Shown here: piece after piece, positions 1-64,000 of the stretch
How the letters are laid out: each line of letters opens with the position of its first letter
Position numbering within the stretch: the stretch's first letter is position 1
Assembly: GCF_024436435.1 (NCBI RefSeq)
Contig: NZ_JAFMZP010000001.1
Span: 992,001 to 1,056,000 of the forward strand
Reading direction: 5' to 3'
DNA length: 64,000 nt
From: Desertivirga xinjiangensis
Lineage (GTDB): Bacteria > Bacteroidota > Bacteroidia > Sphingobacteriales > Sphingobacteriaceae
Translations under genes and position numbers: made by a program
The notes under the pieces: model-generated
Database searches by the model: none
Seen by the model: only the letters and a program-made list of their open reading frames with translations
Told to the model about the DNA's origin: nothing

Positions 1-393
1 GATATTCCGAGCACACCTTTGTATGACTTTGGTCATGGTTTGAGCTATACCACGTTTGAATACGGAGAGCTAAAAGCATCGGTGCTGAAAGCCAGGCCGG
101 ACGGAAAGATCGCAGTTGAGGTACCGGTAAAAAATACGGGAGATACTGATGGAATGGAGACTGTGCATTGGTTTATATCTGATCCGGTAAGCACTATTTC
201 CCGCCCGGTTAAGGAGCTTAAATATTTTGAGAAGCAGTTGATCAAAAAAGGTGAGACAAAGGTATTCCGTTTTGAAATCGATGTGAAAAGAGATTTCGGG
301 TTCGTTAGTAATCAAGGCAAAAAGTATGTTGAGGACGGCGACTATTATGTTATTGTGAAGGATAAGAAGGTAAAAATAGAAGTAGGTCGATAA
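1..393 (+). CDS. Glycoside hydrolase family 3 enzyme, C-terminal fragment (5' end outside window)
   Basis: The frame is open from base 1, so only the last 130 residues or so are visible. The opening PLYDFGHGLSYTTF matches the conserved join between the second GH3 domain and the C-terminal fibronectin-III-like domain of beta-glucosidase/xylosidase-type GH3 enzymes. The rest (VKNTGDTDGMETV, then beta-strand-rich sequence ending VKIEVGR) fits that Fn3-like domain. The catalytic residues lie upstream and cannot be checked, so the substrate is unknown. It ends 4 bases before the next gene, suggesting co-transcription within the polysaccharide utilisation locus. Family assignment is strong; any narrower activity would be a guess. 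Confidence 0.88.
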   Translation, partial: DIPSTPLYDFGHGLSYTTFEYGELKASVLKARPDGKIAVEVPVKNTGDTDGMETVHWFISDPVSTISRPVKELKYFEKQLIKKGETKVFRFEIDVKRDFGFVSNQGKKYVEDGDYYVIVKDKKVKIEVGR

Positions 394-397
394 AAGA

Positions 398-1612
398 ATG
401 GCGAGTCAAGGGAGAATTTATTTGATGCTTTGCATCCTATTAATACACAGTTTTACGCTAGTAGCTAGAGGTGCAAAAAATGATCTGGATTATACCAGTC
501 CGAATATGTACAAACGCGGTACCCAGAGCGAACGGATCCAAAGGGCAGTAGATGAGGCAAAGCGTACGACCGGAAAAGTGATTATTCCGAGGTATGACGT
601 TGTAGAAAAAACAACAGTCTGGCTGCTAGACCAAGCAATCCTGTTGCCGGGTGATATAGAGCTTGAACTGAATAATTGCAAGATCAAATTATCGGATAAG
701 TGCAGGGATAATTTTATCCGTTCTGCAAACGCGGGTCTGGGCATCAGTACTGTCCAGCCTTTAAGCAACATTAAAATAACGGGCAGGGGCAACGTCTTAT
801 TGGAAGGTGCCAGCAATCCGCGCTCTACGGGAGATCATAATAAGACCTTGTCCAAAGATCCTAAAGGATTCGGACAATCTTATGGAAGCGACGCCGGTAA
901 AAGTGGAGAGAACCAGAAAGGCGGGTGGCGTAATCACGCTATTATACTTGCTCATGTCGATGCTTTTGAGATAAGCGGTATTAAGCTGAAGGACTACCAT
1001 GCTCATGGTTTAGTGTTAGAACGTTGTACAAATGGCAAGGTAAAGGACATCACTTTAGATGTCAGGCAAGCCGTTAACGTTGCTGGAGCCGACAGGCAGC
1101 TCCTGAACCAGGATGGATTGGGAGTGCGGTTCGGATGCAGAAACATAATCATAGATAATTGCAGAGGCAAAAGCGGAGATGATTTTATTAATATCGGACT
1201 GACTGACACGGGGGTGGGAGCAGGTGAGGAAAATGTCAATGTGGTAAGTGGCTCTATATATGGCGGCGAAAAAGATAACATCTCAAACGTATATCTTCAG
1301 AACTGGCAGGATTTCTATTCTATTTCACACCGTGCAATCCGCATTATGCCGGTTGGAAAACTTAGAATAAGAAATGTTTTTATAGAGAATATGGTAATCA
1401 GCCCTTTATCAAACCAGGGCCTGGTTGTTGAACATGCCGGAAATATAAAGGGACTTTTTGTAAGAAATATAATTACCGGTTTGCCTGTCAAGGCCAGGGG
1501 GATATCAGACGCTAGTTTCAGGGATATTCTATATACAGGCGATGGAGAAGCGATCGATATACAGGCTAATAGTACTGTAGCAATGGACAATGTAATAAGT
1601 ACAAAACCTTAG
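398..1612 (+). CDS. Secreted GH28-like right-handed beta-helix protein
   Basis: The 404-residue product starts with a signal peptide (hydrophobic LMLCILLIHSFTLVARG). The body has the repeating short beta-strand pattern of a right-handed parallel beta-helix, as in polygalacturonases and pectate-lyase-like proteins. NQDG near residue 233 and SGDDFINIG near residue 256 resemble the NTD and DD motifs of GH28. The usual GHG and RIK motifs are not clearly present, so the activity may be altered. It follows the GH3 gene by 4 bases and lies ahead of the SusC/D genes, which fits a role in cleaving a pectin-like or other acidic polysaccharide in the periplasm or at the cell surface. The substrate is inferred only. 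Confidence 0.7.
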   Translation: MASQGRIYLMLCILLIHSFTLVARGAKNDLDYTSPNMYKRGTQSERIQRAVDEAKRTTGKVIIPRYDVVEKTTVWLLDQAILLPGDIELELNNCKIKLSDKCRDNFIRSANAGLGISTVQPLSNIKITGRGNVLLEGASNPRSTGDHNKTLSKDPKGFGQSYGSDAGKSGENQKGGWRNHAIILAHVDAFEISGIKLKDYHAHGLVLERCTNGKVKDITLDVRQAVNVAGADRQLLNQDGLGVRFGCRNIIIDNCRGKSGDDFINIGLTDTGVGAGEENVNVVSGSIYGGEKDNISNVYLQNWQDFYSISHRAIRIMPVGKLRIRNVFIENMVISPLSNQGLVVEHAGNIKGLFVRNIITGLPVKARGISDASFRDILYTGDGEAIDIQANSTVAMDNVISTKP

Positions 1613-1674
1613 TTATAGAAACTGGCCGGCTTTAGATGTCTAAAAAGGTAAAAATTCCATAAAAAGCCTTCTTT

Positions 1675-1710
1675 GTACAAAAATGAACCATTTCCGTACG
1701 AAAACGAACC
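1675..1710 (+). promoter_or_regulatory. Direct-repeat operator, candidate site for the hybrid regulator
   Basis: GTACAAAAATGAACC at 1675-1689 and GTACGAAAACGAACC at 1696-1710 match at 13 of 15 positions. They are 21 bp apart, two helical turns. The second copy ends 21 bp before the -7 box, where an AraC-type activator would touch RNA polymerase. The locus encodes such an activator at 11177-15268. The repeat is seen directly; the binding partner is inferred. Confidence 0.65.
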
Positions 1711-1731
1711 CTCTAAACATGCCTTTGTATA

Positions 1732-1739
1732 TAGTTTTG
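1732..1739 (+). promoter_or_regulatory. -7 promoter box of the susC operon
   Basis: TAGTTTTG matches the Bacteroidota consensus TAnnTTTG. It lies 21 bp after the direct repeat and about 390 bp before the susC start. Confidence 0.55.
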
Positions 1740-2126
1740 TTACAGCAAAAAGGGCAGAAGCCTGGCAAGCACCAATTAACGTAAACAAATTTTAAACCAG
1801 CGAGTGGGCGTTGAATCCGGATTCCGGCTACAGCGAACCGCCAATTTAAACCGAATATTATGAAGTGTTTTCAAGTAGTAATTGCAGATATCGCCAAGAA
1901 GCTGCACAACTCAAAGTCGAAAAATTATTATCGCTTTGACATGCCAATCATAAAGCCGAAAATAATCGCAACCCCTTCCAACTTAACAGAAAGAAATTTA
2001 AACTACAAATTCTCATGCCTATAGAAGATTACTAATCAGATTCACACCGAATTGTCTTCAGATCTGACATAGAATGAAGATGAAATGTAAATGTTTTAAA
2101 GTTAACCCTTACATAATCTATTTTAA

Positions 2127-5100
2127 ATGCTTAAAGAAATACACATACAGCTGAAAAGCTGCTTAATGGCTGTTGCTATGCTCTTACTGACGGTAAGTGA
2201 CATTTATGCGCAGCAAGATCCAATTAAAATCAAAGGAAAAGTTACTGATGAGAAAGGAGAGGCCTTGATCGGCGTTTCAGTGCTTGTGAAAGGCACCACC
2301 TCAGGAACCTCAACGGATATCGACGGAAATTACACCTTACAAGCTTCTCCGTCGGCAACCCTGGTTTTTTCATACGTAGGTTTCAACCGCCAGGAAGTCA
2401 AAGTTAGTCCCTCTGGAGTTGTGAATGTGACCATGGCCGGAGATAAGGTACTTGATGAAGTAGTGGTGGTAGGATATGGTACTGCGAAGAAAAAGGATGT
2501 GACGGGGGGGGTAACAGTGGTGGGCAGTGAGCAAATCAATATGGTTTCTACTCCCAATTTAATGGACCGTTTGATTGGGCAGGTTGCTGGATTTACGATT
2601 ACAACGGGTAATGCTGCGCCAGGACAAGATCAAACACTGGAGATTCGTGGTGAAAATTCCTTGTCTGCACCTAATAACCCTTTGATCGTTCTGGATGGAA
2701 TTCCGTATAGTGGTTCGCTACAAGATCTTGATCCCAACATCATCGAAACCATGAGTGTGTTGAAAGATGCATCGGCAGTAGCGATCTACGGAGCCCGCGG
2801 ATCGAATGGGGTAATACTTATTCAGACCAAGCGAGGCAAGCTAGGTAAGCCACAAGTGTCCTATAGGGGGCAGCTTGGCGTCGCGGAACCTATGCAATAC
2901 ATCCAGGTAATGGGACCCAATGAGTTTATACGCTTTCAGCGAGATATTGCTCGTTTAAAGGAAGGGCGGTCCAGTGATGGGCTCGATCCTATCGCGGGAG
3001 GCATTATTAGTCTTACTGAACGTGAAATGTACCAAAAGGGAATTACACACAATTGGCAAGATTATATATTCCGGAAGGGATTTACAATGGATCATCAGGC
3101 AAGTATCTCCGGAGGAACAGAGAGTACTAAGTATCTGGCTGCTATTTCTTCTCTGGGGCAGGAGGGAGTGGTCCTCAACTCGAAACTTTCGCGTACCATA
3201 ATTTCAGCGAATATCGATCAGACCTTCAATAAATGGTTGACCACAGGTATCGGAACACAATTCTCTCAAAGAGAAGACGGTGGCATTACTCCAAATATAG
3301 AGCATGCGATTAAACAGAGTCCTTTTGGAAAATACACAGATGAAAATGGTAACTATGTTCCTGAGCCGATGGAGTATAATCTCATAGCTAACCCTATGCG
3401 CAACGTAGATGCCGTGCAGGATAGAACCAACCGTAACTTTTTCCTAAGTGCTTATGCGAATGTACTGTTGCCTGTGAAAGGCTTATCGTTCCGGTCAAAC
3501 TACGGATACAATTACCGAAGCTCCTTTACGGGCACTTATTATGGAAAAAATACTTTTGAAGGAAAAACGGTAGGAGGCAGAGGAAGTGTTAATAACGGGC
3601 ATTATAATGATTATACCTGGGAGAACATACTCAAGTACGAGCGTGAGATCGGCAAGCATCGCTTTGATGCAACCGGATTATTCAGTATGCAGGAGAGTAG
3701 AAACTTCAGTTCTTCTCTAAGCGGGACAAATTTCGTGACCGATGACAACGAATATAACATGATGGAAGGTGCGGAGAATGTTTCGACTCCAAATTCCGAC
3801 CTGGAAGAAAAGGCAATGCTCTCCTATATGCTCCGTCTGAATTATGCCTTTAAGGGTAAGTACATGGCAACGATCACCGCTCGTAGAGATGGTTCGTCGG
3901 TGTTTGGAAAAAATAATAAGTATGCTTTTTTCCCCTCTGCTGCCCTTGCATGGCATATAGGTGAGGAGAATTTTATAAAAGACAGAGCAGACTGGGTAAA
4001 TATGCTTAAACTGAGAGTGTCTTATGGAGCTAATGGCAATGAGGCGATTCGTCCGTATCAGACATTAGATCGTCTTTACTCGGGTGTGAAGTATATATGG
4101 GGCGATGCCGGTAACGCAGCCAATACGGCCTACCTTGCGGGAAATGGGATTGGTAATCCCAACCTCAGATGGGAAACGACTTATACCGCTAACGCCGCTT
4201 TGGATTTTTCATTATTTAATAATCGTTTCGGCGGAAGCGTCGACATGTACCTATCAAATACACACGACCTGTTGATGATCCGTACTGTACCTATTATGAA
4301 TGGCTATAACAGAATCTGGGACAATATCGGACAGGTACGTAATAAGGGTATTGAAATCGCTTTAAACTCGGTTAATATTGACAAAAAGAATTTCCGCTGG
4401 AGTTCTAATCTTAATTTTTCCCTGAACCGTGATAAGATCATTGAGCTGCGTGGAGACGGAGTAGATGATATCACCAACAACTGGTTTATAGGCCAGCCTT
4501 TGAGGGTCATTTATGACTACAATATGATAGGGGTCTGGAAACAAGGGGATGAATTTCAACTTACTAACCCCGACGGAACTGTACGCGAGATTCAGGCAGG
4601 CGCCATTCCCGGTTCAGCTAAACTGGAGGATGTAGACGGAAACGGATATATAGATACTAAGGACAGGAAAGTTATCGGATCCCAAAGACCTAACTTCACC
4701 GCATCTATAGGCAACAGATTGAAATACAAGAATTTTTATCTTTCCTGCCTGGTTAATGGCGTATTTGGAGATTGGAGCGAAGACAATGTTGCAAATATGG
4801 CGTCGTGGACCTTTGGGATAACGAATTATGTGCATGGCGCCAACTATTGGACACCTGAGAACCAGAACGCAGACATAGTTTCACCTGGTTATGATAATAA
4901 TTTTGGCCATGGTTATTATAAGGAAGTTTCTTACGTGCAGATTAAGAATATTACGCTTGGTCATAGGTTTGGTCAGAAAACCGCAGGCAAAGTTGGTTTC
5001 AGTGCCATTGATCTTAACCTAAGTGTAAATAATCTACACACTTTTTCTAACACAAGACAGGTGCTCAACTATGACAACGGCTGGATGGCTTCCTATCCAA

Positions 5101-5141
5101 CTGCACGCTCTTATATGTTAGGATTGAATTTAACTTTTTAG
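2127..5141 (+). CDS. SusC/RagA-family TonB-dependent outer-membrane transporter
   Basis: The product has 1004 residues, a usual length for SusC. A signal peptide ends near residue 29 (IYAQQ). Next is a carboxypeptidase-D-like beta-sandwich (about residues 33-110, GKVTDEKGEALIGVSVLVKG), then a plug domain with the family signature LKDASAVAIYGARGSNG near residue 215, then a 22-strand-type barrel ending in an aromatic residue (LNLTF), as outer-membrane proteins do. It imports oligosaccharides captured by the SusD partner encoded 11 bases downstream, using TonB energy. It probably heads an operon running to the terminator at 9793-9831. The glycan cannot be read from sequence. Confidence 0.95.
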   Translation: MLKEIHIQLKSCLMAVAMLLLTVSDIYAQQDPIKIKGKVTDEKGEALIGVSVLVKGTTSGTSTDIDGNYTLQASPSATLVFSYVGFNRQEVKVSPSGVVNVTMAGDKVLDEVVVVGYGTAKKKDVTGGVTVVGSEQINMVSTPNLMDRLIGQVAGFTITTGNAAPGQDQTLEIRGENSLSAPNNPLIVLDGIPYSGSLQDLDPNIIETMSVLKDASAVAIYGARGSNGVILIQTKRGKLGKPQVSYRGQLGVAEPMQYIQVMGPNEFIRFQRDIARLKEGRSSDGLDPIAGGIISLTEREMYQKGITHNWQDYIFRKGFTMDHQASISGGTESTKYLAAISSLGQEGVVLNSKLSRTIISANIDQTFNKWLTTGIGTQFSQREDGGITPNIEHAIKQSPFGKYTDENGNYVPEPMEYNLIANPMRNVDAVQDRTNRNFFLSAYANVLLPVKGLSFRSNYGYNYRSSFTGTYYGKNTFEGKTVGGRGSVNNGHYNDYTWENILKYEREIGKHRFDATGLFSMQESRNFSSSLSGTNFVTDDNEYNMMEGAENVSTPNSDLEEKAMLSYMLRLNYAFKGKYMATITARRDGSSVFGKNNKYAFFPSAALAWHIGEENFIKDRADWVNMLKLRVSYGANGNEAIRPYQTLDRLYSGVKYIWGDAGNAANTAYLAGNGIGNPNLRWETTYTANAALDFSLFNNRFGGSVDMYLSNTHDLLMIRTVPIMNGYNRIWDNIGQVRNKGIEIALNSVNIDKKNFRWSSNLNFSLNRDKIIELRGDGVDDITNNWFIGQPLRVIYDYNMIGVWKQGDEFQLTNPDGTVREIQAGAIPGSAKLEDVDGNGYIDTKDRKVIGSQRPNFTASIGNRLKYKNFYLSCLVNGVFGDWSEDNVANMASWTFGITNYVHGANYWTPENQNADIVSPGYDNNFGHGYYKEVSYVQIKNITLGHRFGQKTAGKVGFSAIDLNLSVNNLHTFSNTRQVLNYDNGWMASYPTARSYMLGLNLTF

Positions 5142-5152
5142 ATCAGAAAGAT

Positions 5153-6805
5153 ATGAAAATGAAAAACTTTATAAAAACCAGTTTGGCGGTTATATTGATG
5201 CTTTCTTTCAGTGGATGCGAACGTTTCCTGGAGGAAGACTTAAAATCAGAGCTGGCGCCAAGTAATACATTTACGAGTACTTACGGTTTTGAGGTAGGTA
5301 GCGCAGGGCTATATTCACTGTTGCGTTCAGAATATAACACTTATGGCGAAGGTGGTGCTTACATTCACAATGCTGCTTGTCCTTATGAAGCTTTACAAGT
5401 TGCCACAGATATTGCAGATGCGCCAGCAAGCGACGGCTCGCTGATCCCGTTCGCCAACCTGACAATGAATTCAGAAACCCGATTTGTGGGGACATTCTGG
5501 AACTGGGCTTATAGCCTTATCGCTTCCGCTAACGAAATTCTTGTTTTTTCAGAACAAAACACCAACTGGGATAATCCCACAGATAAGGCGCGTTTCCAGG
5601 CCGAGGCCCGGTTCTTTCGAGCATATGCTTATCGTACGCTAATCTATCTTTACGGCGATGTACCATATGTAGAGACGATTCTGTACGATTTTCAGCTAAA
5701 TTTCACTCGTACGCCCAAAGCTGAGGTATTAGGCCATATCGTAGAGGATTTGAAATTTGCTACAGAAAATCTTCCTGCCAACCCTGAACAGGTTCTGGAT
5801 GGAAAACTCACCAAATGGGCTGCATATCATTTATTGAGCGAAATGTACCTGCTGCAAAAAGAATATGTACTTGCAGAACAAGCTGCTTTAGCTGTCATTA
5901 ATAGTGGTTATTATGGGCTAATGAAAACACGCTTTGGCGTAAACAAAGATAAGCCAGGCGACGCTTTCAGTGACATGTTCCTGGAGAATAACCAAAACCG
6001 GAAGTCTGGTAACAGGGAAAGTATCTTTGTTTTGCAATTTCAGTTTAACACCGTTGGTGGAGGTACTAATTCTGACGATTGGACACGCCGGGCATGGAAC
6101 CCTAAATACCAAGATATTGGAGGCTTTGTTTTGGCAGATACTTTAGGTGGTCGCGGTTTGGCACAACTGGTCCCGATGAAATGGTGGGTTGGAACTGCCG
6201 GCACCAATGCGACAGGAAATATTCCTGGAATTTTTACCAATCCAGATATGCGGAACTCTAACTATAATATTAAGCGTAACTGGTATTATAATAATCCTGC
6301 AGAGACTGCTTTATTTGGTAAAAAAGTTAATATAACTGACCAAACATGGACGTCCACCAAATCTCTTTTTCCAGCTATCACAAAGTTTTTCTACGGACGT
6401 ACGGAAAACTTAGGCTTAACTGGAAGCTACAAAGACCGAATGAAATTCCGTTTGGCAGAGACGTACCTCTTGCTTGCTGAAGCTTATCTGGGACAGGGGC
6501 TTCCTGGAAAGGCAGCCGAGGCTGTCAATGAAGTACGTGGAAGAGCCGGAGCATCAACTGTAGATGCCAGTGTTATGACCATGGATTTCCTTCTTGATGA
6601 GCGTATCAGGGAAATGATAGGTGAAGAGACCCGCCGTTTTACATTGGTACGTACGGGTAAATATATAGAGCGGGTAAGAGCATATAACGATGCTATCAAG
6701 GGTATAGTTAAGGATGAACATGCATTATGGCCTATTCCTCAAGCTATCATTGATGCTAACCGTGATGCTGAATTCCCTCAGAATTTGGGATATGAAAAGC
6801 GGTAA
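5153..6805 (+). CDS. SusD/RagB-family surface glycan-binding lipoprotein
   Basis: The 550-residue product begins with a lipoprotein signal (LMLSFSGCERFLEE, Cys near residue 22). The helical TPR-like scaffold of SusD is recognisable, including the conserved AEARFFRAYAYRTLIYLYGD near residue 153 and the C-terminal FRLAETYLLLAEAYLGQG and ALWPIP blocks. SusD forms the lid on the SusC channel at the cell surface. It starts 11 bases after the susC stop, so the two are co-translated. Assignment is secure; ligand specificity is unknown. Confidence 0.95.
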   Translation: MKMKNFIKTSLAVILMLSFSGCERFLEEDLKSELAPSNTFTSTYGFEVGSAGLYSLLRSEYNTYGEGGAYIHNAACPYEALQVATDIADAPASDGSLIPFANLTMNSETRFVGTFWNWAYSLIASANEILVFSEQNTNWDNPTDKARFQAEARFFRAYAYRTLIYLYGDVPYVETILYDFQLNFTRTPKAEVLGHIVEDLKFATENLPANPEQVLDGKLTKWAAYHLLSEMYLLQKEYVLAEQAALAVINSGYYGLMKTRFGVNKDKPGDAFSDMFLENNQNRKSGNRESIFVLQFQFNTVGGGTNSDDWTRRAWNPKYQDIGGFVLADTLGGRGLAQLVPMKWWVGTAGTNATGNIPGIFTNPDMRNSNYNIKRNWYYNNPAETALFGKKVNITDQTWTSTKSLFPAITKFFYGRTENLGLTGSYKDRMKFRLAETYLLLAEAYLGQGLPGKAAEAVNEVRGRAGASTVDASVMTMDFLLDERIREMIGEETRRFTLVRTGKYIERVRAYNDAIKGIVKDEHALWPIPQAIIDANRDAEFPQNLGYEKR

Positions 6806-6848
6806 GCAGATCATCAGAGAATAATGATTTTTACTAAAGAATAACGTA

Positions 6849-8069
6849 ATGGAAAAAGTAAAATATTTATATAAAATAGTGCCTTTATTTTTTGCGGTAC
6901 TTTGCATGACTGCCTGCGAACCGGAAGTTTTGGACATTCCTAAGGTGGAAGAGCGTTTGGAGTTAAAAGCTTCAGCAGAAAATATCACTCTGGATGAAGA
7001 GCATCTTGAAGATAATGCAATAACCTTTTCATGGACAGAGGCAAGAGAAGTCTCTGACGATCATCTTGTATCTTATACTACTAAAATGGATGTGGTAGGA
7101 AATAATTTTGGTTCGGCTACAGCCATTATGAACTATGAGGATGAAGGTATCAACAGCAGGAGTTTTACGTCGGAGCAGCTACAGAACTGGGCAAATGAAA
7201 AATGGGGAGTGGCAGCAAATAAACCCTTTACTATAGAGTTTCGCATCATTGCTGAATGGGAAGGCGGGGCTACCTTTGAGGCGCCAGAAGTGCGTACTGT
7301 AAGAGTTAACGTGCAGCCTATTAGAACTGTGGTTTTTAATGCCGATAAGGTATTCCTCGATGGTTCGGCGGTACCTGGATTGAGTAAAGTTGAGATGAGT
7401 AAAACCCTGGAAAATCCAAACCAGTATGCGTTTCTTCTTGATCTGGAGGCTGGTGATCTGCAGATCCCCGTAGAATTCGAAGGTGCAACAAACTATATCT
7501 ATTCTGCTGACGCAAATGATCAGTTACAGGACGGTGAGACAATAGGTATAAAAATGCGGGAAACTCCGTTTGCCTGGAAGATAGAAACTCCGGGTCAATA
7601 TCGTGTGGTCGTTAATATGCAAAAAGCAACTGCTGCTATCTATTCGCCAGCAACAGCTCTTACACCAAAGAGTGTTGTTTGGAATGGTGGCGGAGGAGCT
7701 ATTACCACGGAAGTTACGGATCTGTGGATGCATGGCGCTATTAACAACTGGGGAGCTCCGATTAAAATGAGCTGTACGCCAAGTTTAGCTGATCCGCAGG
7801 TGCTTGTTTATACCGGCGGCCGGACGGGTAAAGCTAAATTTATCGTTTACGGTGGAAACGACAATGACAAGAACCTTGCTTACGCATTTAGTTCTCCATT
7901 GACTGCCGCGGGTCTAAGGCAAGATATTACTCTCACTTTAGGTAAGGTAAATGATTTAGGTGGAGGGTTTTCAGGAGAAAATCGTAATTCATATATCACG
8001 ATCCCCACCGGAACAAATTTCCTTGTATTTGACCTGAGGAATATGACGATCCTTGCTGAAAAGAGGTAA
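6849..8069 (+). CDS. SusE-like outer-membrane lipoprotein
   Basis: The 406-residue product has a lipobox (MTACEPE, Cys near residue 23). It then has the arrangement typical of SusE/SusF-type proteins: an N-terminal all-beta domain (LKASAENITLDEE, ITFSWTEA) and later beta domains likely to bind carbohydrate (SVVWNGGGGAITTE; WMHGAINNWGAPIKM). Position directly after SusC and SusD supports a surface glycan-binding role. SusE-like proteins diverge greatly, so the family name rests on the N-terminal domain and context. It is spaced 43 bases from susD. Confidence 0.75.
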   Translation: MEKVKYLYKIVPLFFAVLCMTACEPEVLDIPKVEERLELKASAENITLDEEHLEDNAITFSWTEAREVSDDHLVSYTTKMDVVGNNFGSATAIMNYEDEGINSRSFTSEQLQNWANEKWGVAANKPFTIEFRIIAEWEGGATFEAPEVRTVRVNVQPIRTVVFNADKVFLDGSAVPGLSKVEMSKTLENPNQYAFLLDLEAGDLQIPVEFEGATNYIYSADANDQLQDGETIGIKMRETPFAWKIETPGQYRVVVNMQKATAAIYSPATALTPKSVVWNGGGGAITTEVTDLWMHGAINNWGAPIKMSCTPSLADPQVLVYTGGRTGKAKFIVYGGNDNDKNLAYAFSSPLTAAGLRQDITLTLGKVNDLGGGFSGENRNSYITIPTGTNFLVFDLRNMTILAEKR

Positions 8070-8109
8070 ATGAGGTGAGAATTTAGGGAAGATAGCGTCC
8101 AAAAGACCG

Positions 8110-8148
8110 GCTTAAGCAAGAGATCCTGAAGCAAGTTCAGGATGACGA
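8110..8148. repeat. REP-like palindromic element (unit 1)
   Basis: The core GATCCTGAAGCAAGTTCAGG is an imperfect palindrome followed by ATGACGA. Near-copies occur at 21692-21789, 27247-27380 and 32712-32749, always between genes. It lies just before the DUF4832 gene and overlaps the first possible start (8142), which argues for the start at 8202. Confidence 0.7.
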
Positions 8149-8201
8149 TGAGGCCGATTTCAGGATATCTCTTCCAAATAAATTTAAAATATCAAGAAAA
8201 A

Positions 8202-9767
8202 ATGACAAAATTGAATTATAAGAAAATAAGCAAAGTTGCTTTGTTGGCAATCATGTGTCTCCATTCAGTTGCCTGCACAAAAAAAGACGATGATACCAAA
8301 GTGGGCGTTCCTACCGGAACCCTGGTAAAACCAAAATACAACAGAAGCTCGGTTATACATAATCCTTTAAACGGCTGGGTGATGTATGGCGCACGTGATG
8401 CCAATGAGACTTACTGGGATAAGGAAATATATGTTGCCGACCTGGGCAAGAGAGTAAAGATCCGGGATTATGCTTCTGCTTGCTATATTCGTACCAGCTG
8501 GTCATCCATGAACCCCAGCGATGGAGTGTATACCTGGAGAGACCCAAATTCGCGGCTCGGTAGATTAATTAAGGGAGTGCAGGACAGAGGTTTACCCATC
8601 GCACTTCGTATTGTGGTTGACGGACGAGATCAGGGTATGAACACCCCTCAGTTCGTATTTGATGCGGGCGCCAAGTCTTACCTGGAGAATGCTAATTATC
8701 CTACCCGAATAACTCCAATACCACAGGACCCAATTTTCCAGCAATATTATACCAAATTTATTGAAGAACTGGCCAAGGATTTTAATGATCCTGTAAAAAC
8801 TTCATTCATCGATGCTTACGGACTAGGTAAATGGGGCGAGGCTCATAATGTAGTATATGCGGCTCCGGGTGAGTTAAATGATAATGAGAAAGAAGTTGTT
8901 AAGGAGCAGGTTTTTGATTGGATTACCGACCTTTACACCAGGACCTTCAATAAGGTGCCCCTTGTTATTAATTATCACCGTGTGATCGGAGATCCGGTGA
9001 GCTGGGGTGCAGCAAATCCCAATAGTGACAAGTTGCTGGTCAAGGCTATTAATAAAGGATATAGCTTGAGGCAAGATGCTTTTGGAATGAGCGATTATTA
9101 TGGAAGTTGGGAAAAGCAATTTGTTAACGGTTGGATCTTTAAACGCCCGGTGATTATGGAAGGAGGTTGGATCATTAGCTCTCACAGCTATTGGAACGAC
9201 TCAAGTAAAAAGTACAGGCAAGGACATCCTGAAGATGTAAGACTTGGAGAGTTTGACGCATCGGCCGAAGCTCATGTGAATATGATGGATTTCAGGGCAG
9301 GGTCAGAGACGGAGTCCTGGTTTGAAAACAGCTTTACATTGGTTCAGCGCTTTGTCTCTGAAGGCGGTTACAGGCTGTACCCAGACCGGGTTTATCTGCC
9401 TGAGAAAGTAAACAGCGGGTCTGAGGCTATTATTACTCATCGCTGGAGAAATACAGGCTGGGGATATTGCCCTAATAACATTCCTCAGTGGAACTACAAA
9501 TATAAAGTTGCTTTCGCTCTGCTGGATGCTCAGGGCAATGTAAAAAAAGTGCTGGTTGATAATAACAGCGAGCCTTCGAATTGGCTTAAAGATACACCGG
9601 TATCCTATGAGTTCAAAACTCCGGTGGATGTACCAGCCGGAACTTATTCATGGGCTGTAGCCATTGTTGATAAGACAAAGGAAAACCAGCCAGGTATAAA
9701 GCTTGCCGTTAACGGTGATATTACCAGCGGCGGATGGCTGAAGCTTCTCGATGTGCAAGTGCAATAA
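8202..9767 (+). CDS. DUF4832-type lipoprotein, putative glycosidase-fold protein
   Basis: Translation from ATG 8202 gives 521 residues with a lipoprotein signal (LHSVACTKKDDD). An upstream ATG at 8142 would put an unlikely extension over a repeat element before the signal peptide, so 8202 is preferred. NPLNGWVMYG near residue 50, followed by RTSWSSMNPSDGVYTW and GLPIALRI, resembles the beta/alpha-barrel N-terminal part of DUF4874/DUF4832 proteins, which are common in polysaccharide loci. A beta-sandwich C-terminus (from about residue 400) follows. It is the last gene before the terminator at 9793. Catalytic activity is not established for the family as far as I know. Confidence 0.7.
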   Translation: MTKLNYKKISKVALLAIMCLHSVACTKKDDDTKVGVPTGTLVKPKYNRSSVIHNPLNGWVMYGARDANETYWDKEIYVADLGKRVKIRDYASACYIRTSWSSMNPSDGVYTWRDPNSRLGRLIKGVQDRGLPIALRIVVDGRDQGMNTPQFVFDAGAKSYLENANYPTRITPIPQDPIFQQYYTKFIEELAKDFNDPVKTSFIDAYGLGKWGEAHNVVYAAPGELNDNEKEVVKEQVFDWITDLYTRTFNKVPLVINYHRVIGDPVSWGAANPNSDKLLVKAINKGYSLRQDAFGMSDYYGSWEKQFVNGWIFKRPVIMEGGWIISSHSYWNDSSKKYRQGHPEDVRLGEFDASAEAHVNMMDFRAGSETESWFENSFTLVQRFVSEGGYRLYPDRVYLPEKVNSGSEAIITHRWRNTGWGYCPNNIPQWNYKYKVAFALLDAQGNVKKVLVDNNSEPSNWLKDTPVSYEFKTPVDVPAGTYSWAVAIVDKTKENQPGIKLAVNGDITSGGWLKLLDVQVQ

Positions 9768-9792
9768 ATCTGATTAATAGCAACATAGTATC

Positions 9793-9831
9793 ATTAAGCT
9801 GTTGTCTTCTCCTTGCGGACAACAGCTTAAT
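9793..9831 (+). terminator. Intrinsic terminator after the susCDE operon
   Basis: A perfect 14-bp inverted repeat (ATTAAGCTGTTGTC and its complement) encloses an 11-base loop and is followed by ATTTT. It separates the SusC-to-DUF4832 operon from the esterase and regulator genes. Confidence 0.8.
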
Positions 9832-9893
9832 ATTTTAGAAACCTTTGGTGAAGCAGTATTTTTATGATAAACTTGAGTCGAAGTAACAGAATA

Positions 9894-11141
9894 ATGGAAA
9901 AATTCTTTTTTTCAGGCATCGTATGTATGTACAGTCTTGTATTCTGCCTTGGTTTTCATCAGGCAAACGCGCAAAAAAAGACCGATACATTTATGGGGGA
10001 GATCGTCAACTATGATGAAGCGAACGTTCCTCAATACACCCTCCCTCAACTGCTTCGGACAACTGAAGGCAAGACTGTGAAAAACAAAAAGGTCTGGGAA
10101 AAAGAACGGAGACCTGAAATAATCTCCCTGTTTAAAGAGAATGTTTATGGGCAAATGCCTGAAAGCTTTGACAGTATCCGGTTTGTACTAACCAGGCAAG
10201 ATCCCTATGCCATGGACGGGCGTGCCAGCTTAAAGGAAGTAATGGTCAAAGTTTGGAACAAGGGAAAACATATAGGCATCCCAATAGTACTGTTTATCCC
10301 TAATGCACGTAAAAAGCCTGCGCCGGCTTTTTTGCTGATCAATAATCGTAGTAAGAGAAATACGGATCCTGACCGTACGGTGAGAAGTACATTCTGGCCT
10401 GCTGAGATGATCATTGATAAAGGCTACGCTATTGCCAGTTTTCATGTAGCTGATGCTGCGCCGGATAAAAAGGATAGCTATCAGCATGGAGTGATCGATC
10501 AACTTTACCCTGAGCAGTTAACCAGGGATGACGGAATGAAAGCAATAGGTGCATGGGCATGGACGGCTAGCCGGGTGATGGACTATTTCGAGACAGATAA
10601 AGATATTGACGCTAAAAGAGTTTCAATCGTAGGGCACTCGCGGGGTGGAAAAACATCCTTATGGGCAGGAGCGCTGGATCAGCGGTTCGCTATGGTGTTC
10701 AGCAGTTGTTCAGGAAGTACCGGAGCGTCTTTGGCCCGCAGGCAATATGGAGAGACTATCAGCCTGATCAATAAACAGTTTGGACACTGGTTCGCTAGTA
10801 GTTATAAGCAATATAGCAACAAGGTAAATGATTTGCCGGTAGATCAGCATATGTTGATCGCCTTAGTAGCCCCTAGACCGGTATATACAACAAATGCCGT
10901 GGAAGACAGGTGGGCCGATCCAAGAGGTTCCTACTTGTCGCTGGTAAATGCCGTTCCAGCATACAATTTGTATCGTAAAGCTACTGCCATAGGTCCGGAG
11001 TTTCCTGCTGTTAATTCGCCTATCATCAACTCAACTATTGGATATCATTTCCGGGAAGGCAAGCATGATTTGAATGATTACGATTGGGAGAAATTTATCC
11101 GTTTTGCTGATTATCATTATGGTCATTCAACAAAACAATAA
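9894..11141 (+). CDS. CE15-like carbohydrate esterase (glucuronoyl-esterase type alpha/beta hydrolase)
   Basis: From ATG 9894 the product has 415 residues with a signal peptide (SLVFCLGFHQANAQ). An ATG at 9864 is possible but would extend the signal peptide. The nucleophile elbow GHSRGGKTSLWAGALDQRFA (Ser near residue 247) and the C-terminal GYHFREGKHD, which supplies the catalytic His, match bacterial CE15 enzymes. CE15 enzymes cut esters between lignin or alcohols and glucuronic acid side chains of xylan. A role in trimming an acidic plant glycan fits the GH28-like and GH3 genes of this locus. An acetylxylan-esterase-like activity is the main alternative. Confidence 0.78.
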   Translation: MEKFFFSGIVCMYSLVFCLGFHQANAQKKTDTFMGEIVNYDEANVPQYTLPQLLRTTEGKTVKNKKVWEKERRPEIISLFKENVYGQMPESFDSIRFVLTRQDPYAMDGRASLKEVMVKVWNKGKHIGIPIVLFIPNARKKPAPAFLLINNRSKRNTDPDRTVRSTFWPAEMIIDKGYAIASFHVADAAPDKKDSYQHGVIDQLYPEQLTRDDGMKAIGAWAWTASRVMDYFETDKDIDAKRVSIVGHSRGGKTSLWAGALDQRFAMVFSSCSGSTGASLARRQYGETISLINKQFGHWFASSYKQYSNKVNDLPVDQHMLIALVAPRPVYTTNAVEDRWADPRGSYLSLVNAVPAYNLYRKATAIGPEFPAVNSPIINSTIGYHFREGKHDLNDYDWEKFIRFADYHYGHSTKQ

Positions 11142-11176
11142 CGCTGAATTCAAGAGGAAATTTTTAACAATCTTCG

Positions 11177-14100
11177 ATGGGTCCTATGGGGGTACGCAAA
11201 TTCAATTTATTCCTTTTTTGCTTCTGCATTTCTATATTTCAAAGTGTTTTTGCGATTGATATTTCGCGTTACCGCTTTCATGTGATGCCTGAAACTTCTT
11301 ATTATGGAGGAATACAGAGTATCACCAAGGATAGCCTGGGTCGGATCTGGTATACCGGCCCTGACGCGGTGTTCATGTATGACGGGAATAGCTTTTATCA
11401 ATTGAACGAGCTGGTATCGGTAAGTCAACCCAAGTATAGATGGGCTTATGGTACATTAGTAACCGACAAAAAAGGGAGATTGTTTCTGGCGACTAACCAT
11501 GGCTTATTGAAGTTCAATTATGATCGTTTTTCATTTGACCTGATCGTTCCCGGAAAAATTCGTTCTGTGTCGCTGCATGATGATGACAGGTTGTATATGC
11601 TTTCGGAAGATACTATTTTATCGTACGATCAAAGCAGTAAAAAGTTGCGTGCTTTGCCTTTACCTAAAGAAAGGTTTTTCAGTAGCGTGATCAGTTTGAA
11701 GGGCAGTCTTTACCTTACACAAAACGGCTTTCTTTACAAATTAGATACGCAGAAACGCCTGTTAAAGCTTTTTTCGACTCTTGGAGGAGCAAAGAATCTT
11801 TTAATAGACGGTCTTGAATACAAAGGCTCTTATTATTATCTAACACAGCGGGGAGGAGTTTATGTAACGGATGGTAAAGGAAATGTTAGAAAACAGATCC
11901 CGGTAATAATTGCAGGAAATCAATCTGTTATGGCCAAAAAGATATTTATTGACCAGGCAGGTATCATATGGGTAGCTACGCAGATGGGTCTCTTTCTTTA
12001 TGATCCGCTTAAAGAAAGCAGCAGCTTTTTAAGAATGAACTTAAACGATGCGTTTTCCTTACCCAATAATTCAATATGGACAATTTACCGGGATCCGGAC
12101 CAGGGTGCCTGGATTGGGACCTATGGCGGTAAGATTGCATACTGTTCCCTGTACGATGCCCGGGTGCGTTACTTCAATCCGAGCCCCGGCGGACTTAATC
12201 ACCCGGTTGTAAGCAGTTTTCAGGAAGATCATTTAGGGAACATCTGGATCGGAACTGAGGGTGGGGGGCTCAACTATTGGAACAGGGCTACTGATTCTTT
12301 CAGCCATTTCATGAAGTCAAATGGGAATTCGCTGAACTCTAATATGATAAAGCGCCTGCGTTTTGACCCTGAAACAAAGAATTTGCTTATTTCAGGTTTT
12401 AATGGAGGGATCACCTCTTATGACATCATTAATAGAACGTTTAAGGACCTTAACTTTCAATCGGCCGAGACCGGAAGACCACTGACCATATATGAGTTCA
12501 TAAGGGAGAAACAGGGTACATGGTGGATGTCAGATCCTGACAGATCCTTCTTTTACAAAAGGAATAATCAAAGAGATATTGAGATCATCAAGGTTACCGG
12601 AACAGATAACAAACCATTAGATGTAGAAGTGGAAGCCTTGTATATCGATCAACAAAATAACCTTCGTCTGATCAGTCATCAGGGATTATTCATTGTCGAC
12701 CGCAATACTTTAAAAGTTTTGAAACACCATTTTATTAAAGATGGCCCTTTTTCGGCGAATCAGCTCTGTTGCTATTACGAAGCTTCGAACGGGGATCTAT
12801 GGGTAGGAACCTTGGGAAAGGGAGTAAATGTATTAAAGAAAGATGGCAGGTATCTCAATTTTAATGGCGGAAATGGCTTTCACCCCAAAATGGTGTTCGG
12901 TATCCTGGAGGATGATGTTTCGAAAAATATCTGGTTTAGCACCAGCGAGGGGCTCTACTACTATGACCACAAATTGCAGAAGTTCGAAAAAGCGAGATTT
13001 TACAGGGAGAACAGCTGCGGGTCCTTTTATATACGATCTGCTTATAAAACCAGGAAAGGAGAGATGCTTTTTGGCGGGACGAATGGATTTTTGCTTTTTG
13101 ACCCGGGATACCTGAATAAGAATCCGCAGAAACCAAGGGTGTTTTTCACTAATTTTTTGGTGAATAATACACCAGTAACAGCTAATACCAAAGATTCTCC
13201 TCTATCTAAAGATATCTCGAGTTTAACAAACCAGGAGGAAGAAAGAATAGAGCTTTCAGGCCAGCAATCCAACATAGAGATCAGGTTTTCATCAAACAGC
13301 TATTTGTCTGCAAATAAAAATCAATTTGCTTACCGGATGCTTGGGCTTAATAACAAATGGTTGCTGATCAACGCAAATCAGAATTCCGTTCAGTTTTTTA
13401 ATCTTCCCAGCGGTGATTATACGTTTGAAATAAAGGCATCCAATAACGATGGATTATGGGGGGATAAGATATCAAGACTTCATTTACACGTGGATCCGCC
13501 TTTTTTTCTTTCCTGGTGGGCTTATCTTTTTTATACCCTGGTTGCACTGGCTCTTTTGTTCTTTGTAATGAGATATTACACCAATAAAAGGATGTTTAAA
13601 GAGAGATTAGCTTTAGAAATATGGAAAGAGCAAAATATGCGCGAATTAAATCAGGCAAGAACGGATTTCTTTACGCATATTTCTCACGACTTGAAGACTC
13701 CCTTAACGCTGATCATCGAGCCGCTTAAACAACTTAAAGGGACTCTTGCGAATAATGATCATGCGGCAGGTTATATGCAGCTCATAGAGAAAAATGTAGC
13801 CCGTATTCAGCGTATGATAAGTCAATTGCTCCATTTCAGGGAAATAGAGAGTCAGAAAATTACTTTAAATCCGCAAGGAGGCGATTTGGTTAGTTTTGTT
13901 CAGGACCTTTTTGGATTGTTCGAACTATATGCGAACAAAAAGGAAATTGAAACCAATATTGCGTCCCATGAGGATCATGTATATGTGGCATTTGATTCTG
14001 ACGTCATCGAAAAGATCTTAACGAACCTGTTCTCTAATGCACTGAAATATACCCCGAATAAGGGTTATGTAGGTGTTCGTATATACGAATCCACCGAAGA

Positions 14101-15268
14101 GGAGAAAACAAGACTATCTGATGGCGTAGATAGTGAGGAAAAGAACTACATTTCGATTGAAGTGTTAAACACAGGGGACGCATTTTCTGAACAGCAAATT
14201 GCTACTCTTTTCACATCCTTTAATCGCCTGTCATCACAACGTCCTACTTTTGAGGGAAGCTCGGGTCTGGGGCTTGCTATCGTGAAGGAACTAGTCGACG
14301 CCCTTGAAGGAAAGGTTTGGATGCTTAACAAAGCAGACAAAATATCCTTTACCATTATGCTTCCTTTTAAAAAGGAAGCTGGTTCAGGAGACATAGAGGG
14401 AAATGTATATGACTATACTATTTCAGAAATTGATGATATCATGTTAGAGTCGGCTGAGCCTGGGAATGTAGTTAAGAATGCCCGCAAAGCAAACAGCCTT
14501 CTTCTTATAGAGGATGATCCAGCCTTACGTACTTACCTGGAACGGAGGCTCTCAGAAAAATATAACGTTTACACGGCTAGCGACGGCATGGAAGGCATTA
14601 TCAAAGCTGAGAAGATCTATCCTCAACTGATCGTTACAGATCTTATGATGCCTAACAGTAATGGTTTTGAAGTATGCCGCCGCCTTCGTCAAAATTTCAA
14701 AACCAGTCACATTCCGATCGTGATGATCTCAGGGGTAGGGGATGAGAACCAGAATAGAGTAAAAGCGCTCGAGTTCGGCGCAACTGTATTTATCGATAAG
14801 CCCTTTGAAATAGAGTATCTGCTGCAGCAGACAGAAACGATTCTAAAGAATCAGCAGGAATTAAGGGAGATGTATAGCAAGAGGTTATTGGTGGATCCGT
14901 CGAAAGTGACCATTACTTCTATGGATGAAGAGCTTTTGCTTAAAGCAATGAAGTTTATCGAACAGAATATTGCTAATCCGGATTATTCAGTTGATTCTTT
15001 TGTTTCTGATATGAATGTGGGAAGAACCATTTTGTACCAAAAGATAAATGACATTGTGGGGATGTCTATTAAAGAGTTTATTCTGAATATCAGGCTGAAA
15101 CGAAGCGCTTACCTGCTGGAACAATCGGATCTGACAGTTGCGGAGGTTGCTTATCAAACAGGATTTAATAATGCGAAGTATTTCAGTGTATGTTTTAAGA
15201 AGCAGTTTGATTTGAGTCCATCGGAGTTTAAGAAGAGAGCAAGTTCGGAAGAAGTAGATAGGAGATAA
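11177..15268 (+). CDS. Hybrid two-component system regulator (sensor kinase + response regulator + AraC DNA-binding domain)
   Basis: The 1363-residue product has every part of a Bacteroidota HTCS. In order: signal peptide; a periplasmic beta-propeller sensor (about residues 30-690, repeats such as DHLGNIWIGTEGGGLN); a Y_Y_Y domain; one membrane helix near 780; HisKA with SHDLKTPL (His near 836); an ATPase domain (N-box LTNLFSNALKYTP, G-box SSGLGLAIV); a receiver with phospho-Asp in IVTDLMMP (near 1154) and Lys in IDKPFE; and an AraC helix-turn-helix pair from about 1255. These proteins sense a released oligosaccharide and activate the local susC promoter. The direct repeat at 1675-1710 is the likely target. 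The start lies 35 bases after the esterase stop. Confidence 0.95.
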   Translation: MGPMGVRKFNLFLFCFCISIFQSVFAIDISRYRFHVMPETSYYGGIQSITKDSLGRIWYTGPDAVFMYDGNSFYQLNELVSVSQPKYRWAYGTLVTDKKGRLFLATNHGLLKFNYDRFSFDLIVPGKIRSVSLHDDDRLYMLSEDTILSYDQSSKKLRALPLPKERFFSSVISLKGSLYLTQNGFLYKLDTQKRLLKLFSTLGGAKNLLIDGLEYKGSYYYLTQRGGVYVTDGKGNVRKQIPVIIAGNQSVMAKKIFIDQAGIIWVATQMGLFLYDPLKESSSFLRMNLNDAFSLPNNSIWTIYRDPDQGAWIGTYGGKIAYCSLYDARVRYFNPSPGGLNHPVVSSFQEDHLGNIWIGTEGGGLNYWNRATDSFSHFMKSNGNSLNSNMIKRLRFDPETKNLLISGFNGGITSYDIINRTFKDLNFQSAETGRPLTIYEFIREKQGTWWMSDPDRSFFYKRNNQRDIEIIKVTGTDNKPLDVEVEALYIDQQNNLRLISHQGLFIVDRNTLKVLKHHFIKDGPFSANQLCCYYEASNGDLWVGTLGKGVNVLKKDGRYLNFNGGNGFHPKMVFGILEDDVSKNIWFSTSEGLYYYDHKLQKFEKARFYRENSCGSFYIRSAYKTRKGEMLFGGTNGFLLFDPGYLNKNPQKPRVFFTNFLVNNTPVTANTKDSPLSKDISSLTNQEEERIELSGQQSNIEIRFSSNSYLSANKNQFAYRMLGLNNKWLLINANQNSVQFFNLPSGDYTFEIKASNNDGLWGDKISRLHLHVDPPFFLSWWAYLFYTLVALALLFFVMRYYTNKRMFKERLALEIWKEQNMRELNQARTDFFTHISHDLKTPLTLIIEPLKQLKGTLANNDHAAGYMQLIEKNVARIQRMISQLLHFREIESQKITLNPQGGDLVSFVQDLFGLFELYANKKEIETNIASHEDHVYVAFDSDVIEKILTNLFSNALKYTPNKGYVGVRIYESTEEEKTRLSDGVDSEEKNYISIEVLNTGDAFSEQQIATLFTSFNRLSSQRPTFEGSSGLGLAIVKELVDALEGKVWMLNKADKISFTIMLPFKKEAGSGDIEGNVYDYTISEIDDIMLESAEPGNVVKNARKANSLLLIEDDPALRTYLERRLSEKYNVYTASDGMEGIIKAEKIYPQLIVTDLMMPNSNGFEVCRRLRQNFKTSHIPIVMISGVGDENQNRVKALEFGATVFIDKPFEIEYLLQQTETILKNQQELREMYSKRLLVDPSKVTITSMDEELLLKAMKFIEQNIANPDYSVDSFVSDMNVGRTILYQKINDIVGMSIKEFILNIRLKRSAYLLEQSDLTVAEVAYQTGFNNAKYFSVCFKKQFDLSPSEFKKRASSEEVDRR

Positions 15269-15285
15269 AGGCAACAAACTTTTAA

Positions 15286-15293
15286 TAGTTTTG
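15286..15293 (+). promoter_or_regulatory. -7 promoter box for the DUF1810 gene
   Basis: TAGTTTTG matches TAnnTTTG and lies 23 bases before the start at 15317. An AAAGGAG ribosome-binding site lies between them. Confidence 0.6.
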
Positions 15294-15316
15294 TAAACCA
15301 AAAGGAGTATCAAAGG

Positions 15317-15739
15317 ATGGAGAATAACACTGATCTTCTAAGATTTATTAGTGCCCAGGAGCAGGATTATGCTATTGCGCTTTCTGAGATTAAAGCCGGC
15401 CGTAAACGCAGCCACTGGATGTGGTACATTTTTCCGCAAATGAAGGGATTGGGTTTTAGTCAGATGGCGCAACATTACGGTATTAAAGATTTGGCGGAAG
15501 CAACCGCTTACCTGGCTCATCCTGTATTGGGTGGTCGTCTGGTTGAAATAACTAAAGCCCTTCTGCAGCTTCCGGGAAATGATGCGACATACATCATGGG
15601 CAGCCCAGACGATATGAAACTGCGTTCGTCAATGACTCTTTTTGCTATGGTTCCGGGTGCGGATCCGGTATTTGAAGCAGTGCTTGAAAAGTTTTTTGAG
15701 GGTAAAAAGGATGATGCTACCCTGCGATTGATTGGATAG
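15317..15739 (+). CDS. DUF1810 family protein
   Basis: The 140-residue product is soluble, with no signal or membrane segment. SHWMWYIFPQMKGLG (residues 31-45) and the C-terminal LRSSMTLFAMV with FFEGKKDDATL are hallmarks of DUF1810, a small widespread family of unknown biochemical role. Length is normal for the family. It has its own -7 box and an AAAGGAG ribosome-binding site, so it is probably transcribed alone. Confidence 0.85.
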   Translation: MENNTDLLRFISAQEQDYAIALSEIKAGRKRSHWMWYIFPQMKGLGFSQMAQHYGIKDLAEATAYLAHPVLGGRLVEITKALLQLPGNDATYIMGSPDDMKLRSSMTLFAMVPGADPVFEAVLEKFFEGKKDDATLRLIG

Positions 15740-15782
15740 CAGGTAAGACTTCATGCTTGCCGGAATCGTAATAGTGATCATC

Positions 15783-15801
15783 TTTCGTTTCTGAAACGAA
15801 A
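15783..15801. promoter_or_regulatory. Perfect palindrome upstream of the AraC/GyrI gene
   Basis: TTTCGTTTC and its complement GAAACGAAA are separated by one T. The site lies 53 bases before the regulator at 15855 and could be its operator. It is not followed by a T-run, so a terminator for the DUF1810 gene is less likely. Confidence 0.4.
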
Positions 15802-15854
15802 AACTTTAAGCGCTATCGAAGAGTCTTGCATTCCTGTACTTAATAGAAGTAAAA

Positions 15855-16778
15855 GTGACAGAAAACGAAATCCTCACAGATTATAAGAACCGAATTAACC
15901 GGGTGTTCCAATACATTGATGATAATCTCGATTCTGATCTTTCATTAAATACGGTTTCAGAAATTGCCTGTTTCTCTCCTTTTCATTTTCACAGGATTTT
16001 CAAGACGATAACTCAGGAAACATTAAATGAGTATGTTACAAGGCGACGGGTGGAAAAATCAGCTGCTTACCTGATGCATAGAAACACGAGTGTAAGGGAA
16101 ATTTCGCTGAAATATGGATTCAATGATATTTCATCTTTCACGCGGACCTTTAAAAGATTCTACAATGTCAGTCCGACGGAATTCAGGAAGCAGAACGCAA
16201 ACAAGTTTAGCAAGATTAGCCAACTTGAAAGCAAGAATGGTCAAAAGCATTCTGAAACTGAAAAATACATTTGCATCATTAATAATCTTAAAGAATGGAT
16301 AAAAATGAATGCAAAGATTGAGATCAAAAGAATGTCGAGGATGGAACTGGCTTATTCGTCAAGTATCGGACCTCAGAATTTGGGAGCCGCTTATGAACAG
16401 TTAATTCGATGGGCCAGACCTAAGGGGCTGATAAATGAACAGGCAAAAATGGTTACCATTTACCATGATAGTTTTAAAATAACCGAAGCTAAGAAGGTAA
16501 GGATGAGTGCCTGCATCACTTTGAATACAGAATCAAAGACTAGTTTAGATACGGGTTCTGGGATCGGCCTTACTTCTATTGAGGAAGGGAAAATTATTGT
16601 AGGCAGTTTTGAAATCGGACTTGAGGAGTTTGAAAGGTCATGGACAGGATTATTTATCTGGATGAACGAAAACGGATATAAAAAGGCCGACAGAAATCCT
16701 TTCGAGATCTATCATAACAATTTTAATGAACATCCCGAAAGGAAGTGTATTGTCGACTTTTGTATTCCTGTTGAATAG
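15855..16778 (+). CDS. AraC-family regulator with GyrI-like effector-binding domain
   Basis: The 307-residue product starts at GTG 15855; no ATG precedes the conserved region. Residues 10-110 form two AraC helix-turn-helix motifs (FSPFHFHRIFK near residue 43; ISLKYGFNDISSFTRTFKRF near 91, then VSPTEFRK). Residues 150-307 resemble the GyrI-like/AraC effector-binding domain (IEIKRMSRMELAYSS; ending CIVDFCIPVE), which binds small lipophilic ligands in SoxS/Rob- and BmrR-type regulators. No partner gene adjoins it, so the regulated pathway is unknown. A perfect palindrome at 15783-15801 may be an autoregulatory site. Confidence 0.88.
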   Translation: MTENEILTDYKNRINRVFQYIDDNLDSDLSLNTVSEIACFSPFHFHRIFKTITQETLNEYVTRRRVEKSAAYLMHRNTSVREISLKYGFNDISSFTRTFKRFYNVSPTEFRKQNANKFSKISQLESKNGQKHSETEKYICIINNLKEWIKMNAKIEIKRMSRMELAYSSSIGPQNLGAAYEQLIRWARPKGLINEQAKMVTIYHDSFKITEAKKVRMSACITLNTESKTSLDTGSGIGLTSIEEGKIIVGSFEIGLEEFERSWTGLFIWMNENGYKKADRNPFEIYHNNFNEHPERKCIVDFCIPVE

Positions 16779-16908
16779 GAGATCACAGGGAGAACGCCTC
16801 TTGCTTACCGGAGACAGTTGGGAGAAACATCGGGAAAGGAAATGGAACGGTAACTTGGTGTTGTAGGCTTACAGCTAAAATCTATCTTAATTTATTAATT
16901 ACAATTAT

Positions 16909-17032
16909 TATCTTTGCAACAGCAAAAAGACCCAACCTCAAAACTCTGATCATGTAGGATTTAGTTTCTTTCAAAAATAACTGCTTGCCACCTGGTGCCC
17001 CAAGTCATTATTCATCTTAAGAAAGAAATTAC
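16909..17032 (+). promoter_or_regulatory. Promoter and long leader of the ABC-F gene
   Basis: TATCTTTG at 16909-16916 is a perfect TAnnTTTG box. Transcription from it would give a leader of about 110 bases, long beside the 20-30 bases seen at other genes here. The leader has short GC-rich complementary stretches (CTTG and CAAG around CCACCTGGTG) and an ATG-TAG at 16952. ABC-F resistance genes are often controlled by leader attenuation, so this is a candidate; no clear terminator hairpin is visible. Confidence 0.45.
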
Positions 17033-18619
17033 ATGCTTATTATTCAAAATCTTACATATATACATCCAAATAAAGATTTATTGTTTGAGAATATAAATCT
17101 CAACATTATTAAAAATCATAAGGTTGCCCTTATCGGAAATAACGGTGCCGGGAAATCTACGCTCCTGAAAATTCTGGCAGGGGAATTAAAGCCTTCGGCA
17201 GGTTCGGTTTATACTGCCGACGACCCATACTATATACCTCAAATCTTTGGTCAATTTAAAGATCTTACTATCGCCGAGGCTCTGCGGGTAGATGGAAAAT
17301 TACGGGCGATGAATGAAATTCTCAATGGCGACGTCAATGAAGAGAATCTTGCCATTTTAAATGATGATTGGACGATTGAGGAACGCTGTTGGACAGCAAT
17401 GTCTCAATGGAATCTTGAGGGTTTTGATTTGAGGCAAAAAATGGGTACTCTCAGTGGCGGGCAAAAAACAAAAGTATTCCTTGCTGGTATTTTGATTCAC
17501 CGGCCTACTATAGTGTTACTGGACGAACCTAGTAATCACCTTGACTCCTGGGGCAGGAAATTGCTCTACGAATTTATCAGGTCAACTTCATCGACCCTGG
17601 TGGTGGTGAGTCATGACAGGAAGCTGTTGAACCTCCTTGATGAAGTTTATGAATTAAACAAAAAGGGAATAACTCGCTATGGCGGAAATTTTGATTTTTA
17701 TCACGAGCAAAAACAGCTTGAAAGTAATGCCTTAAATCATGATCTGAAAGCTAAAGAAAAGGCTCTCAGGAAAGCTAAAGACATCGCCCGTGAAGCTTTA
17801 GAAAGGCAGCAGAAACTCGACGCCCGCGGGAAGAAAAAGCAGGAGAAAGCAGGCTTGCCGACCATAGTGATGAACACTTTGCGAAACAATGCCGAGAAAA
17901 GTACTGCTAAGATGAAGGGAATTCATTCCGAAAAGGTAGGTGCTATTTCACAGGATCTTAGCGAGCTTCGTAAGGACTTGCCGGAGACGGACAAAATGAA
18001 GTTTAACTTTGATAGATCTGCACTCCATACCGGTAAAGTATTAATTACAGCCACGGATGTCAATTTCGGTTATGGAAGTACGATGCTTTGGCCGGAACCT
18101 TTAACCTTCCGCATAAGCAGTGGAGAACGAATTGCATTGAAAGGGCTGAATGGCTCTGGCAAAACATCCCTGATTCAGCTCATACTTGGCAAAGCAGAGC
18201 CGCTGTCCGGTAAAATCCAAAGAGCGAATATCGAATCGGTGTATATCGACCAGGATTATTCTCTTATCGAAAATGAAGTAAAAGTTTATGAGCAGGCTCA
18301 GAAATACAATATTTTTGCATTGCAGGAACACGATGTAAAGACCCGCTTAAACCGCTTTTTATTTAATAATGAATATTGGGATAAGCCCTGCATCACCCTC
18401 AGCGGTGGTGAAAAAATGCGCTTAATGCTTTGCTGTCTTAATATACGTAATCAGGCCCCTGACCTCATTGTTCTAGATGAACCCACTAACAACCTGGATA
18501 TTCAGAATATGGAAATATTAACAGCAGCAATTAATGATTACCAGGGAACGATTTTGGTTGTTTCGCATGATGAAGCTTTTTTGGAACAGGTGAATGTGGA
18601 AAGAGTAATTATGTTGTGA
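17033..18619 (+). CDS. ABC-F family ATPase (ribosome-associated translation or antibiotic-protection factor)
   Basis: The 528-residue soluble protein has two ABC ATPase domains and no membrane segments, the definition of ABC-F. Domain 1 has Walker A GNNGAGKST (about 36-44), signature LSGGQKTKV and Walker B LLDEPSNHLD. Domain 2 has Walker A GLNGSGKTS, signature LSGGEKMRLML and Walker B IVLDEPTNNLD. Between them is a charged linker rich in Lys, Arg and Glu (about residues 225-300), which reaches the ribosomal peptidyl-transferase centre in this family. It could be a housekeeping factor or protect against ribosome-targeting antibiotics; sequence reading cannot decide. The isolated position and long leader lean towards an inducible accessory role. 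Confidence 0.88.
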   Translation: MLIIQNLTYIHPNKDLLFENINLNIIKNHKVALIGNNGAGKSTLLKILAGELKPSAGSVYTADDPYYIPQIFGQFKDLTIAEALRVDGKLRAMNEILNGDVNEENLAILNDDWTIEERCWTAMSQWNLEGFDLRQKMGTLSGGQKTKVFLAGILIHRPTIVLLDEPSNHLDSWGRKLLYEFIRSTSSTLVVVSHDRKLLNLLDEVYELNKKGITRYGGNFDFYHEQKQLESNALNHDLKAKEKALRKAKDIAREALERQQKLDARGKKKQEKAGLPTIVMNTLRNNAEKSTAKMKGIHSEKVGAISQDLSELRKDLPETDKMKFNFDRSALHTGKVLITATDVNFGYGSTMLWPEPLTFRISSGERIALKGLNGSGKTSLIQLILGKAEPLSGKIQRANIESVYIDQDYSLIENEVKVYEQAQKYNIFALQEHDVKTRLNRFLFNNEYWDKPCITLSGGEKMRLMLCCLNIRNQAPDLIVLDEPTNNLDIQNMEILTAAINDYQGTILVVSHDEAFLEQVNVERVIML

Positions 18620-18644
18620 TATTTATTATTTGATTCGTTGATTT

Positions 18645-18652
18645 ATATTTGC
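18645..18652 (+). promoter_or_regulatory. -7 promoter box for the small lipoprotein gene
   Basis: TATATTTG is a perfect TAnnTTTG box, 22 bases before the start at 18675. Confidence 0.6.
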
Positions 18653-18674
18653 TGCACTTTGAAATTTAATTTTT

Positions 18675-19097
18675 ATGAAATTACGTTTGGCTTCCATCAT
18701 TATGTTACTCTTTATTATGTTCGGGTGTAAAAAGGATAAGGATGACGCGACTGATTTCCTAACCTCTAAAACCTGGAAGATGGGAATAAGGGATAAAAAT
18801 CCTTCTTCGCGTCCCCCGGGTCTTTTTACCTATCACAGCGTTCCAACCTGTATTCAGGACGATATTTATCATTTTAAAAAGGATGGAGTTTTAGAGATTA
18901 CGAGAAATGGCGAAAAGTGTGATGAAGCAGAATTATCTAAAGTAGTCCTTAGTTATTCTTACAATAGAGAAAATGGAGAGCTGATCATTGATGGTGTCAA
19001 ATACGTCATTTTTGAACACTCAGCACAGCAAATTAAATATTACGGTGTTTTGCCGCACGCCACAGGGTATGACTATAATGTCTATATGTTACAATAA
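18675..19097 (+). CDS. Small lipoprotein of unknown function
   Basis: The 140-residue product has a clear lipoprotein signal (LLFIMFGCKKDKDD, Cys near residue 18) and a short beta-rich domain (FLTSKTWKMG; IYHFKKDGVLEITRNG), which resembles lipocalin-like lipoproteins of Bacteroidota. I cannot name the family with certainty. It is monocistronic, with its own promoter box at 18645 and a terminator at 19120. It probably sits in the outer membrane facing the periplasm. Confidence 0.75.
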   Translation: MKLRLASIIMLLFIMFGCKKDKDDATDFLTSKTWKMGIRDKNPSSRPPGLFTYHSVPTCIQDDIYHFKKDGVLEITRNGEKCDEAELSKVVLSYSYNRENGELIIDGVKYVIFEHSAQQIKYYGVLPHATGYDYNVYMLQ

Positions 19098-19119
19098 ACT
19101 TCAGGTGGTTTAAAAAACG

Positions 19120-19153
19120 AAAAGCCTTCAAACGGGGAGAGTGAAGGCTTTTA
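19120..19153 (+). terminator. Intrinsic terminator after the small lipoprotein gene
   Basis: AAAGCCTTCA at 19121-19130 pairs with TGAAGGCTTT at 19142-19151. It lies 23 bases after the stop codon, with an A-run before and T-run after, so it could work in both directions. Confidence 0.75.
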
Positions 19154-19483
19154 CTAACCAATTATAAACCGTAACAAATATAGCTACTGTGATAAAATGT
19201 TAAAGAATTTTAACATTTATTAACATTTCAATCTTTCAATGGCTGGAAATTTATTGGGTAGTAAATTAAGCGCCCTTGTCTGACGGGCGGAGGTGCCAGG
19301 TATTGTACATACGTGTAGCTCAACTCGGATCACAGATCCTTTGATAATGCTTCGAAATTGCAAATTTCGAAGAGCCGGAAATTCGTGGGAGCTTAATACA
19401 CGTTTAAATAATCAGTCTTTTTAAAGCCATCTTCAAACTATTTAAAATGGAATAGTGTTAGGCTTTAAATAAACATAACACTC
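19154..19483. other. Non-coding stretch with small palindromes
   Basis: No gene is supported here. Seen are the inverted repeat TGTTAAA/TTTTAACA around 19200-19215 and a hairpin with 9-bp arms (CTTCGAAAT and complement) at 19350-19372. A promoter for the following gene is expected, but no good TAnnTTTG box was found. Confidence 0.5.
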
Positions 19484-20302
19484 ATGAAAATAATTATAGC
19501 ATTACTTTGTTCGCTCTCAATTTTACAGTTTCCGGCAATCGGTCAGATCACCGAAAGCGGATCTGAGTCGCCTTACAAAACCAGCCTGGCAGTTGACGGT
19601 CCTATAATAGCCGGAGCTGTGGGTTTGAATGTTCTGGGGCTTAAACTGATAAATGATAAAAAAGGATTAACCGTCGAAGAACTTGCAGCAAAAGATAAAT
19701 CTGATGTGCCGGGTTTCGATCGTTTTAGCGCTGGTTATTATTCTGAATCAATAGATAAATTCAGTTATTACCCATTTTATGCCTCTTTTGCGATGCCGGT
19801 GGCCATGTTGTTCACTAAAAACGAACGCAGTCACGCAGGTCAAATACTGGCAATGTATGTAGAAACCATGGCTATCACCGGGGCTGCATTTACTTTAACA
19901 GCGGGAAGTATAAACCGGAGCAGGCCATACACCTACGGTACCAAGGCTCCTCTGGAAGAACGAATGAAAAAAGGCGCTCAGCGTTCCTTCTTTGCCGGAC
20001 ATACCGCTGCAACGGCTTCCGCTTCGTTCTTTGCAGCAAAAGTGTTTAGTGATTTTAACCCGGATTCTCGTGCAAAACCTTATGTATGGGCAGCAGCTGC
20101 GGCTTTGCCTGCGGTAGTAGGGTATTGTCGTCTAAAGGGCGGGAATCATTTTCTAAGTGATAACCTGCTTGGTTACGCTGTAGGAGCGGGGGCTGGGATA
20201 CTTGTTCCGCATTTACATAAGAAAACAACCGGGAATAACTTAAGTATCGTGCCTGTTAAAACGCTGGAGTATGATGGATTACAGCTATCGTATAAGTTTT
20301 AA
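19484..20302 (+). CDS. PAP2-family membrane-associated phosphatase
   Basis: The 272-residue product has a signal peptide ending near AIGQ (residue 21) and several hydrophobic stretches. The three PAP2/acid-phosphatase motifs are present in order: INRSRPYTYG (motif 1), SFFAGHTAATAS (motif 2, catalytic His) and CRLKGGNHFLSDNLLG (motif 3, Arg-x5-His-x3-Asp). Such enzymes remove phosphate from lipid phosphates such as undecaprenyl pyrophosphate or phosphatidic acid on the periplasmic side. Substrate cannot be told from the sequence. It appears to be transcribed alone. Confidence 0.9.
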   Translation: MKIIIALLCSLSILQFPAIGQITESGSESPYKTSLAVDGPIIAGAVGLNVLGLKLINDKKGLTVEELAAKDKSDVPGFDRFSAGYYSESIDKFSYYPFYASFAMPVAMLFTKNERSHAGQILAMYVETMAITGAAFTLTAGSINRSRPYTYGTKAPLEERMKKGAQRSFFAGHTAATASASFFAAKVFSDFNPDSRAKPYVWAAAAALPAVVGYCRLKGGNHFLSDNLLGYAVGAGAGILVPHLHKKTTGNNLSIVPVKTLEYDGLQLSYKF

Positions 20303-20416
20303 AGCAAAGACTTGTTTATCATTAGGCGCACGCGGCACGTGGCCGTTGCGAAACTAACAGTACTGTCCTTAGTCTGTAGCCTGGGCTGAAAAGCATTGGG
20401 GACTAAGGATTAGCAA

Positions 20417-20481
20417 TAAAAGAGAGTCTCTGACTCGTTAGGCGTTTTGTATGGCGCTTTAGCGAGTCGGAAACTCTTTTT
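20417..20481 (+). terminator. Imperfect hairpin with T-run after the PAP2 gene
   Basis: AGTCTCTGACTCG pairs imperfectly with CGAGTCGGAAACT across a 25-base loop and is followed by six Ts. A second palindrome, CCTGAGAG/CTCTCAGG, lies about 12-40 bases further on. Together they separate two convergent genes. Confidence 0.55.
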
Positions 20482-20548
20482 TATTCGTGGATCCTGAGAG
20501 CGCTGCGCTAACTCTCAGGACAGAGGGTTTTGTGCTTAGAAAAGTTTG

Positions 20549-21415
20549 TTACAATGTTGATGTATTCGACACAGGATTGCTCTCAACTTGCATAAACTGG
20601 ATGAGTTCGCCGTTTAACGTTTCTTTCTCGGTAAAGAATAAACCGTGAGGTGCACCTTCATAAACAATGTACTCGGCATCATGTATTAACAGTGCGGCCT
20701 GATCGCTGGTGGCTTTTATTGGAACAGTTTCGTCGCTATCGCCATGGATGATCAGCGCAGGCACATTGATGTGGCGCATTTCGCGGGTAAAATCGGTTTC
20801 AGCGAATGAATGTGCACAATCCAGAGTTGCCTTGGCTGACGCCTGCATTGCTATTGAGAAGTCCCAATCGAGCACTCCCTGGCTTACCGGGCGACTTAAA
20901 AGGCTTACACCATAAAACTGTTTAATAAAAGTTTGAAGAAAACCAGCACGATCTTCCTGCAGGCTTTCGGTGATCTCTGTTATTTTTTCCTGGGGAACAC
21001 CATCGGGGTTCTCTTCAGTTTGTAAGAAATATGGTGTTACTGAACTTATCAAAACCACTTTAGAAACCCTGTTACCCTGGTGGCGGCTAAAGTATCGAAC
21101 AATTTCTCCTCCACCCATGGAGAAACCGATCAGGGTGACATTGTGCAGATCAAGCTGGTCTAATACTGCTTTCAGGTCGTCGGCAAGTGTATTATAGTCG
21201 TAACCTTCCCAGGGCTTGTCCGACTTGCCAAAGCCTCTGCGGTCGTAGGTGATGCACCTGAATCCAAAGTTGGGTAACACACTTACCTGGTATTCCCACA
21301 TCTGGTGGTCTAAAGGCCAGCCATGGATAAAAACTACGGGTGCGCCCGTACCCTGATCCTGATAATAAAGATTCACCGTAGATCCGTCGGGGTTTTGCGA
21401 TTTAATGAAATTCAT
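20549..21415 (-). CDS. Alpha/beta hydrolase of the non-haem haloperoxidase/arylesterase type
   Basis: The 288-residue cytosolic protein has a standard alpha/beta-hydrolase layout. The oxyanion motif is HGWPLDHQMWEYQ, then YDRRGFGKSDKPWEGYDY, the nucleophile elbow GFSMGGGE (Ser near residue 96), an acid in HGDSDETVP, and a His in GAPHGLFFTEKE near residue 257. YDRRGFGKSDKPW is typical of the chloroperoxidase-like branch, which mostly acts as esterases. It is convergent with the PAP2 gene. No operon partner is visible, and the natural substrate is unknown. Confidence 0.88.
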   Translation of the reverse strand: MNFIKSQNPDGSTVNLYYQDQGTGAPVVFIHGWPLDHQMWEYQVSVLPNFGFRCITYDRRGFGKSDKPWEGYDYNTLADDLKAVLDQLDLHNVTLIGFSMGGGEIVRYFSRHQGNRVSKVVLISSVTPYFLQTEENPDGVPQEKITEITESLQEDRAGFLQTFIKQFYGVSLLSRPVSQGVLDWDFSIAMQASAKATLDCAHSFAETDFTREMRHINVPALIIHGDSDETVPIKATSDQAALLIHDAEYIVYEGAPHGLFFTEKETLNGELIQFMQVESNPVSNTSTL

Positions 21416-21691
21416 AGTATGTAAGTTGAAGTTATGAGTTAAAACTTTTGAGTGTAACCAGCTGAAAACTTAATACAAGATAACTTTCAGAGGAAGAGAA
21501 TGTTTCAGGATCGATTTGCCGGATTTGGATTAGTAAGATTGAATTAACTTAGATTTAAGACGATTCTTTTGACTGGATTTTTTAAATTTGCGGTCCAATC
21601 AGGCGTTCGCCCTATATCTACCTGTGCTCTCTGCCTTTTGAAGGCGGGAGCATTTTTATCTTTTCAAGAGCATCTTTTTAAGTCGGTGGAT

Positions 21692-21789
21692 CATGCCGAT
21701 CCTGAATCAAGTTCAGGATTCGGCAACTCTTGGACTATAAAGGACATGCTTAAGCAAGAGGTCCTGAAACAAGTTCAGGATGACGAAGG
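21692..21789. repeat. REP-like palindromic elements (two units)
   Basis: One unit, at 21692-21725, has GATCCTGAATCAAGTTCAGG flanked by ATGCCG and CGGCA. The other, at 21748-21789, has GGTCCTGAAACAAGTTCAGG then ATGACGA, preceded by GCTTAAGCAAGA, the same lead as in the unit at 8110. They lie in the 466-base gap between the hydrolase and rpe, which holds no convincing gene. An 82-codon open frame running through them is not credible. Confidence 0.75.
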
Positions 21790-21869
21790 AAAGACATCCC
21801 CCAACTTTTCCGCTTGATCCTGGATCTGAAATCTTAAAAAACAAATCCCCATTCAAAAAAAAGAATTTA

Positions 21870-21877
21870 TAAGTTTG
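21870..21877 (+). promoter_or_regulatory. -7 box immediately before rpe
   Basis: TAAGTTTG matches TAnnTTTG but ends only 4 bases before the rpe ATG, so a transcript from it would be leaderless or nearly so. It may be a chance match. Confidence 0.4.
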
Positions 21878-21881
21878 CAGT

Positions 21882-22553
21882 ATGAAACACCTGGTAGCGC
21901 CATCAGTTTTGGCAGCAGATTTTGGAAACCTTCAGCGGGATATTGAGATGGTGAACACTAGCGAGGCTGATTGGTTTCATGTAGATATAATGGATGGTGT
22001 ATTTGTTCCAAATATTTCCTTCGGTTTTCCTGTTTTAGAGGCATTGTCAAAGCATGCAAAAAAGCCTTTAGATGTGCATTTAATGATCGTTGATCCCGAC
22101 CGTTATTTAAGTCAGTTTAAAAAGGCCGGGGCAGCAACCATAACGGTCCATTATGAAGCCTGTACGCATTTACATCGTACTGTTCAGGCGATAAAAGACC
22201 TGGGCTGTATTGCAGGGGTTGCCTTAAATCCCCATACTCCGGTAAGTGTTTTGGATGATATCATTGAGGATATTGATATGGTTTTGATCATGTCGGTTAA
22301 TCCGGGGTTTGGCGGGCAGAAATTTATTCAAAATACTTACCGCAAGATCCGCACTTTAAAAGCAATGGCGTCGGGTAGGAACGAAAACCTTTTAATTGAA
22401 ATTGACGGGGGAGTAAATAGTGAAAACGCGCCCTTGTTACTAAAGGCGGGAGCCAATGTCCTGGTAGCCGGAAACTTTGTATTCAGTGCTGCAGAACCAC
22501 AAAAGATCATTTCCGGTCTGAAGGCAGTTCCTCATAACCTGATGCAAGTTTAA
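21882..22553 (+). CDS. rpe: Ribulose-phosphate 3-epimerase
   Basis: The 223-residue product has the family's normal length. It interconverts ribulose-5-phosphate and xylulose-5-phosphate in the pentose phosphate pathway. Visible motifs are APSVLAADFGNLQ, FHVDIMDGVFVPNI (metal-binding His and Asp), LDVHLMI (His), MSVNPGFGGQKF and IEIDGGVN (Asp), which together form the metal site and phosphate grip of this beta/alpha barrel. The next gene starts 4 bases after the stop. Confidence 0.96.
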   Translation: MKHLVAPSVLAADFGNLQRDIEMVNTSEADWFHVDIMDGVFVPNISFGFPVLEALSKHAKKPLDVHLMIVDPDRYLSQFKKAGAATITVHYEACTHLHRTVQAIKDLGCIAGVALNPHTPVSVLDDIIEDIDMVLIMSVNPGFGGQKFIQNTYRKIRTLKAMASGRNENLLIEIDGGVNSENAPLLLKAGANVLVAGNFVFSAAEPQKIISGLKAVPHNLMQV

Positions 22554-22557
22554 TTTA

Positions 22558-24990
22558 ATGAGGAGCCTGTTTGTTGTAATCCTTTTTCTAGCGTTTAGTA
22601 ATGCTTTTGCTCAAAGATCATTACATATTTCAGGCGAGGTGAGATCAGAGCAAGGGGAAGCTCTGGAAAACGTAAACATCAGCATTAGGGGAACTTCAGT
22701 TAAAACCTTAAGCAAAATAGACGGATCTTATTCCCTGACCTCCCCAAAAAAGGTTTTCACACTATTGTTCAGCTTAACAGGCTTTATTTCAGAAACGGTT
22801 GTAGTTGATGGGATGGGGCTTTCTGAGGTTAAAAAAGATGTGTCTTTAAAGAAAGACGTCCGTCAGTTGAACCAGGTGGAAGTAAATTCCAGGAAGCGCT
22901 CTGCTGGAAATCTAACTACTATTGATGCGGGGCTTATAGCAAACAATCCTGCGGCATCCGGTAATTTCGAATCCTTGCTGAAAACCCTGCCGGGCGTATC
23001 AGCAAATAATGAATTAAGTGCCCAGTATTCCGTGAGGGGAGGAAACTTTGATGAAAATCTGGTCTATATAAACGACCTGGAGATCTTCAGGCCGATGCTT
23101 GTCAGAAACGGTCAGCAGGAAGGTCTAAGTTTTATCAATCCCGAACTGGTAAGCCAGGCGAACTTTTCCGCGGGCGGCTTTGAAGCTAAGTATGGCGAAA
23201 AGCTTTCTTCAGTGCTCGACGTGAAGTATAATCGTCCCGATAGCCAGCAGCTGATATTGTCTGGCGGTTTGCTCGGACTCTCAGCTACCGCAAAGCTACC
23301 TACCAAAAATGGCTTCACTTTATTTGGCTTAAGAACCAAGACCAATCAGAGTATATTAAAGACGCAACCGGTAGCAGGAAGTTATCAGCCGAAATTTTAC
23401 GATGTGCAGCTGTATCATTCGTCCCGGTTAAATGAGAAATGGGAAGTCTCGATTTTTGGAGATTATAATTTAAACCGTTTCACTCTTATTCCTCAAAGCC
23501 GTGAAACGGTCTTTGGTACAGTCAACGAACAATATCGCTTGTCGGTTGATTACGAAGGTTCAGAGAAAGACCGTTATGAAGCCTTTGCCGGAGCATTAAG
23601 TCTTGCCTATAAACCCAATGCACAGTTCGGCTTGAAATGGATAAACTCAGCCTTCGTCATCCGGGAAGAAGAAACGTTCGACATTGAAGGACAATACGTT
23701 TTTGATGGTGTGGAGACAGACGAAAGTACCTCCGATTTTGGACAGATCCGCGCGGGAAGGGGCTTTGGTGTCGATTTCGATCATGGCAGGAACTTCTTAA
23801 AGTCGAAGGTCTATGCTTCAGAGCTTAAGGGTTATTTGCAAAAAGGATCTTCCTATTGGGAGGCAGGCGCCCGTTTCCAGCTCGACCGGATAAACGATGA
23901 GTTGAATGAATACGCGTACACGGATTCAGCCGGATATATTCTTCCTTATGTTCCCGGTCCTATAGTATTGCGCGATGTGGCTTTTGCCGACAATAGTGTG
24001 CTCACTCGTCGTATCTCGGGTTTCGTACAGAATACTTTTTCCTTAACGGAAAAACTAACCTTAACTGCTGGCTTACGCGCTAATTACAACTCTTTTACAG
24101 ACGAGTTATTGTTAAGTCCCAGGATCAACACTGCCTATCAGCCGGAAAATCAAAACCTGAGATTTCGTTTTTCGGCGGGATCTTATAATCAGCCCCCTTT
24201 CTACAGAGAGATGAGAGATTTTCAGGGGAATATATACAGTGGCAGCAAGGCCCAGCAATCATGGCATTTCCTGGCTGGATCAGACTACAGGTTTAAGAAA
24301 TGGGGTAATTCCATGAAATTTACATCCGAGATCTATTATAAGAAGTTGGATAATCTGGTTCCTTACAAGATTGAAAACCTGCGCATCCGGTATTTTGCCG
24401 GACAGCAGGCAAAAGGTTATGCAACAGGTGCCGATCTTAGCGTCAGTGGCGAGTTTGTGGAAGGCCTGGAATCTTCATTCAGGTTATCGCTTATGAAAAC
24501 CGCCGAAGATATTGAGGGAGATTTTTATTCCCGTAAGGAAGCCGACGGAAGCACTACCCGTATAGAGCCAGGGTATCTGAAACGGCCCACTGATCAGCGA
24601 ATTAACTTTTCCGCCTTTTTCCAGGATAAGCTTTTTAACAGTCCGACATATAAGGTGCATTTATCAATCTTGTACGGATCTGCATTACCTGCAGGACCTC
24701 CGCAAACAGAACGCTATGCTGATGAATTCAAGATTCCGGCTTACAGACGCGTGGATATTGGCTTCTCAAAGAATTTCCTGGAGGGAAGCAGTGGCCGGTA
24801 CCTGGGGTTCATGAACAGATATCTGAACTCGCTGATGCTTTATGCTGAAGTGTTTAACTTGCTTAATATCAACAATACAGTATCCTATCTCTGGATTAAG
24901 GATGTAAACAATAAGCAGTTTGCTATTCCCAACCACTTAACATCCCGGCAACTGAATTTTAAGATTATTGCTAAAATTAAAAATAAGTAA
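22558..24990 (+). CDS. TonB-dependent receptor with carboxypeptidase-like N-domain
   Basis: The 810-residue product starts with a signal peptide (FLAFSNAFAQ). A carboxypeptidase-D-like domain (about 22-100, SGEVRSEQGEALENVNISI) and a plug domain (LLKTLPGVSANNELSAQYSV, then GGFEAKYGEKLSSVLDVKY) lead to a beta-barrel. It is shorter than SusC and lacks the SusC signature, so it is a general TonB receptor, perhaps for a siderophore or peptide. It starts 4 bases after rpe and probably shares its transcript, though no functional link to rpe is evident. Confidence 0.9.
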   Translation: MRSLFVVILFLAFSNAFAQRSLHISGEVRSEQGEALENVNISIRGTSVKTLSKIDGSYSLTSPKKVFTLLFSLTGFISETVVVDGMGLSEVKKDVSLKKDVRQLNQVEVNSRKRSAGNLTTIDAGLIANNPAASGNFESLLKTLPGVSANNELSAQYSVRGGNFDENLVYINDLEIFRPMLVRNGQQEGLSFINPELVSQANFSAGGFEAKYGEKLSSVLDVKYNRPDSQQLILSGGLLGLSATAKLPTKNGFTLFGLRTKTNQSILKTQPVAGSYQPKFYDVQLYHSSRLNEKWEVSIFGDYNLNRFTLIPQSRETVFGTVNEQYRLSVDYEGSEKDRYEAFAGALSLAYKPNAQFGLKWINSAFVIREEETFDIEGQYVFDGVETDESTSDFGQIRAGRGFGVDFDHGRNFLKSKVYASELKGYLQKGSSYWEAGARFQLDRINDELNEYAYTDSAGYILPYVPGPIVLRDVAFADNSVLTRRISGFVQNTFSLTEKLTLTAGLRANYNSFTDELLLSPRINTAYQPENQNLRFRFSAGSYNQPPFYREMRDFQGNIYSGSKAQQSWHFLAGSDYRFKKWGNSMKFTSEIYYKKLDNLVPYKIENLRIRYFAGQQAKGYATGADLSVSGEFVEGLESSFRLSLMKTAEDIEGDFYSRKEADGSTTRIEPGYLKRPTDQRINFSAFFQDKLFNSPTYKVHLSILYGSALPAGPPQTERYADEFKIPAYRRVDIGFSKNFLEGSSGRYLGFMNRYLNSLMLYAEVFNLLNINNTVSYLWIKDVNNKQFAIPNHLTSRQLNFKIIAKIKNK

Positions 24991-25032
24991 ATAAAAAGCT
25001 ATAAATCTGTAAATAAAAAGATATAATTCTTT

Positions 25033-25040
25033 TAAATTTG
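25033..25040 (+). promoter_or_regulatory. -7 promoter box of serC
   Basis: TAAATTTG is a perfect TAnnTTTG box, 24 bases before the serC ATG at 25065. Confidence 0.65.
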
Positions 25041-25064
25041 GGGCCTCAACAAAACGTACTAACA

Positions 25065-26144
25065 ATGAAATTTAATTTCGGCGCAGGCCCTTGTATTCTA
25101 CCTCAGGAAGTATTTAAACAGGCTTCTCAAGCTGTTCTAAATTTTAATGATACCGGTTTATCAATTTTGGAAATATCGCACAGAGCTCCTGAATTTGAAG
25201 CCGTGGTAGAAGAAGCCACCCGCCTTGTAAAAGAGTTATTGAATGTTCCTGATGGGTATTCAATACTATTTCTTCAGGGAGGTGCAAGTTTACAATTCTC
25301 AATGGTTCCGATGAACCTGTTACCAGAGGGGCAAACTGCTGCCTACCTTGATTCAGGCGCATGGTCGAGCAAAGCTTTGAAAGAAGCTAAATTGTTTGGT
25401 AATGTTAATGTAGTAGCAACATCTAAAGAATCAAATTATACTTTCATTCCAAAAGATTATGAAATCCCTGCCGATGCGGCATATTTTCATATAACTACTA
25501 ACAACACTATTTTTGGTACCGAACTGCATACAATCCCTTCTTCTCCGGTTCCATTGGTTAGCGATATGTCTTCCGACATTTTAAGCCGTCCGATCAACGT
25601 GGCAGACTTTGGATTGATCTACGCTGGTGCTCAGAAAAATATGGGTCCTGCAGGTGTAACCTTGGTGATCGTTAAGGATGAGTTGTTTGGAAAGTCTGGC
25701 AGGAAATTAGGATCAATGCTTGATTATAAGATCCATGCAGATAACAAATCACTTTACAACACTCCCCCGGTGTTCGCCATCTATACTTCCTTGTTGAACC
25801 TTAGATGGTTGAAATCTAAAGGTGGTGTAGAGCAGATCGAAAAAGAGAACATCGCTAAGGCTTCAGCTCTTTACGCAGAGATCGACAGGAATCCTTTATT
25901 TAAAGGAACTTGTGCTGTGGAAGACCGCTCAAGAATGAACGTTTGTTTCGTGATGCAGAATCCTGAGCTGGAAAAACCATTCCTGAAATTCGCGGAAGAA
26001 CGCGGTATGGTAGGCATCAAAGGACACCGCAGTGTTGGTGGCTTCCGAGCTTCAATTTATAATGCATTGCCGATCACAGCTATTCATGCCCTGATTGAAA
26101 CGATGCAGGAGTTTGCAGAAAAAACAGCTAAACAAAGCAGCTAA
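25065..26144 (+). CDS. serC: Phosphoserine aminotransferase
   Basis: From ATG 25065 the product has 359 residues, the normal SerC length; an upstream TTG would overlap the promoter box. SerC converts 3-phosphohydroxypyruvate and glutamate to phosphoserine, and also serves PLP synthesis. [11 protein letters not shown] at the N-terminus, SILEISHR, and [12 protein letters not shown] with the PLP-binding Lys near residue 194 are diagnostic. The C-terminal [17 protein letters not shown] is also typical. It forms a two-gene serine operon with serA, 24 bases downstream. Confidence 0.97.
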
Positions 26145-26168
26145 TTTGTACTTAAATTCAATTATATA

Positions 26169-27119
26169 ATGATAAGAATTCTAGCCAATGATGGTATTGA
26201 TGCAGTAGGAAAGCAATTGCTTGAAGCTGCCGGCTTTACCGTTGATACACAAAATATACCACAGGATCAGCTACCTGAAGCACTTAAAAACTATGATGCG
26301 ATCACCGTTCGTAGTGCTACCAAAGTTCGTAAAGATCTGATCGACGCTGTTCCAAACCTTAAGCTTATTGGCCGTGGTGGTGTTGGAATGGATAATATTG
26401 ATGTGGAGTATGCAAAAAGCAAAGGTCTTGCGGTAGTTAATACTCCGGCAGCTTCATCTCCTTCGGTAGGAGAGCTGGTTTTTGCTCATTTATTCACTGG
26501 TATCCGGTTCTTACACGATTCTAACCGTAAGATGCCTGTTGAAGGCGGTACTAAGTTCAACGACCTTAAAAAAGCTTATGCTAAAGGTATTGAGCTAAAA
26601 GGTAAAAAGATCGGTATCATCGGCTTTGGCCGTATAGGTCGCGAAACTGCTAAGATCGCCCTGGGTTTAGGTATGGAAGTTCTTGCATTCGATCTGTATG
26701 ATGTTCCTGCAGAACTGGAGCTTAACTTAACAGGTGGGATCAATGTTAAGGTTCCTGTAACTAAGGCTAGCTTAGAGCAGGTTCTTACAGAATCTGATTT
26801 CATCAGCTTACATATTCCTTTCACCGAAAAACCTGTTTTAGGTGCAGAAGAGTTTGCTAAAGTTAAAAAAGGCGTAGGTATCGTTAACTGCTCTCGTGGT
26901 GGTACTATCGATGAGCCTGCTTTAATTGAAGCTTTAAACTCTGGACAAGTTGCTTTCGCTGGTCTGGATGTTTTTGATAATGAGCCAACTCCTCTTCAGG
27001 ATATCCTGACTCATCCAAAGATCTCTTTAACACCGCACATTGGCGCTGCTACTAATGAAGCCCAGGAACGTATTGGTGTTGAACTTGCAAACCTGATCAT
27101 TGATTTCTTTAAGAAATAA
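26169..27119 (+). CDS. serA: D-3-phosphoglycerate dehydrogenase, short form
   Basis: The 316-residue product catalyses the first step of serine synthesis (3-phosphoglycerate to 3-phosphohydroxypyruvate, NAD-dependent). It has the NAD-binding motif GFGRIGRETAKIALG (near residue 151), the Arg-containing NCSRGGTIDE, and the catalytic His in PHIGAAT. It ends soon after the catalytic core and lacks the C-terminal ACT domain, so it is probably not feedback-inhibited by serine in the usual way. Its partner serC lies directly upstream, and a terminator follows. Confidence 0.95.
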   Translation: MIRILANDGIDAVGKQLLEAAGFTVDTQNIPQDQLPEALKNYDAITVRSATKVRKDLIDAVPNLKLIGRGGVGMDNIDVEYAKSKGLAVVNTPAASSPSVGELVFAHLFTGIRFLHDSNRKMPVEGGTKFNDLKKAYAKGIELKGKKIGIIGFGRIGRETAKIALGLGMEVLAFDLYDVPAELELNLTGGINVKVPVTKASLEQVLTESDFISLHIPFTEKPVLGAEEFAKVKKGVGIVNCSRGGTIDEPALIEALNSGQVAFAGLDVFDNEPTPLQDILTHPKISLTPHIGAATNEAQERIGVELANLIIDFFKK

Positions 27120-27141
27120 AAGAAGAAGTAGAGGTTAATAT

Positions 27142-27177
27142 AAAAAGCCAATGAGCAGCGCTCATTGGCTTTTTTTG
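27142..27177 (+). terminator. Intrinsic terminator after serA
   Basis: AAAGCCAATGAGC pairs with GCTCATTGGCTTT across a 3-base loop and is followed by a run of Ts. It ends the serC-serA operon. Confidence 0.9.
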
Positions 27178-27246
27178 TGAGTATGTCTTTAAGTAGGTTT
27201 TTGTTTAACACACGGCACCTATTCACTAGCAGCGCAACTCATTTTT

Positions 27247-27380
27247 TCGTCATCCTGAACTTGTTTTAGGACCTCTTGCCTGAGTTTGTCCTTAAGTTCA
27301 AGAGGTGCCGAAATAAATTCGGCATGACGACCGTGTTAAGAGCTTCTTTGCCCTGAACTTGATTTAGAATCGGCATAACG
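27247..27380. repeat. REP-like palindromic elements (three degenerate units)
   Basis: CGTCATCCTGAACTTGTTTT with AGGACCTCTTGCC is the reverse form of the element at 21748. Two more degenerate units (GTGCCGAAATAAATTCGGCA with ATGACG; CTGAACTTGATTTAGAATCG) follow at 27305 and 27352. They fill most of the 313-base gap between serA and the convergent nuclease gene; no gene is supported there. Confidence 0.7.
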
Positions 27381-27432
27381 AGCTAATATTAGCTTTGGAT
27401 ACCTTGATTCGGCGTCAAGACATGGCTTTGAA

Positions 27433-28836
27433 TTACAACTCAAACACTTCTCCCTTTTCTGGGATCACTACCTGATCATCCTGGTAGCCCTGGTCATCCT
27501 GTACCAGATCTGATCTTAAGGCCTGCATACTTTCAGGCTCTCCATGTACGAGGAACACTTTCTTTATCTGAGCCTTATCCTGGCTCTGAATAAGCCTTAG
27601 GAGGTCGCCATGATCGCCATGACCACTTAGAGTATCGGTTTGTTTGATGGTAGCATATACGGCCAATTCTCTGTCCCGAATATGAACTACAGGATCCCCG
27701 CGTAAAAGGCGATGTCCAAGGGTACCTTTTGCACTGTAGCCGATAAAAAGGATGGTGCAGTAGTAATTTTGTACGTTATAGAACAGGTGATCCTGGATAC
27801 GGCCTCCTTCCAGCATTCCGGCCGAAGAGACGATGATGCAGGGTTCGAAATAATTTGATACATCCTTACTTTCCTGCAGGTTCTGTATATAGTACAGGTT
27901 CTCGAACTCAAACTCGTCGCCTTTTCGAAGATAGAAATCCTGAGCCTCTTCGTTCAGGTAACTATGATGTTTGCGGAATACTTCGGTTGCATAATTTGCC
28001 AGCGGGCTATCGACAAAGATCTTCACCCTCGGAAGTAATCCAGCCGAGAAAATCTTATTCAAAGAATATACCAGCGCCTGCGTTCTGCCGATGCTGAAAG
28101 CCGGTATGATCAGCCGGCCGGGGTTTTTAATACAGGCATTGTCGATGGTTTCCACCAGTACCTGTTCAACGGTTTTATCCTTCGTATGGTAGCGTCCGCC
28201 ATATGTTGATTCGCAAACCAGATAATCTACCGGAGGCAATGGCTCCGGATCAACAATCACCGGATAATTCGCGCGGCCTATGTCCCCTGTAAAGGCGATC
28301 TTCTTTTCGACGCCGTGCTCGTTCACGTTTAGGACCACTGCTGCGGCTCCTAATAGATGACCGGCAGGAACGAATTCCAGGCTGATATCTCCATTAAGAC
28401 GAAAGAGTTTATTGAAACTGATCGTTACAAAACGCTCGGTTGTTTCCATCACATGCTTTTGCAGGTACAGCGCCTTCGGACCCGATGAATGTCCGCGTCT
28501 TCGTTTGGAGTGCTTTTTTTCCTTTTTAAGAAAGATATTAACGGAATCGAGCAATAATAGTTCGGTAAGATCCGCAGTAGGAGGGGTGCATAGTATCTGC
28601 CCATCGAAGCCCATCCTGATCAGGGTCGGAATATTTCCCGAATGGTCAATATGTGCGTGAGTTAATATTAATACGTCGATGCTGGCCGGATCGAAAGGAA
28701 AATATTCGTTTTCCTCCAGCCTGGTATCCTTTTCATAGTCGAGCCCGCAATCAATAAGTATTTTATAGTTGCCGGTTTCTAAAAGATGCATGCTGCCCGT
28801 TACTTGCCGCGCAGCCCCCCAAATGGTTAGTTTCAT
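27433..28836 (-). CDS. Beta-CASP metallo-beta-lactamase-fold RNA nuclease
   Basis: The 467-residue cytosolic protein begins MKLTIWGAARQVTGSMHL, typical of the CPSF73-like branch. The zinc motif THAHIDHSGN lies near residue 56. Later come FTGDIG (Asp), GRTQALVYSL of the beta-CASP domain, SAGMLEGG, and SGHGDHGDL near residue 418, the His-containing motif C of beta-CASP/RMMBL enzymes. Relatives act as RNA endo- or exonucleases. The exact RNA substrate is unknown. It stands 38 bases downstream of an ABC exporter on the same strand. Confidence 0.9.
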   Translation of the reverse strand: MKLTIWGAARQVTGSMHLLETGNYKILIDCGLDYEKDTRLEENEYFPFDPASIDVLILTHAHIDHSGNIPTLIRMGFDGQILCTPPTADLTELLLLDSVNIFLKKEKKHSKRRRGHSSGPKALYLQKHVMETTERFVTISFNKLFRLNGDISLEFVPAGHLLGAAAVVLNVNEHGVEKKIAFTGDIGRANYPVIVDPEPLPPVDYLVCESTYGGRYHTKDKTVEQVLVETIDNACIKNPGRLIIPAFSIGRTQALVYSLNKIFSAGLLPRVKIFVDSPLANYATEVFRKHHSYLNEEAQDFYLRKGDEFEFENLYYIQNLQESKDVSNYFEPCIIVSSAGMLEGGRIQDHLFYNVQNYYCTILFIGYSAKGTLGHRLLRGDPVVHIRDRELAVYATIKQTDTLSGHGDHGDLLRLIQSQDKAQIKKVFLVHGEPESMQALRSDLVQDDQGYQDDQVVIPEKGEVFEL

Positions 28837-28873
28837 TTAATGTTTTTCGAGTTTACTGCTTAAAGCCCCCAAA

Positions 28874-30697
28874 TTAAGCTTCAAACTGAAGCTGGCTTAA
28901 ATAGCGGTATAGTCCTTCTTCGTTTTGAATTAGTTCTTCATGTGTACCAATCTCAATCACCTGGCCCTTTTCAAGTACCACAATCTTATCCGCCTCGCGG
29001 ATAGTAGAGAGACGGTGTGCAATAATTATGGACGTACGGTTCTTCATCAGAACCTCAAGCGCCTCCTGCACCAGCCGCTCTGATTCAGAGTCGAGAGATG
29101 AGGTAGCTTCGTCCAGTATCAAAATAGCCGGATCTTTAAGCAGGGCGCGTGCAATGGCTATGCGCTGACGCTGGCCGCCTGATAATTTCATTCCCCTGTC
29201 ACCTACGATCGTATCATAGCCTTCCGGCAGGTGCTGGATGAAATGATGTGCATTGGCCTGTTTAGCCGAAGTGATTATCTCTTCGTCGGAAGCATTTAAC
29301 TTGCCGTAAGCGATATTTTCCCGAATGGTGCCGCCGAAAAGAAGGACGTCCTGCGGTACAATAGCAACCTGGTTCCGGATGTCAGTAAGGGCAAAGCTTT
29401 CTGAAGGTCTGTTGTCAAAAAGCAAGCCCCCTTGCTGCGGTTCGTAAAAGCGTAAAATGAGCGAAGCTATGGTTGATTTACCTGCACCGCTTGGACCTAC
29501 GATGGCTACCTTTTCGCCTGCTTTGGCACTAAAGGACAAGCCCTTCAAAACCTCCACTTCTTTGCGCGAAGGATAGGAGAAGTGAACATCGTTGAAGGCC
29601 AGATCGCCTTTGATCACTTGCTTGGTTATATTTTCCGAAGCTTCCATAGAAACTGCTTCGTTCTTTTCTGAAAGAATTTCAATGACACGTTCTGTTGCAC
29701 CCAGGGCTTTTTGAACATTGGCATAAAGGTCGGGGAAGGTACCCATAGCAGCGCCAACGAACATGGAATAGAGGATGTAAGTGGTTAAATCACCAACCGA
29801 CAGTTCGCCCTGAAGAACCAGAATGGAGCCATACCATATTACGCCTACGATAGCGCCAAACAGACAAAAAATGATAAAGGAAGCAAAGCCACCTCTCAGA
29901 GTTGCGCCTTTTAAAGCAATTTGAACAACCTCCCGAAGACTTTTATCATACCGTTTAGCTTCGTAAGATTCATTGGCAAAGGCCTTTACGTTGGCAATTC
30001 CCTGCAAGGTTTCCTGGACAATTGTGTTCGACTCAGCCAGCTTGTCCTGGGCTTGCCTGGATATCTTGCGGATTAGCCGGCCAAAGAATATAGCGGATAT
30101 CACCAGGACCGGCAATACTGCCAGATTAAATAGAGTAAGTTTATGAGATACAAAGATCAGGAAAGCAATTCCACCAACCAACAGCACAATTTGCCTGATC
30201 ATCTCGGCGAGTGTAGTGGTAATGGTATCCTGGATCTGCGAAAGGTCGGCAGAAAGACGGCTGTTCAATTCACCTACCCGTCGGTTTGCAAAGAAATCCA
30301 TAGGTAAGGTGATCAGCTTGAAATAGGTATCGCGTCTTACATCGGCAATGGTTTTTTCTGCCACCTCTACAAATAAACGGACCCTGAAGTAGGATACGAA
30401 AGATTGAATGAAAAGAATAATAAAAGCAGTATAACCCAGGGCATTGATACTTGGGTGGATGAAATCAAATTTGTGCTTTCCCTGCGCGGCATCTATCATA
30501 GCTCCAAGCAGTGAAGGGAAGGCCAGGCCTGTTAAACTGGAAATAAAAAGGAATATTAAACCAATAATAAACTTCCATTTATAAGGTTTCAGGTAGGTTA
30601 AAAGCCCTTCTGCTTTCTGTATACTTGCTTTGTTTAGTTTTACTTTTGGAAGTTCTTCTTCCGGTGTAGTTCCGCTATTAAATCTGTTCCGGGCCAT
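28874..30697 (-). CDS. ABC exporter half-transporter (MsbA/multidrug type)
   Basis: The start ATG at 30697 gives 607 residues and is preceded by AGGATCG; longer starts up to 30730 are possible. The N-terminal half is a six-helix membrane domain (FIIGLIFLFISSLTGLAFP near residue 43; later LVGGIAFLIFVS). The C-terminal half is an ATPase domain with Walker A GPSGAGKST, signature LSGGQRQRIAIARALL, and Walker B LILDEATSSLD. Two copies form an exporter for lipids, drugs or peptides. The RMARNRF-type N-terminus is typical of Sphingobacteriaceae; the substrate is unknown. Confidence 0.92.
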   Translation of the reverse strand: MARNRFNSGTTPEEELPKVKLNKASIQKAEGLLTYLKPYKWKFIIGLIFLFISSLTGLAFPSLLGAMIDAAQGKHKFDFIHPSINALGYTAFIILFIQSFVSYFRVRLFVEVAEKTIADVRRDTYFKLITLPMDFFANRRVGELNSRLSADLSQIQDTITTTLAEMIRQIVLLVGGIAFLIFVSHKLTLFNLAVLPVLVISAIFFGRLIRKISRQAQDKLAESNTIVQETLQGIANVKAFANESYEAKRYDKSLREVVQIALKGATLRGGFASFIIFCLFGAIVGVIWYGSILVLQGELSVGDLTTYILYSMFVGAAMGTFPDLYANVQKALGATERVIEILSEKNEAVSMEASENITKQVIKGDLAFNDVHFSYPSRKEVEVLKGLSFSAKAGEKVAIVGPSGAGKSTIASLILRFYEPQQGGLLFDNRPSESFALTDIRNQVAIVPQDVLLFGGTIRENIAYGKLNASDEEIITSAKQANAHHFIQHLPEGYDTIVGDRGMKLSGGQRQRIAIARALLKDPAILILDEATSSLDSESERLVQEALEVLMKNRTSIIIAHRLSTIREADKIVVLEKGQVIEIGTHEELIQNEEGLYRYLSQLQFEA

Positions 30698-30803
30698 CGA
30701 TCCTAAATAAAAGCGCATTATAGCGCACACAAAAATAAATTTTTATTCAAATGAATTTTTAGAGATAATCAGTTAAGCGTAATTTAAACGTAATTTAAAT
30801 GAT

Positions 30804-31580
30804 TTAATGAAATTCAACCCGTACAATATCGCCCAGATGCAAACCGAGAAGGCCGCTGGCATTTCCTTTGTTGATAGCAATTTCGAGGTGGTTGCTGATC
30901 CCGAACAAACAAAGTTTTTCGCCTTCAGGAACCTCGTTGTAATGCCAGCTAAGCTGGGAGATCGATTCGCTTTTCCGGAAGTACAGGGTGAAGGGCCTGT
31001 TCTGCTGAACTTTGGAAAACAGGTCTTTGGAAATGTTAGTGATCACATTCTGAAAGCCATCAATATAAATGACGCTTCCGCGAATAGTATCACGTTCTAT
31101 CACGGGGTGAAGGTTCACTTTCTCCTCCAGCTCCTCCACGGGAATTCCTATATCATTTAATTTGCCTCCGTCGGCAATATGGCAGGATGCTTTAGAGAAT
31201 ATATCGGAAAGCGGAAAGTGCAGGAATTTAAGATCCTGCATAATATGAAGCTCAACCATCTCCTCTGGGGGAGTGTCGAACATCAGCGAAAAGATCCCGT
31301 TGTCAGCACCCACAAAATAATGGCCTTTATACTTTACTCCAAGGTAGCGGGTATGATCGCTATACACAGAATCAATACCGATCAGGTGTACAGTACCAGC
31401 CGGAAAGTAGTGGAAAGCGTTTTTTAAAACGAAAGCAGCCTGCGGGATGTTAAACGCTGAAATGCTGTGTGTGATATCAACAATATTAACCGTTGGCAAC
31501 AGGCTCAGAATGCTTCCTTTCAGAGCAGCCTGATAAAAATCTTTGTAACCTAAATCGGTTGTTAAAGTTATTATTGCCAT
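30804..31580 (-). CDS. SAM hydrolase (S-adenosyl-L-methionine hydroxide adenosyltransferase family)
   Basis: Translation from ATG 31580 gives 258 residues; upstream start codons would add a hydrophobic tail not seen in the family. MAIITLTTDLGYKDFYQAAL carries the conserved Asp that binds the ribose. DITHSISAFNIPQAAFVL and FVGADNGIFSL are characteristic of the DUF62/fluorinase-like family. Most members hydrolyse SAM to adenosine and methionine, with water replacing the halide used by true fluorinases. The gene is divergent from phoH, with about 100 bases between. Confidence 0.93.
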   Translation of the reverse strand: MAIITLTTDLGYKDFYQAALKGSILSLLPTVNIVDITHSISAFNIPQAAFVLKNAFHYFPAGTVHLIGIDSVYSDHTRYLGVKYKGHYFVGADNGIFSLMFDTPPEEMVELHIMQDLKFLHFPLSDIFSKASCHIADGGKLNDIGIPVEELEEKVNLHPVIERDTIRGSVIYIDGFQNVITNISKDLFSKVQQNRPFTLYFRKSESISQLSWHYNEVPEGEKLCLFGISNHLEIAINKGNASGLLGLHLGDIVRVEFH

Positions 31581-31682
31581 TAAAATGTGAATATTAATTA
31601 TTAATCTTGTGATACAGATTTCAGCCTGCAAATATTGAATTTTAATTGCACATAATAAGTCAAAAACTAAAAAAAGCATAAC

Positions 31683-32648
31683 TTGAACGAACTAAAGATT
31701 GATCTTGAGAACATTAACCCCGTAGTGCTTTGGGGACCGAACAATGAGTACTTTGAAGTAATCAAAAAACAGTTCCCGAAGATCAAAATTGTGGCCCGGG
31801 GAACTGAGGTAAAAGTGTTGGGCGATGTGGCGGAACTAACCAGTTTTAACAACAGACTTAAAGAGATAATAAACCATATTGAGCAATACAACAGCCTGAG
31901 CAGTAATGATCTGGAAAGATTTCTTGGCGCCAGGGTGTCAGTGCAGGCAGATGGTGAGCCAGGAGCTGACAAAGCTCCCGCGGGCGGCGGAGAACCCATT
32001 GTATTTGGTCCCAACGGTATCGTGGTAAAAGCCCGTACTGCCAACCAGCGTCGTATGGTAGAGAGTATCAATAAAAACGATATTCTTCTCGCTATTGGAC
32101 CTGCAGGAACTGGTAAAACTTACACGGCTGTTGCCCTGGCTGTAAGGGCTCTGAAAAATAAAGAAATCAAACGTATTATCCTTACCCGTCCCGCGGTAGA
32201 AGCGGGTGAAAACCTTGGCTTTCTTCCAGGCGATTTGAAGGAGAAGATCGATCCTTATCTAAGGCCTTTGTATGATGCCCTGGATGATATGATCCCACCT
32301 GAAAAATTAAAGGTTTACCTGGAGAACCGTACTATTGAGGTGGCGCCTTTAGCCTTTATGCGGGGACGTACGCTGGACAATTGTTTTGTGATCCTGGATG
32401 AGGCGCAGAACTCCACCGATATGCAGCTCAAGATGTTCCTCACCCGTATGGGACCTTCAGCAAAATTTATTGTTACAGGTGATATCACGCAAATCGACTT
32501 ACCAAAAAAACAGCAGTCTGGTTTACACACGGCCTTACGAATATTAACTGATATTAAAGGAATTGATATCATCTACCTTTCCGGGGAAGATGTGGTGCGG
32601 CATAAATTAGTGAAGCAGATTTTGAAGGCATACGGAGATATCCAGTAA
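31683..32648 (+). CDS. phoH: PhoH-family ATPase
   Basis: The start is TTG 31683; no ATG or GTG precedes the conserved sequence in frame. The 321-residue cytosolic product has Walker A GPAGTGKTYTA (near residue 137), RPAVEAGENLGFLPGD, and Walker B FVILDEAQNS, all diagnostic of PhoH. The family couples ATP hydrolysis to RNA handling and is linked to ribosome maturation and phosphate stress in various bacteria. The gene stands alone, with a repeat-containing gap after it. Confidence 0.93.
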   Translation: MNELKIDLENINPVVLWGPNNEYFEVIKKQFPKIKIVARGTEVKVLGDVAELTSFNNRLKEIINHIEQYNSLSSNDLERFLGARVSVQADGEPGADKAPAGGGEPIVFGPNGIVVKARTANQRRMVESINKNDILLAIGPAGTGKTYTAVALAVRALKNKEIKRIILTRPAVEAGENLGFLPGDLKEKIDPYLRPLYDALDDMIPPEKLKVYLENRTIEVAPLAFMRGRTLDNCFVILDEAQNSTDMQLKMFLTRMGPSAKFIVTGDITQIDLPKKQQSGLHTALRILTDIKGIDIIYLSGEDVVRHKLVKQILKAYGDIQ

Positions 32649-32711
32649 AGATATTCAGGAAAAAAATTAATTTTGCGGCTTGCTTCCTGAGGGTGCAAGA
32701 AGTTATATTTC

Positions 32712-32749
32712 TTCGTCATCCTGAACTCGATTCAGGACCGGCATGACGA
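32712..32749. repeat. REP-like palindromic element
   Basis: CGTCATCCTGAACTCGATTC with AGGACCGGCATGACG is a compact copy of the intergenic repeat family seen at 8110, 21692 and 27247. It lies between phoH and purC. Confidence 0.7.
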
Positions 32750-32813
32750 TCTGAAGCTTTTCGATATCCTCATTAACATAGTTCAACTTTAACAAATTTT
32801 AATTTAACAATAC

Positions 32814-33761
32814 ATGTCTGCAATAAAAGAGACCAACTTTAAGTTCCCCGGCCAAACAAATTATTACAAAGGAAAAGTAAGGGATGTATATACCATCGCT
32901 GACAAATTCCTGGTGATGATAGTTAGCGACAGGATCTCTGCATTCGATGTTATTCTTCCTGAGCCCATTCCTTTCAAAGGGCAGGTGCTTAACCAGATTG
33001 CAGCCAAGTTTCTTTATGCTACCCAGGATATTGTTTCTAACTGGGTAATAGACATTCCTGATCCAAGTGTGACCATCGGTAAAATATGCGAGCCATTCAA
33101 AGTGGAAATGGTAATACGCGGTTACCTTGCCGGCCATGCCTGGCGCGAATATTCCGCCGGAAAACGCCAGGTTTGTAGCGTGAGCCTTCCTGAAGGCTTA
33201 AAGGAGAATGATAAGCTACCTGAGCCTATCATTACGCCAACAACTAAAGCTGCGGTGGGACACGATGAGGACATATCTCGTGAAGAGATCCTGGAACAGG
33301 GCATAGTGTCTGAGCAGGATTATACTATGCTGGAACAATATACTCGTCAGCTGTATCAGCGTGGAACCGAAATTGCTGCAGAGCGAGGCCTTATCCTGGT
33401 GGATACCAAATACGAATTTGGTAAAGCTGAAGGAAAAATCTATCTGATCGATGAGATCCATACTCCTGATTCTTCTCGTTACTTCTATAAAGAAGGATAC
33501 GAAGAATTGCAGTCAAAAGGTGAGCCTCAACGCCAGTTGTCGAAAGAGTTTGTAAGAAAATGGCTTATTGAAAATGGCTTCCAGGGAAAAGACGGGCAGC
33601 AGGTTCCTGAGATGACTCCTGAGATCATTAACTCAATATCGGAGCGCTACATAGAACTTTACGAGCACATCACCGGCGACAAGTTCATCAAAGCAGAAGC
33701 CAGCCAGGTTTTAGGAAGAGTTGAAAATAATATTCTGGAAAGTCTGAACCGTTTATCCTAA
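32814..33761 (+). CDS. purC: Phosphoribosylaminoimidazole-succinocarboxamide synthase
   Basis: The 315-residue product joins CAIR and aspartate using ATP in purine synthesis. [20 protein letters not shown] (near residue 20) with [42 protein letters not shown] and [10 protein letters not shown] are family hallmarks. Its length is that of the longer PurC form common in Bacteroidota. It is isolated from other pur genes and followed by an 11-bp hairpin. Confidence 0.96.
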
Positions 33762-33763
33762 TT

Positions 33764-33790
33764 AAGTCATTTAATAAGTTTAAATGACTT
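33764..33790 (+). terminator. Hairpin after purC
   Basis: AAGTCATTTAA pairs with TTAAATGACTT across a 5-base loop, 2 bases after the stop. The T-run is poor (TTTCGATTT), so termination may be weak. Confidence 0.55.
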
Positions 33791-34010
33791 TCGATTTAGC
33801 GCTAAAAAATTAATCAATAGGCAGAGCAAACCGCTGTGAATAGTTTTTTGTTAAGTTTTAAAACAAAGTGCGAAATTCCGGGACATAAGTTTATAAGACA
33901 TGAAAATTTTTTGGAAACTCCGGAGAGTTTCCATCTTCTGTGCATTAAAAAACAATTGTTCTGATCGAAATAATTCTTTAATATTGTAAAAGCAATTGTG
34001 ACTGTAACTT

Positions 34011-34388
34011 ATGAAATTTACTGTAGATAAACACGAAAAGTATGTATTAATAAAACTGAATGAAGCAAAGCTAAACAGCTTAATTTCTCCTCAGTTGAAG
34101 TCTGAATTGATACTGATCAATACCGAAGGACTTCGTAATATTATCCTTGATCTTTCCGGAGTTAAGTATTCAGATTCATCAGGTCTAAGCAGCTTGTTAG
34201 TTGGCCATCGTTTATGCAAAAATGCTGAAGGCAGTTTTGTTATAACCGGGGTGAACGAAAATATCGACCGCTTAATAACAATTTCGCAGCTTGAGAACGT
34301 TCTTACTATTGTTCCTACAGTTGAAGAAGGGATTGATCTCATCTTTATGGAAGAAATTGAACGCGACTTGAAAAAAGAGGCCAGATAA
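34011..34388 (+). CDS. STAS-domain protein (anti-sigma factor antagonist type)
   Basis: The 125-residue product is a single STAS domain. ILDLSGVKYSDSSGLSSLLV (residues 45-64) contains the Asp-Ser-Ser-Gly loop whose Ser is phosphorylated in SpoIIAA-like proteins. No anti-sigma factor or kinase gene adjoins it, so its partner is unknown. It ends exactly where the rnz region begins, and the two are likely co-transcribed; similar STAS-rnz pairs occur in related genomes to my knowledge. Confidence 0.88.
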   Translation: MKFTVDKHEKYVLIKLNEAKLNSLISPQLKSELILINTEGLRNIILDLSGVKYSDSSGLSSLLVGHRLCKNAEGSFVITGVNENIDRLITISQLENVLTIVPTVEEGIDLIFMEEIERDLKKEAR

Positions 34389-34403
34389 TTGCTTCAACAC
34401 CGT

Positions 34404-35318
34404 ATGAGGTTTGAAGTAACTATTTTAGGAAGCAGTTCAGCTACCCCGATTTTTAACAGAAACCCAAGTGCGCAACTACTGAATATCAACGAAAGATATT
34501 TCTTAATAGACTGTGGCGAGGGTACGCAACAGCAGTTATTAAGAAACGGTTTCAAGGCCCAGCGAATAGAACATATATTCATCAGCCATCTTCATGGTGA
34601 TCATTACCTTGGTTTAGTTGGGCTTCTCTCATCCCTTCACCTGAATGGCCGTACAAAACCTTTATATCTTTATGTCCCGGCAGAGTTAAAAGAGATACTT
34701 GACATTCAGTTCAAGTACTCTCAAACCGAGTTGAGGTATCCATTAGTCTATGTCTTCACCAATCCGGCGAAGCCGGAAAGGATCTTCGAAAACCAGGACA
34801 TTGTTGTAGATACTTTTGTATTAGAGCACCGGATTCCCTGCACTGGATTTCGTTTCAGCCAGAAGAAGAGACTTCGCAAGATCGTCAAAGAAAAGGTAGA
34901 GGAGCTGGATATCCCTGTCAATGTGATTCCTTTGTTAAAGAAGGGTTTTGATTATACGGATGCAATGGGCAGGGTGCACCCCAATGCGGAACTTACCACA
35001 GATCCCGATTTACCGAAATCTTACGCCTATTGTTCAGATACGATTTGTAACTGGAAATACCTGGAGCAAATTAAAGGCGTAGATACGCTCTATCACGAAG
35101 CTACCTTCATGCATGATATGCTGGAAAGAGCTCAGGAAACATTTCATACTACCGCATTGGAGGCGGCAGAAATAGCGTTAAAGGCAGGTGTCAAACAACT
35201 TATCCTTGGGCATTTTTCAGCCCGTTACCGCGAGCTGGAGCCTTTGTTAGAGGAAGCGAAAACAGTGTTTCCTAATTCCAGGCTAGCAATTGAAGGGCAA
35301 ACGGTTGTTATTGAGTGA
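34404..35318 (+). CDS. rnz: Ribonuclease Z
   Basis: ATG 34404 gives 304 residues, the usual length; a TTG at 34389 touches the preceding stop. MRFEVTILGSSSATP opens the metallo-beta-lactamase fold, FISHLHGDHYLGL (near residue 59) is the zinc motif, and YCSDTICN, LYHEATF and LGHFSARY are the later metal-binding motifs. It cuts the 3' trailer from tRNA precursors. The gene ends just before a perfect 22-bp hairpin shared with the convergent mlaD-like gene. Confidence 0.95.
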   Translation: MRFEVTILGSSSATPIFNRNPSAQLLNINERYFLIDCGEGTQQQLLRNGFKAQRIEHIFISHLHGDHYLGLVGLLSSLHLNGRTKPLYLYVPAELKEILDIQFKYSQTELRYPLVYVFTNPAKPERIFENQDIVVDTFVLEHRIPCTGFRFSQKKRLRKIVKEKVEELDIPVNVIPLLKKGFDYTDAMGRVHPNAELTTDPDLPKSYAYCSDTICNWKYLEQIKGVDTLYHEATFMHDMLERAQETFHTTALEAAEIALKAGVKQLILGHFSARYRELEPLLEEAKTVFPNSRLAIEGQTVVIE

Positions 35319-35330
35319 AGAAATTAGATT

Positions 35331-35377
35331 ATTAATAGAAGCGAAAGGGACCGTAGGTCCCTTTCGCTTCTATTAAT
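35331..35377. terminator. Perfect 22-bp bidirectional terminator hairpin
   Basis: ATTAATAGAAGCGAAAGGGA with CC at 35331-35352 pairs base for base with 35356-35377 across the 3-base loop GTA. It serves convergent genes on both sides. The right arm includes the stop codon (TTA, 35373-35375) of the minus-strand gene. Confidence 0.85.
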
Positions 35378-36317
35378 CTTTTCTACCGCCAAAGACCGAG
35401 AAGCTTACGTATCTCTTGGGGTTAGCTTTTAGATCGATCATCAGCTTGTTCAGGTTCTCAGCAGAGCTGTTAAGATTGTTATATAACTGTTTGTCGTTTA
35501 TCAATTGCCCTAAAGATCCTTCACCATTATTAACCTTATTCACAGCCAGCTGGAAGTCGGCCACAGCCTTATCCGCATTTTTGATCGTCTGTTCAAAATT
35601 AGCTTTCGCGAACTGATCCGTTACAGATTCCAGATTAGTCATCACTGCACTGATCTTTTTGTTGTTCTGGGCAAAGTTTGAGGAAATAGATTCAAGGTTT
35701 GCAAAAATAGCCGATAAGCGACTACTTTCTGTGCCTACCATGTAATCCACTTTTTTAGTTGTCGACTCCAGGGTTTGCAAAGACTGCGCTATGCTTGCAA
35801 AGCTGCTGTTGAAATTGCGTTGAAACTCCGGACTGATCGTGTTATCAACCGAGGTGAGGATTGAGTCGAGACGTGTAATGATCTGCTCGGCTTTCTTTTG
35901 AACCGGCTGCATTTTAGTCATAAGGTCCTTTTCAGTGTTTGCCTGCAAAGTATCGCCAGCCTCTGCATACTCTTGTCCGGTACCGAGGTCGAACACAATA
36001 GCCTTACTTCCTAAAAGGTCGGTACTTTCAAGGCGGGCAACCGTATTTTTTGGGATCTCATACTCTGGATGGATCTTAAACTGAGCATCAATACGGCCAT
36101 CCGGTCTTAAAGTAAGGGCTGACACCCTGCCGATCTGAAAGCCGTTAACTAAAACAGGTTTAGAGATGGTCAGTCCTTCTACGCTTTCATAAGTAGCGTA
36201 AAATTCCTTTTCGCTGGAGAAAACATCATTTCCTTTTAGAAAACTATATCCCAGCACTAGAACGGTGATGGAGACTGCTGCCAGTATGCCAACTTTTGTT
36301 TCGTTTGTAATTTTCAA
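35373..36317 (-). CDS. MlaD/MCE-domain protein
   Basis: The 314-residue product has one N-terminal membrane anchor (VGILAAVSITVLVLGYSFL) and an MCE domain at about residues 38-115 (FYATYESVEGLTISKPVLVN; GFQIGRVSALTL). A long coiled-coil-like C-terminus follows, rich in Leu, Ser and Asn (IFANLESISSNFAQNNKKIS). Such proteins bind and carry phospholipids between the membranes as part of Mla-type ABC systems. The ATPase and permease are not in the window. It has its own promoter box at 36334-36341. Confidence 0.9.
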   Translation of the reverse strand: MKITNETKVGILAAVSITVLVLGYSFLKGNDVFSSEKEFYATYESVEGLTISKPVLVNGFQIGRVSALTLRPDGRIDAQFKIHPEYEIPKNTVARLESTDLLGSKAIVFDLGTGQEYAEAGDTLQANTEKDLMTKMQPVQKKAEQIITRLDSILTSVDNTISPEFQRNFNSSFASIAQSLQTLESTTKKVDYMVGTESSRLSAIFANLESISSNFAQNNKKISAVMTNLESVTDQFAKANFEQTIKNADKAVADFQLAVNKVNNGEGSLGQLINDKQLYNNLNSSAENLNKLMIDLKANPKRYVSFSVFGGRKD

Positions 36318-36333
36318 AGCGTATTCGTTTTTT

Positions 36334-36341
36334 CAAATATA
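36334..36341 (-). promoter_or_regulatory. -7 promoter box of the MlaD-like gene
   Basis: On the minus strand this reads TATATTTG, a perfect TAnnTTTG box, 16 bases before the ATG at 36317. It lies in the 37-base gap after the amidase gene. Confidence 0.65.
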
Positions 36342-36354
36342 ATCAATCAAGGCG

Positions 36355-37188
36355 TTAAAGCTCTACCTGCTTCTTGTATGCCTGAATTGCTTTCAACAAA
36401 CAACTTACGATTTCGTTTTGGCCATAATCAGATACCATGTACTCTTCTTCTTCGCGGTTACATACGAAACCAATCTCAGTTAATACAGCGGGCATACCAG
36501 CTCTGGCCAGCACTGCCAAACTTTTCTCTTTTACACCCCGGTTAATACGGCCGGTTTTAACGTATTCGTCCTGCATCAAGCTCGCCAGGCGGATACTCTG
36601 ATCGCGGAAGGCATTTTTCATTAAGGAAAAGATAATAATACTTTCCGGATCATTAGGGTCGTAACCCCCATAGTTCTCTTTGTAATCTTTTTCGAGGAGG
36701 ATGGAGGCGTTCTCGCGGATAGCGATGTCCTGTTCATCTAAACGTCCGAAACCTGAAACAAAAGTTTCAGTTCCCTTAGTGGAGCTGCGTCCCCGGTAGT
36801 TTTTGGGCATGTCGTTGCAATGGATGGAGATGAACAGATCTGCCTTTACGTTGTTGGCAACCGCAATGCGTTCATATAAGGGTACGAAGACGTCGGTGGT
36901 GCGGGTGTAGACAACTTTTACATCAGGCATTTCACCCTGAATAGCCGCGCCGAGTTTTAAGGCAACCTGCAGAGCCAGCTCTTTTTCGGTCGCCAGGACA
37001 CCACGTGTAGCTCCATCTTTACCTCCATGACCGGCATCGATCACTATTGTTTTTATGCGATAAGGGGGAGCTGAAACAGTCTTGTCGTTATTCTCTGTCT
37101 TCTCCACATTCTCCGCAAGACCATTTCTTGGAGATAAAGACCATAACATCAAAATAGTACAAGTTATTAAAAATCTAAATCTGCTCAT
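36355..37188 (-). CDS. N-acetylmuramoyl-L-alanine amidase (Amidase_3), copy 1
   Basis: The 277-residue product has a signal peptide (TCTILMLWSLSPRNGLAEN) and a zinc amidase domain. IVIDAGHGGKDGATRG supplies the first His, LFISIHCNDMP the second His, and VLTEIGFVCN the catalytic Glu. It cuts the bond between muramic acid and the peptide stem of peptidoglycan. An insert (DYKENYGGYDPNDPESII) matches that of the neighbouring paralogue. The two are tandem duplicates with diverged N-termini. Confidence 0.93.
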   Translation of the reverse strand: MSRFRFLITCTILMLWSLSPRNGLAENVEKTENNDKTVSAPPYRIKTIVIDAGHGGKDGATRGVLATEKELALQVALKLGAAIQGEMPDVKVVYTRTTDVFVPLYERIAVANNVKADLFISIHCNDMPKNYRGRSSTKGTETFVSGFGRLDEQDIAIRENASILLEKDYKENYGGYDPNDPESIIIFSLMKNAFRDQSIRLASLMQDEYVKTGRINRGVKEKSLAVLARAGMPAVLTEIGFVCNREEEEYMVSDYGQNEIVSCLLKAIQAYKKQVEL

Positions 37189-37267
37189 TTTCTTCCTTTA
37201 CCGGATAAATGCTCACAGGCTTAATCTTTAACCTTGAACTCTAAACCCTAAACCCTGCACTTAAGTC

Positions 37268-38089
37268 TTAGGAGACTTCAACTGTTTTTTTATACGCCTG
37301 TATTGCTCTTAATATATTAGTTACAATTTCACTTTGTCCATAATCAGAATTGATATACTCTTCTTCTTCAGGACAGCTTATAAAGCCAATTTCGGTTAGT
37401 ACGGATGGCATGCCCGCTCTCTGTAAAATTAATATATTTTGTTCTTTTACACCACGGTCAACACGGCCAGTGGCGATGTATTCATTTTGCATCAAACTCG
37501 CTAGCTTAATGCTCTGATCCCGATAAGCATTTTTTAGAAGAGAAAAAACGATCATACTGGTTGGATCATTCGGATCGTATCCATCATACTTTTCCTTATA
37601 ATCTTTTTCCAGTAAGATATCCGCATTTTCCCTTATAGCGACGTCCTGTTCATCCAGACGGCCAAAGCCTGCAACAAAAGTTTCTACCCCTCTAACCGAA
37701 AGGCGGTTTTTGGTGGTGTGTGGCATCGAGTTGCAATGAATGGAAATAAACAGATCAGCCTTTTCGCGGTTGGCGAGATTTGGGCGATCAATATTAGGTA
37801 CAAACTCATCGGTAGTACGCGTATATAGAACCCTTACATCCGGGAAAGTTTTTTCTATTTCTTTACCTAACTTCAAAGCTACTTCAAGGGTTACTTTCTT
37901 CTCAACTGAAAATTTTCCTACAGCTCCTGTTGCTTTTCCGCCATGACCAGCGTCAATTACAATGGTCTTTATACGATAAGGGGGATTTGTTGAGTTATTA
38001 GGAAATGATACGGCAATTGATACCAAAGGAAGAAATGCAATTAGTAGGGCAAAGCCATAAATCAATCTTTTGAATGGTATTAATTTCAT
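37268..38089 (-). CDS. N-acetylmuramoyl-L-alanine amidase (Amidase_3), copy 2
   Basis: ATG 38089 gives 273 residues with a signal peptide (LIYGFALLIAFLPLVSIAVS); a longer start would run across the promoter. VIDAGHGGKATGAVGKF, FISIHCNSMP and VLTEIGFISC carry the zinc ligands and the catalytic Glu. It is clearly a paralogue of the gene at 36355, sharing YDPNDPTSMIVFSLLKNAYR. The changes AGHGGKD to AGHGGKA and FVCN to FISC suggest some divergence in use. It is divergent from the LptD-like gene. Confidence 0.93.
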   Translation of the reverse strand: MKLIPFKRLIYGFALLIAFLPLVSIAVSFPNNSTNPPYRIKTIVIDAGHGGKATGAVGKFSVEKKVTLEVALKLGKEIEKTFPDVRVLYTRTTDEFVPNIDRPNLANREKADLFISIHCNSMPHTTKNRLSVRGVETFVAGFGRLDEQDVAIRENADILLEKDYKEKYDGYDPNDPTSMIVFSLLKNAYRDQSIKLASLMQNEYIATGRVDRGVKEQNILILQRAGMPSVLTEIGFISCPEEEEYINSDYGQSEIVTNILRAIQAYKKTVEVS

Positions 38090-38112
38090 TAAATTTGAGC
38101 TGTAATTTATTG

Positions 38113-38120
38113 CAAAAATA
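38113..38120 (-). promoter_or_regulatory. -7 promoter box of amidase copy 2
   Basis: The minus strand reads TATTTTTG, a perfect TAnnTTTG box, 23 bases before the ATG at 38089. Confidence 0.6.
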
Positions 38121-38138
38121 ATATTCATCATCACACAC

Positions 38139-40748
38139 TTGAAATCTATCAGCATTTTTTTTATCCGATACGTGTTTCTGTTTCTTTTTGTTGCATTTAC
38201 CTGCAATTTACAGGCACAGCAAACAGGTGTTCAGACAGATACCACAAAAAAAATCACTACTACTTTAAGGGATTCCCTGGTAACCGACTCTCTTAAAACG
38301 GATTCTTTGAATAAAAATTCTGCAACCAGATCCGGACTTAATACTGATATCGATTACCACGCTGAAGATTCGATCCACTTTAGTGTCGACCGGAATATAG
38401 TATATCTTTACGGAAAAGCACGCGTTTCTTACGAAGGAATGGAACTTTCTGCCGATTATATCCGGCTTGACCAGAAAAATAAAACGCTATTTGCCAGCGG
38501 TTTAAATGATAAATGGAACCGCTACCGGGGGCGACCTATCTTTAAGCAGGGCGAGGAGTCGCCTATAAGCACCGATTCGCTGGTGTTTAACATGGAGAGC
38601 AAAAAGGGTAAAACATACGGATCTTTTTCTGAAGTAGAGGGCGGATACATCTCTGCGGCACAGTCCAAAAAGAATCCTTACAACGAAATTTCATTCAGGA
38701 ACGGTATATACAGTACCTGTAATTTACCACATCCGCATTTTGGTATTCATATTTCGAAAGGGCTGGTTACCGAAAAGCAGGTGATCAGCGGGCCCGCTTA
38801 CCTGGAGATCGAAGATATCCCTATACCGGTGATCCTGCCTTTTGGATTTTTTCCTAAGACCAATAAACGTTCCTCGGGTTTTCGTTTCCCTACGTTCGGT
38901 GAAGATGCCACCCTTGGTTTCTTTATCCGGAATGCAGGCTGGTACTTCGGTATTAACGATTATTGGGATGCCGATGTATTAGGTACTGTATACAGCAAGG
39001 GATCGTATGAGGGAAGTTTGTTAACCCGCTACCGTAAAAACTACAAATATAACGGTCAGTTGAACTTTGCTTATGCATCTATCCGTAATGGTATTGAGGG
39101 TACTCCAGAATACAAACCGCGGCAAAACTTCAACCTGCAATGGTCGCATACCCAGGATCAGGCAGCTAACCCTGGTACTAATTTCGGGGCGAACGTAAAC
39201 ATATCCACCAGTTCTTACTTCCAGGATACACGGGCATCTGCAACCTATGATATTAACCGCCTGACACAGACCTCCCTGTCTTCGAGTGTGAACTATAGCC
39301 GTACATTTTTCGACAACCTGTTTAATTTCAATACCAGTTTATCACACAGGCAGGATCTTGCAACCCAGGTTGTTTCCTTGCAGCTGCCGGTTTTTAGTTT
39401 GGCGATGACCACCATCAATCCTTTTGAAAACAAGGAACGGACGGGAGCGCCTAAATGGTATGAAAAAATTTCGGTAGGATATAACATGAACGGGTCGAAT
39501 ACCATTGAAGAAAAAGAATATAATCTTCTTGACAGTGGTTTACTGAATGCCAGGAACGGAATTTCGCATGCTATTCCTATCAGTATGAACTTTAACGTGT
39601 TGAAATACCTTCAGTTCAGCACGAATTTCAATTATAATGAACGCTGGTCTCTGCAAACGTACAGGCAGCGCTATGACAGGTTTAACAGAGTGGTGAACAG
39701 AGAAGTTGTGCGTGGTTTTGCCAGAAACTATGATTATTCCTTTGGTGGCGGACTTTCTACTAAGGTGTATGGAATGGCCGAATTTAAGAAGGGCAAAATA
39801 AATGCTATCCGGCATGTAATGACTCCCAGCGCGAACTTTACCTATACTCCTGATTTCAGTAGTGACAATTTTGGCTTCTATGATACGTATAGAGACAATG
39901 CTGGCGTTGAACACAAGTATTCGATCTTTGAAGGAACTGTTTATGGGGGGCCCGGACGGGGGAGAAGTGCTGTTGTCTCATTCGGCTTAGACAATACCAT
40001 TGAAGCAAAAGTGAAGTCAAAGTCTGATACCGCCAGTGCTTTCGAAAAGATCCCTATTATTCAGGGTTTGAACTTTAGCGGGAGTTATAATTTCCTGGCG
40101 GAGAACTACAAACTTTCTAATATAGGTTTTAGCGGCCGTACAGCTTTCTTTAAGCAGAAACTGGCAATCAGTTTTAACGGAACCTTCGATCCTTACCAGG
40201 TCGACAGTATTGGGACCCGGATAGATCGTTACACTTTCAGAGAGGGCAGACTTCCGAGGCTGGTTAATTTTGGATTCTCCACCGGCTACAATTTCAATTC
40301 GGAGGCTTTGCAAAAGAGGCAGGAGAACCTCCAGAACATGCAGGATAATCCCAATACCACGCCACAGCAGCAACAGGATATCAGCAGCATTCTTCGTAAT
40401 CCGAACGAATTTGTGGATTTCACTATTCCCTGGAGCTTAAATGCGAGTTACAGCTTTGGTTATACCAAGGTCGGACTCAGGGGGCAGGTTACCAACTCAC
40501 TGAATTTTAACGGTGACTTTAGTGTAACTCCTAAATGGAAGGTGTCTTATACTTCCGGCTGGGATTTTAAGCAAAATACATTCAGTCCGACATCATTTTC
40601 GATCAACCGCGACTTGCACTGCTGGGATATGGCCTTTACCTGGATGCCCTTCGGTTTATACAAAAGCTATAGCTTTGATTTGCGCGTAAGAGCCTCTATT
40701 TTACAGGATCTTAAACTAAGCAGAAGAAGTTCATACAACCCTTTTTAG
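38139..40748 (+). CDS. LptD/OstA-like outer-membrane assembly protein
   Basis: The start is TTG 38139; no ATG lies ahead of the signal peptide (FFIRYVFLFLFVAFTCNLQA). The 869-residue product has an OstA-type N-terminal beta domain (about residues 75-130, NIVYLYGKARVSYEGMELSA) and a large C-terminal beta-barrel rich in alternating aromatic strands. In Gram-negatives LptD inserts lipopolysaccharide into the outer leaflet. The N-terminal Ser/Thr/Asp-rich stretch (RDSLVTDSLKTDSLNKNS) is a linker typical of the Bacteroidota form. cinA follows after 32 bases, probably in the same operon. Confidence 0.88.
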   Translation: MKSISIFFIRYVFLFLFVAFTCNLQAQQTGVQTDTTKKITTTLRDSLVTDSLKTDSLNKNSATRSGLNTDIDYHAEDSIHFSVDRNIVYLYGKARVSYEGMELSADYIRLDQKNKTLFASGLNDKWNRYRGRPIFKQGEESPISTDSLVFNMESKKGKTYGSFSEVEGGYISAAQSKKNPYNEISFRNGIYSTCNLPHPHFGIHISKGLVTEKQVISGPAYLEIEDIPIPVILPFGFFPKTNKRSSGFRFPTFGEDATLGFFIRNAGWYFGINDYWDADVLGTVYSKGSYEGSLLTRYRKNYKYNGQLNFAYASIRNGIEGTPEYKPRQNFNLQWSHTQDQAANPGTNFGANVNISTSSYFQDTRASATYDINRLTQTSLSSSVNYSRTFFDNLFNFNTSLSHRQDLATQVVSLQLPVFSLAMTTINPFENKERTGAPKWYEKISVGYNMNGSNTIEEKEYNLLDSGLLNARNGISHAIPISMNFNVLKYLQFSTNFNYNERWSLQTYRQRYDRFNRVVNREVVRGFARNYDYSFGGGLSTKVYGMAEFKKGKINAIRHVMTPSANFTYTPDFSSDNFGFYDTYRDNAGVEHKYSIFEGTVYGGPGRGRSAVVSFGLDNTIEAKVKSKSDTASAFEKIPIIQGLNFSGSYNFLAENYKLSNIGFSGRTAFFKQKLAISFNGTFDPYQVDSIGTRIDRYTFREGRLPRLVNFGFSTGYNFNSEALQKRQENLQNMQDNPNTTPQQQQDISSILRNPNEFVDFTIPWSLNASYSFGYTKVGLRGQVTNSLNFNGDFSVTPKWKVSYTSGWDFKQNTFSPTSFSINRDLHCWDMAFTWMPFGLYKSYSFDLRVRASILQDLKLSRRSSYNPF

Positions 40749-40780
40749 GAATTAGTCTATAACAGCGTTTATCAAAAATC

Positions 40781-42031
40781 ATGTTAGCAGAAATAATAAC
40801 CATTGGCGACGAAATTCTGATCGGCCAGATCGTTGATACTAACTCAGCCTGGATAGCAGAGCAGCTGAATGCCATTGGTGTCAGGGTGAAGCAAATAACT
40901 TCTGTTTCTGATGAGCGCTCGCATATTTTGGAAGCTTTTAAAGCCGCTGCCGGTAGGGCCGACGTGATCATCGTTACAGGCGGATTGGGTCCAACAAAAG
41001 ACGACATTACCAAAAAGACCCTGGCCGAATATTTCGGTGTAGGCTTCAGGCAGGATGCGGCAAGTCTTGATATTATTTGCGGAATCTTCAAGCGACACAA
41101 CCGTCCTTTGCTCGACATTAACCGCCAGCAGGCAGATGTACTGGAAAACTGCACCGTCCTTCTCAATAAAAACGGTACGGCTCCCGGAATGTGGATGGAA
41201 CATGAAGGTAAAGTATATATTTCCATGCCAGGGGTGCCTTTTGAGATGATGTACCTTGTGCAGGAAGAAGTGCTGCCGCGGATTAAGGAGCGCTTCCAAT
41301 TGGAAGCCATTGTACACCATACCATATTGACAGCCGGAATAGGAGAGTCTTTCCTTGCGGAAATGATCGCCGAAGCAGAGGATGCATTGCCCCCACATAT
41401 TAAACTGGCCTACCTTCCTAAATTGGGCCAGGTGCGCCTGCGCTTAAGTGCCTACGGACAGGATGAATCAGCCCTTAAAGCCGAAGTTCAGCTTCATGCC
41501 GATAAGATAGCAGCCATCGCCGGCAGTTATATCGTGACCTCCGAAGATAAAGAGCTGGAGAAAGCAGTACTGGATTTTATGGAAGAAAAAGGACTGAAGC
41601 TAGCGGTTGCCGAAAGTTGTACAGGTGGTTATTTATCCCATCTTTTTACCCGGCATGCAGGATCAAGTGCCGTGTTTCTGGGAGGCGTAGTATCTTATTC
41701 TAACGGGCTTAAAGAAAGTTTGCTGGGAGTAAGTTCCGAAACATTAAGTCAGTTTGGGGCGGTAAGCGAAGAAACTGTCATTGAGATGGTAAAAGGCGTT
41801 CAGCAAAGCACCGGTAGCGATTACGCAGTATCGGTCAGCGGTATTGCTGGTCCTGGGGGTGGTACCGAAGAAAAGCCCGTTGGAACAGTATGGGTTGCCG
41901 TTTTCGGGAAGGGTAAAGTGGTGACGCAGCGGTACCAGTTTGGTGGCCGCAGGCAGCAAAATATTGAGCGCTCTGCAGTAAACGCCCTGATCCTTCTGTT
42001 TAAATTACTCCGGGATCAACACGATTCCTAA
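40781..42031 (+). CDS. cinA: CinA-like protein with C-terminal nicotinamide-nucleotide amidase domain
   Basis: The 416-residue product joins an N-terminal MoaB/MogA-like domain (ITIGDEILIGQIVDTNSAWI; TGGLGPTKDDITKKTLAE) to a C-terminal CinA domain (about residues 260-416, AVAESCTGGYLSHLFTR; VSGIAGPGGGTEEKPVGTVW). The C-domain hydrolyses nicotinamide mononucleotide to nicotinic acid mononucleotide, and the N-domain can act as an ADP-ribose pyrophosphatase in related proteins. Length is typical of full CinA. It ends at the start of the duplicated promoter region. Confidence 0.94.
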   Translation: MLAEIITIGDEILIGQIVDTNSAWIAEQLNAIGVRVKQITSVSDERSHILEAFKAAAGRADVIIVTGGLGPTKDDITKKTLAEYFGVGFRQDAASLDIICGIFKRHNRPLLDINRQQADVLENCTVLLNKNGTAPGMWMEHEGKVYISMPGVPFEMMYLVQEEVLPRIKERFQLEAIVHHTILTAGIGESFLAEMIAEAEDALPPHIKLAYLPKLGQVRLRLSAYGQDESALKAEVQLHADKIAAIAGSYIVTSEDKELEKAVLDFMEEKGLKLAVAESCTGGYLSHLFTRHAGSSAVFLGGVVSYSNGLKESLLGVSSETLSQFGAVSEETVIEMVKGVQQSTGSDYAVSVSGIAGPGGGTEEKPVGTVWVAVFGKGKVVTQRYQFGGRRQQNIERSAVNALILLFKLLRDQHDS

Positions 42032-42041
42032 GTAAAAACAT

Positions 42042-42049
42042 TATTTTTG
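42042..42049 (+). promoter_or_regulatory. Upstream copy of the E2 promoter -7 box
   Basis: TATTTTTG is a perfect TAnnTTTG box, identical to the one 71 bases downstream. It would drive a transcript whose first ATG is the 11-codon decoy frame. Confidence 0.65.
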
Positions 42050-42070
42050 CACCCTTACTTTACTTAGTAT

Positions 42071-42106
42071 ATGGCTCAGTTTGAATTGTTGCTCCATCCT
42101 AAGTAA
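42071..42106 (+). CDS. 11-codon decoy ORF copied from the E2 gene start
   Basis: ATG GCT CAG at 42071 encodes MAQFELLLHPK and then stops at TAA inside the second promoter copy. The real protein begins MAQFELLLPKMGES. It is therefore a truncated duplicate of the E2 start. It could be translated as an upstream ORF if transcription begins at the first promoter, or be inert. Confidence 0.6.
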   Translation: MAQFELLLHPK

Positions 42107-42112
42107 AAACAT

Positions 42113-42120
42113 TATTTTTG
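42113..42120 (+). promoter_or_regulatory. Proximal -7 box of the E2 gene
   Basis: TATTTTTG, a perfect TAnnTTTG box, 18 bases before the E2 ATG at 42139. Confidence 0.7.
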
Positions 42121-42138
42121 CACCCCTTATTCTAATAT

Positions 42139-43566
42139 ATGGCTCAGTTCGAATTGTTACTACCTAAAATGGGTGAAAGTGTTGCAGAAGCTACTATTGT
42201 AAAATGGTTGAAAAACCCCGGTGACCAGATCAGTGAAGATGAAGCAGTAGTTGAAATCGCAACCGATAAAGTTGACTCAGATGTGCCTTCACCTGTTTCG
42301 GGGAAGTTAGTAAGCCGCCTCGTTCATAAAGATGACGTGGTTTCGATCGGTTCGGTTATTGCGATCATTGAAACAGAGGGAGGAAGTACAGCTGGACATT
42401 CGACATCTGTTCCTGCTGAGCCTGAAATTAAGAAACAAGAACCTGTGAACCTTAGTGACATTCCAAATATACCTAAGATACCTGGCATAACAGAGTTGAA
42501 TGCTGTAAATGAAGCGCCGTCAAAACAAGCACCTCAACAAGCATCCGATTCGAAAATCAGCTCTATTCGCTTCTATTCACCGCTGGTGAGAAGCATAGCC
42601 AACGAAGAAGGGATTTCTCAAAAAGAGCTTGATGCCATAAAAGGCACAGGCGCCGAAGGGCGGGTAACCAAAGAAGACGTGTTGAATTACGTGCAAAACC
42701 GGCCGGCTGCCGGAACTGGCAATACCACTGCAGCTCAGGCTCAGGCTCAGGTTCAAGCTCAATCTCAAGCAACAGCATCAGTCGAACGATCAGCTCCACA
42801 AGAAGCTTATCAGTCAAAACCAGCTGCCCATACCCAGCCATCAGTATCCATTGGCCCCGGAGATGAGATCATCGAAATGGACCGCATGCGCAGACTCATT
42901 GCAGATCATATGATCATGAGTAAAGAAGTTGCCGTTCATGTTACATCATTCGTTGAAGCCGATGTAACCAACCTGGTAAAATGGCGCGATAAAATAAAAG
43001 GCCCCTTTGAAAAAAGAGAAGGGGAGAAGATCACCTTTACCCCGGTATTTGTTCAGGCGGTGACAAAAGCCATTAAAGACTTTCCTTTGATCAATGTATC
43101 CGTTAGCGGTTCTCAGATCATCAAAAAACGGGATATCAACATCGGAATGGCAGCAGCCCTTCCTTCAGGTAACCTCATTGTGCCGGTGATTAAAAACGCC
43201 GATCAGTTGAACCTGGTAGGTTTAACCAAGGCCGTAAACGACCTGGCAAGAAGAGCCAGGGCAAATAAGCTTCAGCCCGACGAAGTAAAGGACGGAACCT
43301 TCACTATCACCAATATCGGTCCTTTTGGAAACATCATGGGCACCCCGATGATCAATCAGCCACAGGTGGCTATTCTCGCTATCGGAACTATCCAGAAAAA
43401 ACCTGCCGTAATCGAAACCGAATACGGGGACGTGATTGCCATCCGCCATAAAATGTACCTCTCTATGTCATACGATCACCGTGTGGTAGATGGAGCCTTA
43501 GGAGGTATGTTCCTAAAACGTGTAGCAGACTACCTGGAAGGCTGGGACGGATCCTGTGAAATATAG
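42139..43566 (+). CDS. Dihydrolipoamide acyltransferase, E2 of a 2-oxoacid dehydrogenase complex
   Basis: The 475-residue product has a lipoyl domain (residues 1-78, lipoylated Lys in EIATDKVDSDV), an E1/E3-binding domain near residue 140 (FYSPLVRSIANEEGI), a flexible Ala/Gln linker (AQAQAQVQAQSQ), and the catalytic acyltransferase core ending in SYDHRVVDGALGG with the HxxxDG motif. It carries acyl groups to CoA, most likely in the branched-chain or pyruvate complex; which one is not decidable without E1. DUF3820 follows 14 bases later. Confidence 0.93.
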   Translation: MAQFELLLPKMGESVAEATIVKWLKNPGDQISEDEAVVEIATDKVDSDVPSPVSGKLVSRLVHKDDVVSIGSVIAIIETEGGSTAGHSTSVPAEPEIKKQEPVNLSDIPNIPKIPGITELNAVNEAPSKQAPQQASDSKISSIRFYSPLVRSIANEEGISQKELDAIKGTGAEGRVTKEDVLNYVQNRPAAGTGNTTAAQAQAQVQAQSQATASVERSAPQEAYQSKPAAHTQPSVSIGPGDEIIEMDRMRRLIADHMIMSKEVAVHVTSFVEADVTNLVKWRDKIKGPFEKREGEKITFTPVFVQAVTKAIKDFPLINVSVSGSQIIKKRDINIGMAAALPSGNLIVPVIKNADQLNLVGLTKAVNDLARRARANKLQPDEVKDGTFTITNIGPFGNIMGTPMINQPQVAILAIGTIQKKPAVIETEYGDVIAIRHKMYLSMSYDHRVVDGALGGMFLKRVADYLEGWDGSCEI

Positions 43567-43580
43567 TACTTGAAATTATT

Positions 43581-43808
43581 ATGAATACTTCCTCACTCCA
43601 GGAGCTTGTCACCATGAAAATGCCTTACGGCAAATACAAAGGCACCATCCTCTGTTACCTGCCCGAACCTTACCTGGTATGGTACCATTCTAAAGGATTT
43701 CCCGAAGGCAAACTCGGTATGCTGCTGCATACCATGTATGAAATTAAGTTAAACGGTCTGGAGTATCTGTTAACGCCCCTTAAGAAGTCCCAGTTTAAGC
43801 CATCTTGA
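43581..43808 (+). CDS. DUF3820 family protein
   Basis: The 75-residue product is a small soluble protein. MPYGKYKGTILCYLPEPYLV (residues 14-33) followed by WYHSKGFPEGKLG is the signature of DUF3820, which resembles the single-stranded nucleic-acid-related fold in some exonuclease-linked proteins. Its function is not established. It begins 14 bases after the E2 stop, suggesting the same mRNA. Confidence 0.85.
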   Translation: MNTSSLQELVTMKMPYGKYKGTILCYLPEPYLVWYHSKGFPEGKLGMLLHTMYEIKLNGLEYLLTPLKKSQFKPS

Positions 43809-43929
43809 TTTTTTTTAATTACTCTAGTGTTATTGTCAAATAATCACCAAAAAGGTCACTCGATCATCGGTGAAGGTTTTTTAGAAAATTTAAGTCTTTA
43901 ATTATTCTGATATTTGTCCCCAGATAATT

Positions 43930-45288
43930 ATGACTACTACTGATACTATCATAGCCCTTGCAACACCTTCCGGTTCAGGAGCAATCGCCGTTATCCGGCT
44001 ATCCGGTCCCGACGCCATATCCATTACCAATCAAGTATTTAAAGGTAAGGATCTGGCAAAACAGCCGAGCCATACCATTCACTTTGGTACTATCCGTGAC
44101 GGCGAAACCATACTGGATGAGGTATTAGTATCCTTATTTGTCGCCCCGAACTCTTACACCAAAGAAAACGTAGTGGAGATCTCCACTCACGGCTCCAAAT
44201 ACATTATCGAAAGCATCATCAGGCTGATGCTGAAGCACGGCGCCAGGGCAGCCAAAGCGGGTGAATTTACTTTAAGAGCTTTCCTGAACGGTGGTATGGA
44301 CCTCTCGCAGGCCGAAGCCGTAGCCGATCTTATCGCCTCCAACTCAGCAGCCTCCCACCAGGTGGCCCTTCAGCAGATGCGCGGCGGCTTCTCTAATGAG
44401 TTGCAGAACCTGCGCGAGCAGCTGATCAACTTCGCCTCCCTGATAGAGCTGGAACTTGATTTCTCCGAAGAAGATGTTGAGTTTGCTAACCGCGAACAGC
44501 TTAAACACCTGATCCTGCAGATCAACAAAGTGCTGAGCAAGCTGATTAAATCTTTCGAGCAGGGTAATGTGATGAAGAATGGGGTACCCGTGGTGATAGC
44601 CGGAAAACCTAACGTCGGAAAATCCACTTTGCTCAATGCCCTCTTAAACGAAGATCGCGCCATCGTATCCGAAATTGCCGGAACCACCCGCGACACCATC
44701 GAGGATGAAATGACCATTGGCGGAATCCTCTTCCGTTTTATTGATACCGCAGGTATCCGCGAAACTGAAGATATCATCGAAGCGAAAGGAGTGGAGCGCA
44801 CCCTGGCCAAGATGAAGCAAGCCAAGCTGATCATCTACCTGGTAGACCCTACGCAGGCTTTACAGGAAATCGAGACTCAGATCTCAGAGCTTCAGCACCT
44901 GGAAATCCCATCCGTTTTTGTGGTGAATAAAAGTGATTTACTTAGCCCCCAGCAAACTTCTGAACTGTCGCTGCTTGATCCTAATTATATCTCTGCAAAA
45001 CACAAAGAAGGAATTGAGGAGCTTAAGGAGGAGATCCTTCAGAAGGTGAATTTGCATAACATCAGTACTGATGATGTACTTGTGACCAATGTGCGTCATG
45101 TGGAAGCGCTGCAACGTACCCAGGATTCCCTGGAGCGCGTGTTATTTGGTATAGATAACCCGGTTACTTCTGATTTTTTGGCGATGGATATTAAGCAGGC
45201 GCTGTATTATCTGGGGGAGATTACGGGGACGGTGACGACGGATGATTTGCTGGATAATATCTTTAGTAAGTTTTGTATCGGAAAGTGA
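43930..45288 (+). CDS. mnmE: tRNA uridine-5-carboxymethylaminomethyl(34) synthesis GTPase
   Basis: The 452-residue product has an N-terminal folate-binding domain (DTIIALATPSGSGAIAVIRL), a helical domain, an inserted G domain (G1 GKPNVGKSTLLN near residue 224; DTAGIRETEDIIE; NKSD) and the C-terminal FCIGK with the essential Cys. With MnmG it modifies U34 of certain tRNAs. Length is normal. The last 82 bases overlap the 3' end of the convergent minus-strand gene, an unusually long tail-to-tail overlap. Confidence 0.97.
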   Translation: MTTTDTIIALATPSGSGAIAVIRLSGPDAISITNQVFKGKDLAKQPSHTIHFGTIRDGETILDEVLVSLFVAPNSYTKENVVEISTHGSKYIIESIIRLMLKHGARAAKAGEFTLRAFLNGGMDLSQAEAVADLIASNSAASHQVALQQMRGGFSNELQNLREQLINFASLIELELDFSEEDVEFANREQLKHLILQINKVLSKLIKSFEQGNVMKNGVPVVIAGKPNVGKSTLLNALLNEDRAIVSEIAGTTRDTIEDEMTIGGILFRFIDTAGIRETEDIIEAKGVERTLAKMKQAKLIIYLVDPTQALQEIETQISELQHLEIPSVFVVNKSDLLSPQQTSELSLLDPNYISAKHKEGIEELKEEILQKVNLHNISTDDVLVTNVRHVEALQRTQDSLERVLFGIDNPVTSDFLAMDIKQALYYLGEITGTVTTDDLLDNIFSKFCIGK

Positions 45289-47252
45289 TATGATCTATTC
45301 TTGTTTTTTAACGGCCTATCATTCTTTAATTTAAGACTTATGATTCTGTTTTTTATTGTTGCCAATTTTTCGCCAGAAGGAAATTCATGGCTCGTTTGTA
45401 TTAATCCCATAGGGCTTACTTTATGAACTGGCTCATTTTGGCGTCTTATAGCCCAGTTGTTAGAGTGCAAGGAAACAGTTTTGAAATAATTGCTGAATGA
45501 GTTTTTCTGTGCCTTTTTGAACTCCTCCGAAAACTTTTGCTGTCTGTAGAAATTTATATAATCCAATAGAACTTTATCTGGTTGAATTTCAGATGTGTCA
45601 GGGATTTTATTTAATTGATCAAAATAGTGCTGATAAGCATTGTTTAGCTTTTGGTAAAAGTGCCGCAAATGCAGGGGCGTATCCTTTGAATCTATGAGTT
45701 TCTTAATTTCCGTTAAGGTGCTCCGATAGTTATAAATTATATAATCGAAAAAGATTGTATAAAGATATGTGAGCAAACCTGTTTCACTTTCTTTTACACC
45801 TGATACTAAAGACAAAATTAAGGATTGAAGGTGCTCTGGAGAGTAAGTATAGCCGACAATCTTCGCTGCAATGTAACCTTTTTCAGCTGCATCTAATTTT
45901 TTCAATTCTTCCTTAGAAAGCTTGAAGATGCTTGCATCTAATTGATTTAATGAAGAAAGCTTCAAGAGCGATGTGTGTACACTCCAGTTATCCGAGTTAA
46001 ACCATTTTGTAAGGTAGTTTCTAAAAAGAACTACATCCTTTAGGACAAGCTGAACCCATATGTTTTGAGGAAAGGCTTTGCAGATTTGGTGGTTAAATAA
46101 TTCGGATAAAAGGATGTAAACCAATGAAATCTCTTTTTCAACAATCTCAAGCATAAGGTCGTCGGCATATGTTACATTTTCTTCATCAACACATCTCATT
46201 AGGTTTCGCGCAATCTCTAAAAACCACTCTTTTTTATAGCTGTCATCGATGTTATTTAGAAGGTACTGAAAGATGCCTGTTACTTCGGTAGCAGACTGTG
46301 GGGTTGCTGATTTAGTTTTTAGATAGTTAATTACCTCTCTTGTTTGATAATTTTTAAGGTTCAAAATCTTAATATAGCCTGAGTCGCTAAGGACGCCATT
46401 TCTCACTTTTTTATTAACGTGTTGGAAAAAGGAATTTTCATACTCCAATTGCTTGGGACAGGCGGAGGCTAATGCATATAGTACTTCCTCAATAGGGGCG
46501 TTGAAGGTATCCGTTGTCAACCTATTAAAATATTGATCAAATAGTAAGAGATCTTCTGATATTACAGCATAAAGCAATCCGGGCAAAAATCTACGTAACG
46601 ATTCATTGTCCGTCACTCCTTTTAAATAAAAGTCAAATTGCTCTCTTAATTCGGACTCACTTTTTACTTTATTTACTATACTTTTTACAAGGTAGTTTAC
46701 ACCTAAATCATTTGGATGGTTAGTAACAATTAATTCAATATAATCCAATATGTCCTTCCACGACAGATTTAAATAAATTAGTGCAGCATCCATTAAATCT
46801 AAGTGTGACCAGTCGCCGTTTGATGTTTCAATCAACCTTCGCCAAGTCCTACTGTCATACTGTTGAAGGTAGATCAAAAACTTCCATTGATCTTCTATTG
46901 GCAATATATTACTATACTCTTCCGTTAGTTCATTTAGCACTTTTTGAAGAGAGCCGAAATCTTTAATTCCCTCTGGACGCTTAGTAAATAAGACATGGAT
47001 CAGGAGGAGCTGAAGAAAATTTATTTCTATTTCATCTTTTTCTTCAATTAGTATAGGATATTTTATCCCGTTTTCTTTTAACAACAGGATAAGGTTTTTT
47101 AAGAAAGTACCATGCTCTTGGGTAAAAATTTGAGATTGAAAATAATCCTTGAGTTTTTTATCAAAATGTTCTATTTGTAAAACCCTATTAAGTTCCTGTA
47201 CAGCTTTATAAATTAACTGATCTTCAATATTACTCCTACTTCTGTAATTCAT
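45207..47252 (-). CDS. Large helical cytosolic protein of unknown function
   Basis: I do not recognise a family. The 681-residue product has no signal peptide or membrane segment. It is rich in Leu, Lys, Glu, Asn and Tyr and reads as mostly alpha-helical, perhaps a repeat scaffold. The last 27 residues or so are encoded antisense to mnmE, so the native end may have been replaced when this segment joined the chromosome. It is AT-rich beside the core genes and lies 147 bases after an Imm26-like gene on the same strand; the pair look like acquired DNA. A defence or toxin-immunity role is possible but not shown. Confidence 0.7.
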   Translation of the reverse strand: MNYRSRSNIEDQLIYKAVQELNRVLQIEHFDKKLKDYFQSQIFTQEHGTFLKNLILLLKENGIKYPILIEEKDEIEINFLQLLLIHVLFTKRPEGIKDFGSLQKVLNELTEEYSNILPIEDQWKFLIYLQQYDSRTWRRLIETSNGDWSHLDLMDAALIYLNLSWKDILDYIELIVTNHPNDLGVNYLVKSIVNKVKSESELREQFDFYLKGVTDNESLRRFLPGLLYAVISEDLLLFDQYFNRLTTDTFNAPIEEVLYALASACPKQLEYENSFFQHVNKKVRNGVLSDSGYIKILNLKNYQTREVINYLKTKSATPQSATEVTGIFQYLLNNIDDSYKKEWFLEIARNLMRCVDEENVTYADDLMLEIVEKEISLVYILLSELFNHQICKAFPQNIWVQLVLKDVVLFRNYLTKWFNSDNWSVHTSLLKLSSLNQLDASIFKLSKEELKKLDAAEKGYIAAKIVGYTYSPEHLQSLILSLVSGVKESETGLLTYLYTIFFDYIIYNYRSTLTEIKKLIDSKDTPLHLRHFYQKLNNAYQHYFDQLNKIPDTSEIQPDKVLLDYINFYRQQKFSEEFKKAQKNSFSNYFKTVSLHSNNWAIRRQNEPVHKVSPMGLIQTSHEFPSGEKLATIKNRIISLKLKNDRPLKNKNRSYHFPIQNLLKILSSKSSVVTVPVISPR

Positions 47253-47399
47253 TCTCCTAATAATATTTATTATTCTAATTTAAGAGTGGTTTTATTAGAC
47301 AGCAAGTAACTAAATAAGGCAGATTTTATGCTCCTTACTATTCGAGGTCTTATCGCAGTGTATCTCGAACTCCAAATAAAGCAGTTTTGAAATTCTACT

Positions 47400-48584
47400 T
47401 TAGGGTATTTTTACAAATTCTGTGGTAAGTGAAGTTCCAGTTAGCTTGCAGTTCTCAAAATAGCTTTTATCTGGAAATAAGCCAAACACCTCAAATAGTT
47501 CATCCTTTATGGCTTTGTTGGCCGGATTTCGTAAATCCCATTTAGCTGCGTAATGCTCAGACTTGTCAAACTCAAACCTGCCTTTGTTTTCAATAGATCG
47601 AATTATTTCTGTTGTGTCGTAATGAGGTCTAAAGCCAATTGAGTAATAGCCATATGGATTTTGATAAGTTGGGGTGTCGGCGCTTATATATTTGTAAAAC
47701 TTTTCATAAGGCAATTCCCTATGAATTAATCCCCATTGAAGAAACACTACTCGCCTTTGGTCAATACTTCTTCCATAAGAAATTGGAAAATCAAATTCTT
47801 CGTCTTTAATTTCGCGGTATCCTATAATTTCATACTCACCGTACAGAAGCAAGTTATCCATCATTAGGTCCGAGGGCAATTTGGGTTGAGCATCGAGAAG
47901 AGAAATGCTAACATCTTTTGTGGAAGATTGATAAATGAATAATTCAACAAAAACAGGAGGCCCCATGGGCAAAAATAAGCCATGTTCTTTTGGTATAAGT
48001 CCCTTCTTCCTAATCTTATTAATGTCAAGCAGAACTCTGCCAAAGCCATAGTTAGTTCTATTGAGTTTAAAGGCAAAATAATCCCCCGACTTAAACTTTA
48101 CATTTTTTCTTTTTGCATTTTTAAATTGTAGGATATCTTCCAAATGATTCTCGGGCGAGGTCTCAATAAACTCATTTATGAGCTCTTTAGGATCCTTCTC
48201 TGATTGTTTGTTGCTTTCCCAAAGAGTAGAATAAAAAGTAGTCTGAGTAGCATAGCTTCCAATCATTAAAGAACCACAACTAACATCTAAGTAGACTCCT
48301 GTAGGCCGTTGCTGTTCTAACACAGATGCTGTCAGCTTTTTTTCTTTGCCTTTAGCAGTTTTAGGAAGAAGAATGGTTCGATCACTGGTTAATTCGTTGT
48401 ATTGCTTCTCTATGTACTGCTTTTCCGTAGAAACAATGTGTCGTTTAATGATAGCACCTTCAAAATACAGAATACTTTCAGGCCTGTAAGTATCTCCTTT
48501 AAAAGAAACTTTTTCCCATTCAGGTTTTATTGCGTCAAGTCCAAAATACTGGCGTTGTTCATTAGTAAGTTCAAAGGGTATCAT
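47400..48584 (-). CDS. Imm26-like domain protein
   Basis: The 394-residue cytosolic product contains, near residues 165-215, KFKSGDYFAFKLNRTNYGFG with RVLLDI, which resembles the opening of Imm26 immunity-type domains (a Lys-x-Gly-Asp, Phe-Ala, Gly-Phe-Gly-Arg pattern). The flanking parts (N-terminal 150 residues and C-terminal half) are not recognised. Imm26 proteins usually protect against secreted polymorphic toxins, but no toxin gene is seen nearby. It precedes the large helical protein on the same strand with 147 bases between. Domain call is moderate; function is inferred. Confidence 0.55.
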   Translation of the reverse strand: MIPFELTNEQRQYFGLDAIKPEWEKVSFKGDTYRPESILYFEGAIIKRHIVSTEKQYIEKQYNELTSDRTILLPKTAKGKEKKLTASVLEQQRPTGVYLDVSCGSLMIGSYATQTTFYSTLWESNKQSEKDPKELINEFIETSPENHLEDILQFKNAKRKNVKFKSGDYFAFKLNRTNYGFGRVLLDINKIRKKGLIPKEHGLFLPMGPPVFVELFIYQSSTKDVSISLLDAQPKLPSDLMMDNLLLYGEYEIIGYREIKDEEFDFPISYGRSIDQRRVVFLQWGLIHRELPYEKFYKYISADTPTYQNPYGYYSIGFRPHYDTTEIIRSIENKGRFEFDKSEHYAAKWDLRNPANKAIKDELFEVFGLFPDKSYFENCKLTGTSLTTEFVKIP

Positions 48585-48708
48585 TCTGCTTCTGCTGTTA
48601 AATGGATTAATCTAGTTTGAATATAAAAAAATGTTAGGTACATTATGCTTCCGCTTCTTCCAGATATAGTTCATCCTCAAAATATAGGATATTCAAGGTA
48701 GCGTTTTC

Positions 48709-49780
48709 TCAATAATCATATATATGTTCTACAACTATACCATTATCTTCAAACGACCTCAATACAGCAGATAATTTCGGAACAGTAGTAACAATAGCAA
48801 TTCGTTCCATCCCCGGCTGGGTAAGGATAGGCTGAGTGAAGACAAGCTTTACATCGGGAGAACCTATGTTCTTTCCTTCTTTGGTTAGAACTGTAAGTAA
48901 TATTGCCGACCTGTTTCCCGCAATCTCTTTGAAGTTAATTCCTTTGTAGGCAGCTGCAATGGCTGCTTCTTTAAATGGAGCGTACCTTGGAAAATCAGTT
49001 AATATTCGACTTTCTAATATTTTTACTGATTTCACTCCACCAATGTCATCACCTTTAACAAAAGGTTTATCCAGTATTACTGCAGTGTTTAATAGAGCTT
49101 CTTCATAAGCCGATTCTGTTCCAAGTCCGATAAGCCATCCATAGCCAGCTTTTATAAGAAGTTCTGTTGTTAAATAATACCGGCGCTCCAGCTTTCTAAT
49201 GAGATGATCACCGGAAAGAGAAGTATTTGCCCACAAGTTTTTAAGCTGTGCCATGAAATCAAAGTCGTACCAAGGCGTAGTTTCTATAAAATCCACATAG
49301 CTCTGCGTATAACGGGCGTTAAATTTATCTTCTTCGGTTAAACTAGCTCCTGTATCTGTGAAATTTCCTAGCAAAGTTTCGTATAAAGATTTCAATCCAT
49401 ACTCCACAGTAGTACTAACTGCAATAACCCAAATCATTACATGATATCCTGTATTAAACTTGTAGTGGCCTTTTATCTGATTATAAACAAGACTATAGCC
49501 GTCCCAAAGCTGATGAACATGTTCTAAATAGGGAAAAGATGTTGAGGTACTGCTTTTAAAATATGCTGCTTGCTCGGCAGGACTGAAAACCAAAAACCAT
49601 TCAGGATAAGTAAGAAACGTTTGGTCTGCCGGTCTTTGATCTTTTATTATTAGCTAACCACGCCTTAGGAACTACCAACTCTTCACCTTCCGCAATTGTT
49701 GCAGGCTCTGGGTGTTTTAAATTGTAGGTAAGAAGCGCTAATAGTACTGCAACTAGTGTTAGTATCCGTAGTCTTCCCAT
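48709..49780 (-). pseudogene. Frameshifted gene for an anchored protein of unknown function
   Basis: The gene starts at ATG 49780, 2 bases after the methyltransferase stop, with an N-terminal membrane anchor (ILTLVAVLLALLTYNL). That frame stops at 49601. The +1-shifted frame carries the rest (DQRPADQTFLTYPEWFLVFS, then about 300 residues to 48709). Dropping one A from the AAAA run at 49642-49645 joins them as NNKDQRPADQ. A programmed shift, real decay and a sequencing error are all possible. The body has a hydrophobic stretch (YHVMIWVIAVSTTVEYGL) and is otherwise unrecognised. It probably works with the methyltransferase and oxidase of the same operon. Confidence 0.75.
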
Positions 49781-49782
49781 AC

Positions 49783-50640
49783 CTATTTAATAAATGACAT
49801 TAAGGTATTATCAGAGGGATCGTTCTTTTGCAAGATTCGTGCACCTGCATCTTTAAATCCTGCTAATGAAATGATGCGGCTCCACTCGTCAGCGGGCTTA
49901 AAGTTCTTAAAATCATTTAACTCAAATTCCCAGGATTCTTTCAAGCCGAGGTTAAATACGGTGTGTACTAAGGAAACAAATGTTGCCATCTCCTGAGTTT
50001 TAACATCGTGATCCCTTATTATAAATAATCCTCCAGGCCTTATTACGCGATAAAGCGATGCAATAAAAGGGGAGAGCTTATCTTCCGGACAATGATGTAG
50101 TCCTATATAGCAGGTAATTAAATCAAGACTTTCAGTAGCAATGTCACTTTCATTTATAGGAGAATACCCGTGTATATTCACAAACTTCCCTATACGGCTT
50201 AGCTGCCCACGCTCCATAATGTCTGCAGGAGAATTAGTTGGGGCAATATCATTTAGAAGATAAATAGGATTGCTTACCAGCACATGTTTTCTTAGTTCGC
50301 TGATATAACGCCCGGTAGAACCAATTTCCATATACCCTTGTAAACTCTTCCTGCCAGGCATTAGCGATAGAGTTTGCCTGGCAATTTCTTTCTTTTGTTT
50401 TTTGAGAGCTGGTAAAGCATAGGTTAGCTCGGATAAGAAAGGTTTTATTGTTGGAAGCTCTTTTTGAACTTGTTTATAAATCTGCTCATCGGTTGCTAAC
50501 TCCATGGTGCGGGTTTTAAGCAGATGATGAAATTTATCCTCAGGGTATAAATGAAAAACAACCTGGAGAAAACGATAAAACTCATCACTCCATTTTACGT
50601 CGGAAAATACAGCTTTAAATTCAGATGAATTAGTTTTCAT
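49783..50640 (-). CDS. Class I SAM-dependent methyltransferase
   Basis: The 285-residue cytosolic product has a Rossmann methyltransferase core: GYMEIGSTGRYISEL (motif I region), DLITCYIGLHHCPEDKLS (acidic motif and post-motif), and YRVIRPGGLFIIRDHD (motif III). The N-terminal 100 residues are helical and not recognised. It overlaps the upstream oxidase gene by 11 bases and is followed after 2 bases by the anchored unknown gene, so the three form a tight operon. The substrate is unknown; a small molecule or lipid modified by the oxidase is plausible. Confidence 0.85.
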   Translation of the reverse strand: MKTNSSEFKAVFSDVKWSDEFYRFLQVVFHLYPEDKFHHLLKTRTMELATDEQIYKQVQKELPTIKPFLSELTYALPALKKQKKEIARQTLSLMPGRKSLQGYMEIGSTGRYISELRKHVLVSNPIYLLNDIAPTNSPADIMERGQLSRIGKFVNIHGYSPINESDIATESLDLITCYIGLHHCPEDKLSPFIASLYRVIRPGGLFIIRDHDVKTQEMATFVSLVHTVFNLGLKESWEFELNDFKNFKPADEWSRIISLAGFKDAGARILQKNDPSDNTLMSFIK

Positions 50641-52393
50641 TTTGGTGATGGTATAAAGGTTTATAATAGGTATCCCATAAACTGTTTCTGAATTTATACT
50701 CGGGATCCAGCCTGGACTTTAATTCAAAAAGTTTCACAGCATGAGGATAAGCTTTATGAAATTGTTCTGCAGTAGGATGAATTTGGTAAGGCAAATAGTA
50801 ACAACCCTTTACTGCAATTACCGCATCTGCCAGTTTTCTTGTCCATACCGCAACCGCTTGTTTAGCTGCTTCATGAGTTTCTTGCTTGTAGTAAACCACA
50901 AAAGCAAACACTTCTTCTCTGGCCCAGGCAAGGTAAGTTCCGGGATCAGCCAGCGCATGCCGAACGGAAACGTTTAATACATTTACATTGTGCCTAATGA
51001 AGATTTCTGCCATACTTTTTGTAAACTCATCAAAATTATGCATCGGTACAAAGTACTCCAATAAAACATATGTGCTTGCAGTACGGGATTTTGGTTCAAG
51101 CTCTGCTACATCATACCCGGCTTCATAGTTTCGCCAATGAATTTTTTTACTTAGATAAAGAAGCGGATCGATTAGATATTGCCTACGCCATTTTCCGAAA
51201 GGAGTGGAGGTAAATGCCCATAAAAAGTAGCGCTCCAGCGGATAAGATTCTTTTAGCGGCATTAATCTTGTTTTAACCGTAGGCTTCTCTGTAGTTTCTT
51301 CCCATGTTATAGCTCTCATCTTTTTGTAATGAGGAGGATAAATATCTCCGTTATGAAAAACAGCTTTGGGATTATATCTTACATTATTGAAAAAGAAGTT
51401 AAGGTATTCCGTGTAATTCATTTGCCTGTTTACTCGTTTAATAGCAACATTATCGGCAAGTTGGAGTTCTGCACTAACGATTATACCGATTGCATTATAG
51501 CCGCCAATAGCAGCATAAAAAATCTCTTCATTTTTATTTTTAGTAGCTTCTATAAGGGAACCATCGGCCAGTACGACCTCAATGGATAGAACAGATAAAA
51601 CTACAGGTCCTAGTCCCATATATCTCCCATGGGCATTTACACTTAAGGCCCCTCCAACTGTGAAATTGGCATAGGTTTGCATTATTTTAATACTTAGATC
51701 AAAGGGGTCTATGTGTTTTTGAATATCACACCAACGTATTCCGGCTTCAACTTTGATGGTTTTCGCGTCTTTAGAAAAACTAAGAATTCGGTTCAAACGA
51801 CGCATGTCGATATGGAGGGTATCAGTACTGGCCGTTTGCCCGCCCATACTAAAACGTCCGCCTCCGATACTTAAAGGACCAATGCTAGTTTTGATAAGCT
51901 CGCAAAGTTCCATTACTGTTTCTGGTCGGGCTACTTTATTTACCAGTATAGGATTTAATTTGGTAACATCATCAATAATGCGTTCATCTTTCTTTAAATG
52001 CACTAACTTTTTGCCTTCATCATTTTTTAAATAGTCGGATTTGGTTCCGGGAACATTACTGTAGCGATTTTGTGTAACATCACCTTTTTTTAATCCCAGC
52101 ATATATAATAGCCATAGCGGACCAAAAACGGGAATCAGGGATGCTAATAACAAATAGCCAGATTTACCGGTATCGTGTAACCGTTTTGCTGAAACAGCAG
52201 CGCATACCCAAAATAGCATTGGATATAAAACCCATCCTATAGAAAGTCCTAAAACCCCAAGGAACAAATTATACATTACGTAAAATGTGCAGCATGCAAA
52301 TAGCATAGCTGTCCAGAATACAGACCTGGATATTCTTCCTCTCAATGTAAAAAGAAGATAACTAACAGGAAGTTTTTGTTTAAAGTCCATCAT
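50630..52393 (-). CDS. DUF805-FAD-dependent oxidase fusion
   Basis: The 587-residue product fuses two parts. Residues 1-125 form a DUF805-like membrane domain (LRGRISRSVFW; four hydrophobic segments; SAKRLHDTGKSGYLLLASLI). From about residue 150 there is a PCMH-type FAD-binding domain (GPLSIGGGRFSMGGQTAS; DMRRLNRILSF; VGGALSVNAHGRY) and then a C-terminal half like aldonolactone oxidases (ending near YKFRNSLWDTYYKPLYHHQ). The enzyme part likely oxidises a sugar lactone or alcohol, tethered to the inner membrane. I do not know this fusion as a common architecture. It heads the operon with the methyltransferase and frameshifted gene. Confidence 0.82.
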   Translation of the reverse strand: MMDFKQKLPVSYLLFTLRGRISRSVFWTAMLFACCTFYVMYNLFLGVLGLSIGWVLYPMLFWVCAAVSAKRLHDTGKSGYLLLASLIPVFGPLWLLYMLGLKKGDVTQNRYSNVPGTKSDYLKNDEGKKLVHLKKDERIIDDVTKLNPILVNKVARPETVMELCELIKTSIGPLSIGGGRFSMGGQTASTDTLHIDMRRLNRILSFSKDAKTIKVEAGIRWCDIQKHIDPFDLSIKIMQTYANFTVGGALSVNAHGRYMGLGPVVLSVLSIEVVLADGSLIEATKNKNEEIFYAAIGGYNAIGIIVSAELQLADNVAIKRVNRQMNYTEYLNFFFNNVRYNPKAVFHNGDIYPPHYKKMRAITWEETTEKPTVKTRLMPLKESYPLERYFLWAFTSTPFGKWRRQYLIDPLLYLSKKIHWRNYEAGYDVAELEPKSRTASTYVLLEYFVPMHNFDEFTKSMAEIFIRHNVNVLNVSVRHALADPGTYLAWAREEVFAFVVYYKQETHEAAKQAVAVWTRKLADAVIAVKGCYYLPYQIHPTAEQFHKAYPHAVKLFELKSRLDPEYKFRNSLWDTYYKPLYHHQNEN

Positions 52394-52482
52394 ACAGGAA
52401 TAGGTTTGGAAGGAATTCCCAAAACGAATATAATAGTAAAGATGATTGTTTTTGAATCCTTTACTAAATACACTTGTTTTGA

Positions 52483-53640
52483 TTAAATATTACTGTTAAT
52501 AAGCTCTATTAACCTTAGGCGATCCTTTGTCTTCATCGCCGGATACATTGGAAGATAGACCAGTTTTTCGAACTGTAGTTCATCAGAATGAATATCAGTT
52601 GTTGGCTTATTGCTTAATTTAACTAAACTCGAAGCTTTCGATGTCGCATCAAAGCCTTTCAATCTTAAAGTCTTAATTAACTTCTCAGGGTATGGAGCAT
52701 TAATTGGTAACACCCAAAACGTATGCTGAAGATTAGTATTCCCAACTTTAACTTGGTCTGGAAGATTATTAAGGATTTCAGATCCATATCCACTTCTTAG
52801 ATCTATAGATTCAGTCCTGAAATTCTTAATTTTTCTTTTAATCAATAAAATCAAGGGCAAAGAGGGTTTGATTCGAATTCTTTTAAATAGGTCTCCTTTC
52901 GGAAATCCTCTGGTAAAGCTAGATAAAACTTCATCGGGATCTTTTCCTCCAATCTTTATTAACTTATAGAATGCCGAGTAAAGAAACTTTGTACAAAGAA
53001 TTTTAATTACCAGAGCAACCAACAACTTTTTAATAAATATTTTTCTCTTCTGTATGGGATATGAGTTTTGAAGAGATAGAGCCTCTTTATAATGCTGCTG
53101 ATCCTTAATTATTAATATTGCCCCTCCTAATGCCGTGTTAGTTTTTATCATTCCAAAACTAAACATGACCACATCAGATAGTTTATTTCCCTGGTAGCTT
53201 CCTGTAAATGCTTGTGCACAGTCTTCAATAATAAACAATCCTTTCTGTTTTGCTATTTCAGCGAGTGAGGATATCTCTGAAATGCTACCAAACAAATGGG
53301 TAAAGATTACCGCCCTTGTTGAAGTATTGATACTGGCTTTAAAGCTCTCACTACTAATGGATAGGTTGTGCTTATTAACAGCTAGCGGTATAGCAACAAG
53401 TTTATGCGCCTTAATAATCTCAAACATTCCTGGAATGTTAATGTCGGCAATTAAGACTTCGCTTTCTGCGGGTAATTTTAACGTCTTAAGAACCAAATCA
53501 AAACCACTCCGAACTGAAAGACAGCATAAAGAATTAGGCCAGGCAAACTGCATAGGATAGTTTTGCGATAATGAGCAACTGTAATATAGCCCCGCAAAAA
53601 GATCCCGATAATGTATATCCAATCTACCTCTGGGAATCAT
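52483..53640 (-). CDS. DegT/DnrJ/EryC1/StrS-family PLP-dependent aminotransferase
   Basis: The 385-residue product has the fold-type I layout of sugar aminotransferases. IIEDCAQAFTGSYQGNK (PLP-phosphate and Asp region) and MFSFGMIKTNTALGGAIL with the likely PLP-binding Lys near residue 167 are seen, and LPMYPAM near the end. Family members aminate nucleotide-linked keto sugars, but some are non-catalytic or act on other carbonyls. The GEGG usually after the Lys is replaced by ALGG. It overlaps the WYL regulator stop by 4 bases (ATGA), so the two are translationally coupled. Confidence 0.82.
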   Translation of the reverse strand: MIPRGRLDIHYRDLFAGLYYSCSLSQNYPMQFAWPNSLCCLSVRSGFDLVLKTLKLPAESEVLIADINIPGMFEIIKAHKLVAIPLAVNKHNLSISSESFKASINTSTRAVIFTHLFGSISEISSLAEIAKQKGLFIIEDCAQAFTGSYQGNKLSDVVMFSFGMIKTNTALGGAILIIKDQQHYKEALSLQNSYPIQKRKIFIKKLLVALVIKILCTKFLYSAFYKLIKIGGKDPDEVLSSFTRGFPKGDLFKRIRIKPSLPLILLIKRKIKNFRTESIDLRSGYGSEILNNLPDQVKVGNTNLQHTFWVLPINAPYPEKLIKTLRLKGFDATSKASSLVKLSNKPTTDIHSDELQFEKLVYLPMYPAMKTKDRLRLIELINSNI

Positions 53641-54701
53641 TCACTCTCGCTTTCTGGTTCATATTCCTTTTTTTCAACTCCACTTCCTAAGTCATAACAC
53701 TCCAACGCCTTTTTTAAATTTTCTCGTATTCGCTTTACCAAGATTCGTGGTCCCAATACTCTTAGCTTACAGCCAAATCCCAATAGTTCCCTTTCCAGCT
53801 CAAAATTTATAATTACTCTGATGCTAAAGATCTTTCCCTCGGCATTTTCTGATAATATTTTCTGTGTATGGTGTAAGGGTTTTGTGATTACGTATGGAGC
53901 GTTTTCGTGATCAACCCTAAATACAACCTCACAATCTTTCTGGTTGGGAGATTTCGTTACTCCAAGTACGTCAGAATAATAAGTACTTAGGTCTACTAAT
54001 GTATTCTCAATGTAGTGTTCTTTTGCAGCTTCTTCTACAGCAACTATCCGATCAAGGGCCATAGTTAACAGGGGCTTGTTTTTCTGATGCGATAGGCATA
54101 GTACAAACCACCGGTTTCTATATTCTTTAAGTAAATAAGGACTTATACAAAATGTACTTGCTTGCCTTGCCTTAAAGGATTGATAGGTGATGCAGAGTAC
54201 TGTCTTTGAAATTATAGCTTTTCTGATGATCTCTATAAACTCAAGGCCTTTTAGATTGTCATTCTTTTCAAAATCAATTACTGAGGGGCTATGTGTTTTC
54301 TGTACATAGATCTTATCTTCTATCTTGCTCACCATTTCATTTACATCAGAAAAATGATTGAAGCCTTTAAACTGCTTCAGCAGATCTGCAACTTCAGTAA
54401 GAACCTGCATGTCCTGATTGGTAAGAGGAATATTAGTGATGCTGTAATTCTTGTCCGAATACGTGTAATATTTCTTATCCATCACAATTATCGGAGCTTC
54501 GTAACCCAGTTTATTACTGCGCATCATTTTGAGATCCGCCTGCACAGTACGCCTGCTTACACCTTTATCAATACCTTCATATTCATATAGAGCATCAGAA
54601 CAGGCCTCGATAAGGTCCTCTAAAGTCCATTTTTTATATCTGTTTTTTAAGCAGTTATCAATAGTCCGGTAACGGATAAGGGCGTTGCGGTTGACAGGCA
54701 T
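53637..54701 (-). CDS. WYL-domain transcriptional regulator, divergent from rtcB
   Basis: The 354-residue product has an N-terminal DNA-binding helix-turn-helix (about residues 10-75, GVSRRTVQADLKMM), a WYL domain near 165-235 (ISKTVLCITYQSFKARQAST; YLLKEYRNRWFVLCLSHQ), and a C-terminal extension (RVIINFELERELLGFGCKLR). WYL domains are thought to bind nucleic acids or nucleotides and control stress or defence genes. It is transcribed away from rtcB across a 97-base gap that holds the element shared with the TROVE gene. In Enterobacteria RtcR has this place; here the WYL protein probably does. Confidence 0.9.
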   Translation of the reverse strand: MPVNRNALIRYRTIDNCLKNRYKKWTLEDLIEACSDALYEYEGIDKGVSRRTVQADLKMMRSNKLGYEAPIIVMDKKYYTYSDKNYSITNIPLTNQDMQVLTEVADLLKQFKGFNHFSDVNEMVSKIEDKIYVQKTHSPSVIDFEKNDNLKGLEFIEIIRKAIISKTVLCITYQSFKARQASTFCISPYLLKEYRNRWFVLCLSHQKNKPLLTMALDRIVAVEEAAKEHYIENTLVDLSTYYSDVLGVTKSPNQKDCEVVFRVDHENAPYVITKPLHHTQKILSENAEGKIFSIRVIINFELERELLGFGCKLRVLGPRILVKRIRENLKKALECYDLGSGVEKKEYEPESESE

Positions 54702-54732
54702 CAGAAATAATTTTTAGAAATGTATAAATTAT

Positions 54733-54758
54733 TTTTCACTACGCAAAAAGATTGCGCA
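54733..54758 (+). promoter_or_regulatory. Shared 26-bp regulatory element, rtcB copy
   Basis: TTTTCACTACGCAAAAAG followed by ATTGCGCA. It includes the inverted repeat CGCAA-5-TTGCG. A copy differing at one base lies at 58347-58372 before the TROVE gene. Both end 11 bases before TCTTTGTRTCA. The spot covers the expected -33 region, as for an activator. Confidence 0.8.
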
Positions 54759-54798
54759 GGAGCAGAATTTCTTTGTGTCATTAAATATTAAAACAATC

Positions 54799-56253
54799 AT
54801 GGAAAAAGAGAAGGTCAGCAACAATGAATTGAAAGCATTAGGTATTAACGATGTGGAGATTCTGGTAAGCTTTAGTCGTGTAGCAAATGGTTTATTAAAA
54901 CATGCTGTAATGTCTAAACAGGATATTCTGGCTAATATGGAAGCCCTGATCGATGACCCGATGCCCTATGCTTTAAAGAAAGGCGGAAAGTTTAAGAATC
55001 TTGCCGAAAGCATTATTGCCTTACGTAAAGAAGGCAAGTTTTTAAAGCAACAACGAACAAATTTTAAACTGAAAGAGGAGATAGCAGACTTCCCGGTTTG
55101 GGGATTTGAACATATTGAGGTAGGTGCCTTAGCGCAAATGCGAACAGCAATCCAATTACCTATCGCGGTGGCAGGTGCATTAATGCCCGATGCGCATCAG
55201 GGTTATGGTTTGCCTATCGGCGGAGTGTTGGCCACTACGGCAAATACCATTATTCCTTTTGCAGTTGGAGTTGATATTGCCTGCAGGATGTGTTTAAGCA
55301 TCTTTGACCTTCCGGCAGAAACTATTGACAACGAAAACGATATGCTTAAAAATATATTGGTTGATAATACCTATTTCGGAATGGGGTGTACCACCAAATC
55401 CTATTTTGACAGTTCATTGTTCGATAGCAAAACATGGAGCGAAACTAAAGTCATCCGCTCTTTAAAGGATAAAGCTTATGCACAATTAGGAACCAGCGGA
55501 ACCGGTAACCACTTTGTAGAATGGGGCGAATTAAGTATTGCAGATGGTGCTTTAGCAGGAATTCCAGCAGGCAGGTATTTAGTCCTGTTATCTCACTCTG
55601 GTTCTCGTGGGTTTGGGGGGAGCGTGGCTGATCACTACAGCAAAATTGCCATGACTAAAACCAAGCTTCCTGCCGAAGCTAAACACTTAGCTTGGCTAGA
55701 CCTGGATAAAGATGAAGGACAAGAATACTGGATTGCCATGAACCTTGCCGGCGACTACGCAAGTGCAAACCACCATGAAATCCATAACAAAATTGCCCGT
55801 GCTCTAAATCATACACCATTAATGGTCATTGAGAATCACCACAACTTTGCCTGGAAAGAACAACTGGCAGACGGTACAGAAGTAATAGTTCACCGTAAAG
55901 GTGCAACTCCGGCCGGTGAAGGTGTGCTGGGTATCATCCCAGGATCGATGAGTACACCAGGTTTTGTTGTCCGTGGTAAAGGGGATGCGGCAAGTATTAA
56001 TTCTGCAAGCCACGGTGCAGGCAGGTTGATGAGCAGAAGTGCTGCTTTTAAAACTTTAGACAAATCTGTTATTGCAGCGAACCTAGTTGATAAGCGTATC
56101 ACCCTGATGGGAAGCGATATGGATGAAGCACCGATGGCTTACAAGGATATTCATGCGGTAATGGCTGCTCAGGAAAATTTAGTGGAGGTATTGGCAAAGT
56201 TTGAACCGAGGATTGTGAGAATGGCAGACCCGAGGGAAAAGCCGGAAGATTGA
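54799..56253 (+). CDS. rtcB: RtcB-family RNA ligase
   Basis: ATG 54799 gives 484 residues; a GTG at 54775 falls in the promoter region. RtcB joins 2',3'-cyclic phosphate or 3'-phosphate RNA ends to 5'-OH ends with GTP and Mn. Visible are PDAHQGYGLPIGGVLAT, FAVGVDIACRM (metal Asp and Cys), GTSGTGNHFVEWG, NHHNF, HRKGATPAGEGV and SASHGAGRLMSR, whose His (near residue 406) is guanylylated. The CRM replaces the more usual GCGM. It is flanked by a WYL regulator and, further on, by the TROVE gene and Y-like RNAs, as in known RNA-repair operons. Confidence 0.95.
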   Translation: MEKEKVSNNELKALGINDVEILVSFSRVANGLLKHAVMSKQDILANMEALIDDPMPYALKKGGKFKNLAESIIALRKEGKFLKQQRTNFKLKEEIADFPVWGFEHIEVGALAQMRTAIQLPIAVAGALMPDAHQGYGLPIGGVLATTANTIIPFAVGVDIACRMCLSIFDLPAETIDNENDMLKNILVDNTYFGMGCTTKSYFDSSLFDSKTWSETKVIRSLKDKAYAQLGTSGTGNHFVEWGELSIADGALAGIPAGRYLVLLSHSGSRGFGGSVADHYSKIAMTKTKLPAEAKHLAWLDLDKDEGQEYWIAMNLAGDYASANHHEIHNKIARALNHTPLMVIENHHNFAWKEQLADGTEVIVHRKGATPAGEGVLGIIPGSMSTPGFVVRGKGDAASINSASHGAGRLMSRSAAFKTLDKSVIAANLVDKRITLMGSDMDEAPMAYKDIHAVMAAQENLVEVLAKFEPRIVRMADPREKPED

Positions 56254-56325
56254 GTGGAGAACTTTTAGGGATAGGAGCTGGAGATCGTGAGATCTGTAGT
56301 TTACTTCGGATCAAAAATCTTTCGA

Positions 56326-56358
56326 TAGCTATTCCAGATTATAAACCTGGAATAGCTA
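56326..56358. terminator. Bidirectional terminator after rtcB
   Basis: TAGCTATTCCAG pairs perfectly with CTGGAATAGCTA across a 9-base loop. It sits between the rtcB stop and the convergent 183-residue gene. Confidence 0.7.
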
Positions 56359-56371
56359 ATGGGTAAGTTTA

Positions 56372-56923
56372 TTATCTTTTATCTTCTGATAATTCTAGCA
56401 TTGCTCTGGCTACACTGGCAGTGGTCACATCATAGTCTTCATGTCCATATCCATGTTTTTCATTCAATTGATAGAACTCACGGTATATATCAAATGCATT
56501 CTGAGAACTTGCAACCCAATCGACAATAATATCCAAGATTTCGTTCATTACAGGCTGGTAGGTCATTCTTCCATCTGATTTACGGATACCATTGTTGTCT
56601 GATTTTTTCTTGCCAAGATTTAAGAAAATATTCTTTTCGTCATAGATAATATCTCTTACTTCTTTAAACTCTCTACCTTTAGGCAAGTAGTTCATCAGTA
56701 GTCTTCTAATCCCTTGATAATATATGTTATATTTTTCTTCCGGATTTTCAAATTCTTTACCAATTAGCTGCTTTAATTCATCAATCTCTTCCAAATTACC
56801 TGTTTGAGAATTAATGGAAAGCTGCTTTCCTACTTTTTCATTTGCCTTTTGTAAAAGTTCCATTCTTTCACGATCGGCCTCAGATAGTCCCTCCTGCTTT
56901 TTTATTTCTTTATCTTCTTTCAT
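56372..56923 (-). CDS. Small charged protein, partner of the HTH-ImmA gene
   Basis: The 183-residue cytosolic product is rich in Lys and Glu, with a probable coiled N-terminus (KEDKEIKKQEGLSEADRERM). I do not recognise it. It begins 9 bases after the stop of the HTH-ImmA gene, so the two are one operon. It may be the partner (toxin, antitoxin or protease target) in a two-gene module. The module lies between rtcB and the TROVE gene, on the opposite strand to both. Confidence 0.75.
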   Translation of the reverse strand: MKEDKEIKKQEGLSEADRERMELLQKANEKVGKQLSINSQTGNLEEIDELKQLIGKEFENPEEKYNIYYQGIRRLLMNYLPKGREFKEVRDIIYDEKNIFLNLGKKKSDNNGIRKSDGRMTYQPVMNEILDIIVDWVASSQNAFDIYREFYQLNEKHGYGHEDYDVTTASVARAMLELSEDKR

Positions 56924-56932
56924 ATTTAATAA

Positions 56933-58126
56933 TTATTTGATCTCTAAAATTGTCTTGATCTTTTCGCTAGCTTCCTTAATACTAGCGTCATGCCAACTAA
57001 TAGGATTTAACTTTTTGATTGCATCTTGATAACTAGGATAAAACTCCCTGCCTAACGCATGATAGTTTTTCCCGTAAAGGTTCTCTTGATACCAGGCATT
57101 AAAAGAATAGACCATCGAGCGGTGTACTTCGTTCTCTTTTGCAAATTTGGAAACGATAAAGGCATTGCTAATGTATTTCTTAATAAACTGAAATTTCTCT
57201 ACGGGCATAAAAAAATCTCTTGCAAATGCATCAGCCTTCTCTTCAATCAGAAACAGGTCAGTATCGCCTGTTAAATGAAAGTTATTTGTTGCTATTGTAT
57301 CAAAGTCAAACAAAACATGATGTAGTTCATGCAGGAGAGTGAACCATAAAGTGGGATATTTCTTATTGAAATCAGTAATAACAATACAAGGCTTATTATT
57401 GATTATAAACGTTGCTCCCCGTACTTGTGTCGTGGAAAGGTAATCTTGAAATATTACGGTAACTCCAATGTTATAAAGCGCCTTACATACCGTAAAAAGA
57501 CCGTTGTTTTCGTCCTGCGAGTAAGGTTTGATCTTTACAATAATTTCTTTAAGGCGCACCCTATCATACTCGTTTGGATTATTGATTATTCTAAAAGTTT
57601 GATATGCAGACTTAACCCAAAAATCTTTCATCTTTTCAGAAAAATTTCTTTTGGTACGACTATAAAGAGGTTGCTCTAATTCTTGTTCAAAGTCTTGGAT
57701 GCTTTCATAGCCGAAAAAGTCAAGTACCCTTTTAACAAGATTGTCTGTATCATCATCAGTGTCAAAAAATCCTAGTGCAGTAAGCGTTTTAACATCAAAG
57801 TTTCTTAAAAGAAATGCAGTCTTTCTTGCACTATCAATTGATGCTATGTTTTCCTCGCTTTGGTTTTTTAGCACAACAGAAATTAGTTTGCTAATCTCAA
57901 TACCCAGGAATTCAGCAATCTTTACAACATGGATAAGGTTAGGCTGTTTAGCTGTTCCGGTTATTATCTGCTCGAAAACATCTTTATCGATCTTCAGTAA
58001 TTTTAATGCCTTGGTCTTTGTTAGATTATATTCAAAAAGCTTTTCTTCAAATGCAGCCTTTAAATCAATGTCAGTTTGTTTATTGAAAATTTCATTAAGT
58101 AATTTGTTTACATCAAATCTTTCCAT
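56933..58126 (-). CDS. HTH plus ImmA/IrrE-type zinc peptidase protein
   Basis: The 397-residue product has a Xre-like helix-turn-helix (about residues 30-75, LTKTKALKLLKIDKDVFEQI) and an ImmA/IrrE metallopeptidase domain with the zinc motif WFTLLHELHHVLFDF (near residue 264) and downstream Glu in EEKADAFARDFFMP. Such proteins cleave repressors or act in toxin-antitoxin pairs (for example RosmerTA-like modules). It is the first gene of an operon with the 183-residue gene. Two GGGTAATTACCC-type palindromes flank its promoter, indicating autorepression. Confidence 0.88.
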   Translation of the reverse strand: MERFDVNKLLNEIFNKQTDIDLKAAFEEKLFEYNLTKTKALKLLKIDKDVFEQIITGTAKQPNLIHVVKIAEFLGIEISKLISVVLKNQSEENIASIDSARKTAFLLRNFDVKTLTALGFFDTDDDTDNLVKRVLDFFGYESIQDFEQELEQPLYSRTKRNFSEKMKDFWVKSAYQTFRIINNPNEYDRVRLKEIIVKIKPYSQDENNGLFTVCKALYNIGVTVIFQDYLSTTQVRGATFIINNKPCIVITDFNKKYPTLWFTLLHELHHVLFDFDTIATNNFHLTGDTDLFLIEEKADAFARDFFMPVEKFQFIKKYISNAFIVSKFAKENEVHRSMVYSFNAWYQENLYGKNYHALGREFYPSYQDAIKKLNPISWHDASIKEASEKIKTILEIK

Positions 58127-58132
58127 GAGTGC

Positions 58133-58196
58133 GGGTAATTACCCTCAAATTTAGGCTAAGTATTGGAAGAATCAAAATAATAAGGGGGAATTACCC
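58133..58196 (-). promoter_or_regulatory. Twin-palindrome operator and promoter of the HTH-ImmA operon
   Basis: GGGTAATTACCC at 58133-58144 is a perfect palindrome; GGGGAATTACCC at 58185-58196 is a near copy, 52 bp away (about five turns). The minus-strand -7 box TAAATTTG lies at 58146-58153, directly beside the first. The layout fits autorepression with looping. Confidence 0.75.
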
Positions 58197-58346
58197 TTTT
58201 TTTTATATCGGTCATATAACTGAAAAAACTAATGGATCATAGAACAGAAGAACCTGTATGTTGCTATTAAAATTCCATTCCCTAACCCGTGCTAGAATAA
58301 AGCCTGATTTTTCCTAGCGAACACAAATCGCCAAAAAGTAAAATAA

Positions 58347-58372
58347 TTTTCACTACGCAAAAAGACTGCGCA
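58347..58372 (+). promoter_or_regulatory. Shared 26-bp regulatory element, TROVE copy
   Basis: TTTTCACTACGCAAAAAG followed by ACTGCGCA, 25 of 26 bases identical to the rtcB copy. It ends 11 bases before TCTTTGTATCA, and the gene starts at 58419 after a strong AAAGGAGG ribosome-binding site. Confidence 0.8.
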
Positions 58373-58418
58373 CTGCCTCCCAATCTTTGTATCAACAAAA
58401 CAAAAAAGGAGGTTAAAA

Positions 58419-59999
58419 ATGAAATTCAACCTGTTAAGCAAATTCAAAAATCAGACCGTTAACTACGAAGGAGCAAAAGCATTTATGCTAAGTCCCGAAA
58501 TGGAGTTATATACCGCCGTAGTAACCTGGAGCTTAAACGATTCCTTTTATGAGAAAAACCAGGAGCGCTTAAACCGTTTGCAGATATTAGTAGCAGCTTG
58601 CGATCCAATATTTGTAGCTAAACTGGCAGTATATGCCCGTACTAAAATGTATATGCGTTCAGTCCCACTGGTATTAGTAACCGAACTGGCTAAACAGCAC
58701 TCTGGCGATGATTTGGTTGCTCGGGCTACAAAAGGCGTGGTTAACCGTGCAGACGAGATCACGGAGTTATTGGCTTGCTATGAGTTGTTGAATGAACGAA
58801 CCGGCACTAAAAAGCTGAATCGCTTATCCAAGCAATTGCAAAAAGGTTTATCAGCAAGCTTTAATCGTTTCGACGAGTACCAGTTTGCCAAATACAACCG
58901 GGATGGTCAAATTAAATTACGTGATGCGTTGTTCCTGGTTCACCCACAGGCGAAAGATAATGCACAGCAGGAGCTGTTTAACAAAATAGCGAAAGGCACT
59001 TTGCAAACACCTTATACCTGGGAAACTGAGTTGTCGGCATTAGGCCAGCTGAATTACGATAGCGATGAAGCCAAAGCTGTGGCATTTCGTGCCAAGTGGG
59101 AAGAGCTGATTGATAGCGGCAAGTTGGGTTACATGGCGTTATTGCGGAATCTGCGGAACATACAGGAAGCAGGCGTGAGCTATGCACATTTTGAAAAGAT
59201 ATGTGCTCGTTTAGCTGATGCGGATGAAGTTGCTAAAGCAAAGCAGTTTCCCTTCCGTTATTTAGCGGCTTACCGCGAACTGTTGTTGACAGCTGACGAA
59301 TCACTAGTAAGAGGTTTAACCAGAAAATTTAGCGCCTTTTTATCGGGAAACAAAGGTTATACCGGCAGTTTGTTAGATGCATTGGAGAAAGCAGTACAGG
59401 CAAGTGCCGTTAACATACAAGGTTTCGGTTACGAAACACGTGTACTATTGGCTTGCGACGTTTCCGGCTCTATGCAAACACCTGTTTCGGCAAAATCGAA
59501 AGTGTTATTATACGATGTAGGTTTGATGCTGGCTATGCTGTTACAAAGCCGGTGCAAAAATGTAGAGGTGGGTATGTTTGGCGATACCTGGAAAACTATC
59601 ACGGTGCCTCGTAACAACATTTTAAATAACGTTCAGGAGTTTTATCGCCGCGAAGGTGAGGTTGGGTATGCTACTAACGGCCATCTGGTAATACAAGATC
59701 TCTTATCCCGAAGGGTAAAAATGGATAAGGTGTTTTTGTTTACTGATATGCAATTGTATAATAGCAAAGGCAGTGGTTCTGCAAGCATCCAGTTTTACTG
59801 GGACCGTTACAAGCGGGAGGTTGCACCAAATGCAAAGTTATACCTGTTCGACTTAAAAGGTTACGGACAAGCACCATTGCAAGTAATGCGCAACGATGTG
59901 TTTCTGGTAGCTGGCTGGAGCGATAAAGTTTTCGTTGTTTTAGCTGCACTGGAAAACGGAGGTTCAGCATTGGATGCTATCAACAACATAGAGTTATAA
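58419..59999 (+). CDS. rsr: TROVE-domain Ro60-like protein (Rsr)
   Basis: The 526-residue product has the two-part Ro architecture: an N-terminal ring of helical repeats (about residues 20-330, AKAFMLSPEMELYTAVVTWS; VLVTELAKQHSGDDLVARA) and a C-terminal von Willebrand A domain with a MIDAS site ACDVSGSMQTP (near residue 344) and FTDMQLYNS. In bacteria Ro-like proteins bind Y RNAs on the ring and team with nucleases such as PNPase in RNA decay and stress response. The four Y-like RNAs starting 46 bases after the stop are its probable ligands. It shares a control element with rtcB. Confidence 0.93.
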   Translation: MKFNLLSKFKNQTVNYEGAKAFMLSPEMELYTAVVTWSLNDSFYEKNQERLNRLQILVAACDPIFVAKLAVYARTKMYMRSVPLVLVTELAKQHSGDDLVARATKGVVNRADEITELLACYELLNERTGTKKLNRLSKQLQKGLSASFNRFDEYQFAKYNRDGQIKLRDALFLVHPQAKDNAQQELFNKIAKGTLQTPYTWETELSALGQLNYDSDEAKAVAFRAKWEELIDSGKLGYMALLRNLRNIQEAGVSYAHFEKICARLADADEVAKAKQFPFRYLAAYRELLLTADESLVRGLTRKFSAFLSGNKGYTGSLLDALEKAVQASAVNIQGFGYETRVLLACDVSGSMQTPVSAKSKVLLYDVGLMLAMLLQSRCKNVEVGMFGDTWKTITVPRNNILNNVQEFYRREGEVGYATNGHLVIQDLLSRRVKMDKVFLFTDMQLYNSKGSGSASIQFYWDRYKREVAPNAKLYLFDLKGYGQAPLQVMRNDVFLVAGWSDKVFVVLAALENGGSALDAINNIEL

Positions 60000-60002
60000 A
60001 TA

Positions 60003-60027
60003 GTACGGGGATGCTAATGCCCCATAC
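60003..60027 (+). other. Small hairpin between the TROVE gene and the RNA array
   Basis: GTAcGGGG at 60003-60010 pairs with CCCCaTAC at 60020-60027 with one mismatch. It directly follows the stop codon and is not followed by a T-run, so it may be a processing or stability element. Confidence 0.4.
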
Positions 60028-60045
60028 TTTAAAAGATATTTAAAA

Positions 60046-60172
60046 AATAAGGATGCCGTAGAAACGGGTTACTTCGCTGCATGAAGGGGGAGGGCAGTGT
60101 GATGCAAATCATGCTGAGGGTTCGAGTCCCTATAGCGAGCCCCCGTCCCGCGTTCGCCTGTTGCTCCTTATT
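60046..60172 (+). ncRNA. Y-like RNA 1, with tRNA-like module
   Basis: AATAAGGA-U-GC at the 5' end pairs with GC-UCCUUAUU at the 3' end, leaving one bulged U. The signature TGCCGT-10-TACTTCG lies at 60054-60076. Inside are a 9-bp helix capped by a GCAA tetraloop (60095-60116), a T-arm AGGG-TTCGAGT-CCCT (60117-60131) and a GGGGG/CCCCC helix (60086-60090 with 60140-60144) that closes both. This makes a tRNA-like three-way junction without a D-arm. About 127 nt. Confidence 0.8.
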
Positions 60173-60175
60173 ATA

Positions 60176-60259
60176 AAGAAGGTGCCGTTAATAAGCCTTA
60201 CTTCGTCCAAAGAATCATTACCGGTCAATGCCGGTGGCTTGTTACTTTTCGCCCTTCTT
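60176..60259 (+). ncRNA. Y-like RNA 2, minimal form without T-loop
   Basis: AAGAAGG-U-GC pairs with GC-CCUUCUU, again with a bulged U. The signature TGCCGT-10-TACTTCG lies at 60183-60205. An inner helix (GTTAATAAGCC with GGCTTGTTAC, one bulge and one wobble) encloses a simple hairpin ACCGG/CCGGT at 60220-60235. There is no tRNA-like T-loop, so it resembles a bare Y module. About 84 nt. It starts 3 bases after RNA 1. Confidence 0.78.
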
Positions 60260-60274
60260 AAAAGAAATTGATAT

Positions 60275-60420
60275 AAGAGGTGTCGTAAATGAGTGTTACT
60301 TCGCAGTTAACGTCCAGGTCGCCGGTTCGAGTCCGGCCATTGGCTTCGGTCAATGTAGCTCAGTTGGTCAGAGCAGGAAACACCGAAAGGTGTGTTTCAC
60401 TTGTTGATTTTTACCCTTTT
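60275..60420 (+). ncRNA. Y-like RNA 3, with circularly permuted tRNA-like body
   Basis: AAGAGG-U-G pairs with C-CCUUUU (one G-U pair), with a bulged U. The signature is TGTCGT-10-TACTTCG at 60281-60303, and an inner helix ATGAGTG/CACTTGT follows. Between the arms are, in order: variable loop AGGTC, T-arm GCCGG-TTCGAGT-CCGGC, a 7-bp acceptor helix sealed by TTCG, then TA and D-arm GCTC-AGTTGGTCA-GAGC with A26, and a GAAA-capped hairpin. The anticodon arm is replaced by the Y stem. About 146 nt. Confidence 0.88.
60316..60375 (+). other. Permuted tRNA-like domain inside Y-like RNA 3
   Basis: In tRNA numbering the order is 44-48, 49-65 (T-arm), 3' acceptor strand, TTCG tetraloop, 5' acceptor strand, 8-9 (TA), 10-25 (D-arm), 26 (A). 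Acceptor CATTGGC (60338-60344) pairs with GTCAATG (60349-60355), 7 bp with one wobble. It is not a functional tRNA: it has no free CCA end and no anticodon. Confidence 0.88.
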
Positions 60421-60428
60421 AATAAGAT

Positions 60429-60529
60429 AATGAGAGATGCCGTAAGTGTGTGATACTTCGTTGGTGAAACCGTGTAAGCGGGCGGTTCGAATCCTGTAAG
60501 ACACACACACTAGCTATTGCTCTTTCATT
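60429..60529 (+). ncRNA. Y-like RNA 4, with partial T-loop
   Basis: AATGAGAGA-U-GC pairs with GC-UCUUUCAUU over 11 bp, with the same bulged U. The signature TGCCGT-10-TACTTCG lies at 60438-60460. An inner helix GTGTGTG pairs with CACACAC. The loop holds CCG/CGG and GG-TTCGAAT-CC at 60484-60494, a T-loop match on a short stem. About 101 nt. It starts 8 bases after RNA 3. Confidence 0.78.
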
Positions 60530-60579
60530 TGTAATTAGTATACTTATGTGGTTTATTATTCTAACACAGTTCCTAACAT

Positions 60580-61362
60580 CTACTCCATGTTCATTATTTC
60601 GTTAATGAAAAGAGGATTTATTCTTGGCTGGATGATTCTTTTGAAAACCCCCTCATTATTTGCAATACACTCCCAATTGAAATCTTTTCCAGAGCTCAGC
60701 AATTCGTCAGACCAAGGTAGAGTAGTTGATTTAGATAAGCTGCTCCAATCCCAGGGATGATCAATAAATTCACTCAATAATTCCTCAGACCAGACCACAG
60801 AATCGTTATAAGACAGATGTTTAAAGCTTAAATATTGTGAAAACTTCCGAACTATCGAAATGTCTTTTTTTAGGCCGTAATTTGAGTTGAAATATCCCCA
60901 GAAATCCTTATTGTTCTCGATGATGCTTGTTTTTTCTGACAGCAGCTCCTCTGTCCAGGGAAAGGAAGGGTTAGAAGCTATTCCCATTAGTCCAACATAA
61001 ACAGTATTGTAGGAGTAATATGTCCGGAAGAAATACTCAGATAGTGAGGTTCTTAATATTGCCCGCCAGTCAATGTTAGTATTAGTGGAAAGAAATTTCC
61101 ATGCGATCTTATCGTTAAACTCTGTGAGAATCTCTAAAGTTTTCCACTTCCCGTCGGCACGTGCTATGCAACCCCAGCCGTTGTCATAATTTAGGGTCCT
61201 TTGATTTAGCCAATCGGAAAGAACATTCAACATGTTTTTAGTCCAACAAACACCGGGATTGTTAATTAATCTTTCTTTGTCAATTTTTTGTATATATCTG
61301 TCGATGAGGTGTTCATCCCAGCACATTGCTATGTTTTTAGATAAGGCATTAAGCGTCCGCAA
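60580..61362 (-). CDS. Trp-rich repeat protein of unknown function
   Basis: The 260-residue cytosolic product has imperfect repeats of about 25-50 residues, each with a W-[ST]-[DE]-E-L-L-S core: FPWTEELLSEK, VVWSEELLSEF, LPWSDELLSSG, linked by W-x-W-x-x-L or W-x-x-I units (HPWDWSSLSK; FNWECIAN). I do not know a function for this repeat. The start TTG 61362 is uncertain; ATG 61326 is an alternative. It is convergent with the Y-like RNA array and ends 50 bases after it. Confidence 0.65.
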   Translation of the reverse strand: MRTLNALSKNIAMCWDEHLIDRYIQKIDKERLINNPGVCWTKNMLNVLSDWLNQRTLNYDNGWGCIARADGKWKTLEILTEFNDKIAWKFLSTNTNIDWRAILRTSLSEYFFRTYYSYNTVYVGLMGIASNPSFPWTEELLSEKTSIIENNKDFWGYFNSNYGLKKDISIVRKFSQYLSFKHLSYNDSVVWSEELLSEFIDHPWDWSSLSKSTTLPWSDELLSSGKDFNWECIANNEGVFKRIIQPRINPLFINEIMNME

Positions 61363-61403
61363 CTACTTATCTGGGTTTGTTTCTAACACTTAATTTAAAA
61401 ATT

Positions 61404-61787
61404 ATGACAACGATACTTTTAAAGAAGTGGCTTAAGTGGCCACATATTCCGAGGGTTATCTTTAATCGGGAACTGGTTAATCTTCTTCTTTGGTTACTGA
61501 TGTTCCTGCTGTTTCCAGGAGCGATTCGGCTATTTGATAGCTCGGCAGCACTTTTTGATGCGGGTGTACTGAGTGCCATTATCCTGGCTTCACTGGCGGT
61601 GTTTTTCTTCCAGTTTATGACCTGGTGGATCATTCGAACCATCTGGCCGATAATGGCAGAGTATTCTGAATTCGGTTTTGAGCAAACTTTTAATCAATTA
61701 CTACCATGGCAAAAGTTAATGATATTCTTAAGTTTCTACTTGTTGCTGCTTTTTGCGTTTGTGTTTACACTGGCAGCGCTGATGTAA
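61404..61787 (+). CDS. Small integral membrane protein
   Basis: ATG 61404 gives 127 residues with three hydrophobic segments (LVNLLLWLLMFLLFPGAI; SAIILASLAVFFFQF; LMIFLSFYLLLLFAFVFTLA) and a cytosolic charged start (LLKKWLKWPHIPR). I cannot name a family. It probably belongs to the small cluster with the CHAP peptidase and lipoprotein that follow. Its last 80 bases may overlap an alternative start (61706) of the peptidase region. Confidence 0.65.
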   Translation: MTTILLKKWLKWPHIPRVIFNRELVNLLLWLLMFLLFPGAIRLFDSSAALFDAGVLSAIILASLAVFFFQFMTWWIIRTIWPIMAEYSEFGFEQTFNQLLPWQKLMIFLSFYLLLLFAFVFTLAALM

Positions 61788-62331
61788 CCACAGCCTTGCC
61801 TACAGCGGCCAATGTTAGTGTTGCTGTTGTTAGAAGCGACAAAAATACGAAGTCTTTGCGCCTCCTCCTCCAAAAGATTACAGTACAGAAGTGGGGGTAA
61901 GAGAGAAAACTGGGAGGAATGATGGTACAAGGGTAGAAACCTACCTTCGCTATGTTCATCTTAAAGCTTCAAATCCCTGGTGCGCGGCGTTTGTATGTTG
62001 GGCTCTGGGGCAGGCAGGCATCGCTAACCCCAGAAGTGCCTGGTCACCTGACCTTTTCCAAAATTCAAACTTGATCTGGCAACGCAGCCGGGGTTTATTG
62101 AAAGAGGGGCAGGTTCCGGAGATCGGAGATGTGTTTGGCATTTCGTTCCCTGACAAGGGAAGAATTGCCCATGTTGGTTTCATAGATCAGTGGTCGGATA
62201 AATATGTTGTTTCGGTCCAGGGAAATACCAATATTTCTGGCAGTATTGAAGGTGATGGGGTGCATCGAAGGCGAAGGATGACCAGCTCGATTTACAAAGT
62301 TTCAGATTACATAGGAGGGAAGGAGTTATGA
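61706..62331 (+). pseudogene. CHAP-type cysteine peptidase, 5' end out of frame
   Basis: The catalytic part (from GTG 61891, 146 residues) has NPWCAAFVCWALGQAG (nucleophile Cys), RIAHVGFIDQWSDKY (His) and VSVQGNTN (Asn), the triad of CHAP/NlpC-like peptidoglycan hydrolases. The frame is open upstream to a stop at 61831 and encodes a plausible KYEVFAPPPPKDYSTEVGVR without any ATG. A signal-like start (KFLLVAAFCVCVYTGSADV) lies in another frame from ATG 61706. One extra A in the A5 run at 61841-61845 would join them as SDKKYEVFAPPPP. ATG 61813 in the third frame is another possible start. Decay or a sequencing error is possible. Confidence 0.62.
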
Positions 62332-62808
62332 AAACTTTAATCTTTTCTGTGATTATTGTGCTTGTTCCTGGATGCTCGGTGGTAAAAAGTCGGTCGCTAA
62401 TTAAAAGCAGACAGCAGTTTTGTTCAGCGGGAAGATCTGGAAAGGTCGGTGTCGTTAAAGGAAAGAACAGACAGTGATATACAGTTGATATATGCCGATT
62501 CGGGCAAACACACTTACCAGGTTCAGATAAGTCCAGATGGTGAGTTTCCTTTCTCTCTGGCTACGGGATTTAGTGGTAAGGCGAAAATCGTGAGGATTTC
62601 TGGCAATGGAGGAGTTTGGCACCAGGGGATTGCTTCTCTATCAGCGCACAAGTCTGTGAAAATTGACTCTGCTGGTAAAAAGGAGACAAAAACAAGCGTG
62701 GCTGTAAGTGACATCCACAGCGCTGTTAAAGATCAAAAAGAACGTGAAATGGCATATGTGGATTTGGGTCGGGGCTGCAATAACTGTTTTTACTTGGTTG
62801 TTTTTTAG
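62328..62808 (+). pseudogene. Lipoprotein gene with a frameshift
   Basis: ATG 62328 overlaps the peptidase stop (ATGA) and follows the very strong AGGAGGGAAGGAG. It encodes a lipoprotein signal (SVIIVLVPGCSVVKSRS). That frame stops early, while the +1 frame continues as ADSSFVQREDLERSVSLKER and about 120 residues more to 62808. Removing one A from the AAAA run at 62403-62406 restores one reading frame of about 160 residues. The mature part (QLIYADSGKHTYQVQISPDG) is unrecognised. It is translationally coupled to the peptidase gene and may act with it at the envelope. Confidence 0.7.
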
Positions 62809-62825
62809 GGGCCGCATGCGCCCCT
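62807..62825 (+). terminator. Short terminator after the lipoprotein gene
   Basis: AGGGGC pairs with GCCCCT across a 7-base loop, right at the stop codon, flanked by T-runs. Confidence 0.55.
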
Positions 62826-62842
62826 AATTTCACCGGGAATTT

Positions 62843-62850
62843 TATATTTG
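62843..62850 (+). promoter_or_regulatory. -7 promoter box of the 192-residue gene
   Basis: TATATTTG is a perfect TAnnTTTG box, 43 bases before the start at 62894. Confidence 0.6.
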
Positions 62851-62893
62851 TTTACACCATTGATCATTTCAGAACTACACTAGCTGATTTAAA

Positions 62894-63472
62894 ATGAGCG
62901 AAAATGAATTTAATTACCGCCAGCAACTGGTCGAACTATATCACCTGCTTGACGATGCCGCCCTGGACTTTTATAGTTTAGGTTTTTCTATTGGTTTGGA
63001 AGAGGAATGGCAGGACTGGAAAGTAACCCTGAAGGATGGAGACACGCTTCCCATAGACATTGAAATTTTTAAATCCTTAAATCATCGGGCAATACCCGAT
63101 ATTATTAAGATGATTGAGATCCTGGCGGATGCGAGGGAGTCCCTGTCGAACCTGAATAGTCTTTCGGAAGAGGAGCTGGAAGTGAGCGATGACCCAGATT
63201 CTAATAATGTATCCGAGGAAGAACATGATAGATACCTTAAAACTTACCTTGATTATCATAAGGTAGAGATTTTTGGAGATTTAAACCGCGTTTATGAAGC
63301 ACTTTGGGAGCTCGCTTTTTCTACAGAGCCACCCAATGAGTTATACGATGATTTTCATGAAAATTATTACACCGGAGAGCTCCAATTAGCATCCGACGAC
63401 CAAAATGTTCAAGTAGTGTTAGAAGCGCTAAATAAGGTGTTGGTGATAAACAGGGGAACGGATTATGATTGA
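62894..63472 (+). CDS. Acidic cytosolic protein of unknown function
   Basis: The 192-residue product is strongly acidic (runs such as SLSEEELEVSDDPDSNNVSEEE) and mostly helical, with no signal or membrane segment. I do not recognise a family. It has its own promoter box, a plausible ATG start, and is preceded by a terminator, so it is a separate transcript. Acidic proteins of this kind may mimic nucleic acid or act as immunity proteins, but nothing specific supports that here. Confidence 0.65.
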   Translation: MSENEFNYRQQLVELYHLLDDAALDFYSLGFSIGLEEEWQDWKVTLKDGDTLPIDIEIFKSLNHRAIPDIIKMIEILADARESLSNLNSLSEEELEVSDDPDSNNVSEEEHDRYLKTYLDYHKVEIFGDLNRVYEALWELAFSTEPPNELYDDFHENYYTGELQLASDDQNVQVVLEALNKVLVINRGTDYD

Positions 63473-63742
63473 TAAGAAGAGTATTTAGTGTGAAGGATAA
63501 CGGGGGGATTTTACGGACGTTACAGGAGGCCCATATCATTGCGGCCGCAGCCATCAGGCTACTCACCAGTTTTCCAGAAGCATCTTTCAGCTTTTCAATG
63601 ACTGCTGTCTCGTCTTTTTCGTTCTTTCTGACGCGAAGGTTATGGTCACACAGGTGCGGCTTCAGTCCCTTTGCTCACCATCTGATTATCAAACATTTTA
63701 TTATTTTTGAGCGTACTTTTCAGAAATCGTAAAAACCTAAAC
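63473..63742. other. Non-coding gap with a possible broken minus-strand gene
   Basis: No intact gene is supported. On the minus strand, a short start (MVSKGTEAAPV then stop, around 63690) is followed in another frame by a gene-like stretch (RVRKNEKDETAVIEKLKDAS, then GKLVSSLMAAAAM). This may be a decayed small gene. An 87-codon plus-strand frame over the same bases looks random. Confidence 0.35.
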
Positions 63743-63946
63743 ATGAAACCAACCTTAGACTCCTTATTCCCTGGATTTGAGCATTCCTTTTCAGACTTAG
63801 CGAAGTACATCAAGGCAGGAAATATTTTTACTATCATGCTCCGCTCGGGCCAGATCGTTCATTTCACCCCCGAGGAAGAGGAATTATTTGAACGATGGCT
63901 TTCAGAGCATGGCGTTATTAATATAAAAAACCCTGTTATTGCTTAG
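63743..63946 (+). CDS. Small protein of unknown function
   Basis: ATG 63743 gives 67 residues: MKPTLDSLFPGFEHSFSDLA, then KYIKAGNIFTIMLRSGQIVH and FTPEEEELFERWLSEHGV. It is a soluble, compact, amphipathic protein with a beta-like centre and a helical, acidic end. I do not recognise it. An in-frame TTG at 63707 is a weaker start. The window ends 54 bases after its stop. Confidence 0.6.
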   Translation: MKPTLDSLFPGFEHSFSDLAKYIKAGNIFTIMLRSGQIVHFTPEEEELFERWLSEHGVINIKNPVIA

Positions 63947-64000
63947 CTTAACATCCGGTCAATCAGCGTTCATTTGATACATTATATACAGACTGCGCCC

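What the first reader, a model, noticed from the sequence alone, without database searches (positions are those of the whole stretch)
60046..60529. Tandem array of four Y-like RNAs directly behind a TROVE (Ro60/Rsr) gene
Seen: four elements of 127, 84, 146 and 101 bases, separated by only 3, 15 and 8 bases. Each is closed by a 5'/3' helix with one bulged U at the same place, and each has TGYCGT, exactly 10 bases, TACTTCG. Four independent helices with different sequence but the same bulge and signature are strong evidence of selection for structure. Known: bacterial Ro proteins bind Y RNAs, often encoded nearby, some with tRNA-like modules (YrlA type). A tight array of four diverse Y-like RNAs in a Bacteroidota rtcB locus is, to my knowledge, not described. 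Inference: they are cut from one precursor and give the Ro ring several different adaptors.
Basis: partly seen in the sequence, partly recalled or inferred. Interest (0 to 1): 0.96.

Follow-up and report, generated by a model that had tools for sequence, protein, structure and literature searches.

The report
Y RNA array beside Ro gene
Directly behind a bacterial gene for the Ro ring protein lie four small RNA genes that share one docking stem but carry different heads, several of them imitating parts of a transfer RNA; similar batteries stand next to the same gene in many other bacteria, which suggests that one ring works with a set of exchangeable adaptors.

Summary
Four elements lie 46 nt behind a TROVE (Ro60/Rsr) gene. 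A covariance model built only from relatives finds all four (E 1e-13 to 7e-10). The stem is under strong selection: in 49 short relatives 94% of cells pair against 67% after shuffling, with changes on both sides at 16 of 17 pairs. Arrays are general: 20 of 20 family genomes with near-full-length TROVE carry them; none of 181 others shows a cluster. Of 80 named TROVE loci, 76 have 1-8 elements downstream. Two of five plasmid loci read, both Proteobacteria, have arrays. The stem is constant and heads exchange. Element 3 is YrlA-type, a tRNA fold opened at the anticodon. Element 1 belongs to a class tied to the Deinococcus Y RNA. A class in 18 of 80 named loci, not in the window, is a tRNA fold opened in the D loop. 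Best reading: Y RNA genes giving one Ro ring several adaptors. Binding, transcription and processing are inferred. Two Y RNAs per locus were known (Salmonella); the key Y RNA papers were not available.

The parts
58419..59999 (+). TROVE (Ro60/Rsr) protein, 526 aa, with Ro60-type vWA domain and DxSxS metal-site motif (D347, S349, S351 invariant in the 10 aligned sequences)
   Evidence: Pfam PF05731 108.2 bits, PF25045 30.1 bits; alignment A1; PDB matches 9l5y/9kop E 6.5e-29 and 60-kDa Ro 1yvp E 1.6e-5. The name of the metal-site motif is recalled.
60002..60028 (+). hairpin between the TROVE stop and the array (AGTA-C-GGGG / CCCC-A-TACT), terminator- or attenuator-like; hairpins of other sequence are common at this place in relatives
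   Evidence: fold and relatives; of 55 named loci with an interval of 15-130 nt, 38 fold into a continuous hairpin of 6 pairs or more (no shuffle control). Role not tested.
60046..60172 (+). Y RNA 1, Deinococcus-type class C: constant stem; module with G-rich/C-rich closing helix, long hairpin and T arm (GGGTTCGAGTCCC)
   Evidence: class by R2, which was built with this element among 23, and by the bridge through L089 to RF01053
60176..60259 (+). Y RNA 2, short: constant stem, simple hairpin module, no T arm
   Evidence: 60.7 bits
60274..60421 (+). Y RNA 3, YrlA-type: T arm, closed acceptor, U8-A9, D arm in that order (tRNA fold opened at the anticodon), plus one further hairpin
   Evidence: Rfam YrlA 39.1 bits E 4.3e-7, below the gathering score of 69; architecture test; stem
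60429..60529 (+). Y RNA 4, class B by eye and by its relatives: hairpin followed by a T-loop motif (GGTTCGAATCC) with an imperfect T stem; last in the array
   Evidence: the automatic classifier left it as 'N'
54775..56253 (+). RtcB RNA ligase, 492 aa, part of the neighbourhood
   Evidence: PF01139 285.2 bits; found in 14 of 19 family loci (11-16.6 kb) and 37 of 80 named loci (up to 10.6 kb)
53637..54701 (-). WYL/WCX-domain regulator divergent from rtcB, 354 aa
   Evidence: found in 14 of 19 family loci and 36 of 80 named loci

Best explanation
This is a tandem array of four Y RNA genes that serve the TROVE/Rsr ring protein encoded just upstream. Each RNA has the same docking stem: helix P1, one bulged U, a GY/RC pair, CGU opposite an internal loop, helix P2, then UACUUCG. 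Shown: the stem is conserved by compensatory change, the arrays stay beside TROVE genes across the Bacteroidota examined and in two Proteobacteria, and the module on top of a nearly unchanged stem can be replaced. Inferred: the stem binds the outside of the ring, and each module is an adaptor or gate that ties the ring to a different partner. Class C is the likely counterpart of the Deinococcus Y RNA, reported to tether PNPase. Class D is the YrlA type. The others have unknown partners, probably proteins that read tRNA arms. Also inferred: the RNAs come from one transcript and are separated afterwards; changing their mix would change what the ring does under RNA damage, in line with the rtcB neighbourhood.
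For: Motif 4 against 0 expected. R1, without window sequence, finds all four. Stem covariation: 313 distinct elements, P1 90% and P2 89% of pairs standard, against 62% when 3' strands are swapped among all elements, 70% within a locus, and 43-64% (P1) or 41-51% (P2) when slid; the 3' strand had been placed by best pairing, so the fairer control is re-optimised shuffling: score 36 or more in 278 of 377 real and 0 of 1885 shuffles. 49 short elements: 94.4% against 67.0%, covariation score 0.771 against 0.257, slides at most 0.175. Linkage: 20 of 20 genomes with near-full-length TROVE have core motifs around it; with a stricter pattern 18 of 20 have two or more and 2 have one, all at the TROVE locus, and 0 of the other 181 have a cluster. 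76 of 80 named loci have downstream elements, 367 in all, against 6 upstream and 4 on the other strand. Homology to characterised Y RNAs: YrlA E 4.3e-7; L089 matches RF01053 over its full length and class-C model R2 at 71 bits. Modules differ on near-identical stems. Literature: Salmonella rsr-yrlB-yrlA-rtcB-rtcA is one operon and Rsr and YrlA bind PNPase (PMC9879122, passages); Y RNA tethers Rsr to PNPase in D. radiodurans (PMC4726728, passages).
Against: No expression, processing or binding data. No partner was identified for any module. A hairpin between TROVE and the first element could stop transcription, so the array may have its own promoter. No match in the 14 loci scanned at gathering reaches Rfam's YrlA score. 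Module classes were assigned by heuristic motif rules; 92 of 377 elements fell into unclear groups (T?, d?, N). Many loci are close relatives, so counts of elements are not counts of independent events, and the G-handle and named sets overlap in part. 4 of 80 named loci have no downstream motif element. The exchange count mixes true exchanges with insertions inside one module type.
Confidence: 0.72

Rival explanations
1. Y RNAs, but redundant: the copies only raise the dose of one gate on the ring, and the modules are largely neutral or merely stabilise the RNA.
For: Short elements with almost no module are common (77 of 377) and a Pseudomonas plasmid has six short ones; some modules have lost the tRNA sequence signature while keeping the stem (for example L109_7).
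Against: Modules keep tRNA architecture: YrlA topology in 104 of 380 distinct modules and compensated D-stem changes in the D-loop-opened class. The same class often sits at the same array position across species.
Confidence: 0.15
2. A decoy battery: the tRNA-like modules occupy a tRNA-cutting, tRNA-modifying or RNA-repair enzyme during damage, with TROVE only protecting the RNAs.
For: rtcB nearby; three of four window elements carry a T-loop motif; PMC7790460 (passages) suggests that the YrlA module could be a competitive inhibitor of an anticodon nuclease.
Against: The YrlA type lacks an anticodon loop because it is opened there, and the D-loop-opened class has a shortened anticodon arm. PMC7790460 states that YrlA is not a substrate of that nuclease, which does not exclude inhibition. 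Short elements carry no tRNA part.
Confidence: 0.08
3. Not separate RNAs: a structured 3' UTR or leader that tunes TROVE or rtcB mRNA.
For: It sits 46 nt after the TROVE stop, and in several Flavobacterium loci between TROVE and rtcB (positions); gaps are short (213 of 298 at most 20 nt, 9 of them negative, that is overlapping).
Against: Each element closes on itself with its own helix and shares the docking core of Y RNAs. Elements can stand upstream of TROVE (L152, L180; L041) and one array is split by about 2 kb (L028).
Confidence: 0.04
4. Mobile repeats that happen to collect at this locus.
For: Downstream copy number varies from 1 to 8 where present and one genome has a split array (L028).
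Against: No copy found elsewhere in the genome. No clusters in 181 genomes lacking near-full-length TROVE. Sequences differ strongly while structure is kept.
Confidence: 0.01

Closest known systems
YrlA (Rfam RF02553), bacterial Y RNA of Salmonella and others
   Same: Docking stem plus tRNA-like module in the order T arm, closed acceptor, D arm; next to rsr and rtcB. Element 3 matches at E 4.3e-7. By eye, 5' UGC...UAC and 3' U-(U/C)-GC are shared between the element consensus and the YrlA consensus.
   Different: Below Rfam's gathering score; the stem has a bulged U and UACUUCG; it is one of four different elements in an array.
Deinococcus radiodurans Y RNA (Rfam RF01053)
   Same: Class C topology: closing G/C helix, hairpin, T arm. 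L089 matches RF01053 over the full length (41.6 bits, E 7e-6, below its gathering score of 80) and class-C model R2 (71.2 bits).
   Different: Window element 1 itself gave no RF01053 hit at E up to 10. In Bacteroidota this type stands beside YrlA-type elements in the same array.
Salmonella rsr-yrlB-yrlA-rtcB-rtcA operon
   Same: Ro protein, more than one Y RNA and RtcB in one operon (PMC9879122, passages).
   Different: Two Y RNAs there, four here and up to 8 downstream motif elements in relatives; RtcR/sigma-54 control there, a WYL regulator beside rtcB here.
Vertebrate Y RNAs
   Same: Ro60 site is a seven-pair helix with one bulged nucleotide and a three-nucleotide bulge opposite (PMC4726728, passages); here a 7-9 pair helix with one bulged U.
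   Different: Bulged C in vertebrates; the same paper describes bacterial Y RNAs as not homologous with the vertebrate clades.

Membership tests
Bacterial Y RNA | 5'/3' closing helix with conserved docking core, kept by compensatory change | tested here: met
Bacterial Y RNA | Encoded next to a Ro60/Rsr (TROVE) gene | tested here: met
Bacterial Y RNA | Homology to an established Y RNA family | tested here: met
   Element 3 to YrlA E 4.3e-7. Class C, with element 1, through L089 to RF01053. Elements 2 and 4 only through the shared stem.
Bacterial Y RNA | Binds Rsr and is stabilised by it | not testable with these tools
   needs pull-down or deletion
YrlA (RF02553) | Score at or above Rfam's gathering cut-off of 69 bits | tested here: not met
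   39.1 bits for element 3, no YrlA match for elements 1, 2 and 4; whole window 0 hits at gathering. So not filed as an Rfam YrlA member.
YrlA (RF02553) | T arm, closed acceptor, D arm order (tRNA opened at the anticodon) | tested here: met
   Element 3 only. Elements 1, 2 and 4 do not have it.
Deinococcus Y RNA (RF01053) | Match of element 1 to the family model | tested here: not met
   no hit at E up to 10
Deinococcus Y RNA (RF01053) | Shared class-C architecture through an intermediate | tested here: met
   L089 6709-6836 matches RF01053 and R2 at 6710-6832; R2 includes element 1 among its 23 sequences
Ro60/Rsr protein | TROVE domain plus Ro60-type vWA domain | tested here: met
   relation to solved Ro60 1yvp
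RYPER (Ro-Y RNA-PNPase machine) | Y RNA ties the ring to PNPase | not testable with these tools
   described in passages of PMC8394870, PMC8058203 and PMC4726728; no interaction test here

The most novel reading that the evidence does not exclude
Bacterial Ro rings commonly work with a battery of tandem, swappable RNA adaptors rather than with one or two Y RNAs. Adaptor evolution repeatedly grafts a tRNA fold onto one docking stem at different points: opened at the anticodon (YrlA type) and, seen here in 18 of 80 named loci, opened in the D loop with the acceptor closed. Each adaptor would recruit a different tRNA-reading enzyme or nuclease to the ring.
Probability: 0.5. Interest if true: 0.85.

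Novelty: new variant of a known kind. Interest (0 to 1): 0.72.

Why it matters
Y RNA function in bacteria rests on few examples (Deinococcus, Salmonella and Mycobacterium are the ones named in the passages seen). An array that places Deinococcus-type, YrlA-type, short and other modules on the same stem beside one ring gene turns the open question 'what does the module do?' into a controlled experiment: same ring, same stem, different module. The D-loop-opened class would be a second way to build a tRNA mimic by circular permutation. The stem model also finds Y RNAs that lie below Rfam's cut-off.

Tried and rejected
Rfam at gathering thresholds finds nothing in the window and no YrlA in the 14 of 80 named loci scanned; it is too strict for this group. 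ARAGORN finds no tRNA in the window. Single-sequence MFE folding is only weakly significant and folds element 1 otherwise than the comparative stem. In the phage csAssE-Sib region I looked only at annotation. Terminator and promoter scans were inconclusive: 10 terminator-like sites against 2.1 expected, 4 of them inside the array; 2 promoter-like sites against 5.9 expected. The sigma-70 consensus is in any case not the usual Bacteroidota type (recalled).

Rejected: tRNA gene cluster, since the order of arms and the closed acceptors exclude normal tRNAs; mobile repeats, because of linkage to TROVE; a feature of Bacteroidota alone, because of the Rhizobium and Pseudomonas arrays. I did not predict a structure of the TROVE protein.

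Rows dropped: one search used only elements with a 10-base N10, score at least 28, complete flanks, and one copy of identical rows (313 of 377). Model R1 used 49 of 67 eligible short elements; R2 used 23 of 57 class-C-like elements. The 18 extra elements (variant cores) are not in the 377. Eight of the 377 score below 28 and are kept in the totals. Only 5 of 80 plasmid records with a TROVE match were read.

Full report
WHAT IS THERE. The window (58419-59999, +) encodes a 526-aa TROVE/Ro60-type protein (PF05731 108.2 bits). The ten aligned sequences keep the DxSxS residues D347, S349 and S351; the profile reaches solved TROVE proteins 9l5y/9kop (E 6.5e-29) and the 60-kDa Ro protein 1yvp (E 1.6e-5). 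Upstream lie rtcB (54775-56253) and a divergent WYL-domain regulator. Behind the TROVE stop, after a small hairpin, come four elements. The pattern TGYCGT-N10-TACTTCG occurs exactly four times in 64 kb, against 0 expected, and with N9-12 nowhere else in the 5.5-Mb genome. Allowing 3 mismatches adds 22 matches, near chance (26 against 18.6 expected). Element ends found by a helix search are 60046-60172, 60176-60259, 60274-60421 and 60429-60529, with gaps of 3, 14 and 7 nt.

ANATOMY. Each element has helix P1 (7-9 pairs in the window), one bulged U, a GY/RC pair, CGU facing an internal loop, a second helix P2 whose 5' strand is the N10, the conserved UACUUCG, a variable module, P2', about 7 nt, and P1'. 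P2 of element 1 is imperfect. Against 500 shuffles of the downstream DNA the pairing scores of the four elements are reached by 1, 0, 0 and 0 shuffles.

RELATIVES. In 201 genomes of the family (the window's own included), 23 match the TROVE protein: 20 over nearly its full length, 3 as fragments. All 20 carry two to eight core motifs around the gene, mostly directly downstream; the strict motif is absent from the 3 fragment loci. A stricter pattern over the same 201 handles matches 30 genomes: the 20 with near-full-length TROVE, where the matches lie at the TROVE locus (two or more in 18, one in 2: G175 and G181), and 10 others with one or two isolated matches (12 in all); no cluster in those 181. 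The named genome collection gave 80 TROVE loci, the best 80 of a capped list, mainly Mucilaginibacter, Flavobacterium, Pontibacter, Dyadobacter and Pedobacter. Downstream element counts: none 4, one 3, two 2, three 12, four 12, five 21, six 14, seven 9, eight 3; 367 downstream, 6 upstream, 4 core matches on the opposite strand. Of the four with none downstream, L143 ends inside the gene, L152 has four and L180 one upstream, and L156 has a sub-threshold YrlA match behind the gene (39.6 bits); L180 also has an R1 match just behind the gene. Variant cores (for example TACATC) add 18 elements; the same rule on the first 1500 nt of the reverse strand of 78 loci gave 1.

SELECTION FOR STRUCTURE. Over 377 elements (373 named plus 4 in the window) the pairing score averages 39.5 against 21.2 for shuffles in which the 3' strand was searched anew; 36 or more is reached by 278 of 377 and 0 of 1885. 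In 313 distinct fixed-geometry rows P1 is 90% and P2 89% paired, with two to six standard pair types per position. Swapping 3' strands lowers this to 62%, and to 70% within a locus; sliding gives 43-64% (P1) and 41-51% (P2). On alignment A2 (49 short elements) 94.4% of cells pair against 67.0% shuffled, 16 of 17 pairs change on both sides (shuffles 13.3 on average, 4 of 500 reach 16), and the covariation score is 0.771 against 0.257 shuffled and at most 0.175 for slid versions. Model R1 from A2 finds all four window elements. These sequences are related, so shuffle counts are not probabilities; slid controls and the swap within loci guard in part against that.

MODULES. Rule-based classes among 377 elements: short 77; YrlA-like 104; class C 53; hairpin plus T arm 47; D-loop-opened 4; other with T arm 40; D arm only 13; none of these 39 (the 8 below score 28 included). 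A strict architecture test (T arm, at once a closed acceptor of 3 pairs or more, U8, then a D arm of 3-4 pairs with GG in its loop) is passed by 104 of 380 distinct modules; among them positions 8-9 are UA in 96, the D stem has four pairs in 91, and an anticodon-stem remnant of 3 pairs or more is found in 66. Window element 3 passes it and matches YrlA at E 4.3e-7. A class not in the window was picked out by inspection of the list, in 18 of 80 named loci: the module begins with the 3' half of the D arm, then a short anticodon arm, a variable loop such as AGGCC or AGGAC, T arm, closed acceptor, U8-A9 (once U-G), and ends with the 5' half of the D arm. The parser found the T arm in 17 of 18; in those 17 the D stem has 3-4 pairs, with types GAGC/GCTC, GAAC/GTTC, GAC/GTC and others. 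The acceptor has 6 unbroken pairs in 6 of these 17; in the other 11 it is interrupted after 0-1 pairs by the parser's rule. I read this as a tRNA fold opened in the D loop, a different circular permutation from YrlA.

LINK TO KNOWN Y RNAS. Locus L089, from another class of the phylum, has an element that matches the Deinococcus Y RNA model over its full length (RF01053, 41.6 bits, E 7e-6, below its gathering score of 80) and the class-C model R2 (71.2 bits). Class C, with window element 1, is therefore the likely counterpart of the Deinococcus Y RNA, although element 1 itself gave no RF01053 match. R1 and R2 together show three to five elements each in L089, L090, L091, L094, L095 and L096, all of one family (f24), besides one weak R2 match (L094:7352-7500, E 0.21); the motif alone had found one or none there. 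No element was reported by R1 or R2 in L097-L101.

OUTSIDE BACTEROIDOTA. Of 80 plasmid records with a TROVE match I read five loci. A Rhizobium etli plasmid has five tandem elements, each with its own P1 helix; three match YrlA (98.4, 57.5 and 33.0 bits, one above gathering). A Pseudomonas plasmid has six short ones, without a YrlA match (in one search three of nine pattern hits for Pseudomonas are overlapping duplicates without a helix, and one of the six helices is only 4 pairs). Two Deinococcus plasmids have one YrlA-like match each, one with a further weak R1 match (E 0.021); a Halobaculum plasmid showed none. Arrays are thus not confined to Bacteroidota; how common they are elsewhere is not known from this sample.

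MODULARITY. Among pairs of elements from different loci with at least 86% identical stems, 472 have similar modules, 120 different and 242 intermediate; for example L103_2 (75-nt YrlA type) and L112_2 (44 nt, no T arm) with 98% identical stems. Some of the 120 are insertions within one module type (L106_3) rather than exchanges, and pairs are not independent.

CONTEXT. rtcB is found in 14 of 19 family loci (11-16.6 kb), 16 of 26 further phylum loci and 37 of 80 named loci (10.6 kb at most); the WYL regulator in 14, 11 and 36. Short flanks make these lower bounds. Between TROVE stop and first element a hairpin of changing sequence is common: 38 of 55 named loci with an interval of 15-130 nt (21 of 76 loci had other intervals), without a shuffle control. 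Transcription from TROVE into the array may therefore be attenuated. Of 298 gaps between elements, 213 are 20 nt or less, 9 of these negative; median 10.

LITERATURE. Read as passages: PMC7790460, PMC8394870, PMC8058203, PMC4726728, PMC9569102, PMC7765460, PMC9879122. [quoted passage not shown] YrlA with a tRNA-like domain modified by DusA and TruB; Rsr-Y RNA-PNPase; the vertebrate Ro60 site with one bulged C. Ten searches showed no description of tandem Y RNA arrays in the titles and abstract openings listed (only the top rows of each were seen), but Chen 2014, Sim and Wolin 2018, Burroughs and Aravind 2016, Wang 2018 and Wolin 2013 are not held. A claim of first description cannot be made.

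VERDICT. The finding is real and larger than reported. My own estimate is about 0.93 that these are Y RNAs, and 0.72 for the explanation as a whole, which rests on homology for two module types and on inference for the rest.

Noticed in passing
window 56372-58126 (-): A 397-aa protein with an M78 (IrrE/ImmA-type) peptidase domain and a 183-aa partner without Pfam match lie between rtcB and TROVE; neither gave a tblastn match (E up to 1e-5) in any of 125 related TROVE loci, so they look like an insertion special to this genome.
   Followed up: partly
L175:6366-6487: A tRNA-like gene (52.9 bits) sits inside a Y RNA array and carries an insert of roughly 49 nt (estimated by eye) in its anticodon loop.
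   Followed up: partly
L106:6554-6729: A YrlA-type element (L106_3) whose module is 44 nt longer than that of relatives with an identical stem; the extra DNA appears to lie in the T loop.
   Followed up: no
L307:852-2887: Seven tRNA-model matches lie within about 2.2 kb upstream of a TROVE gene on a Halobaculum roseum plasmid.
   Followed up: no
L183:3633-5602 (phage csAssE-Sib): A gut phage has a gene annotated 'Ro sixty-related protein' right behind tRNA-Tyr and tRNA-Lys; 98 phage records match the TROVE protein.
   Followed up: no
L028, motifs at 12068 and 14120 of the reverse strand: The Y RNA array is split: about 2 kb lie between the core motifs of its fourth and fifth elements.
   Followed up: no
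L167:6375-6446 (-): A BTncRNA_FopS small RNA match (80.3 bits) lies on the opposite strand about 90 nt behind a Y RNA element.
   Followed up: no
window 60580-61362 (-): A 260-aa protein directly behind the array has no Pfam match and no tblastn match in the 125 loci searched.
   Followed up: no
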